A model generated the notes under the pieces. It did no database searches. It saw nothing but the letters and a program-made list of their open reading frames with translations, and had not been told where the DNA came from. Below, piece by piece: positions 1 to 33,295 of a stretch of 33,295 nt of DNA. The DNA is from Planktothrix serta PCC 8927 (GTDB lineage: Bacteria; Cyanobacteriota; Cyanobacteriia; Cyanobacteriales; Microcoleaceae): contig NZ_LR734880.1 in NCBI RefSeq assembly GCF_900010725.2, forward strand, positions 1 to 33,295, given 5' to 3'. The stretch's first letter is position 1; every line of letters starts with the position of its first letter. Position numbers and translations under genes: made by a program.

Positions 1-70
1 CCTTTTTAAGGGGGATTTAGGGGGATCTAATCTGGGCTATAATCACCAGTTTTTGGCTTAAGTTGACACT
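1..70. repeat. Dispersed repeat end, inverted partner at the other end of the window
   Basis: These 70 bases are nearly the reverse complement of 33211-33280: the first 33 bases match exactly and the rest differ at only a handful of positions. The outer part carries the CCCCCTAAATCCCCC-type motif and the inner part reads GGCTTAAGTTGACACT. The GTTGACAC core and the following GCCCCTAC (about 85-92) also occur at the tips of the MITE-like element at 30747-30949, so these are probably related palindromic elements. The element is cut by the window edge, so its full length cannot be seen. Confidence 0.85.
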
Positions 71-93
71 AATGTGGGTTTCCCTGCCCCTAC

Positions 94-121
94 TGACACC
101 TGACACCTGACACCTGATACC
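94..121. repeat. Heptamer tandem repeat TGACACC
   Basis: Three copies of TGACACC are followed by one variant TGATACC. Short tandem heptamers of this kind are common between cyanobacterial genes. It lies in the 200-base leader before clpP and has no evident regulatory function. Confidence 0.85.
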
Positions 122-200
122 TCAAGTTAAGGCATAATATAAGATCAAACATGAATCTTCTTTTGATCCCCGAAAACAATCAAGGTTTAGAAAAAAAGCA

Positions 201-911
201 ATGATATTTTCTGAGTCTTCCCGATACCGAATTCATAACTATTCCCATTACGGGTTCACAAGCGATACGCATTTGGAAACGCTGTCTCCAAGTAATATCG
301 TACCCATTGTGATCGAGCAGTCGGGTATGGGGGAACGGGCTTTTGACCTTTATTCCCGTCTGCTGAGAGAACGGATTATTTTTCTGGGAACACCCATTGA
401 TGATGATGTGGCCAATGCCCTCACAGCCCAGATGTTGTTCTTGGAAGCTGAAGACCCAGAAAAAGATATCCAAGTTTACATTAACTCTCCGGGAGGTTCT
501 GTCACCGCCGGGATGGCGATTCTTGATACCATGCAGCAAATCCGCCCGGATATCGTTACCATCTGTTATGGATTAGCCGCGAGTATGGGAGCATTTCTGT
601 TATCAGCAGGAACCCCTGGTAAACGGATGTCTCTGCCCAGTTCTCGAATTATGATTCATCAACCCCTTGGGGGAGCACAAGGACAGGCGGTAGACATTGA
701 AATCCAAGCCAAAGAAATTCTGTATCATAAACGGATTCTCAATGAGTTACTGGCCGAACATACAGGTCAACCCATTGAACGAATTCAAGATGATACCGAA
801 CGGGACTTTTATATGTCTGCCGAAGATGCGAAAGAATATGGTCTAATAGATAAGGTGATCTCCAGCACCCAAAGTCTTCCGATTCCCGGAGAGTCTGTTC
901 CCGCAACCTAA
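201..911 (+). CDS. clpP: ATP-dependent Clp protease proteolytic subunit ClpP
   Basis: This is the serine protease subunit of the Clp protease. It forms two stacked heptameric rings and degrades unfolded proteins fed in by ClpX or ClpC. All three catalytic residues are present: Ser128 in the GLAASMGAF motif, His153 in [10 protein letters not shown] and Asp202 in [11 protein letters not shown], with the spacing seen in E. coli ClpP (25 and 49 residues). The protein is 236 aa. The first ~33 residues before the conserved [16 protein letters not shown] start are an extension, so translation may begin later or the extension may be removed by self-processing; no strong Shine-Dalgarno site settles this. 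clpX follows after 12 bases in the same direction, so the two almost certainly form an operon. Cyanobacteria usually have several clpP paralogues; the one beside clpX is the usual partner. Confidence 0.96.
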
Positions 912-923
912 GATGAGGCAACT

Positions 924-2270
924 ATGTCTAAATACGACTCCCATCTAAAATGTTCTTTCTGTGGCAAATCCCAGGAGCAAGTTCGCAAGTTAATTGCAGG
1001 GCCAGGAGTCTATATCTGCGATGAATGCGTTGAACTCTGTAATGAAATTTTGGATGAGGAGTTATTTGACAATAGTTCCACCACTCCACCCTCTCCGTCC
1101 TCTCGTCCCCAAGCAGCCCCACCCCCCCAACGTCGTCAACGAACTGGACGAGTGGCTTTAAATCAAATCCCTAAACCGAGAGAAATTAAATCCTATCTGG
1201 ACTTACACGTTATTGGTCAAGATGAGGCAAAAAAAGTTCTCTCGGTTGCTGTTTATAACCATTACAAGCGATTGGGATTTTTGCAAACCAAAGGCACAGG
1301 ACGACCCACAGAAGATAATGTCGAGTTACAAAAATCCAATATTCTGTTAATTGGCCCCACCGGATGCGGGAAAACTCTATTGGCGGAAACCTTGGCTAAA
1401 ATGCTGGATGTTCCCTTTGCGGTCGCTGATGCCACCACTTTAACGGAAGCGGGCTATGTGGGGGAAGATGTGGAAAATATTCTGTTGCGGTTGTTACAGG
1501 TTTCCGATTTTGATGTCGAAGAAGCGCAACGGGGTATTGTTTATATTGATGAAATTGATAAAATTGCCCGCAAAAGTGAAAATCCTTCCATCACCCGCGA
1601 TGTATCGGGAGAAGGGGTACAACAAGCTTTACTGAAAATGTTAGAGGGCACGATTGCTAATGTCCCACCCCAAGGCGGACGCAAACATCCCTATCAAGAT
1701 TGTATTCAAATCGATACCAGTAATATTCTATTCGTTTGTGGGGGGGCTTTTGTCGGGTTAGATAAATTGGTAGATCAGAGAATCGGCAAAAAGTCAATGG
1801 GTTTTGTTCAGCCGGGAGAAGGTCAACCGAAAGATAAACGCACCGTTGATGCTCTCAAACAGATGGAACCGGATGATTTGGTCAAATTTGGCTTAATTCC
1901 TGAATTGATCGGTCGGATTCCGATGATAGCGGTCTTAGAACCCTTAGATGAAGCTACCTTGGTGGCTATTTTAACTGAGCCCCGCAATGCGTTAGTGAAA
2001 CAATATCAAAAACTATTACGGATGGATAATGTCCAGTTAGAATTTGATGAGGATGCCATTCTAGCGATCGCTCAAGAAGCCTATCGTCGCAAAACAGGCG
2101 CAAGAGCACTACGCGGAATTGTCGAAGAATTAATGTTAGATGTCATGTATGAAATTCCCTCGCGTAAAGATGTCAAACGCTGTCGGGTGACGCGGGAAAT
2201 GGTAGAAAAACGATCAACAGCAGAATTATTATTACATCCCTCTTCTTTACCAAAACCAGAATCAGCGTAA
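924..2270 (+). CDS. clpX: ATP-dependent Clp protease ATPase subunit ClpX
   Basis: This is the AAA+ unfoldase that recognises tagged or unfolded substrates and threads them into ClpP. Domains in order: an N-terminal C4 zinc-binding domain (Cys10, Cys13, Cys32, Cys35), a Pro-rich linker at about 52-72, Walker A GPTGCGKT at 144-151, the GYVG pore loop at 177-180, Walker B with DEID at 209-212 and sensor 2 GARALR at 392-397. The ClpP-docking loop reads Met-Gly-Phe at 292-294 where E. coli has Ile-Gly-Phe. The length of 448 aa is normal for a cyanobacterial ClpX. It starts 12 bases after the clpP stop and is probably co-transcribed with it. Heptamer repeats with hairpin potential follow the stop codon. 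Confidence 0.97.
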
Positions 2271-2341
2271 TCAGTTATCAGTTATCAGTTATCAGTTATC
2301 AGTGTAAGAGTTATGCACTAAAAACTAAAAACTGATAACTG
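2271..2341. repeat. Heptamer tandem repeat TCAGTTA with inverted copy
   Basis: Four full TCAGTTA units plus a partial fifth occupy 2271-2303, directly after the clpX stop codon. An inverted copy, ACTGATAACTG, sits at 2331-2341 and can pair with the array. This is the familiar cyanobacterial short tandem repeat. The possible hairpin could act as a weak terminator for clpPX, but no U-tract follows. Confidence 0.85.
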
Positions 2342-2369
2342 AATCGATCATTTCATTGACAAATTTATC

Positions 2370-3731
2370 ATGATATTAAACCTATTAAATTCAGCGCATC
2401 TAAGATTTAGACCCTTTCAATTCAAACTCAAAAAAATTATCCCTGTTTTCATTAGTCTATTGACCTTATTGAGTATTTTAGGGCTAGGACAATTTCAAGT
2501 TTTCGGACAACAACAAAATAATATTACGATTGATTTTGCGGCGCAAAGAACTGGAATCAGTTCCGCTAGTGGGTTTTTATATGGTAAAAATGCCACCCAA
2601 CCCCCCGATAATATGATTAAGCCCTTACAACCTAAATTGTGGCGTACCTCACAATTAGATTTGTATCCACGAGTCATTGGATTGGGTGCACAATTTCAAT
2701 TAATTTTAAGTGATACCTGGGGCTATGGTGCTCCCAGAGGATGGCCCTATGATAATTATGCTAAATGGGAAGAACACGTTCGACAAATTGCCCGACAACA
2801 CAAAGATAAAGTTATATTATGGGATGTTTGGAACGAACCCGACTTAAGAGATCCCTTTTGGAAAGGCACAAGAGAACAATTTTTTGAAACCTATAAACGA
2901 GCTTACCAAGTATTACGTCAAGAATTAGGCCCTAATGTGATGATTGGTGGCCCCAGTATTGCCAAATATGATCAAAACTTTCTGATCGCATTTTTAAATT
3001 ATTGCAAAAATAATAATTTAGAAGTTAATTTTTTATCTTGGCATGAACTCAATGATCAAGATATTACTTCAATTGCTGCCCATATTAATAATGCCCGTCG
3101 CAGTTTACAACAAAACCCTAACTACCAAAGTTTAAAAATTCAGAAAATTTATGTCAATGAAATTATTGGCCCTACGGCTCAATATCGTCCGGCGGAAAAT
3201 TTAGGCTTCCTTTATTATACAGAATTAGGACGGGCGGATGGGGCGGCAAAAGCCTGTTGGGAGCCGTTAAATCCAGGCAGTGGAACTAACAATTGCTTTA
3301 ATAATAGTTTAGATGGTTTAGTAACACCCGATCAATCTTTACCCAGAGCCGCTTGGTGGGTATATAAAGCTTATGCAGATGGGTTTAGTTCACGAGTTAC
3401 CAGTCAACCCGGTAACCCTAAAATTGTTGCCCTAGCGAGTCGTTCTAATAGTGAACAAAAGGCTCAGGTTTTGTTCGGTTATTTTGAACAAGCATTTTCT
3501 GCACCCACCGCAGGAGTAACATTAATCCTGAAAAATTTACAACAACTGAAATTACCCAATACCAGTGGAAATTTAACGTTAAAAGTGGAAAGAATTCCTG
3601 ATTCTGGAGAACAAGTGATTAAACAATTAGTTACAGTAAGACAGGATAATATTGCCGTCAGTAATGAAGTGGTGCGGTTAACAATTCCTAATCTTCAACT
3701 TCACGAAGCCTATATCCTAACAATTAGCTAA
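2370..3731 (+). CDS. Secreted clan-A glycoside hydrolase (GH39/cellulase-like)
   Basis: This is probably an exported polysaccharide-degrading or trimming enzyme. A basic N-terminus and a hydrophobic stretch (about 23-45) ending near FGQQQ form a signal peptide or anchor. The rest reads as a (beta/alpha)8 clan-A hydrolase: VILWDVWNEPD at 148-158 puts the likely acid/base Glu156 after beta-strand 4, and IYVNEI at 260-265 gives Glu264 as candidate nucleophile. A SWHEL segment lies between them. A C-terminal stretch of about 100 residues looks like a beta-sandwich accessory domain. The substrate cannot be told from sequence. It stands alone, 99 bases after clpX, but lies close to the polysaccharide region starting at 5 kb, so a role in surface glycan turnover is possible (inference). 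Confidence 0.75.
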   Translation: MILNLLNSAHLRFRPFQFKLKKIIPVFISLLTLLSILGLGQFQVFGQQQNNITIDFAAQRTGISSASGFLYGKNATQPPDNMIKPLQPKLWRTSQLDLYPRVIGLGAQFQLILSDTWGYGAPRGWPYDNYAKWEEHVRQIARQHKDKVILWDVWNEPDLRDPFWKGTREQFFETYKRAYQVLRQELGPNVMIGGPSIAKYDQNFLIAFLNYCKNNNLEVNFLSWHELNDQDITSIAAHINNARRSLQQNPNYQSLKIQKIYVNEIIGPTAQYRPAENLGFLYYTELGRADGAAKACWEPLNPGSGTNNCFNNSLDGLVTPDQSLPRAAWWVYKAYADGFSSRVTSQPGNPKIVALASRSNSEQKAQVLFGYFEQAFSAPTAGVTLILKNLQQLKLPNTSGNLTLKVERIPDSGEQVIKQLVTVRQDNIAVSNEVVRLTIPNLQLHEAYILTIS

Positions 3732-3743
3732 CTTAAACAGAAA

Positions 3744-3777
3744 TTCTAGGGGTACAGGTGTACGCCTAACCCTAGAA
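3744..3777 (+). terminator. Possible hairpin terminator after the glycoside hydrolase
   Basis: TTCTAGGG at 3744-3751 pairs with CCCTAGAA at 3770-3777, with a further GTAC/GTAC pairing possible in the loop. It begins 12 bases after the stop codon. Only a short, imperfect T-rich stretch follows, so efficiency is uncertain. Confidence 0.5.
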
Positions 3778-3887
3778 AGTTTACCTCTTAATAGCAATTT
3801 CTAGCTTAACCTTGAACTTTTTAGTGGCAAATCAGTCATTAACTGAAGAACCGATTAAAATCAGAGATAACTTTCCCAGGTACTTTT

Positions 3888-4355
3888 ATGTTACTCCGTG
3901 ATCAAATTTCCCGTACTGTTGTGGCAGTTTTTGGGCTTTCAATGGCCGTTGTGTTTACCGCTTCAACTCCTGTTATGGCTGAAGTAATCGCTCAAGCTAC
4001 ACCGAATCAACCTCGGATGAATCAGCGTTCAGGCCAACTCATGAATGCACTGAATCCTACCCCTGAACAACAACAGCAACTCCAAGCTATTCGTCAGGAG
4101 CATCAGGAGAAAATGCGTCCACAACAACAACAAATGCGTCAAACTCAAGAGGAATTAAATGGGTTAATGGCTGGAAATGCTTCGGAAACCGAACTCCGTC
4201 AGAAGCATGATCAGCTGATGGTTTTAAAGGAACAAATGGGAGAACTTCAGTTTGATATGATGTTGAAAATGCGAGCCGTTTTAACACCGGAACAACGCAG
4301 TCAACTCGCTAACTTGATGCAAGAACGGCGTCAAAATCCTCGCCGTGATCGCTAA
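3888..4355 (+). CDS. Spy/CpxP family (LTXXQ motif) periplasmic protein
   Basis: This is a small exported helical protein. Residues 1-31 form a signal peptide ending at the VMAEV cleavage-like site. The mature part is almost entirely helical, Gln/Glu/Arg-rich, and holds two LTPEQ-type motifs typical of the Spy/CpxP family: LNPTPEQ at 55-61 and LTPEQ at 132-136. Proteins of this family are periplasmic chaperones or metal/stress sensors in Enterobacteria; cyanobacterial members are mostly uncharacterised. At 155 aa it is normal for the family. It has its own 156-base upstream gap, so it is probably a separate transcription unit. Confidence 0.78.
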   Translation: MLLRDQISRTVVAVFGLSMAVVFTASTPVMAEVIAQATPNQPRMNQRSGQLMNALNPTPEQQQQLQAIRQEHQEKMRPQQQQMRQTQEELNGLMAGNASETELRQKHDQLMVLKEQMGELQFDMMLKMRAVLTPEQRSQLANLMQERRQNPRRDR

Positions 4356-4427
4356 GATTTTTGGGAAAAACTGGCTAAAATTCTACAGGATAGGATCAGA
4401 AATTAAGTTATAACTGATAGGGATGCA

Positions 4428-5072
4428 ATGATGAAAACGACAACGTACATTTATTTACATGGGTTTGCATCAAGCCCTTCTTCAACAAAAGCTCAATATT
4501 TGCGCGATCGCTTTGCATCCCTTCAGATTAATTTAAACATTCCTAATTTGAATCAAGGAGATTTTTCCCATTTAACCTTAACTCGACAACTCCAACAAAT
4601 TGAAACCGAATTTTCTCCAAATGCTTCTCCGGTTGTGGTGATCGGGTCAAGTTTTGGGGGATTAACAGCGGCTTGGTTGGCTGAAAAAAAGTTTCCCATT
4701 GATCGGTTAATTTTACTAGCTCCCGCTTTTAATTTTTCATCAGAATGGTTGCTCAAATTAGGCCCTGAAAAATTAAAACAATGGCAATCTGAAGGATATT
4801 TATCTGTTTATCATTATGCAGAAAAACAGAATTTACCCTTGCATTATCAATTTTTAGAAGATTTATATCAATACCCTGATCAACAGTTACAGCGTCAAAT
4901 TCCGACATTAATTATACATGGAATTCAGGATGAAGTTATCCCCATCCAAGCCAGCCGAAACTATGCAGCAACAAGACCTTGGGTAAAATTAATTGAACTG
5001 AATAGTGATCATAGTTTGGATAATGTTTTAGGTGAAATTTGGCAAGAAATTCAGGGGTTTTTAGAACCCTGA
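4428..5072 (+). CDS. YqiA/UPF0227-like alpha/beta-hydrolase (esterase)
   Basis: This is a small alpha/beta-hydrolase of 214 aa. It shows the oxyanion-hole motif YLHGFASSPSS near residues 9-19 (the HGF-SSP pattern of the YqiA family), the nucleophile elbow GSSFGG at 73-78 with Ser75, an acid at Asp168 in HGIQDEV and His195 in NSDHS, so the triad is complete. YqiA is an esterase with activity on short acyl and palmitoyl esters; the natural substrate here is unknown. An AGGGA-like ribosome site lies shortly upstream, and there are two adjacent ATG codons, either of which could be used. The gene ends head-to-head with the minus-strand polysaccharide block: its stop touches the stop of the next gene at 5073. 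Confidence 0.8.
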   Translation: MMKTTTYIYLHGFASSPSSTKAQYLRDRFASLQINLNIPNLNQGDFSHLTLTRQLQQIETEFSPNASPVVVIGSSFGGLTAAWLAEKKFPIDRLILLAPAFNFSSEWLLKLGPEKLKQWQSEGYLSVYHYAEKQNLPLHYQFLEDLYQYPDQQLQRQIPTLIIHGIQDEVIPIQASRNYAATRPWVKLIELNSDHSLDNVLGEIWQEIQGFLEP

Positions 5073-5978
5073 TTAAAATTTGTTTTTGAGTTTTTTAATA
5101 AATTTTTGAACAGGATTTTGAACGGGTTGAGAGGACGGGAAAATGTCGGGCTTTGGTTCATGTAAATATCGATAATATTCCCAAATATCCCAATAGGGAC
5201 ATCCGGGTTGAATGCGAATTCCAGCCCAATGGAGGTATTGCAGGGGTTGATTAACGTTTGTGTCAATTAAACGATATCCATCCCGTTGAAAATGTTGGCT
5301 TCCGGCCCAATTTCCTGGCCCTTTATTTTCTCCTAAAACCAGATTAAATCGCTGTTTAATCCGCTTTAAAATCATATAATTAATGATCGGTTGGTCTGAG
5401 GTTTTTTGGGAAAAATCAAAATATTCTGGGTGGGCGGCACATTCAGCAAAGGTTTCATATAAATCCTGTTCTGAAATTAGGTTTTTCTTAGAAGCCCACC
5501 AGCCCCCATTAAACATACCTTTTAATTCTTCTGGGCTAAATACATTGTAAATTTCAGGTGTAAAAACGTTAGTTAATCCGCCAGCGTGTTGATAGTCACA
5601 ACAGAGAAAATCATACTTTGAAAAATAATTAAGATTGTCAATTATTTTTTCAAAAACAACAATATCAGTGTCAATATATAAGAATTCATCAAACGGCCCA
5701 AACCAGCAAGCTTGCTTGCGAAATTGATTGGGACGAGCAAAGAATTTTTCTCCGAAAATCTGTTGAAGTTTGATAGATAGTCGTTCAATAAATTCTAAAT
5801 CTTCATAGACTTGTACTCCATAATCCTGTTTTAGACGAGCAGCAATTTTTTGATAAGAATTATCATAAGGAATTAGAACAACGCTCGTCTCGCCATCGTA
5901 AGTTCGGATACTATTGAGTAAAGCGATCGCCTGATCTGTGAATTTATCGTTAGCAGTAATATAAATCCCGCGAGTCAT
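5073..5978 (-). CDS. GT-A fold glycosyltransferase-like protein
   Basis: This is probably a nucleotide-sugar-dependent glycosyltransferase. The N-terminus (GIYITANDKFTDQAIALLNS) looks like the first strand and helix of GT8-type enzymes, and a DTD metal-binding motif appears at 103-105 after FDEFLYID. A GGWWAS segment near 158-163 and an aromatic-rich end (HWAGIRIQPGCPYW) recall cyanobacterial polysaccharide-cluster proteins; no experimentally studied relative comes to mind. The protein is 301 aa with no membrane segment. It is the last gene of the minus-strand run, 42 bases after the GT10 gene, and probably shares its transcript. Acceptor and donor sugars are unknown. Confidence 0.7.
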   Translation of the reverse strand: MTRGIYITANDKFTDQAIALLNSIRTYDGETSVVLIPYDNSYQKIAARLKQDYGVQVYEDLEFIERLSIKLQQIFGEKFFARPNQFRKQACWFGPFDEFLYIDTDIVVFEKIIDNLNYFSKYDFLCCDYQHAGGLTNVFTPEIYNVFSPEELKGMFNGGWWASKKNLISEQDLYETFAECAAHPEYFDFSQKTSDQPIINYMILKRIKQRFNLVLGENKGPGNWAGSQHFQRDGYRLIDTNVNQPLQYLHWAGIRIQPGCPYWDIWEYYRYLHEPKPDIFPSSQPVQNPVQKFIKKLKNKF

Positions 5979-6020
5979 AAAAATATCCTCAATGAATGCC
6001 TTAATTCTGATTATTTTTGT

Positions 6021-6980
6021 TTATTTAGCAACAAATTCCGAAAGCCAGTTGAGAAGATTTAACTTATGTAAAATAATCTGTCGAGCTTCGGCGATCGCAT
6101 CTTTTGCTTGATACCAATAATCCGTTGAAGCTGTGACTTCTTGAATAAATTCGATCCCTTTTTCATCCCAACTGGGAAGTCGAATAAAACTCCCTGGCGG
6201 TAATAATTTATCCGCCCCTCCTCCTCCATAATAAATGGGTAAACACCACGCTAATAAAGCATCCCACAATTTTTCCGTGACATATAAATCATTTCCGGCA
6301 TAGTTTTCAATTGCCAGATTATAATAGTAAGGAGCCATCGCTTGCCATTTGTTCCCTATTTGTCCCCAATTCTTGCACCAAGAAGGCAAATTTCTCCCAT
6401 AACAATCAACGTTAATTTCACGTTCTTGTAAAAGCTTTAAAAAGTTTAATCGATCCAGATGATTTTGACTACGATCAACCCCTGATGTAATCCATGAACA
6501 GGGCTTAATTTTAGCCGGAGGTTCCATTTCATTTAATTCTCGAAAAGAGTTACTATGATACCAAATAGCAGGCATATAATCGGGGATAGGAGCTTCTGGA
6601 TCAGGGCCAGAAACATAACCACAATACTGTTTAGCTGCTTCATAATTATAATTATTTTTTTCTCGATATTCTACTAAAGAAGGTTCTCGACATAAATAAA
6701 TAATTCGATCTTGAGGAACTCCCCTAAATTGTTCTCGAATATCGGGTTGTAGGGGTTCTTGTTTCAGCCAGCTTGTGAGGCGTTGTCGCCGGGAATATTT
6801 TTTCCAAAAAATGCGATGAAATTCAAACTGATACATTAACAGAAAATCCGGTTCAGGCGCATTTGCTTGAATTCTAATATTTCCCCACTTCCCAAAATGT
6901 TCAGGTGTTTGTTGCCAAAGCCAATCACATTGAGTTAAGTTGGGATAGCTAGTCATCATGCCTATCACTTTTTGACTCAT
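6021..6980 (-). CDS. GT10 family (alpha-1,3-fucosyltransferase-like) glycosyltransferase
   Basis: The diagnostic GT10 donor-binding block lies at about 219-254: YNLAIENYAG, then YVTEKLWDALLAW and PIYYGG. Other features are a CYGRNLPSW segment near 193-201 and a cytosolic, non-membrane 319-aa chain. Family members move fucose (or a related deoxy sugar) from a GDP-sugar onto a growing glycan, so the glycan made here may contain fucose or a similar unit (inference; no GDP-fucose synthesis genes are in the window). It lies between the SGNH protein (115 bases upstream) and the GT-A protein (42 bases downstream) on the same strand. Confidence 0.82.
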   Translation of the reverse strand: MSQKVIGMMTSYPNLTQCDWLWQQTPEHFGKWGNIRIQANAPEPDFLLMYQFEFHRIFWKKYSRRQRLTSWLKQEPLQPDIREQFRGVPQDRIIYLCREPSLVEYREKNNYNYEAAKQYCGYVSGPDPEAPIPDYMPAIWYHSNSFRELNEMEPPAKIKPCSWITSGVDRSQNHLDRLNFLKLLQEREINVDCYGRNLPSWCKNWGQIGNKWQAMAPYYYNLAIENYAGNDLYVTEKLWDALLAWCLPIYYGGGGADKLLPPGSFIRLPSWDEKGIEFIQEVTASTDYWYQAKDAIAEARQIILHKLNLLNWLSEFVAK

Positions 6981-7095
6981 TTTAGTTTTTCCTCATGGGA
7001 GATATCTATAGCATTAAGAGATGTGTTGACTTTCCCTGAAATTAAAATAAAAATCAGCAATGAATTAAAATTAAGTGTCCTAATTATAACTGATT

Positions 7096-8049
7096 TTATT
7101 TTAAATAGGGTTCTATTAAGGTAATTATTTTTTGGGTTCGTTGTTGTCTGCCTTGATCATTCAAATGATAGACAGAATTATAGAACAAGAACTTATTATA
7201 CATAAAATCTTCAGGAGTTCCTAATACTGGAACTTTTGCTTGAGTATAAAAATGTTTTATACTTTGGAAAAATTCTTGAGTTTTGGGATCTTGATATTCT
7301 GAGAAATCAACGGTACTTGGCCAAGTTGAGATTAAATTAATTTGATGGTCACGACACCAGACAATAAACTGACTTAATTGTTCCCTGCTATAGCTACTAA
7401 TCTGATATTCCTGTAAATTAAAGGGTTGAAATCCATTAATAATTGGATCATTTTTATTGGTAATTTTTAAATTATCTAAACTATCTCCTTGTGGGGTAAT
7501 TCGAGATTGATAAGAAGATGTCAACGAGCTTAAAGACTGTCCTTTAGCGAGGATACCTTGAAATAATCGTTGAGGTGAAACTCCCATAATTAAACGGATT
7601 TTCTGGAGCAAATTCATCGATTCAAAATAGCTAGGTTGATAAGCAATAATATAATCTAATAATAGCTCACTAGGAGTGCCATGAGTAATATAAAGCTGAT
7701 ATTCTAAAGGCAGTAAAATCGTATCTTTAGGTTGAGCTATTTGACGGGCATGATCAAGAATATAATCTAACCCAAGTTCTTGAGTCAAGGCGGTATTTAC
7801 ACAAGGACGTTTCAGTTTTTTTTCCAAAGTTTGGCAACTAATACCATACAAAGTATTTGATCCTGAAACTAAGATAATTTTAGGGGTTTGAATCGAGGTT
7901 AAATAGCCTGTTTTAAGCTGATTGAGTTCATAAATCCAACGAGAACTGGGTACGGGAGAACCCATTTGATAGATAACAGCACTTGTAAATGCAATAGTGG
8001 CGAAAATAAAACCGATTAACAGACCTAAACCATATTGAAAGAATCGCAT
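7096..8049 (-). CDS. SGNH-like membrane-anchored protein paired with MBOAT (O-acylation)
   Basis: One N-terminal transmembrane helix (about 5-27) is followed by an extracytoplasmic domain of some 290 residues. LVSGSNTLYGISC near 60-72 resembles block I of SGNH hydrolases, with Ser64 as candidate nucleophile, and SVYHLNDQG near the C-terminus gives the candidate His. It ends 12 bases from the MBOAT gene's end of the same transcript and so forms the classic MBOAT + SGNH pair (compare AlgI/AlgJ-X, PatA/PatB, DltB/DltD) in which the membrane protein exports an acyl group and the SGNH partner places it on the polymer. The residue four before the His is Asn where I would expect an acid, so whether the triad is active needs checking. 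Confidence 0.66.
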   Translation of the reverse strand: MRFFQYGLGLLIGFIFATIAFTSAVIYQMGSPVPSSRWIYELNQLKTGYLTSIQTPKIILVSGSNTLYGISCQTLEKKLKRPCVNTALTQELGLDYILDHARQIAQPKDTILLPLEYQLYITHGTPSELLLDYIIAYQPSYFESMNLLQKIRLIMGVSPQRLFQGILAKGQSLSSLTSSYQSRITPQGDSLDNLKITNKNDPIINGFQPFNLQEYQISSYSREQLSQFIVWCRDHQINLISTWPSTVDFSEYQDPKTQEFFQSIKHFYTQAKVPVLGTPEDFMYNKFLFYNSVYHLNDQGRQQRTQKIITLIEPYLK

Positions 8050-8061
8050 TTTTTAGTTTCC

Positions 8062-9642
8062 TTAAAATTTGAAGTAAAGAAAATCGCTCGGAGCAGCTTC
8101 AAAAAACGTTTTAAATCCAATAAATATTAATATCCCTACACCCATTCCATAAATTAAATTAGGTCGCCATTCTAATTGTTTCCAGAAAGGAGGCAATTGT
8201 TGTGAGGCGGTCTGAGTTTCTACTTCGTTTAATGTGGGATGATATCGAGCCATCCAAACTTGAGTATTAGGGGTAAACCAAATAATCCCTAATAAAATAG
8301 TAATCCCACTCAGAGCATACCAAGGATTAATTTCAAAATGGGGCATTAAACCATTAAATTCAATCCCTAAAGCTGGTAATGGTTTTAGATATTTAGATAA
8401 AAATGGGGGTAATGATAAACCATTGAGTCCGATCATTCCCGACAGTAAAATTTTAGCTGATTGCAGATTTTCGGCTCTAAAAAATACCCAACCCACAATA
8501 ACCGCTAAAAACATTAAAATTCGTCCTAGCCAGTCTCCTAAAACACTTCGTTGATTTAAAACATGACCTAAAACTTTTTTCCGAAAGCTGCGCCATTGTT
8601 GATTAATCACTAAATATAAGCCATGTAATCCCCCCCATAATACAAATGTCCAACTAGCACCATGCCATAATCCTCCTAATAGCATGGTGAGCATTAAATT
8701 AAGATTGCGTTGTGCTTCTCCTTTGCGATTTCCCCCCAAAGGAATGTAGAGATAGTCCTTTAAAAAATTGGATAGCGTAATATGCCACCGTCGCCAAAAA
8801 TCAATGATATTGACAGATTGATAAGGGGAGTTAAAATTGAGGGGAAATTTAATCCCAAATAGTCGAGCTCCACCAATTGCCATATCAGAATAACCTGAAA
8901 AATCAAAATAGAGTTGAAAGGTAAAAGCGAGAATACCGACCCAAGCTTCAATAAAGTTTATACTGATTCCTTGATTGGCTGCATTAAAGATCGGATTACT
9001 ATAGGCTGCAATTCCATCAGCAAAAATCACTTTTTTTAAAAAACCCATAAAAAAAATAGTTAGTCCGATAAAAATATTTTCTGCGGTAAAACGGGAACGC
9101 GGAGTTTCTGAGAATTGGGGTAAAATTTGTTGATGATGAACAATAGGCCCCGCAATTAATAGGGGGAAAAAACTAACAAAAAAACTGTATTTTAGAAAAT
9201 TATGTTCTTTCGTTTCTTCTCGATAAACATCTACTAAATAGGCAATTTGCTGAAATGTAAAAAATGAAATCCCCAGGGGTAAAATAATTTTGTCTAACGT
9301 CCAAGAACTGCCAATTAGACTATTAACTGTACCCACGAAGAAGTTAGCATATTTATAATATCCTAAGAGGAGAAGATTAACGGTAATTCCTAAAAATAGG
9401 AAAAATTTTCGAGTCGGTCTTGTTTGTTCCCTGCTTAAAACTTTGCCGATCGCATAGTTGAATATGATGGATATGATCAGTAAAATGAGATAAGGAGGAC
9501 GCCACCAAGCATAAAAGAATAGAGAAGCAATCACTAACCAGATGAGTTGAAGTTGATTTGATCCAACTTTTCCAATCCAAGCATAGCCGATGACAACAAT
9601 CGGGAGAAAGAAAAAAATAAATTCAACAGAATTAAATAACAT
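8062..9642 (-). CDS. MBOAT family membrane-bound O-acyltransferase (AlgI-like)
   Basis: This is a multi-spanning membrane enzyme that passes acyl groups, usually acetyl, across the membrane for polysaccharide modification. The family hallmarks are clear: a DFSGYSDMA segment at 247-255, DFWRRWHITLS at 281-291, then GGLWHGASWTFVLWGGLHG with the catalytic-type His327 and the second conserved His340. At 526 aa it is slightly longer than typical AlgI proteins of 470-500 aa. The SGNH partner follows 12 bases downstream, and an ABC exporter gene lies 94 bases upstream on the same strand. No alginate genes are nearby, so the target is a different polymer, presumably the one made by the neighbouring glycosyltransferases. 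Confidence 0.92.
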   Translation of the reverse strand: MLFNSVEFIFFFLPIVVIGYAWIGKVGSNQLQLIWLVIASLFFYAWWRPPYLILLIISIIFNYAIGKVLSREQTRPTRKFFLFLGITVNLLLLGYYKYANFFVGTVNSLIGSSWTLDKIILPLGISFFTFQQIAYLVDVYREETKEHNFLKYSFFVSFFPLLIAGPIVHHQQILPQFSETPRSRFTAENIFIGLTIFFMGFLKKVIFADGIAAYSNPIFNAANQGISINFIEAWVGILAFTFQLYFDFSGYSDMAIGGARLFGIKFPLNFNSPYQSVNIIDFWRRWHITLSNFLKDYLYIPLGGNRKGEAQRNLNLMLTMLLGGLWHGASWTFVLWGGLHGLYLVINQQWRSFRKKVLGHVLNQRSVLGDWLGRILMFLAVIVGWVFFRAENLQSAKILLSGMIGLNGLSLPPFLSKYLKPLPALGIEFNGLMPHFEINPWYALSGITILLGIIWFTPNTQVWMARYHPTLNEVETQTASQQLPPFWKQLEWRPNLIYGMGVGILIFIGFKTFFEAAPSDFLYFKF

Positions 9643-9736
9643 AATTAGGGAGATATTAAGAGTTTAGAAGAAGCCCTACCTTTTGGCAGGAAAAAACATA
9701 ATATTAGAGCCGTGAATAGCTGAAAAGCTAAAGGGT

Positions 9737-11758
9737 TTAACGTTCATTTTTGATTTTGCTATTCAGACGAATTTTTACACTTTGTTCAATAAACTCTAAG
9801 CTATCTAAAATATAAGTAGCCGAGCGGTAAGATTCATTCAACAATTCCTGACGTTCTTCTGGGTCATCGACTAAATCATCTGCAAGTAACTGCAAAAAAC
9901 CCATCATAGGGTTGAGACGACTGCGAACATCATAGGAACTGCGAATAATAGCTCGATCTCGCGCAGCTTCATCGGCAAATTGTAGGGTGTAAAGTTGAGC
10001 ATATTTTCCTCCTTTTGCTAATAGTTCATCATGAGTTCCGACTTCAGCCACACACCCTTGATCTAAAACAGCAATTTGATCTGCTGTTTGAATTGTAGAT
10101 AAACGGTGGGCAATAACAATTGTTGTTCGATCACGACTGAGTTTTTCAATAGCTTCTTGAACTAATCTTTCTGAAACAGTATCTAAAGCACTGGTAGCTT
10201 CATCTAAAATCAGAATATCGGGATTTTGTAAGATGGCTCTAGCAATAGAAATGCGTTGACGTTGACCACCGGATAGTAATACACCCCGATCACCAATGGG
10301 GGTCATAAACCCTTCGGGTAAATTGACAATAAATTCCTCAGCATTTGCCTGCTGGGCTGCCAGAATAATTTCTTCATCGGTAACATTGGGTCTGGCATAG
10401 GCGATATTATCTCGAACTGAGGCATTAAACAAGAATGTATCTTGACTAACGATACCCATTGATTTTCGCAGGTTTTGTAAGTCAAAATCGCGTAAATCAC
10501 AACCATCGAGTTGAATACAACCCTCGACTGGATCATAAAATCGAGGCAGAAGATCAGCCAAGGTAGACTTTCCAGCACCGGAACCTCCCACTAAGGCTAA
10601 GGTTGTGCCACGGGGAACATACAGGTCAATATCTTCAAGGGCAAGTTTGTTATGACCAGGATAGGAAAAAGAAATGTGATCAAAATGAATCCCTTCTTGG
10701 AGTCCTGTAAACGGAACCGAACCGGACTTCATAATCGGTTTATTATCCCGTCTTAAAAACTCGCCAATAATGTTAATCGCGGCTACCCGTTGAGCTAAGT
10801 TACTACGAGCATTATTCAACTGAGAAATCAGGGGTAAAGTGCGGAATAAGATAAATAGATAGGTGAGTAAAATGGTAGATAATGCTGTGATTTGATCTTG
10901 GGATAAAAAGAATTTTCCGATCACAATTAGCACTAATAGCACCAGCATATTCACCACTTCATTGATGGGGGCAATAGCGGCGGTTGCCATTTGAGCTTTA
11001 TAATCTGCCTTTTCTCGTTCTCGAATTAAATGTTTAAGCTGCTCATATTCGGATTTTTCATTATTCATGGCTTTGACTAAGCGAATTCCATTCAGGACTT
11101 CCATCTGCTTAATGGAATAATTTCGAGATACTTTTGATAGTAAATTTCCTGATAGTCGAGATTTAGTAATAATATATTGATTTAATAAAGTAACGATAAA
11201 TAACAAGACGCCTGTTGCCAATGTCAGTTGCCAAGAAATAGATAGGAGAATGATCACAAAGACAAAAATGGTGATGGATGTGGTAAACATTCCCGTATAA
11301 ATACCAATAGCACTAGAAGCTCTGGCAACTTCTCCCCCTAATTGGTTAATTAAATCCCCAACTTTTGTTTTTGCATAGAAATCTAAATCCACATCTAACA
11401 TTAACTTTAATCCAGCTTCTCTCATGTCACAGGTTAAGGCGCGACCGAGAGAACTGGAAACTAAGCTGCTCCAATAGGTTGTTAAATTTTTTAAAACTAG
11501 CGCCAATAAAATTGTCCCTGCCATTAATCCCAAGCGATAGACTTCGGGAACATCACCAAAGGGTACTAATATCTTTTGGATTAAGGGCGGAGCACCCTTC
11601 ATTTCCATTTCTTGGCCTAGTAAATTTAAGACAACAGGAACAATTAAGGTGGTACTGACCCCACTAAAAATTGCTCCAGAGAAACCTAACAGAATTGTCA
11701 AGATAATCCTAATCGGATATTGCCGTGCATATTTGACTAAATAGTTTTGATTAATCAT
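9737..11758 (-). CDS. ABC exporter (HepA/MsbA-type half-transporter) with a degenerate HisKA-like C-terminal tail
   Basis: This half-transporter has six predicted membrane helices (about 15-330) and a nucleotide-binding domain: Walker A GGSGAGKST at 391-399, signature LSGGQ at 495-499, Walker B ILILDE at 515-520 and the switch His551 in VIAHRLSTI. All ATPase motifs are intact. The family moves lipids, lipid-linked glycans or peptides; beside glycosyltransferases a glycolipid or oligosaccharide substrate is most likely, as for cyanobacterial HepA. The oddity is the ~75-residue end after the NBD. Residues 607-660 (SSYDVRSRLNPMMGFLQLL, then acidic DDPEERQELL) look like the helix pair of a histidine-kinase dimerisation domain, but the phospho-acceptor position is Tyr609 and there is no kinase ATPase domain. 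The length of 673 aa exceeds the usual 580-610 by just this tail. Confidence 0.88.
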   Translation of the reverse strand: MINQNYLVKYARQYPIRIILTILLGFSGAIFSGVSTTLIVPVVLNLLGQEMEMKGAPPLIQKILVPFGDVPEVYRLGLMAGTILLALVLKNLTTYWSSLVSSSLGRALTCDMREAGLKLMLDVDLDFYAKTKVGDLINQLGGEVARASSAIGIYTGMFTTSITIFVFVIILLSISWQLTLATGVLLFIVTLLNQYIITKSRLSGNLLSKVSRNYSIKQMEVLNGIRLVKAMNNEKSEYEQLKHLIREREKADYKAQMATAAIAPINEVVNMLVLLVLIVIGKFFLSQDQITALSTILLTYLFILFRTLPLISQLNNARSNLAQRVAAINIIGEFLRRDNKPIMKSGSVPFTGLQEGIHFDHISFSYPGHNKLALEDIDLYVPRGTTLALVGGSGAGKSTLADLLPRFYDPVEGCIQLDGCDLRDFDLQNLRKSMGIVSQDTFLFNASVRDNIAYARPNVTDEEIILAAQQANAEEFIVNLPEGFMTPIGDRGVLLSGGQRQRISIARAILQNPDILILDEATSALDTVSERLVQEAIEKLSRDRTTIVIAHRLSTIQTADQIAVLDQGCVAEVGTHDELLAKGGKYAQLYTLQFADEAARDRAIIRSSYDVRSRLNPMMGFLQLLADDLVDDPEERQELLNESYRSATYILDSLEFIEQSVKIRLNSKIKNER

Positions 11759-11834
11759 ACTAACGTTTAATAATTTATTGCCTGATAGCCAGGGCGTTTT
11801 TTGTACTTTATTCCATCGAGTCCAAACTGAAATT

Positions 11835-12992
11835 CTAACGCAGTTTATTAATAACCTCCTCTAAAATGATCGCCATTGAATCTATACTATAGTTTTCAAT
11901 ACATCGTTGGCGAGCTTGCCAACCTTTAGCTTGTGCCTCTCCAAAGTGATCAAAAATTTTAGTAAGTGTTTCGGCAATTTGTTCAGGTGAACCAGGGTCA
12001 ACTAAATAACCTGTGTCACCGATAATTTCTGGAATATCTCCCACGCGAGTTGATAACAGGGGTTTACCCATTGCCATTCCATCGGTTAACTTTAGAGGAA
12101 ACTGAGCCTTTGCCGTTAAGGTATCTCGCTGGGGAACGACCACAACATGAGCCGCTGCGACAATTTCTGGCATGGTTTCAACGGGGGAGCGAGGGATTTG
12201 AATAATCCAACGTCCCCATTGTTGTATTAGTCGATCATCATAGTCATCATAGGGACTGCCCCCGACAATCACTAACCGATAATCGTCCTGATTTAAGTAA
12301 TCTAAAGCCATTAAAACATCCTCTACACCTTTATGGGGTCGAGGGGCACCTGGAAACATCAAAACTTTATAGCCTTGTAAACCATAGCGCTGACGACTGC
12401 TATCGGGGTCAAATCGACCAGGATCAAATAGATCGGTATCTTTACCATTGGGAAGATAAACTCCTCCAAACCGTTGTTTAAGAAATTCTGTATCAATCGT
12501 AATTTGATCGGCAAGGGAAACCCAACGTTCTGTCCACTTAACATAAAGCGGGTCATCAGGAAAGCGTAACTTTCCTTGTGGTTTGAACAAATCTCGATAA
12601 ACTTGCCTTAATGAACCGGGTTGATAGCTCCATTGATCTCCCCCATACCAGCTTAATTCCCAATCGTCCATATCTAATAAAAGGGGACGACCTGTGAACC
12701 ATTTTTTCAATAAAGACACCCCAAAACTGGAAGGTTTCAGTTTAACAGCATAAATAATATCCCCATCAATTTTAGGCAATAAGGTTTGGATAGATTTCAC
12801 AAACTGAGGATACTGCTGACCTGGAATTGAAACCACAGGAATGCCTTGGGGGGGAATCCCATATAGCTCTTGTCCAAATTGAAAACCAACGACCTCTACC
12901 TCGTAGTTGAGTTTTCTGATTACTTGACCGAGTAGAAAAGCACGGATGGCTCCTCCACCGGATAAGTCACTAACAACTAATGAGACTTTCAT
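11835..12992 (-). CDS. GT4-type glycosyltransferase (GT-B fold)
   Basis: This is a retaining GT-B glycosyltransferase of 385 aa. The N-terminus (MKVSLVVSDLSGGGAIRAF) has the Gly-rich loop of the acceptor domain. The C-terminal half shows VLMFPGAPRPHKG near 210-222 and the donor-binding region FPLKLTDGMAMGKPLLSTRVGD with EIIGDTGYLVDPG after it, which are typical GT4 features. It is first in the minus-strand polysaccharide block, 76 bases before the ABC exporter gene, and faces the plus-strand GT39 gene across a 185-base AT-rich divergent region likely to hold both promoters. Sugar specificity cannot be read. Confidence 0.87.
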   Translation of the reverse strand: MKVSLVVSDLSGGGAIRAFLLGQVIRKLNYEVEVVGFQFGQELYGIPPQGIPVVSIPGQQYPQFVKSIQTLLPKIDGDIIYAVKLKPSSFGVSLLKKWFTGRPLLLDMDDWELSWYGGDQWSYQPGSLRQVYRDLFKPQGKLRFPDDPLYVKWTERWVSLADQITIDTEFLKQRFGGVYLPNGKDTDLFDPGRFDPDSSRQRYGLQGYKVLMFPGAPRPHKGVEDVLMALDYLNQDDYRLVIVGGSPYDDYDDRLIQQWGRWIIQIPRSPVETMPEIVAAAHVVVVPQRDTLTAKAQFPLKLTDGMAMGKPLLSTRVGDIPEIIGDTGYLVDPGSPEQIAETLTKIFDHFGEAQAKGWQARQRCIENYSIDSMAIILEEVINKLR

Positions 12993-13177
12993 AGTATGAT
13001 TTATTCATCCCTTTTTGGGATCAGTTAACGGTTCAGGTAAACTTGGACAAGACCCCTTGAGATAATCGGGATTAATTTAGTTTAGCATAACCCTTAAATT
13101 GTCAATCTTTATTGTCTACGACTTTCAACCTTTTAAATTTTACATTATTTTAATTTTTTTTATTTTCAACCTTTTTT

Positions 13178-14875
13178 ATGACTAAAAATCCTAAACTCGG
13201 CTTTTCATCGCCCTATTTATCGTTAGAAAATTTACTGATTGCAACAATTATTCTAGGAATTCTCTTAAGACTGATCAACATCGGAACCCGTGAGTTTTGG
13301 TATGATGAAGTATTATCCCTCCTGTTGTCTACAGGACAAAAAAGTGCCTACGTCACTCCCCAGGATCTTCCTGTCGTTTTAGCTGATTATACTCCCCTAC
13401 TCAATTTACCACCAGAGTTGAACTTTAGTGATGTTTTAAAAACTTTGATGGGTCTTGTGCGTGGGGTGATTTCAGGTGAACCCCATCCGCCTTTATTTTA
13501 TCTGAGTCAGCATCTCTGGCTACGGTTATTTGGTAATAGTGAAATTGCTCAACGGAGTCTGAATACTTTACTGAGTATTTTCAGTGTTTTTTGTGGTTAT
13601 GGGTTAGGAAGAACTCTATTAGAACATCGAGGGGGTTTATTATTTGCAGCATTATTAGCAACAAATCCCTTCTTCTTCTTTCACTCTCTGAATGTGCGGA
13701 TGTATGCCCCTTTAGTCCTATGGACAATTTTAAGTGCTTGGGCTTTAATTCAGTTAATTGGTGTTGATAAAATTCAACCTCAATACCGACAAGCGGGAAT
13801 AAAATCTTCTCTGAATTTCCGAGAAAAACTATTTTGGACAGGGGTATTAATTCTATCCGTAGCGGCGGGATGTTTAACATTTTACTTATTTATTTATTGG
13901 TTAATTACTTTAGCCGTTGTGGTATTATATTTAGATAGACATCATTGGTGGCAACACGCCTTACGCATCGGAACTGGGGTATTGATTACCGTACCTTGGG
14001 TGTTATGGGGAACCCGTCAACAACTGCGAAATGCTGACTTGGGGCGATTCAGTACGCCTCCTGGTTTTTTTACTACAATGCTGAAGCATTTACAAGATGT
14101 TGCTTATGTTTTAGGTGTGCAATTATTGGTGGGAGATTGGATTACCAGTATTCCAGTTTTTATTGCAGTTTTGGCTGGCATTTTCTGGATTATTATTTTT
14201 ACAGTAGGAAGTATTCGGCTTGGGAAAGCCGGAGAAAATCAACGCTTAGGAGTCGCCTTAATTTTAGGACTATTTCCTCTGCTTTTGGCTTTATTAGCAG
14301 ATATTATCGGTAAAAAATTTACAATTGGCTTTGGTTGGGGTAGAAGTTTAATGATTATTCTTCCCGGTTGTTTATTATTAATCACAGTATTAATTCAACG
14401 CACGACAAAAGGACGGTTGTATAGTCTGATTGCAACGAGTTTAATTTTCATCTATTTAAGTATTAGTATCGCAGACTATAGTTTAAGACATCGGCAAATA
14501 TTTCACCAGATTTCTGATATTCTTTCCCAAGAACCGACCACTTCCACATTAATTGTCATGAATTCTAAAGCCTGGGGTCATGTTAACCGTTTAGCCTATT
14601 ATATATCCCCTGAATATCCTGTATTTTTACTTGCTCAAGAATCCACTAAACTGGCTCCGGCTTTACAAAAATCTTTAATTGCAAAACCTTCAGCCTATAG
14701 TAGAATTATCTGGTTAGAATCTGCTGAACCTGTTTGGTCTGAACCCACAACAGAAACTGAACGAGAAACCCTTGAAAAGATTTTACAATCTCAATATCAA
14801 CTTAAAAATAATCAGATCCTTCAAGGAACAATGGATTTAGATCAATTTACTGTTCGTGTCTATCAGGACTTTTAA
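13178..14875 (+). CDS. GT39/ArnT-like membrane glycosyltransferase
   Basis: This is an integral membrane protein of 565 aa with about 11-13 hydrophobic helices. REFWYDEVLS near 38-47 carries the Asp43-Glu44 pair found in the first external loop of GT-C enzymes of the PMT/ArnT type, which use polyprenyl-phosphate-linked sugars as donors on the outer face of the membrane. PHPPLFYLSQHLW near 102-114 is the second conserved loop. The C-terminal ~100 residues are soluble. A lipid-linked donor would fit the GT2-GtrA protein encoded at 17693-18943 (inference). It faces the minus-strand block and is followed after 46 bases by a small membrane protein. Confidence 0.82.
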   Translation: MTKNPKLGFSSPYLSLENLLIATIILGILLRLINIGTREFWYDEVLSLLLSTGQKSAYVTPQDLPVVLADYTPLLNLPPELNFSDVLKTLMGLVRGVISGEPHPPLFYLSQHLWLRLFGNSEIAQRSLNTLLSIFSVFCGYGLGRTLLEHRGGLLFAALLATNPFFFFHSLNVRMYAPLVLWTILSAWALIQLIGVDKIQPQYRQAGIKSSLNFREKLFWTGVLILSVAAGCLTFYLFIYWLITLAVVVLYLDRHHWWQHALRIGTGVLITVPWVLWGTRQQLRNADLGRFSTPPGFFTTMLKHLQDVAYVLGVQLLVGDWITSIPVFIAVLAGIFWIIIFTVGSIRLGKAGENQRLGVALILGLFPLLLALLADIIGKKFTIGFGWGRSLMIILPGCLLLITVLIQRTTKGRLYSLIATSLIFIYLSISIADYSLRHRQIFHQISDILSQEPTTSTLIVMNSKAWGHVNRLAYYISPEYPVFLLAQESTKLAPALQKSLIAKPSAYSRIIWLESAEPVWSEPTTETERETLEKILQSQYQLKNNQILQGTMDLDQFTVRVYQDF

Positions 14876-14921
14876 ATTTTTAGGTTAAATTTGAGAATCA
14901 TTAATAGTTCATTTTAAGCCT

Positions 14922-15332
14922 ATGTTATCTTATCTACTAACAGTTTTAACGGCAATTCCTTGGGTGCTAGCCTTAGCAATTACTCCTAAATATTGGGGGT
15001 CATTAGATGCCAAACATTTAACAGGTTCAGTGTCAATTTTTTATGTAGGTTGGTTTCTGATAGTTTGGATAAATTTTAGACAGCTAAAACAAAATTTCTC
15101 GAATTCCAATAATTATATAAATATTATTTTTTTTTATGGCAAGACCGTTGTAAAGTATGCGGTTTTCTTATTGATACTTTGTCTAATATATGGGTTTCTT
15201 TCTGTATCCATTCATAAATTACTTTCAAATTTTATGGTTTCAGCAATCTTAGATCGCTTATCCATGTTTATTTTTGGTTTAGGAACTGTAATTTTTTTAT
15301 TAAGATTTCGGTGGATACAACCAGTTTCTTAA
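14922..15332 (+). CDS. Small multi-pass membrane protein, function unknown
   Basis: This chain of 136 aa has four hydrophobic segments (about 1-20, 35-52, 76-100 and 112-130), a basic C-terminus (RFRW) and no motif I recognise. It follows the GT39 gene by 46 bases in the same direction and may be co-transcribed, so it could be an accessory subunit. Its last 33 bases overlap the end of the convergent acyltransferase gene at 15300, which is unusual for this loosely packed region. The hydrophobic pattern and strand position make it likely real. Confidence 0.6.
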   Translation: MLSYLLTVLTAIPWVLALAITPKYWGSLDAKHLTGSVSIFYVGWFLIVWINFRQLKQNFSNSNNYINIIFFYGKTVVKYAVFLLILCLIYGFLSVSIHKLLSNFMVSAILDRLSMFIFGLGTVIFLLRFRWIQPVS

Positions 15333-16412
15333 TTTTTGCGTAGGATTTTCAACCAATTTAGCTATTAATAATCCTAAACATATACTCACAACAAAATATA
15401 ACCAGAATTCCACAACAAAATGAATAGAAGTATTGGGAAATAACCGATAAAATCCTTCAATTCCCCATCGAATAACTGCCATGTGCCATAGGTAAATTGA
15501 ATAGGAACTTAACCCAATTACAGCTAAAATATCAATAATCTGATTAAAAAGTTGTTCAATTAAAGGCGGAAAATTGGTTTCCCAAACAATCAAAGAAATA
15601 ATTAATCCAGCAAAACCAAATTCAATAATTGTGATTCCTAAAGATTGCAAAAACTGACTTTTTTCTAATTCAAAAAATAAACACGGTGAAATGAGTATAA
15701 TACTGCTGATTAAAATAACTTTTCTATAAGAGTTAATAAAATTTATGACTTTTGGATAATGGAAATTATACAAGTAAGCCATTGAAACCCCTAAAGTTAA
15801 GCCATCTAAACGCAAATGAGTGGGGAAAGCATGGGTTTGATGGGTATAAGGAAGAAAAACGGCTGTTAACGTTCTTAAAATTAGCATCAAAATAGCAACT
15901 AAAAAATACAGTTTAACTACAGGACGAAAGGGGTCGGATTTATTTTTAGATATTTTTAGCATTAAAATTAAACTAATTGGTAATAAAATTACATAAAAAT
16001 GTTGATCAACTGCTAAATACCAAGTATGATTCCACAGGGGTTTTGCATAATTTTGAACAAAAAATAGTTCTGAAATAACTGATTTCCAACTCAATTCAAG
16101 ATTAAAAACCAAATCATGTATAACAGTCAGTAATATGAATAAATAAAATGGAATATAAATCCTAATTCCTCGACTGACTAAAAATCTCTTAAAATTAATA
16201 TTCTCGGTTTGACGATATTCTGTAAATAGTACATTCCCAATTAAAAAACCACTCAAGATAAAGAATATTTCAACTCCCACCCATCCGACTTGTTCCCAAA
16301 TTCGACTCACAAATTTATGGCGTCCCATCACCATAAAAATTGCAATTGCTCTTAACGCATCTAATTGTTTTAAGCGACTAATTTTAGGAATATTAATTTT
16401 GTCAGACATCAT
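15300..16412 (-). CDS. Acyltransferase-3 family membrane O-acyltransferase (OafA/YrhL-like)
   Basis: This is a 370-aa, roughly ten-helix membrane acyltransferase. The family signature is at the N-terminus: LDALRAIAIFMVMGRH, with Arg21 and the catalytic-type His32, followed by GWVGVEIFFILSGFLIG. The later WYLAVDQHFY and SSYSIYLWHM segments also fit. Such proteins acetylate or otherwise acylate exopolysaccharides, O-antigens and peptidoglycan. There are two adjacent ATG codons at the start. It converges on the small membrane gene and is divergent to a second acyltransferase-3 gene 47 bases away. Confidence 0.9.
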   Translation of the reverse strand: MMSDKINIPKISRLKQLDALRAIAIFMVMGRHKFVSRIWEQVGWVGVEIFFILSGFLIGNVLFTEYRQTENINFKRFLVSRGIRIYIPFYLFILLTVIHDLVFNLELSWKSVISELFFVQNYAKPLWNHTWYLAVDQHFYVILLPISLILMLKISKNKSDPFRPVVKLYFLVAILMLILRTLTAVFLPYTHQTHAFPTHLRLDGLTLGVSMAYLYNFHYPKVINFINSYRKVILISSIILISPCLFFELEKSQFLQSLGITIIEFGFAGLIISLIVWETNFPPLIEQLFNQIIDILAVIGLSSYSIYLWHMAVIRWGIEGFYRLFPNTSIHFVVEFWLYFVVSICLGLLIAKLVENPTQKLRNWLYPPKS

Positions 16413-16459
16413 AAATTAATGGTGTAGAATAGGTCAATTAATTCCTTTGATATGTGTTT

Positions 16460-17677
16460 ATGACAACAACTGCTCTCCCTAAACCCTATACTCGCTTGAG
16501 TGAACTGTTACCCGCCCTCAAAGCGATCGCAATTCTCCAGATTGTACTGTATCACATTTGGGCTTATACAAAAGGATATCTCAAATTTTCAGAAATCACG
16601 GAGATTTTGACTGGAAATGGTGTTAAAGGGTTGGTGGAAGGAGGACTAAATTTTTTCTGTTTAATGGGAGAACAGGGAGTCCATATTTTCCTAATTGCTA
16701 GTGGGTTTGGACTAGCAACATCTTGGTGGAAAAGTTATCAAAAAATACCCAATAATCCTAATATTATAGCATTAATTCCCTTTTGGAAACGACGATTATT
16801 ACGGATTTTTCCCCTCTATTGGATTGCTCATGGTTTAGCTTTATTAATATACTGGATTAACCCCGAATGGGTTCCCTTTGGTCAAGAAGTTTGGGGTCAA
16901 GGTGGATTAACAATTGCGGCGGCAATTTTTGCCAGTTTAACGACTTTGAGAAATTTTATTATGCCCTTTTATACCTTCTTAAATGGGGCTTGGTGGTATG
17001 TGGGATTAATCGTTCAACTTTATTTAATTTTCCCCTTTTTAATTCGCTGGGGGAAACGCTGGGGATGGCAAAATCTATTAATTAATTCTGTGGTTATTTC
17101 TTTACTATATCGGGGATTGATTGTGCTGCTTCCGGTTAGTGATACTATCACAGATCGATTATTACGGGGGGCATTTTTTCCCTCTCGGCTATTTGAATTT
17201 GTCTTAGGTATGGTTTTAGCGATCGCATTATTAGAACAAAATTCAGGATCAGATCAATTATTAAACTGGAGTCAAAATTTACTTTTTAAACGGCGATGGC
17301 TTGGTTTTTTAATAATATTTTGGGCTTTAGGATTAGCGTGTGATTGGGCATCAGAGGAAACATTAATGGCTTGGAGAATTCCTGCTGATTTTTTCCTAGG
17401 AATTGGGCAATTTTTTGTCCTATTTCAAATAATCAATTATTTACCTAGTCTGAAACCTTGGCTAAATCCTATTGGCGATACATCCTATGGTATTTACCTA
17501 ATTCACATGAACTTAGAAACAGGTTTATGGGTAGGAATGGGTTTTATTTCCTTTTATTGGTTGCGTTTATTTATGGTAGTGGCGATCGCCTGTTTCCTAG
17601 GAGGATTATTTGATATTGCTGGGAATTGGATAATTAAACAGGGGTTAAAAAATCCTCCCTTTTCTTCCCCAAAATAA
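16460..17677 (+). CDS. Acyltransferase-3 family membrane protein, second copy
   Basis: This is another multi-pass acyltransferase-3 protein of about 405 aa. LPALKAIAILQIVLYHIW carries the conserved His but has Lys where the family usually has Arg in the RAIA motif. EQGVHIFLIASGFGLA and, near the end, SYGIYLIHMNLE are the other family blocks. I chose the ATG at 16460; a GTG at 16454 in frame would add two residues. It is only distantly similar to the neighbouring acyltransferase, so the two are unlikely to be a recent duplication and may modify different positions. It converges with the GT2-GtrA gene, 15 bases apart. Confidence 0.85.
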   Translation: MTTTALPKPYTRLSELLPALKAIAILQIVLYHIWAYTKGYLKFSEITEILTGNGVKGLVEGGLNFFCLMGEQGVHIFLIASGFGLATSWWKSYQKIPNNPNIIALIPFWKRRLLRIFPLYWIAHGLALLIYWINPEWVPFGQEVWGQGGLTIAAAIFASLTTLRNFIMPFYTFLNGAWWYVGLIVQLYLIFPFLIRWGKRWGWQNLLINSVVISLLYRGLIVLLPVSDTITDRLLRGAFFPSRLFEFVLGMVLAIALLEQNSGSDQLLNWSQNLLFKRRWLGFLIIFWALGLACDWASEETLMAWRIPADFFLGIGQFFVLFQIINYLPSLKPWLNPIGDTSYGIYLIHMNLETGLWVGMGFISFYWLRLFMVVAIACFLGGLFDIAGNWIIKQGLKNPPFSSPK

Positions 17678-17692
17678 ACCCAAAACCTATCA

Positions 17693-18943
17693 CTACTTAA
17701 CTTCCGTTACTCGCCAACTCAATTTTAAATTCAGCCAGAAATTCCAAAAAGTCACAATAGCGATCGCAATTACCTTCGCTAAATAGGCATTCATCCCAAA
17801 CACATTAAATAAAAGATTCACTAATAACACATTTAAAATCAACCCTGACAAACAAATTAAGTTAAACTTCAAAAATCGTTTAAACCGTTTTCCCATCCCT
17901 TTTTGATGGCTAGAAATATCTCCAAATGTCCAAATATCGTTCCAGAGGAAATTATTAATAATCGCCACTTCTGCGGAGAATATGGCACTCCGAGTTAAAG
18001 GGAAACCCAGAACAGTATAAAAGAGATAAAACACTCCCATATCCACAAAAACACCACTAAACCCCACAATTCCAAACCGCAAAAACCGCATTATAGGCCA
18101 TCGGGCTAACCGTAATTTAACTAAATGTTGTAAATATTCAATATATTGTTTCCCAGTCACTTTGCTTTCCCCTTCTAAGCGTTCTTGGAAAACATAACCC
18201 ACTTCTGCCACCCAACGAATTTGACCCCGACCTAACACTTCAATCAGGATTTTATAGCCAATAGGATCAAGAATTTTTCCAGCAATTGCTTCCCGTCTCA
18301 CCATAAAATACCCACTCATCGGATCGGAAACCCGACCAATAACACCGGGTAAAATAATTAATCCTAAAACCTGCGCTCCTCTCGATAAAAACCGCCGAAT
18401 TACACTCCAATCACTGACTCCTCCTCCTTCAATATGGCGACTACCAACGGCTAAATCTGCACCCCGTTCTATTTCAGCTAAAAGTTGTAATAAACTTTCA
18501 GGAGGATGTTGTAAATCGGCATCAATTACCCCTAAAACTTCCCCTCTCGCCACTTGCCAACCCCGAATTACAGCCGTTGATAATCCCCGTTCTTCTTGAC
18601 GGCGCATTACCCGTAATTGGGGAAATTCCGGCATTAATTCCGCCGCGACTTTCCACGTTAAATCTGGACTATCATCATCAACAATAATTAATTCATATTC
18701 ATTGGGAATTGCAGCATTTAATAACTGAGTTAATTGCTGGACAATTTCCCTAACATTTTCACTTTCTTTATAGGTGGGAATCACCAAGGACAATCGAATT
18801 GCAAACTCACCCAGTTCTGTTGGAATAGCAGCTTGTGTCGGAATCTGTAATGGCCCTGTGGGAACAGACAAAAGAGTATTCATTTCAGGCAAATTCATAG
18901 GGGGTTTAACCTCATTAATTGTTGTTGTAGAATTGATGATCAA
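17693..18943 (-). CDS. GT2-GtrA fusion: dolichyl/polyprenyl-phosphate sugar synthase with flippase-like domain
   Basis: Residues 50-270 form a GT2 domain of the dolichol-phosphate-mannose synthase type: LSLVIPTYKESENV at 51-64, IIVDDDSPD at 86-94 and the DADLQHPPE metal-binding block at 141-149. Residues 280-416 form a four-helix GtrA-like domain beginning FLRFGIVGFSGV. The enzyme is expected to make a polyprenyl-phosphate-linked hexose on the inner face and help move it across, giving the donor used by GT-C enzymes such as the GT39 protein at 13178. The first 45 residues are poorly conserved, so a later Met may be the true start. The domain order is the common one in cyanobacteria. Confidence 0.9.
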   Translation of the reverse strand: MIINSTTTINEVKPPMNLPEMNTLLSVPTGPLQIPTQAAIPTELGEFAIRLSLVIPTYKESENVREIVQQLTQLLNAAIPNEYELIIVDDDSPDLTWKVAAELMPEFPQLRVMRRQEERGLSTAVIRGWQVARGEVLGVIDADLQHPPESLLQLLAEIERGADLAVGSRHIEGGGVSDWSVIRRFLSRGAQVLGLIILPGVIGRVSDPMSGYFMVRREAIAGKILDPIGYKILIEVLGRGQIRWVAEVGYVFQERLEGESKVTGKQYIEYLQHLVKLRLARWPIMRFLRFGIVGFSGVFVDMGVFYLFYTVLGFPLTRSAIFSAEVAIINNFLWNDIWTFGDISSHQKGMGKRFKRFLKFNLICLSGLILNVLLVNLLFNVFGMNAYLAKVIAIAIVTFWNFWLNLKLSWRVTEVK

Positions 18944-19046
18944 TTGGCTTCAAAAAGAAAGCCGGATGGGGATTGAACTCATCCTAAATTAGAGTGATTC
19001 TCCCTGCGAACTGTTCCCTATTCCCTTGATTTGTTTGAAGCAACAA

Positions 19047-19256
19047 TCAAATATCATGGAATTTGATTCGGCCTGTTTGGACATAATCAAAAACTCGATT
19101 AATTTGGTTACGTTCAGACTCAGTAATATCTTTATCTGATAAAATAGCAGACATTAATCTCAAATAGTCACCATGACTCAACTGACCCGAATTGATAATG
19201 TGATCTGTTACTTGAGTAATGGAGATTTTTGAGCGAGTTTGAATTGTCCAGAGCAT
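19047..19256 (-). CDS. Small conserved cyanobacterial protein, function unknown
   Basis: This is a 69-aa soluble, helical protein. The core LTSAILSD-type segment (here LMSAILSDKDITESERNQINRVFDYVQTGRIK) resembles small hypothetical proteins I recall from many cyanobacteria; no function is known to me. The composition is normal coding, with no membrane segment. It lies upstream of the GT2-GtrA gene on the same strand, with a 103-base gap, and divergent from gloB. Confidence 0.65.
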   Translation of the reverse strand: MLWTIQTRSKISITQVTDHIINSGQLSHGDYLRLMSAILSDKDITESERNQINRVFDYVQTGRIKFHDI

Positions 19257-19386
19257 CTCAACAATAACCTCTGTTATTTAATCATTAACTGATTCTGCGA
19301 GAAGATTTGCTAAACTATCTATTCAGACCCCGCAGAGCATCAACTATTCTGAACCCTGATCAAATCGGCCCAGGAGATTGCTTTTT

Positions 19387-20160
19387 ATGCAAATTGAACG
19401 AATTCCCGTCCTCTCTGATAATTACATTTTTTTACTGTATGATCCCCATCGGAAGATTGCCGCCGTTGTTGACCCCGCAGAAGCCTATCCTGTTTTACAA
19501 CATTTACAGACATTAGGAGCCGAATTAGTTGCAATTTTTAACACCCACCATCACAGCGATCATGTTGGGGGAAATACACAACTGATCCAACACTATCCCA
19601 ATCTTACTATTTATGGAGGAGCAGAAGATCAAGGCAGAATTCCCGGTCAAATGATATTTTTAAAACAGGGCGATCGCGTTCAATTTGGGGATCAAGTCGG
19701 GACGGTCTTGTTTGTTCCCGGTCATACAAAAGCCCACATTGCCTATTATTTCCCGCCCCAACACGCTGATGAACCCGGCGACTTATTCTGTGGAGATACC
19801 CTATTTTCAGGGGGGTGTGGTCGTTTATTTGAAGGAACTCCTCAACAAATGGTGACTTCCCTGAATAAATTTCGCAACCTACCTGAAACCACTAGAGTTT
19901 GGTGTGCCCACGAATACACCCTCAATAACTTAAAATTTGCCTTAACGGTAGATGCTGACAATTCAGAGTTACATGATCGTTTCCAAAATGTCAAGGTTGC
20001 CCGCAGTCAAAATCAAGCCACCATTCCCTCAAATATCGGTTTAGAAAAACGCACGAACCCTTTTTTGCGTTGGGATGTTCCTAGTTTACAGTCTGCGACG
20101 AATAGCCAAGATCCCATTCAAACTTTTGCCCGTTTGCGAGGGATGAAGGATCAATTTTAA
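19387..20160 (+). CDS. gloB: Hydroxyacylglutathione hydrolase (glyoxalase II)
   Basis: This enzyme hydrolyses S-lactoylglutathione to lactate and glutathione, the second step of methylglyoxal detoxification in the cytosol. The metallo-beta-lactamase metal sites are complete: THHHSDH near 53-59, GHTKAHI near 114-120, [15 protein letters not shown] near 136-150 and CAHEYT near 177-182. I placed the start at the ATG at 19387 because AGGAG at 19372-19376 is properly spaced from it; the upstream in-frame TTG at 19378 would sit on the ribosome site. That gives 257 aa, the usual length. It ends 7 bases from the convergent toxin gene. Confidence 0.95.
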
Positions 20161-20167
20161 AGGGAGA

Positions 20168-20569
20168 TTAAAGTTCCCAATCTTCAATTTGCAAGTTAGG
20201 AACTCGACTAAATTCTGCTGTATTGTGAGTGACTAGAACTAATTTGTTAGCTAAAGCGATCGCCGCAATTTGCACATCATAGGGGCCAATAGGTGTACCT
20301 AAAGCTGCTAATTGGGCGCGGATTTCTCCGGCAATTTTAGCTGCTTTTTTATTCAAAGATAAAATATTGAATTGTTTAAAAAAACGCTGTAATATTGCTA
20401 AATTTCGCTCTGGTTGGCTACTTTTATATGCACCATAATAAAGTTCAAACTGTACAACAGTACACAAATAAATATCCCCTGGCTGTTGTAAAGCTAATCG
20501 ACGAGTTACGGATGGATTACTATTATTCAGGAGTTGAATACAAACATTAGTATCGAGTAAATAACTCAA
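20168..20569 (-). CDS. vapC: VapC-type PIN-domain toxin (endoribonuclease)
   Basis: The protein is a 133-aa PIN-domain ribonuclease. The acidic site is present: Asp6 in YLLDTNVCI, Glu42 in VQFELYYGAYKS, Asp98 in GPYDVQIAAIAL and a THN-E end (114-119). VapC proteins cleave RNA, commonly initiator tRNA, when their antitoxin is degraded; the target here is unknown. Its ATG overlaps the stop of the antitoxin gene by 4 bases, so the two are translationally coupled. The complete motif set suggests it is functional. Confidence 0.9.
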   Translation of the reverse strand: MSYLLDTNVCIQLLNNSNPSVTRRLALQQPGDIYLCTVVQFELYYGAYKSSQPERNLAILQRFFKQFNILSLNKKAAKIAGEIRAQLAALGTPIGPYDVQIAAIALANKLVLVTHNTAEFSRVPNLQIEDWEL

Positions 20570-20805
20570 AACAAATTCTCCCTAATTTCATATTGTCCTT
20601 GATTTTCTCGGACTAAGGGTTCACCTACCCAGCCACCAATTACCTCCTCAAAAAACCCAGGTTGCCAATTTCTGGCTTTCTGGGTTTCACTCTTAGCTTG
20701 AAAGATCACAATAGCCTCTAAGTCTCTATCTTTAAATTCTGCTGGCATTTTTACCCGTAATATTCCATCCTCACCAATGCGTCCTTTGAACTGAATACTC
20801 TGCAT
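20566..20805 (-). CDS. vapB: VapB-like antitoxin
   Basis: This is a 79-aa protein directly upstream of and overlapping the PIN toxin gene by 4 bases. The N-terminal beta-rich part (IQFKGRIGEDGILRVKMP) could be an AbrB/SpoVT-like or similar DNA-binding fold and the acidic, Trp-containing C-terminus would bind the toxin. The assignment rests mainly on position and size; the exact antitoxin family is not certain. Antitoxins of this kind usually repress their own promoter together with the toxin, probably in the ~90 bases upstream. Confidence 0.8.
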   Translation of the reverse strand: MQSIQFKGRIGEDGILRVKMPAEFKDRDLEAIVIFQAKSETQKARNWQPGFFEEVIGGWVGEPLVRENQGQYEIRENLF

Positions 20806-20896
20806 AACAGCCTCCTGGGTGAATCATGACCCAACTGAGTTTGTATTGTACTACGCAATTACAAGTATCCTAAACAGGGATAAGTTAATCATGGAC

Positions 20897-20925
20897 TTGC
20901 GATCGCACCCGAATTTCGTTAATAT
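20897..20925 (+). promoter_or_regulatory. Sigma-70-type promoter of rplI
   Basis: TTGCGA at 20897-20902 and TAATAT at 20920-20925 are separated by 17 bases, a near-consensus arrangement. The -35 box lies inside a HIP1 site. Transcription would start near 20932, giving a short leader of about 30 bases with AGGAAC before the rplI ATG. Confidence 0.65.
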
Positions 20926-20961
20926 AGAGTGTTTGGGTTAAAAAAAATATAGGAACTGATC

Positions 20962-21420
20962 ATGGCGAAGCGTATTCAAGTGGTTCTGACGAAGGATGTC
21001 ACTAAACTCGGAAAAAATGGGGATCTCGTAGAAGTCGCCCCGGGTTATGCTCGTAACTATTTACTCCCTCAGAGTATCGCAGTTCGGGCCACTCCTGGTA
21101 TTCTCAAACAGGTAGAACGGCGTCGGGAAGAAGAACGTCAACGCCAACTGGAACTGAAACAACAAGCTGAAACTCAGAAACAAGCCCTAGAAGCGGTGGG
21201 TGTGTTCAAAATTGCCAAACAAGTTGGGGAAGAAAACGCAATTTTTGGAACTGTTACAGAGAAGGAATTAGCAGAATTGATTCAACAAACCATTGGTCAA
21301 GAAGTTGATCGTAGAGAAATTACTCTCCCCAGTATCAGTAAATTAGGAACCTATAGAGCCCATATTAAGTTACATACTGAAGTAACAGCAGATGTAGAAG
21401 TTGAAGTGGTTTCTCTGTAA
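20962..21420 (+). CDS. rplI: 50S ribosomal protein L9
   Basis: This is a large-subunit ribosomal protein that binds 23S rRNA near the L1 stalk. The N-terminal globular domain holds the family signature [20 protein letters not shown] at about 17-36; a long Glu/Gln/Arg-rich connecting helix (about 50-80) and the C-terminal domain follow. At 152 aa it has the standard length. An AGGAAC ribosome site precedes the ATG, a clear promoter lies at 20897-20925 and a hairpin terminator follows, so it is a single-gene unit rather than part of the rpsF-rpsR-rplI operon seen elsewhere. Confidence 0.97.
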
Positions 21421-21465
21421 ATTTTTATTGGATTCAATTTAACCGATTTTAACAGGTTTCCCCCT

Positions 21466-21497
21466 AAGCCCGAACTTAAGTTCAGGGCTTATTTTTA
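21466..21497. terminator. Bidirectional hairpin terminator between rplI and the convergent 401-aa gene
   Basis: AAGCCC-GAACTT pairs with AAGTTC-A-GGGCTT (21466-21490), a stem of about 12 base pairs with one bulged A, followed by a T-rich run on the plus strand that overlaps the stop of the convergent gene. The stem sequence resembles the cyanobacterial GCCCGAAC repeat also present near 30800-30812. Confidence 0.75.
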
Positions 21498-22700
21498 TTC
21501 TTGTACTTTAAATGAATAATAAAGATTAGCAACTGTTAAATCAGGAACTTCTTTCCAGTTGGTTAAGGCTAATCCTTTAAAATCCAGAGCGATCGCTCTT
21601 TGACAAATATAGGATTCATACTCAGAGCGTAATTCTGGTTTAAGGATAAATTTAAGTTGATCTTTCAAAGCAACAAAATGTGATTGAGCTTTTAATTCTT
21701 GATACAGTTCAAATGGGGAGCGTTTTTGTAAAGCGTTAGATTCTTGGGATTGATTTAAACTAACAATATCCGTTACATTAAAACTAGCTAGTTTTTCCTG
21801 ATCCTCAACCGATAAATTTTGTATTACTTTTAAATTGTTTTTCCAGAAATTAATTAAAATTATATCATGATTGATAATATAGTTAATTCTAGGAAATATA
21901 AAATCAATTTCTTCCTCTGATTGACAGGACTCTGTTAATTCCATGCAATCTTTGATGATTTTATCTTTTAGGTGATTCAACTGAAAAATACAAGCATCAA
22001 AATCATTTTTTAAAATATCAACTAAAGCTAAAGTTTGTTCAATCGCCCAAGCACATTCTAATCGCTTTAATTTTCCTGAAATCGAAGGACAAGAAATTAA
22101 TTCTTTGTTGTTATAAATAGCTAAACAATTTTGTAAATTATTCCAAATAAAGTTTAATTTATCATTTCTATCCTTAGAATTTTGTGTGATTAAAGCCGAT
22201 GGCAGTTGATTATTATGAACGGACTGAAAGATTCCATAAGCCTTAACAAACTCAACGCGGTGTATTTCTTGTTTAATTTCTTGACCCACTTGATTGATCG
22301 CTTTTAAAATTTCATCTCCTTGATGATTAATAATTGATTTTAAATCTGTAAAACCTGTTTGAAGCTCTAATAAAACTTGATCTAATTTGAAATTTGATTG
22401 ACGATTTTGCTGCAAATTTAGTGCTGAAAGTATTCCCTGTAAAGCCACACCGACTCCTAACGTTGCTGTTGTTGATTCTAATATACTAGCCTTTTCTTGT
22501 AAGCTCTCCATGCCTCTTTTTAGCTCGTCTAATTCTTGAGTAAGATTGTCAGATTCTACCTTACCTTGATAGAATCTGACCCCGATTTTTGCGATAACTA
22601 CTACAGTCCCCAGATAAGGAACACCAGCTACAAAGGGAGATGCTACATCTAAAACAACACCGATAGACTTTAACAAAGGTGCTAAATCTTGAGATTCCAT
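21495..22700 (-). CDS. Coiled-coil protein with hydrophobic N-terminus, function unknown
   Basis: This is a 401-aa protein I do not recognise. Residues 12-42 are hydrophobic and Gly/Pro-rich (VLDVASPFVAGVPYLGTVVV), then a charged coiled-coil stretch (about 47-75), a second apolar stretch (80-95, LGVGVALQGILSAL) and a second amphipathic helix region (105-150). The remaining 250 residues are helical and Lys/Asn/Ile-rich. This layout, apolar hairpin-like segment plus long helices, is seen in alpha-helical pore-forming proteins and in HeLo-like death-inducing domains, but no diagnostic motif is present. It is divergent from another coiled-coil gene, 107 bases away, with which it may form a functional pair (inference). 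Confidence 0.75.
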   Translation of the reverse strand: MESQDLAPLLKSIGVVLDVASPFVAGVPYLGTVVVIAKIGVRFYQGKVESDNLTQELDELKRGMESLQEKASILESTTATLGVGVALQGILSALNLQQNRQSNFKLDQVLLELQTGFTDLKSIINHQGDEILKAINQVGQEIKQEIHRVEFVKAYGIFQSVHNNQLPSALITQNSKDRNDKLNFIWNNLQNCLAIYNNKELISCPSISGKLKRLECAWAIEQTLALVDILKNDFDACIFQLNHLKDKIIKDCMELTESCQSEEEIDFIFPRINYIINHDIILINFWKNNLKVIQNLSVEDQEKLASFNVTDIVSLNQSQESNALQKRSPFELYQELKAQSHFVALKDQLKFILKPELRSEYESYICQRAIALDFKGLALTNWKEVPDLTVANLYYSFKVQE

Positions 22701-22730
22701 AACTAAGTTAACCTGAGTGTCAGAAGTTAG

Positions 22731-22744
22731 TATAATTAATTATA
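22731..22744. promoter_or_regulatory. Perfect 14-base AT palindrome in the divergent promoter region
   Basis: TATAATTAATTATA is a perfect palindrome near the middle of the 107-base gap between the divergent 401-aa and 339-aa genes. Each half contains TATAAT, so it could supply overlapping -10 boxes in both directions or serve as an operator. No good -35 boxes are visible. Confidence 0.45.
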
Positions 22745-22807
22745 TCAGTGATACCTGTTCAAAGTCGTCTCTGATGGGAAAGAACATTGATCTAGGAATT
22801 AAATGTG

Positions 22808-23824
22808 ATGAATGAATCTCTCAAAGCCTTTCTTGCTCTTAATCAAGCGATTACACTAATCCATTCTAATGATAATCAATCCTTAGAGTTAAAACAGTCA
22901 GCAACCGATTTAAGTCAATCAATTCAACTCTGTACGGATGAAATGAGACAGTCTGCTGTCAAATTAGAACAATTACTAAAAAATTGTCATCAGGATTTAG
23001 ATTATGCTGAGGAAGTTTGGAATAGTAAAGCCAGAATTTTATCTATCCCCAAGGATGAAATTTGGGAACAGATCGCACAAATTAGCAATGTAGATGTACG
23101 GATTCGTAATTTAAGAAAAAAATGTAAAATAGAAGTTGTTAAAGAACTTAAACAGTCGTGGACAAATCGAGTTACACAACTCAAAAGACAGTGGTTTACT
23201 GAGAAAAATACGGGTAAACCCAAACAAGAGGCAGGCTTATCGGATAAAGATGGTTTAATCAAGGGTTTAGAAAGAGAATTAATAGATCAAAATCGTCAAA
23301 TTATTCTAGCGATTCATCATAATTTGGAACTACTAGGTCAAGATTTCTCTGTGTTTAAAATTAATCAGTTAGACTCTCATGTTAGTTGTTTGCCTAGCAA
23401 ATACAAGAATAGTTTATTATTTCAAATAAACCACTATCATTATAAATTAAATTTATTTTTTAATGCAAAAGTAGCTATTTCTAACTCTTTAGCGAATTCA
23501 ACAAAACCCAGTTGGGATTCCTTTTATAAAGATAGTTTTTTAGTTATTAAAAGAGATCGATTAGATGAATTTTCAATTACAGTCCTTTTATTTATCGAAA
23601 GTAGCTTTTTGCAACGGTTAGACGAGTGTTTTGATTTGGCTATATCAACTCTAATGTTTCATTTGACATTTTACAATGATTTATTAGAAAAACAAAATAG
23701 ATATCAGCAAGAAATGCCTCAAAAATGGCAAGCTGAAAAACAATCCTTAGATCAACTGCGTTCACAAATTGATAAAGTTCAGGCAGAAATTGATACGATT
23801 TTAAATTCTATTTCCAAAAGTTAA
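22808..23824 (+). CDS. Coiled-coil protein, function unknown (divergent partner of the 401-aa gene)
   Basis: This protein of 338-339 aa has no motif I recognise. Residues 26-130 are strongly helical with coiled-coil character, ending in a basic stretch (KELKQSWTNRVTQLKRQW). A polar break falls at 131-148. The central part (150-290) contains an amphipathic or weakly hydrophobic region (258-290, SITVLLFIESSFLQ and ISTLMFHLTF), and residues 295-335 form a closing coiled coil. No signal peptide or clear membrane helix is present. I placed the start at the ATG at 22808; a GTG at 22805 would add one residue. Sizes of about 400 and 340 aa with mainly helical content recall two-part alpha-helical toxins such as XaxA/XaxB, but this is only a loose resemblance. 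Codon use is AT-rich like the partner gene. Confidence 0.72.
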   Translation: MNESLKAFLALNQAITLIHSNDNQSLELKQSATDLSQSIQLCTDEMRQSAVKLEQLLKNCHQDLDYAEEVWNSKARILSIPKDEIWEQIAQISNVDVRIRNLRKKCKIEVVKELKQSWTNRVTQLKRQWFTEKNTGKPKQEAGLSDKDGLIKGLERELIDQNRQIILAIHHNLELLGQDFSVFKINQLDSHVSCLPSKYKNSLLFQINHYHYKLNLFFNAKVAISNSLANSTKPSWDSFYKDSFLVIKRDRLDEFSITVLLFIESSFLQRLDECFDLAISTLMFHLTFYNDLLEKQNRYQQEMPQKWQAEKQSLDQLRSQIDKVQAEIDTILNSISKS

Positions 23825-23851
23825 GAATAATCAATCATCCTTAAAATGTAG

Positions 23852-23870
23852 GGGCGAGGTTTTCTCGCCC
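23852..23870. terminator. GGGCGAG/CTCGCCC hairpin
   Basis: GGGCGAG at 23852-23858 and CTCGCCC at 23864-23870 enclose a five-base loop, 28 bases after the stop of the coiled-coil gene. The GTAGGGGCGAGG lead-in matches the tip of the MITE-like element at 30747, so it is probably a remnant of that repeat family that may also stop transcription. Confidence 0.55.
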
Positions 23871-23974
23871 TTAAACGGCGTTTGTTAGCAAGAATAGGAT
23901 CATAGGTTTGAAGTGATAGGGGAAATGGGCGATCGCAAACCCATCAATATTTTTAACTTAACTTTTAGATATTT

Positions 23975-24007
23975 GGTGCGTGCGCGTTGCTTACGCACCC
24001 TACGCAG
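23975..24007. repeat. GGTGCGT...ACGCACC palindromic repeat
   Basis: GGTGCGT at 23975-23981 pairs with ACGCACC at 23993-23999, followed by CTACGCAG. GGTGCGTTACGCACC-type repeats are frequent in cyanobacterial genomes. It sits 8 bases beyond the point where the truncated PIN toxin stops, so its arrival may have caused the truncation. The rest of 23825-24015 shows a HIP1 site near 23930 and nothing else. Confidence 0.6.
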
Positions 24008-24015
24008 TTTTATTA

Positions 24016-24156
24016 TTACGTTGTCACTAAAAAAGTTTGATTTTGACGGAGCCTAGCCATTATTTCTTGTGCTTGTTCATGAAGATCATCCGTAGTATTA
24101 ATTAATGCGATCCAAGCTGCGCTATCCACAAAAACTTGATTAAATTTACTACTCAT
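24016..24156 (-). pseudogene. Truncated PIN-domain toxin (46 codons)
   Basis: This short reading frame encodes the first part of a PIN domain only: VFVDSAAWIALINTTDDLHEQA holds the first catalytic Asp (residue 11) and the typical following helix, then the chain breaks off at FLVTT and three consecutive TAA codons follow. A whole PIN toxin is about 130-140 aa, so the other catalytic acids are lost. Its ATG overlaps the stop of the antitoxin gene by 8 bases, the usual toxin-antitoxin arrangement. A palindromic repeat begins just past the break. It is almost surely not an active nuclease. Confidence 0.8.
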
Positions 24157-24418
24157 CTTGTTTTTGTTTTCCATACAAATAGTGATCATGCTGATGAGCT
24201 AAATCTCTGATACCCGTATCTACAGCATTTTGATTTAACGCCAACTCTAACGTATCCCAACCCGCTTCATACTCCTCAGAAGAAATATCAACTAATTGCT
24301 CCTGTTTTTCTGATTCTAAAAAAGTAATAATCACAGGATAGTTATCAGGATAAGATATCGGTTGAATGGGATAAATTACCCCATTTCTGACAATTCCTTT
24401 AATAGATTCCATAAGCAT
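24149..24418 (-). CDS. Antitoxin-like protein (AF2212/DUF104-type) of the broken PIN pair
   Basis: This is an 89-aa protein. The N-terminus, MESIKGIVRNGVIYPIQPI, resembles the short beta-hairpin start of AF2212-like antitoxins (family feature: K-G-x-V-x-N-G-x-I-x-P). The C-terminus is acidic then His/Tyr-rich. It lies upstream of and overlaps a truncated PIN-toxin reading frame, so it is probably an orphan antitoxin. A second ATG two codons in (24412) could be the start. Whether it still counteracts toxins made elsewhere in the genome is an open question. Confidence 0.75.
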   Translation of the reverse strand: MLMESIKGIVRNGVIYPIQPISYPDNYPVIITFLESEKQEQLVDISSEEYEAGWDTLELALNQNAVDTGIRDLAHQHDHYLYGKQKQDE

Positions 24419-24494
24419 TGTGTAAAATCAATGATCATTCTATAATAGAGTTTAACACAAAACGGTCTAATCGGCTTATTAACTAACTCATGCG

Positions 24495-27400
24495 ATGAAT
24501 GAACCTCAATTTTCTAGTATTAGCGATCGCCTTCCTCCTCAAAACATAGAAGCAGAGGAAGCAATTTTAGGCGGTATTCTCCTCGATCCAGAAGCCATTA
24601 GTCGGGTAGCAGAATTATTACAACCAGAATCCTTTGCCCTCAAATCCCATCAAATTATTTATCGGGCAACTTTAACCCTACATTTTCAAGGAAAACCCAC
24701 CGATTTAATGACCGTTACCACTTGGTTAGCGGATCAAAAATTACTCGAACAAGTGGGAGGACAATTAAAATTAACTCAACTCGTAGATCGGACGGTTTCG
24801 GCGGTTAATATTGATCAATATGGCTTATTAATTTTAGATAAAAAAATCCGTCGCAGTTTGATTACTGGGGGACACACTATTATTGAATTAGCTTATGATA
24901 CCAGCCAAGATTTAGAAACGGTTCTCGATAAAGCCGAACAACAAATCTTTAATATTTCTCAAGTTCGACCCCAACAGGATTTAGTTTCTATTGGAGAAAC
25001 CTTAATTGATACCTTCCAAGAAATTGAAGACCGCAATGAAGGAATTTCTTTACCCGGTATTCCTTGCGGATTTTATGATTTAGACGCGATGACAGGAGGG
25101 TTTCAACGGTCGGATTTAATTATTATTGCGGGTAGGCCGTCAATGGGAAAATGTTTAAGTTTTGATAGTACAATTGTTTTATCGGATGGGAGTGTTGTCA
25201 CGATTGAAGATATTTATAATCGTCAAAAAGCTCAAATTTTAACGTTAGAAAATAATTGGAAATTTAAAATTACTGAACCTTCTGACTTTATTGATGATGG
25301 AATTAAACCCGTATTTAGAGTTACTACAAAACTAGGGAGGTTTGTAGAATCTACCCTCACCCATCCGTTTTTAACGATTCAAGGATGGAAGCAGTTAGCA
25401 GAACTTAAACTAGGGCAAAAAATAGCGGTTCCTCGCAAAGTGGATGTTTTTGGATCTGAAAAAATATCAGAATGTCAGGCTAAGATTTTAGGTTATTTAA
25501 TAGGAGATGGCGGACTGACAGATAGCAATGCTGTTTTGACAAATAATGATTGTAGAATTCAACAAGATTTCATTAATGCTGTCAAGGATTTTGATACTAA
25601 CCTTAAAGTTAGAATCGATAACTCGCACGGAACTCGCGCGGACTCCTTGAATGTTACCAAAAACCAGCAATTAGTAATCGATAACAGACAATCTTTTGCC
25701 AAAACACTACGCCAAACAGTTCAAATCAAAGGAATATCTGGCTCTGAAATTGCTCAGGATTTAGGGGTTTCTCCCTCTGCTGTAAGCCACTGGATGAATG
25801 GTAAATCCGCTCCTAATTCGGAATTCTTTAAGCAGTTGTGTGACTTGCTAGATATCGACACCACTGTTCTTGCACCTGACGGAGCAGAAACAATTCAAAT
25901 AAATAACAGGAATTCATTAGTAATCTGGCTGGAAAAATTGGGATTATGGGGAAAGAATTCTCATCAAAAAACAATTCCTGAAATCATCTTTAGATTAGAG
26001 CGATCACAAATTGCTTTATTTCTAAACCGTCTATTTGCAACAGATGGTTGGGCGACGGTTTTAGCTAGTAGTCAATCACAGATCGGTTATACCAGTGTCA
26101 GTGAAGAATTAGCCCGACAAGTTCAACATTTGTTATTGCGATTTGGGATTATTGCAACACTGAAAAAGCGTTCTGTTAAATATAAAGAAACCAGGCGAAC
26201 GGCTTGGCAACTGGATATTACCGATGCTTTATCTCTTAAAACCTTTATCTCAGAAATTGGGATTTTTAGTAAAGAAGAAGCACTTTTAAAAATAGAAAAT
26301 GCGTTAATGAATAAACGCTATCAAACCAATCGAGATTTGATTCCCATAGAAATTTGGCAAGAAATCGCAACGGTTAAAGGTGATGAATCTTGGCAAAATT
26401 TAGCAAAACGCGCAGGGATTCCAGGCTATAGTAATATTCATGTTGGTAAACGGCAACCATCACGGGAAAGACTCTGGACTTTAGCCACTGCTTTAGATAA
26501 TTTACCCTTACAACAGTTAGCAACCAGTGAGATTTATTGGGATGAAATTGTCTCAATTGAATTTATGGGGGAAAAACAGGTTTATGACTTAACCATTCCT
26601 GAAACCCATAATTTTGTTGCAAATGATATCTGCGTTCATAATACCAGTTTTGCTGTGGGTTTAGGACATAATATTGCTAAGGGTCAAAAGTTACCTATTG
26701 CTATTTTTAGTTTAGAAATGTCCAAAGGACAATTAGTGCAAAGACTATTATCTAGTGAAGCGAAAATTGAAAGTAACCGCATTCGTTCAGGACGCATTAG
26801 TCAATCGGAATGGGAACCCTTAACAATGGCGATTAGTTCCTTAGCGGAATTACCTATTTTTATTGATGATACCCCGAATATTACCGTCACAGAAATGCGT
26901 TCTAAAGCTCGAAGATTGCAAGCGGAAAATGGGGGGGTATTGGGGTTAGTTTTAATTGATTATTTACAATTAATGGAGGGAGGAAGTGATAATCGAGTGC
27001 AGGAATTATCGAGAATTACCCGATCATTAAAAGGATTAGCGAGAGAATTAAGTGTACCTGTAATTGCCTTATCCCAGTTAAGTCGAAGCGTTGAATCTCG
27101 TACAAATAAACGCCCCATGTTATCAGATTTAAGGGAATCTGGTTGTTTAACAGGTGATAGCTTAATCACATTAGCAGACACAGGATTACAAGTACCCATT
27201 AAAGAATTAATAGGTAAATCTGGTTTTCCTGTTTGGGCATTAAATGAAAAAATAATGAAGCTAGAAATAGCAATTGTGAGTAATGCCTTTTCTACAGGTA
27301 TAAAACCTGTATTTACCTTAACAACTCGACTAGGAAGAAAAATTAGAGCAACAGCTAATCACAAATTCCTGACAATTCAGGGTTGGAAAAGACTGGATGA

Positions 27401-27746
27401 GTTAAGTTTTAAACAACATATCTGTTTACCAGATAACAGTGATGTATATTGGGATGAAATAGTTTCAATTATACCTGATGGAGAAGAAGAAGTATTTGAT
27501 TTAACAGTTCCTAACTTGCATAATTTTGTAGCAAATAACATCATTGTTCATAATTCAATTGAACAAGATGCGGATTTAGTTATGATGATCTATCGAGATG
27601 ACTATTATAATCCTGATACTCCAGACCGAGGAATTACAGAAATTATTATGGCTAAACATCGTAACGGCCCTACAGGAACGATTAAACTCTTATTTGACCC
27701 TCAATTTACCAAATTCAGAAATTTAGCGAATCCTCGGTCTAGTTAA
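24495..27746 (+). CDS. dnaB: Replicative DNA helicase DnaB carrying two inteins
   Basis: The reading frame is 1083 aa, of which 449 belong to the helicase and the rest to two in-frame inteins. The extein shows the N-terminal DnaB domain (about 11-115, starting LPPQNIEAEEAILGGIL) and the RecA-like motor. Walker A GRPSMGK at 213-219 is interrupted directly after its Lys by intein 1 (220-716) and resumes with TSFAVGLGHNIAK; Walker B is LVLIDYLQLM at 818-827; the LSQLSRSVE motif at 859-867 is followed by SDLRESG, where intein 2 (884-1020) enters, and the C-terminal SIEQDADLVMMIYRDDYYN follows. Without both splicing events the ATPase site is split and the helicase cannot work. Joined, the extein has normal DnaB length. 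DnaB unwinds DNA at the replication fork as a hexamer. Confidence 0.97.
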   Translation: MNEPQFSSISDRLPPQNIEAEEAILGGILLDPEAISRVAELLQPESFALKSHQIIYRATLTLHFQGKPTDLMTVTTWLADQKLLEQVGGQLKLTQLVDRTVSAVNIDQYGLLILDKKIRRSLITGGHTIIELAYDTSQDLETVLDKAEQQIFNISQVRPQQDLVSIGETLIDTFQEIEDRNEGISLPGIPCGFYDLDAMTGGFQRSDLIIIAGRPSMGKCLSFDSTIVLSDGSVVTIEDIYNRQKAQILTLENNWKFKITEPSDFIDDGIKPVFRVTTKLGRFVESTLTHPFLTIQGWKQLAELKLGQKIAVPRKVDVFGSEKISECQAKILGYLIGDGGLTDSNAVLTNNDCRIQQDFINAVKDFDTNLKVRIDNSHGTRADSLNVTKNQQLVIDNRQSFAKTLRQTVQIKGISGSEIAQDLGVSPSAVSHWMNGKSAPNSEFFKQLCDLLDIDTTVLAPDGAETIQINNRNSLVIWLEKLGLWGKNSHQKTIPEIIFRLERSQIALFLNRLFATDGWATVLASSQSQIGYTSVSEELARQVQHLLLRFGIIATLKKRSVKYKETRRTAWQLDITDALSLKTFISEIGIFSKEEALLKIENALMNKRYQTNRDLIPIEIWQEIATVKGDESWQNLAKRAGIPGYSNIHVGKRQPSRERLWTLATALDNLPLQQLATSEIYWDEIVSIEFMGEKQVYDLTIPETHNFVANDICVHNTSFAVGLGHNIAKGQKLPIAIFSLEMSKGQLVQRLLSSEAKIESNRIRSGRISQSEWEPLTMAISSLAELPIFIDDTPNITVTEMRSKARRLQAENGGVLGLVLIDYLQLMEGGSDNRVQELSRITRSLKGLARELSVPVIALSQLSRSVESRTNKRPMLSDLRESGCLTGDSLITLADTGLQVPIKELIGKSGFPVWALNEKIMKLEIAIVSNAFSTGIKPVFTLTTRLGRKIRATANHKFLTIQGWKRLDELSFKQHICLPDNSDVYWDEIVSIIPDGEEEVFDLTVPNLHNFVANNIIVHNSIEQDADLVMMIYRDDYYNPDTPDRGITEIIMAKHRNGPTGTIKLLFDPQFTKFRNLANPRSS
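25152..26642 (+). other. Intein 1 in DnaB Walker A, with LAGLIDADG endonuclease and HTH-like segments
   Basis: This large intein is 497 aa (ORF residues 220-716). Splicing motifs are complete: Cys220 first residue (CLSFDSTIVLSDG), block B with TLTH at 287-290, and a final VHN with Asn716, followed by Thr717 as the +1 extein nucleophile. The endonuclease carries two LAGLIDADG-type motifs: LGYLIGDGG at 332-340 and LFATDGW at 513-519. Between them, at about 405-460, lies a segment like an XRE/Cro helix-turn-helix (SGSEIAQDLGVSPSAVSHWM), and at about 625-672 a second HTH-like segment (SWQNLAKRAGIPGYSNIHVG). HTH modules are known as DNA-contacting regions of some homing endonucleases. Both endonuclease acids look present (Asp of IGDGG and ATDG), so homing activity is possible. 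Confidence 0.93.
27144..27554 (+). other. Intein 2 in DnaB: natural mini-intein without endonuclease
   Basis: This is a 137-aa intein (ORF residues 884-1020) between SDLRESG and SIEQD, the same site as the known Synechocystis DnaB intein, to which the start CLTGDSLITLADTG and end DLTVPNLHNFVANNIIVHN are very close. Cys884, the block B motif TANH at 953-956, the penultimate His1019 and Asn1020, and Ser+1 are all present, so it should splice. It has no LAGLIDADG motif and no room for one: after LDELSFKQHICLPDNS it goes directly to DVYWDEIVSI. It is close in sequence to the terminal parts of intein 1, for example YWDEIVSI and GIKPVF are shared. Confidence 0.95.
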
Positions 27747-27907
27747 TTCAACTTCCATTCCCTACCTCTTAACAGGAATTAGGAGATTTTTACCTCTAAC
27801 AACTGTAATTCTTAACTTAAGGTTTATCCACCCGTCAATACAACATTGCGGAAACCCTATTTTTCCGATTTGAGGGATAATGGTTTGAGTATCGTTGACA
27901 CATTAAG

Positions 27908-28231
27908 ATGGAATCAATCAGTGGGATTTACCTCATATTAGGAATTGTGTTTGAAGTGATGGGGACAACCTGTATGAAGTTATCCCAAGGCTTCACCCGA
28001 ATCTGGCCTTCTATAGGAATATTTATTTTCTATGGACTTAGTTTTACTTGTTTAACAATAGTTCTCAAAAAAATTGAAGTCAGCGTTGCTTACTCAGTCT
28101 GGTCTGGTGTAGGAACAACTTTAATTGCTATGATTGGAATCGGGTTTTTTCGAGAGTCAATTACTCCGATTAAATTCATATCAATTGCATTGATTATCAT
28201 CGGTGTAATCGGCTTAAATTCAGGAAAATAA
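27908..28231 (+). CDS. Small multidrug resistance (SMR) family transporter
   Basis: This is a 107-aa protein with four membrane helices. The essential membrane Glu16 (LGIVFEVMGTTCMKLSQG) matches Glu14 of EmrE, and YSVWSGVGT (about 61-69) is the conserved helix-3 region. SMR dimers export cationic drugs or guanidinium-type metabolites in exchange for protons; this sequence does not decide between the EmrE-like and Gdx-like groups. It lies 161 bases after dnaB, a stretch where I see no clear signal, and is followed by a repeat. Confidence 0.93.
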   Translation: MESISGIYLILGIVFEVMGTTCMKLSQGFTRIWPSIGIFIFYGLSFTCLTIVLKKIEVSVAYSVWSGVGTTLIAMIGIGFFRESITPIKFISIALIIIGVIGLNSGK

Positions 28232-28303
28232 ATTAAAAACCGGGTTTCTTTACAAAAACCTGGGTTTCGAGTCCAGAGATAGTGTTTAGAAATCCGGTTT
28301 ATA
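28232..28303. repeat. ACCGGGTTTCT-type dispersed repeat
   Basis: Copies of the cyanobacterial GAAACCCGGTTT-like motif occur as AACCGGGTTTCT near 28238, AACCTGGGTTTCG near 28258 and an inverted AGAAATCCGGTTT near 28290. They can pair to form a hairpin between the convergent SMR and FKBP genes. A related AGAAACAGGGTTTCT lies at about 29900. Confidence 0.6.
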
Positions 28304-28327
28304 AGGTAACTTCTGAGGCTAAAAGGC

Positions 28328-28909
28328 TCACTTCACCTCTAATAGTTCCACATCAAAAATTAACGTTGCATTCGGAGGAATTACACCGCCCGCACCCCGT
28401 TCGCCATACCCTAATTTCGCTGGAATAATTAACTTGCGACGTCCGCCCACTTTCATGCTCATCACGCCTTCATCCCAACCTTTAATCACTTGACCGACAC
28501 CAATTTTAAATTGAAAAGGTTGTCCGCGATCGCGGGAACTATCAAACTTTTTACCATCCGTTAAAGTTCCGGTATAATGAACTGTAACCGTTTGACCTTT
28601 GCTAGGAGATGCACCGTCACCAACTGTTAAATCAACATACTGTAAATCGGAATCAGTTGTAATTACTTTTTCTTCTGAATTTGTCATGTTTTGAGCAATA
28701 ATAGTGGGAGCATTTGACGCAATACCCTGTGCAAACAAAGGACTGCTAGATGTTGTCACCGTTGAGGTGGGGGAAACCTTTTGTTGTACTGAAATTGGAG
28801 TGCTTTGATTAACAGCTTTCGCCTGTTGGATCGACGTTGTAATTTGAGCCACAACTAGCACAACCGTACAAACAATAATCACCCCTAAGCTAATTAGAAT
28901 TTCTCGCAA
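28328..28909 (-). CDS. Membrane-anchored FKBP-type peptidyl-prolyl cis-trans isomerase
   Basis: A hydrophobic N-terminal helix (about 5-25) anchors or exports the protein; a Ser/Thr/Gln-rich linker follows (30-85), then a full FKBP domain at 100-193. Active-site residues typical of FKBP are visible in VTVHYTGTL (109-115), [11 protein letters not shown] (122-132), [10 protein letters not shown] (139-148) and [17 protein letters not shown] (167-183). It speeds proline isomerisation during folding, probably in the periplasm or thylakoid lumen. The 193-aa size is like other cyanobacterial exported FKBPs. Confidence 0.94.
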
Positions 28910-28999
28910 AATTCATCCTCCTGCGTATACTCATGTACCTTTAGGATTGTTTTTTCAGGTAAAACCCAACATTTAAGTTTGACATTATTTGACAACTTT

Positions 29000-29326
29000 T
29001 TAGCGCCAAAGACGATTTTCTAAGTCTCTCATCTGACGTTCAAGGCGGTCTAGGCGTCCGCGTAACTCATCAAGTTCCGACTGACGGGGAACACCCACAT
29101 CCTGCATTAAATTACGGAATTGGCGCTGCATCAGTTCTTCTAAACTGGTATGATCTAACCTTAGACCCTGCATCATATCGTCTACAAACCGTTTAGCTTG
29201 GTCTGTATTCATCGTCCCGTCTTTAACCCACTGATCCGTTGCTTCCTGCAATTTTTCGGCTACTAAGGATGTTGTTCCGATCCCAATCATCAGTAGTTGT
29301 CGCAGTAAGTTATTTTGATTATCCAT
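29000..29326 (-). CDS. Phasin-like protein
   Basis: A 108-aa amphipathic helical protein beginning with an apolar helix (LLRQLLMIGIGTTSLVAEKLQ), then a helical middle with a KRFVDDMMQGL segment, and ending in a clear coiled coil (about 80-108, heptads of Leu with DELRGRLDRLERQMRDLENRL). This matches the phasin/PHA-regulator family annotated in cyanobacteria, whose members may coat storage granules or act as structural regulators. No polyhydroxyalkanoate genes are in the window, so that role is unproven. It is divergent to the zinc-ribbon gene. Confidence 0.75.
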   Translation of the reverse strand: MDNQNNLLRQLLMIGIGTTSLVAEKLQEATDQWVKDGTMNTDQAKRFVDDMMQGLRLDHTSLEELMQRQFRNLMQDVGVPRQSELDELRGRLDRLERQMRDLENRLWR

Positions 29327-29459
29327 TGTTTCTGACCTTATTAGGCTGCTAAAGTGCCAATATAAAGCTAGGCTTTATTTTTAGACTGGCTCACATTTTC
29401 TATTTTGTGATATTTTCCCCAAATTCGCAGATTCCCTTTTTGAAGTTTGAATCTTTACG

Positions 29460-29816
29460 ATGTCCCATTGTCCCCGTTGTCACCAACCTGTTGACTCTCA
29501 AGCCGTTAGCTGTCCCCATTGTCAATATCAGCTTAAAGCGTTTGGACATCCGGGTATTCCCCTCTATCGTTCTACGGGGAAGGAATCTCTCTGTGAAACT
29601 TGTCTCTATCACGAGGATGATACTTGCAATTTTCCTCAACGTCCTTTTGCTCAGGAATGTACCCTCTATCAAAATCGTTCTGAACCGTTAATTTCTACTC
29701 CAATTAAACCTCAGCAAAATGTATCTGTTGCGCTCAGATTTTGGCTTCAACAGAATCTTGTTTGGGTCGTTGTTTTCGGGTTATTAATCATCAGTTTTAT
29801 TATAACTCTTTTATAA
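29460..29816 (+). CDS. Zinc-ribbon protein with C-terminal membrane helix
   Basis: This is a 118-aa protein. Residues 4-21 form a zinc ribbon with CPRC (4, 7) and CPHC (18, 21), and a second cysteine set follows at 45, 48, 56 and 67 (CETC...C...C), which may bind another metal. Residues 98-118 form one C-terminal transmembrane helix, so the zinc domains face the cytosol in a tail-anchored way (inference). I recall similar uncharacterised proteins in cyanobacteria. An opposite-strand frame at 29400-29672 is a shadow. Confidence 0.8.
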   Translation: MSHCPRCHQPVDSQAVSCPHCQYQLKAFGHPGIPLYRSTGKESLCETCLYHEDDTCNFPQRPFAQECTLYQNRSEPLISTPIKPQQNVSVALRFWLQQNLVWVVVFGLLIISFIITLL

Positions 29817-29841
29817 CCCTTTTTTGATTAACTTAAAAACT

Positions 29842-29891
29842 TTGTTGTTGGGCTTTAGTTCAAAGATTTAATGGCTAAAGCCCAACAACAA
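29842..29891. terminator. 17-base-pair perfect hairpin between convergent genes
   Basis: TTGTTGTTGGGCTTTAG at 29842-29858 is the exact reverse complement of 29875-29891, with a 16-base loop. It lies 26 bases after the zinc-ribbon stop and 44 before the RHH gene end, so it could terminate both. The GGCTTTAG...CTAAAGCC core is also typical of a cyanobacterial dispersed repeat. Confidence 0.65.
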
Positions 29892-29934
29892 TTAATATTT
29901 AGAAACAGGGTTTCTGGGATGTGCGATCGCATTA

Positions 29935-30171
29935 TTAATTAAAATAATCAGGATTTGTACTCAAGTCAGCAGGTAAATCTACAGCACTTCCAATAACATC
30001 CAATTCCATCGCCAAATCATAACAACTTTTTTCAGGGATAAACTTCCGAATGTAACTTTCCAATGCTTCTATAATTAGTTCATGTTCTGATTTCTCCTGT
30101 AATTCGGCTAAAGTTTTTAGTTGTTCACTTAAAGTTTCACTAACTGGAATTGTAATTGAATGGGTTAGCAT
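29935..30171 (-). CDS. Ribbon-helix-helix (CopG/ParD-like) DNA-binding protein
   Basis: This is a 78-aa protein. HSITIPVSETLSEQLKTLAELQEKSEHELIIEALESYI reads as a beta-strand plus two helices of the RHH fold used by antitoxins and small repressors. The C-terminus (LDVIGSAVDLPADLSTNP) could be a toxin-binding tail. It follows hicB by 29 bases on the same strand; no ParE- or PIN-type partner lies downstream, so it is either a lone antitoxin or a third member of the hic operon. Confidence 0.75.
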   Translation of the reverse strand: MLTHSITIPVSETLSEQLKTLAELQEKSEHELIIEALESYIRKFIPEKSCYDLAMELDVIGSAVDLPADLSTNPDYFN

Positions 30172-30200
30172 TGATTTTAAGTTCCTAATTTTTTATTACT

Positions 30201-30443
30201 CTAAATTTTTGCCTCCAGGTTGGGAATTTTATCCCCAAATTCATAAGCAGTTTCTAACCATAGGTGTTTTGCATCTTGCAAATTTGCCATAACTTCTTCC
30301 AGGGTTTCCCCTTGAGTTATACACCCTGATAAATCTTTGATTTCAGCAACATAACCCCCACCAGGTTCAGGATATAGTGTAATTGGATAAGGTAAATTTA
30401 AGTAATATTCTAAGGGTTTACTTTGTGTTTTTATGTTTTGCAT
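30201..30443 (-). CDS. hicB: HicB-family antitoxin
   Basis: This is an 80-aa protein with the HicB partial RNase-H-like fold: YPITLYPEPGGGYVAEIKDLSGCITQGETLEEVMANL carries the G-Y-x-A-x-x-x-D-L-x-G-C-x-T-x-G-x-T-x-E-E pattern. No separate DNA-binding domain follows, so autoregulation may rely on another protein such as the RHH product downstream (inference). It overlaps the toxin gene by 26 bases. Confidence 0.85.
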   Translation of the reverse strand: MQNIKTQSKPLEYYLNLPYPITLYPEPGGGYVAEIKDLSGCITQGETLEEVMANLQDAKHLWLETAYEFGDKIPNLEAKI

Positions 30444-30681
30444 ACCAAATCTCCAAATCTAATAAACGTATAATCTGCTTGATATAGGTTCTTTTTACCA
30501 TTTTACCACCTGTTTTAGGAACAACCAGATTTTGACCTTGATCATTACGGAAAATATGATGACTACCCGTTGAACGAATTTCTCGAAAACCGAATGCTTC
30601 TAATAAAGTGTTGATGTCTGAAAATTGGATTTCAGGAGGTTCAGCAAGAAGCCGTTCAACTAGCTTGAGAAGCTTCGTCAT
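30418..30681 (-). CDS. hicA: HicA-family mRNA interferase toxin
   Basis: This small toxin has a double-stranded-RNA-binding-like fold and cleaves mRNA. The diagnostic segment is FGFREIRSTGSHHIFRND, with His in GSHHIF as the active-site residue, followed by a basic part (VPKTGGKMVKRTYIKQI). I use the ATG at 30681 (87 aa), where MTKLLKLVERLL matches the usual beginning of cyanobacterial HicA; an in-frame ATG at 30717 would give 99 aa. hicA precedes hicB, the standard order, and overlaps it by 26 bases. Confidence 0.87.
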   Translation of the reverse strand: MTKLLKLVERLLAEPPEIQFSDINTLLEAFGFREIRSTGSHHIFRNDQGQNLVVPKTGGKMVKRTYIKQIIRLLDLEIWYAKHKNTK

Positions 30682-30746
30682 AGATTTTACATGAATTTTT
30701 TCAATTAATTTTAACATTTCAAATCTTTGCTAACAATCTAAACCCT

Positions 30747-30949
30747 GTAGGGGCGAGGCGCGCCCCATTGGTGTTAACTTAAGTTCCCCGCGCCCGGAAC
30801 TAAAGTTCGGGCTAAAAGCTGAAGTCATCTAAAGATGACTAAGATCATTTTTCATTAACCCGTTTTAACGGGTTTTAGCTTTTAGCCTGAAATTTATTTC
30901 AAGGCTTTTGGCGTTAAGTTGACACGCTTTGGGCGCGCCTCGCCCCTAC
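30747..30949. mobile_element. MITE-like palindromic element with nested second repeat
   Basis: A 203-base element bounded by inverted tips: 30747-30782 and 30914-30949 share 19 exact outer bases (GTAGGGGCGAGGCGCGCCC), a 5-base variable part and GTGT[T/C]AACTTAA. It has no coding capacity. Inside is a second inverted repeat (GGCTAAAAGCT at 30810-30820 against AGCTTTTAGCC at 30877-30887) plus AACCCGTTTTAACGGGTT, so one repeat seems to sit inside another. The tips resemble the repeats at both ends of the window. No target-site duplication is evident. Confidence 0.75.
30857..30893 (-). repeat. 37-base dispersed repeat, copy A
   Basis: The reverse complement matches 31737-31773 at 35 of 37 positions (ATTTCAGGCTAAAAGCT, then AACCCGTTAAAACGGGTT). 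The second half is itself a palindrome. It lies inside the MITE-like element. Confidence 0.85.
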
Positions 30950-31017
30950 GTTGACTGTGGAATTTTATAGGGATAAATGCGATCGCATCTCCCAAATTTA
31001 AACCGTTAAACCTTCAA

Positions 31018-31125
31018 TGTCATCCTGAGTGTAACGAAGTGAAGCGAAGGATCTCAAGAGTTATTTGCTGATAGCAGAAATCTCTATGAGATGCTTCACT
31101 ACGCTGCGCTTCGTTCAGCATGACA
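31018..31125. repeat. TGTCATCCTGAG palindromic repeat
   Basis: The left arm, 31018-31055, begins TGTCATCCTGAGTG and continues through GAAGCGAAGGATCTC. The right arm, 31088-31125, is a degenerate inverted copy ending TTCGTTCAGCATGACA. Repeats with the TGTCATCCTGAG...GAAGCGAAGGATCT sequence are widespread in bacterial intergenic DNA. It has no coding capacity. Between it and the MITE-like element only a HIP1 site near 30980 is seen. Confidence 0.8.
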
Positions 31126-31137
31126 AGGGGAAATGTA

Positions 31138-31671
31138 TTAAGCTAATTTAGGAATAGGAATGATTTTATCAGGATCGCAAATATTCCGAACATCCGAAAC
31201 AGGAATCAATAATCCTTCCTCTCCATTATCCATCGTTTTCAATTGAAATTGATGTTTTCGTGTTAAGGCTGACAGTTTTGAACGTTTGACTAATAGGATT
31301 TCTGAATCAGGAACAATAAATGCAAAATAATGAGCATTGGATTTATCACCCCAACCTGGATCACCTCGATGGTTTGTAATTTGAAAAAATAAATTCCCCC
31401 ATTTTAGTGCTGAAGGCTGTTTTTTTACCTCAACTGAAATCGGACATTTATCAGGATGATTATATAATAGTAAATCGATTTCTTGTTCCTGATAATCGGG
31501 TCGGTCGGAAACATCAACAATCAACGGATAACCTTGTCTTTCGAGTTGATGCTGATAGACCTCTTCTAATTCAACTTGAGTAAAGCCTAACCAGATAAAA
31601 AATATAATCATTTGCCATTCTCCTTGTTTACCGATTGCGAGATTTTGAGAAAATTGGTATAATTGAGACAT
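31138..31671 (-). CDS. Lone PD-(D/E)XK-type nuclease candidate
   Basis: This is a 177-aa protein. An N-terminal helix with Glu18 (GKQGEWQMIIFFIWLGF) precedes EIDLLLYN with Asp66 and SVEVKKQ with Glu81 and Lys83: together the E...D...ExK pattern of the PD-(D/E)XK nuclease fold. Family members include restriction enzymes, Holliday-junction resolvases and repair nucleases. No methyltransferase or helicase is adjacent. I chose the ATG at 31671 because a GGAGA ribosome site is properly spaced before it; a longer start at 31737 would run into a dispersed repeat. Confidence 0.65.
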   Translation of the reverse strand: MSQLYQFSQNLAIGKQGEWQMIIFFIWLGFTQVELEEVYQHQLERQGYPLIVDVSDRPDYQEQEIDLLLYNHPDKCPISVEVKKQPSALKWGNLFFQITNHRGDPGWGDKSNAHYFAFIVPDSEILLVKRSKLSALTRKHQFQLKTMDNGEEGLLIPVSDVRNICDPDKIIPIPKLA

Positions 31672-31736
31672 AGAATCTCCTCTCCAACTTTGTTGGATAA
31701 CATTTTTTGCAATATCAAATATGAGCCTTGAAATCA

Positions 31737-31773
31737 ATTTCAGGCTAAAAGCTGCAACCCGTTAAAACGGGTT
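31737..31773 (+). repeat. 37-base dispersed repeat, copy B
   Basis: This is the inverted partner of 30857-30893, with two differences. It begins just upstream of the nuclease gene and ends in the palindrome AACCCGTTAAAACGGGTT, which could form a hairpin. Confidence 0.85.
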
Positions 31774-32200
31774 TAATTTAGAATCCCTTATTTAATTATT
31801 TGAGCAGGTGATTCTCTTTAATATTAAACCTTGATGAGAAAAATGCGTCAAGGAAAGAATGCATGAAAGAATGCACTTTATTTTTGGGTTAGGGTAGACA
31901 TCTTTGTTTTGCACATAAAAGCTATTGCTTTTTATGTAAATTGAGGAAAACAACGGAAAACGCCCAGCACAAATTCAGCCGCTCTATCGACACAGTGAAC
32001 AAAGAGCGGCTGAATTTGGTGCTGAAAGGGCGTAACTTCGTTCAAATTCTCCTTAATCATAAAAGAGGGTTTATATTGCATTAGAAAATGGGTAATCATA
32101 GAATTGATGCGCTCCTCGTCACACACCTTAACAACCTTGACGTCCCTCCTTGCGGTAGGCTAGATCAAGTGACTTTATTTGCTTGTATTATTGCTTTAGT
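31774..32200. other. Gene-free stretch before hemC
   Basis: No convincing gene is present. AAAGAATGCA is repeated directly near 31853-31879, the large hairpin sits at 31961-32032, and CGTCCCTCCTTGCGGTAGGCT (about 32141-32161) looks like a fragment of a repeat or insertion-sequence end. A 64-codon minus-strand frame covers the hairpin but has no recognisable homologue. The hemC promoter should lie in the last 100 bases but no clear boxes stand out. Confidence 0.5.
31961..32032. repeat. Large hairpin with 15-base-pair perfect core stem
   Basis: AAATTCAGCCGCTCT at 31971-31985 is the exact reverse complement of 32003-32017, with a 17-base loop. The stem extends outward through GCAC/GTGC and CGCCC/GGGCG with small bulges to 31961 and 32032. 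It could be a transposon remnant, a small RNA or an RNA regulatory element upstream of hemC; it is about 170 bases before the hemC start. Confidence 0.7.
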
Positions 32201-33163
32201 ATGTCTGTATCTGCCCCGACTCGTACCGTCCGTATTGCATCCCGCAAAAGCCAACTCGCCCTAGTACAAACCTATTGGGTGCAGGAAGAACTTCAGAAAC
32301 GCTTCCCCGATATCACCTTTGAAGTGCAAACCATGTCCACCCAAGGCGATAACATCCTGGATGTCGCCCTGGCTAAAATTGGCGATAAGGGACTATTTAC
32401 CAAAGAATTAGAACTAGGGATGCTTGACCGCAGCAGCGATATTGCGGTGCACTCCCTCAAAGACTTACCGACTCGACTCCCGGAAGGATTAATGTTAGGC
32501 TGTGTCTCGGAACGCGAAAATCCCGCCGATGCGCTAGTCGTTCATGAAAACCACAAAGATAAACAACTGGAAACCCTTCCACCGGGTGCTATTATTGGTA
32601 CTTCTTCCCTGCGACGCCTGGCTCAACTCAGATATCATTATCCCCATTTAGAATTTAAAGATATACGCGGCAACCTGAATACTCGTCTACAAAAATTGGA
32701 TAATGGAGAGTATGATGCGATTATTCTAGCGGTTGCGGGGTTAACTCGTTTGGGAATGAGCGATCGCATTCATCAAGTCATCGCTCCAGAAATTTCTCTC
32801 CACGCCGTCGGACAAGGCGCGTTAGGAATAGAATGTCGAGAAGGAGATACCGATATTCTCGATATTATTAAAGTCCTCGAACACACTCCCACCGCCCAAA
32901 GATGTTATGCTGAACGGGCATTTTTACGCGAGTTGGAAGGCGGTTGTCAAGTTCCTATTGGCGTGAATAGTGCTATTAATGGCGACCAACTCACCTTAAC
33001 GGGAATGGTGGCGAGTCTGGATGGAAAACGCTTAATTAAAGATATTGTCACGGGAAATTCACTGGATGCGGAAGAGTTAGGTATTCAACTCGCCCATAAA
33101 CTCAAAGATCAAGGTGCCCAAGAAATATTAAACGAAATTTTTGCTGAAATTCAGCGTAGTTAG
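32201..33163 (+). CDS. hemC: Porphobilinogen deaminase (hydroxymethylbilane synthase)
   Basis: This enzyme joins four porphobilinogen units to hydroxymethylbilane in tetrapyrrole synthesis, feeding haem, chlorophyll and phycobilin production. It has the dipyrromethane-cofactor Cys249 in [11 protein letters not shown], catalytic Asp88 in HSLKDLP, substrate-binding Arg/Lys regions in GTSSLRR (133-139) and [11 protein letters not shown] (153-163), and the N-terminal [12 protein letters not shown] start at the ATG at 32201, giving 320 aa, the usual length; the frame is open from a TTG at 32183 but the extra residues (YYCFS) are not conserved. It stands alone here. Confidence 0.96.
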
Positions 33164-33210
33164 TTGACAAACAGGTTAGGTGTTGATAACTTTGGGCGGG
33201 GTTACCCATG

Positions 33211-33280
33211 AGTGTCAACTTAAGCCGAAAACCCGTGATTACAGCCGAGATTAGATCCCCCTAAATCCCCCTTAAAAAGG
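33211..33280. repeat. Dispersed repeat, inverted copy of the window start
   Basis: The reverse complement matches bases 1-70, exactly over the 33 bases with the GGGGGATTTAGGGGGATC core and with a few changes in the rest. AGTGTCAACTTAAGCC at 33211-33226 corresponds to the inner end. A further GGGGGACTTAGGGGGAT follows up to the window edge as an inverted partner of the outer part. Confidence 0.85.
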
Positions 33281-33295
33281 GGGACTTAGGGGGAT

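Follow-up and report, generated by a model that had tools for sequence, protein, structure and literature searches.

The dnaB gene of Planktothrix serta PCC 8927 carries two inteins that belong to separate lineages, each of which appears to be tied to its own insertion site: the P-loop (GK/T) for intein 1 and SDLRESG/S (hereafter site A) for intein 2. Our overall reading, to which we assign a probability of about 0.82, is that these are separate site-bound lineages, that the endonuclease core of intein 1 was exchanged, that intein 2 recently lost its endonuclease, and that two splicing events would yield a 449-aa helicase. Each lineage would spread among genomes via homing and recombination and then decay. 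The newer points are the mosaic core of intein 1, the loss of 292 codons from intein 2, the cyanophage kin of intein 2 and a cysteine specific to P-loop inteins.

An earlier note on this DNA had placed two inteins, of 497 and 137 aa, in a single DnaB frame of 1083 aa. The parse of open reading frames (ORFs) and the Pfam and NCBIfam searches bore this out, and the claimed boundaries, after GRPSMGK inside Walker A and at SDLRESG/S, were exact (Table 1; coordinates refer to the window, the whole 33,295-nucleotide stretch of DNA analysed). The frame is continuous, with zero internal stops, and matches DnaB TIGR00665 over residues 13-1078 (NCBIfam, 1.2e-193); the joined exteins amount to 219 + 167 + 63 = 449 aa. 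A frame error, which the note had considered as a threat to its claim, is unlikely because the dnaB frame of another genome (G289) is also continuous and equally long, and its inteins at these two sites measure 496 and 137 aa. A scan of 20 other window ORFs, out of 29 ORFs of at least 100 aa in total, placed clpP, clpX and ribosomal protein L9 upstream of dnaB and porphobilinogen deaminase downstream, and this neighbourhood looks chromosomal. The gene would be an ordinary chromosomal helicase gene with two inteins not derived from each other locally.

Table 1. Features of the doubly occupied dnaB gene and of its inteins, in window coordinates.
Feature	Position	Strand	Description and evidence
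dnaB frame, both inteins included	24495..27746	+	ATG start, 1083 aa; single genomic match to middle extein (E<=1e-40)
Extein N	24495..25151	+	219 aa; C-terminal GRPSMGK is Walker A through Lys
Intein 1, P-loop site	25152..26642	+	497 aa, C1 ... HN, Thr next; P group in tree
Mosaic tract, intein 1 codons 61-366	25332..26249	+	Raised silent divergence against the sister species; genus-wide support weaker
First LAGLIDADG helix and motif (ILGYLIGDGGLT), residues 107-123, acidic D119	25470..25520	+	Alignments; helix H107-119 in predicted model
Inserted helix-turn-helix, residues ~172-240	25665..25871	+	HTH_3 (best stretch 193-239), helices in predicted model, alignment
Second LAGLIDADG helix and motif (FLNRLFATDGW), residues 284-300, acidic D298	26001..26051	+	LAGLIDADG_3 (286-370), predicted model
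Cys494, four residues before intein 1 end	26631..26633	+	Alignment, counts across P-loop inteins
Extein middle	26643..27143	+	167 aa, TSFAVG ... SDLRESG
Intein 2, site A (SDLRESG/S)	27144..27554	+	137-aa mini-intein without endonuclease
Endonuclease-deletion junction in intein 2	27429..27436	+	292 in-frame codons missing relative to the sister's 429-aa intein
Extein C	27555..27743	+	63 aa, begins SIEQD

Both inteins matched the Pfam Intein_splicing profile (E 2.7e-25 for intein 1 and 1.7e-37 for intein 2) and the NCBIfam intein_Nterm and intein_Cterm models, and intein 1 only matched LAGLIDADG_3 (2.4e-23) and HTH_3 (5.2e-14) in Pfam. Class-1 inteins have Cys or Ser at position 1, a TxxH block B, a terminal His-Asn and Ser, Thr or Cys at position +1, and class-3 inteins have no nucleophile at position 1. 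Intein 1 has C1, T68-L-T-H71, H496-N497 and Thr+1, and intein 2 has C1, T-A-N-H, H136-N137 and Ser+1; its Cys1 sets intein 1 apart from class 3, of which the mycobacterial example is known here by description. Cys1 is also present in all P-loop rows of the overlapping sets counted (80/80 in the survey, 51/51 and 27/27 among the named loci, 8/8 in the genus). Both motifs of a two-motif LAGLIDADG endonuclease occur in intein 1 (LIGDGG with D119 and ATDGW with D298). Its predicted model, made from 41 sequences, had a mean pLDDT of 92.5 and a pTM of 0.89, and its best fold matches were intein endonucleases, for example 7qss (E 2e-20). With both motifs and an added helix-turn-helix kept, intein 1 is probably still mobile. 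The precursor would splice twice, using Cys1 as nucleophile, TxxH, the terminal His-Asn and Thr+1 or Ser+1, to release the 449-aa helicase, and, because there are two inteins and one lies within Walker A, full DnaB activity should await both events. The latter expectation follows from the positions of the inserts, and the splicing and cutting activities assumed here are deduced from sequence.

The earlier note had further proposed that one intein seeded the other site, pointing to the likeness of their ends and to words shared by both. The likeness itself holds: the N ends are 43% identical across 108 aa and the C ends 56% across 54 aa. The window's own pair was somewhat above the median, ranking 3 of 54 (tied) when intein 1 was compared with its own site-A partner over all columns, and 8 of 80 (tied). 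However, the shared words are no mark of a special kinship between the two: a DnaE intein of the same genome contains FWDEIV, and over the last 42 residues it is 62% identical to intein 2, equalling intein 1 (62%). Over these residues intein 1 is at least as close to 28 other inteins among the 54 at site A as to intein 2. The tree that the note had set as the test also went against the proposal. It was built from the splicing domains (first 95 plus last 42 residues, 137 columns) of 157 inteins, including three outgroup inteins of the same genome; four rows of an earlier broad tree were dropped, namely G327, a P-loop row on a long branch, and the long outgroups GyrB2, DnaX and DnaE2. With these 137 columns, 80 of 150 inner branches stayed open, and inteins grouped by site: 79 P-loop inteins formed one group (support 93, below the starred level of 95), 21 inteins of site B (SDLRE/SG, two residues upstream of site A) formed another (support 100), and the main site-A group held 50 of 54 rows, with G101, G064, G019 and G036 straying outside. 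Intein 1, inserted after the Walker A lysine, fell among the P-loop rows, and intein 2, inserted at SDLRESG/S, fell within the main site-A group among inteins of other genomes. Forcing the window's two inteins together cost 116.7 log-likelihood units (AU p 0.0029), and across 25 doubly occupied genomes the likeness of own P-loop and site-A pairs (0.428) was that of cross-genome pairs (0.425), with 777 of 5000 permutations as high. On these two results we rejected a site jump, as well as recent conversion between the two sites, and a seeding of one site by the other in this lineage is very improbable. The two site lineages may share a deep common ancestor, well before the genus.

Divergence along intein 1 is uneven. 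It shows most clearly against the sister species, an uncultured Oscillatoriales bin (G395, locus L163) whose exteins are 98% identical to the window's. Silent divergence from the sister reached 0.65-1.9 across codons 61-366 of intein 1, as against 0.17-0.31 at both intein ends and 0.20-0.26 in the exteins, and dN/dS in the core was about 0.05-0.3, in keeping with an endonuclease under constraint. Of ten genus genomes (the window and nine others), eight have inteins at both sites, one has the P-loop intein only and one the site-A intein only. The P-loop/site-A lengths, window first, are 497/137, 426/141, 485/empty, 374/141, 374/141, 495/429, empty/141, 426/present (frame disturbed just behind), 374/137 and 374/429. 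Only the window and its sister keep the helix-turn-helix plus both motifs. Over codons 80-150 (56-71 compared) the window lies 0.69-1.29 from eight other genomes, and these lie 0-0.74 from one another, a comparison in which the ranges overlap and few codons enter. Silent divergence in the middle extein spans 0.13-0.71 among genus members, so exteins recombine too. Relative to G388 and G389, the ends of intein 1 (0.06-0.12) are closer than the exteins (0.25-0.51), and P-loop inteins may have moved within the genus as well. We infer exchange as the cause of this unevenness, and likewise the order of events and the direction of transfer: the endonuclease core of a resident intein 1 would have been exchanged with that of a diverged allele while the splicing ends were retained. 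Comparison with the sister makes a strong case for such an exchange, and comparison across the genus a moderate one.

Alternatively, the core may simply evolve faster than the ends, or under relaxed constraint, with no exchange. This would fit a region in which the segment between the LAGLIDADG motifs is missing or replaced in seven of nine P-loop-bearing genus genomes, in which the window is not wholly outside the range seen among other genus members, and for which no donor appeared among the P-loop inteins compared (best non-sister match 60%). We nevertheless consider it unlikely, since silent sites are raised too against the sister, within bounds near codons 61-100 and 367, and the low core dN/dS given above also speaks against it. 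A different possibility, drawn by analogy, is that both inteins are retained as a domesticated double switch, with replication controlled by a Walker A splicing step that is slow or gated by redox state. A cysteine four residues from the end is present in 145 of 147 distinct P-loop inteins (the exceptions are G327, a different intein, and G083) and in none of 76 site-A or 21 site-B inteins. Moreover, in Mycobacterium smegmatis DnaB a disulfide on the catalytic Cys gates the P-loop intein (PMC6195587). Yet one genus genome is without the P-loop intein and another without the site-A intein, so neither is needed throughout the genus, and we regard a double switch as doubtful. A broader reading is comparably speculative and probably wrong as a whole: the P-loop DnaB inteins of this lineage would form a replication redox gate in many phyla, in which, during oxidative stress, a reversible Cys1-Cys494 disulfide keeps Walker A interrupted, a route unlike that of the mycobacterial class-3 intein, the endonuclease core being a cassette swapped between alleles while the gate is retained. 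Intein 1 adds a second Walker A intein bearing a marked extra cysteine, one that is open to testing.

The sister has a 429-aa site-A intein that includes an endonuclease, and the 96 residues it has in common with intein 2 are 99% identical; relative to this longer intein, intein 2 is without 876 bp (292 codons), in frame. Silent divergence between the two was 0.08 (dS test, p 0.009 using approximate site counts), and the site-A copy would have lost its endonuclease recently. In an alignment of 15 site-A inteins the deletion junctions differ between close kin, and therefore mini-inteins arose several times. Close relatives of intein 2 also occur in phages. At site A, the DnaB of Planktothrix phage PaV-LD has an intein of 141 aa with 84% identity to intein 2, and the IMG/VR contigs L314 and L315 hold 429-aa site-A inteins 91% identical to it over the first 96 residues. 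The same 91% identity was seen in a third IMG/VR contig, L316. The P-loops of the three parsed helicases (PaV-LD, L314 and L315) are empty and their exteins are 75-76% identical to the window's; these three rows, the window and the sister formed one group (5 rows, support 100) inside the family. It is plausible that phages captured host inteins and returned them by recombination, and phage helicases are possible intein carriers. The last 100 bp of the middle extein are 80-84% identical to nine family-f6 genomes and 71-75% to three genomes of the window's own family, which is no more than suggestive of co-conversion around intein 2. As sources of intein 1, phages and plasmids were rejected: they gave only distant matches (28 of 50,697 and 5 of 72,556 records, respectively), none covering 80% of the query, and among 70 viral-contig loci the best by E-value were 33-36% identical, with higher identities confined to segments of weaker matches.

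Beyond the genus, we examined the best 80 loci of a longer list in a P-loop alignment scan, and a P-loop intein of 476-512 aa could be read in 78 of them (L227 begins inside the intein and L236 was clipped by the parser). Besides Cyanobacteriota, the matches listed included ten phyla (Melainabacteria, Pseudomonadota, Verrucomicrobiota, Actinomycetota, Chloroflexota, Planctomycetota, Thermodesulfobacteriota, Acidobacteriota, Gemmatimonadota and Myxococcota); many loci are metagenome bins, in which binning errors are possible, and some exteins are partial, and the named isolates include Desulfonema magnum and Rubrobacter marinus. At the 27 readable non-cyanobacterial loci among these best 80 matches, identity to the window's sequence was 48-58% for the intein and 37-53% for the extein, with the intein closer in 26 and the two equal in one (L217). 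At the 51 cyanobacterial loci, the extein was closer in all 51. This comparison points to transfer of P-loop inteins between phyla, and the argument rests on these identities because the intein and extein trees were weakly discordant at the phylum level (12 versus 11 changes). The helix-turn-helix was scored by length in 79 P-loop inteins (40 of at least 490 aa; 39 shorter and judged to be without it), and this label changed 20 times on their splicing-domain tree, at least five of the changes being forced by well-supported branches.

The earlier note had called double occupation of DnaB less often described, a statement that did not hold up. At least 110 of 388 genomes of the class matched intein 1 (E<=1e-20; this count includes endonucleases of site-A inteins), at least 110 matched intein 2 (E<=1e-12; P-loop inteins are among these) and at least 374 matched the middle extein. 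We took 118 dnaB loci because they were apparently occupied (117 genomes, G253 twice) and parsed them along with the window. Among these 119 genes, 41 had the P-loop intein only, 26 the P-loop and site-A inteins, 13 the P-loop and site-B inteins, 28 site A only and 8 site B only, and the parser left three unassigned (G260, G091 and G004); none had sites A and B both filled. In one of the site-A-only genes (G240) the intein is broken. Two inteins were thus present in 39 of 119 genes, chosen as mostly occupied, and in at least 39 of the 388 genomes, in addition to the frequent double occupation within the genus and the published M. smegmatis case (PMC6195587). A literature search of partial coverage found no paper on doubly occupied cyanobacterial DnaB, and we do not claim absence from print.

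Among known systems, the closest in layout is M. smegmatis DnaB, with DnaBi1 in the P-loop (site b) and DnaBi2 in motif H4 (site a) (PMC6195587). In both genes the P-loop and the H4 DNA-binding loop each hold an intein, and one of the two has an endonuclease and the other has none, but the arrangement is reversed: in M. smegmatis the P-loop holds a class-3 mini-intein and the other intein carries the endonuclease (PMC6195587), whereas the P-loop intein of the window has Cys1 with class-1 features and an endonuclease and its site-A intein is the mini-intein, a distinction drawn by description. The MCM gene of Haloferax mediterranei likewise holds two inteins within one replicative helicase gene, but it is archaeal and both of its endonucleases are active (PMC10643990). 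Intein 1, in its predicted model, resembles TliVMA (7qss) and PI-PfuI (1dq3) in combining a Hint domain with a two-motif LAGLIDADG fold, and both are among its best fold matches; they differ in host and site, and fold-match identity is only 14-17%. Intein 2 matched the DnaB inteins of Synechocystis PCC 6803 (Ssp) and Nostoc punctiforme (Npu) along the entire length of intein 2 (1mi8, 6frh and 4o1r, the last at 3.1e-69). We take the Ssp and Npu inteins to sit at site A; unlike them, intein 2 is a natural mini-intein with its own endonuclease deletion. In an essential gene of one genus, empty sites occur together with inteins that are full, apparently core-swapped, decayed or endonuclease-free. 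These are several stages of one life cycle, and their co-occurrence makes gain, exchange and loss datable against nearly identical exteins.

DnaE of the window's own genome is encoded in a single uninterrupted frame, and its 137-aa intein, though unsplit, occupies the position at which the split intein of cyanobacterial DnaE is inserted. Among 59 matching genomes (145 searched), only the window's own gave a single match spanning positions 1-137 of this intein. Within the genus, DnaE was also continuous at the AEY/CFNKS intein in G391 and was split in G388, G389, G392, and G396; no match to the 137-aa intein was found at E ≤ 1e-6 in four of the ten genomes.

In two genomes, G392 and G123, the split DnaE halves were adjacent and on the same strand, with a LAGLIDADG endonuclease frame of 262-269 aa in between (Pfam LAGLIDADG E-values of 4.9e-11 and 2.3e-11, respectively). 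Such a layout resembles that of a mobile split intein and may be connected with how the split DnaE intein arose. A Uma2-type protein frame occupied the place between the halves in a third genome (G024, locus L399).

DnaE features in the window's own genome and in two genomes with split DnaE
Feature	Genome	Position	Strand	Remark
DnaE	G000, contig C50	L159:1847-6622		1591-aa frame, two inteins
137-aa DnaE intein	G000	L159:4898-5308		AEY/CFNKS site, unsplit
LAGLIDADG endonuclease frame	G392	L388:1806-2591	minus	between split DnaE halves
LAGLIDADG endonuclease frame	G123	L395:2987-3793	plus	between split DnaE halves

Further inteins in the window's genome (loci L160, L161, and L162) were two in GyrB, one in DnaX, and one in ThyX, which together with those of DnaB and DnaE bring its total to eight inteins across five genes. 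These gene names and the start of the second GyrB intein were assigned by inspecting translations.

An additional DnaB intein site, SDLRE/SG, two residues off SDLRESG/S (site A), was occupied at 21 loci (e.g. L051, L058, and L145), and its inteins formed one well-separated clade in the splicing-domain tree. At L127 (G240), the N and C parts of the site-A intein were in different frames, reflecting a broken gene, an assembly error, or a natural split. The P-loop intein of L120 (G327) was unlike the others (337 aa, VTHN end, very long branch) and is perhaps a second intein type at that site. Upstream of the window's dnaB, similarity to the sister species ended at position 24411, 84 bp ahead of the gene start, and continued on the downstream side; this break points to an upstream rearrangement or insertion.
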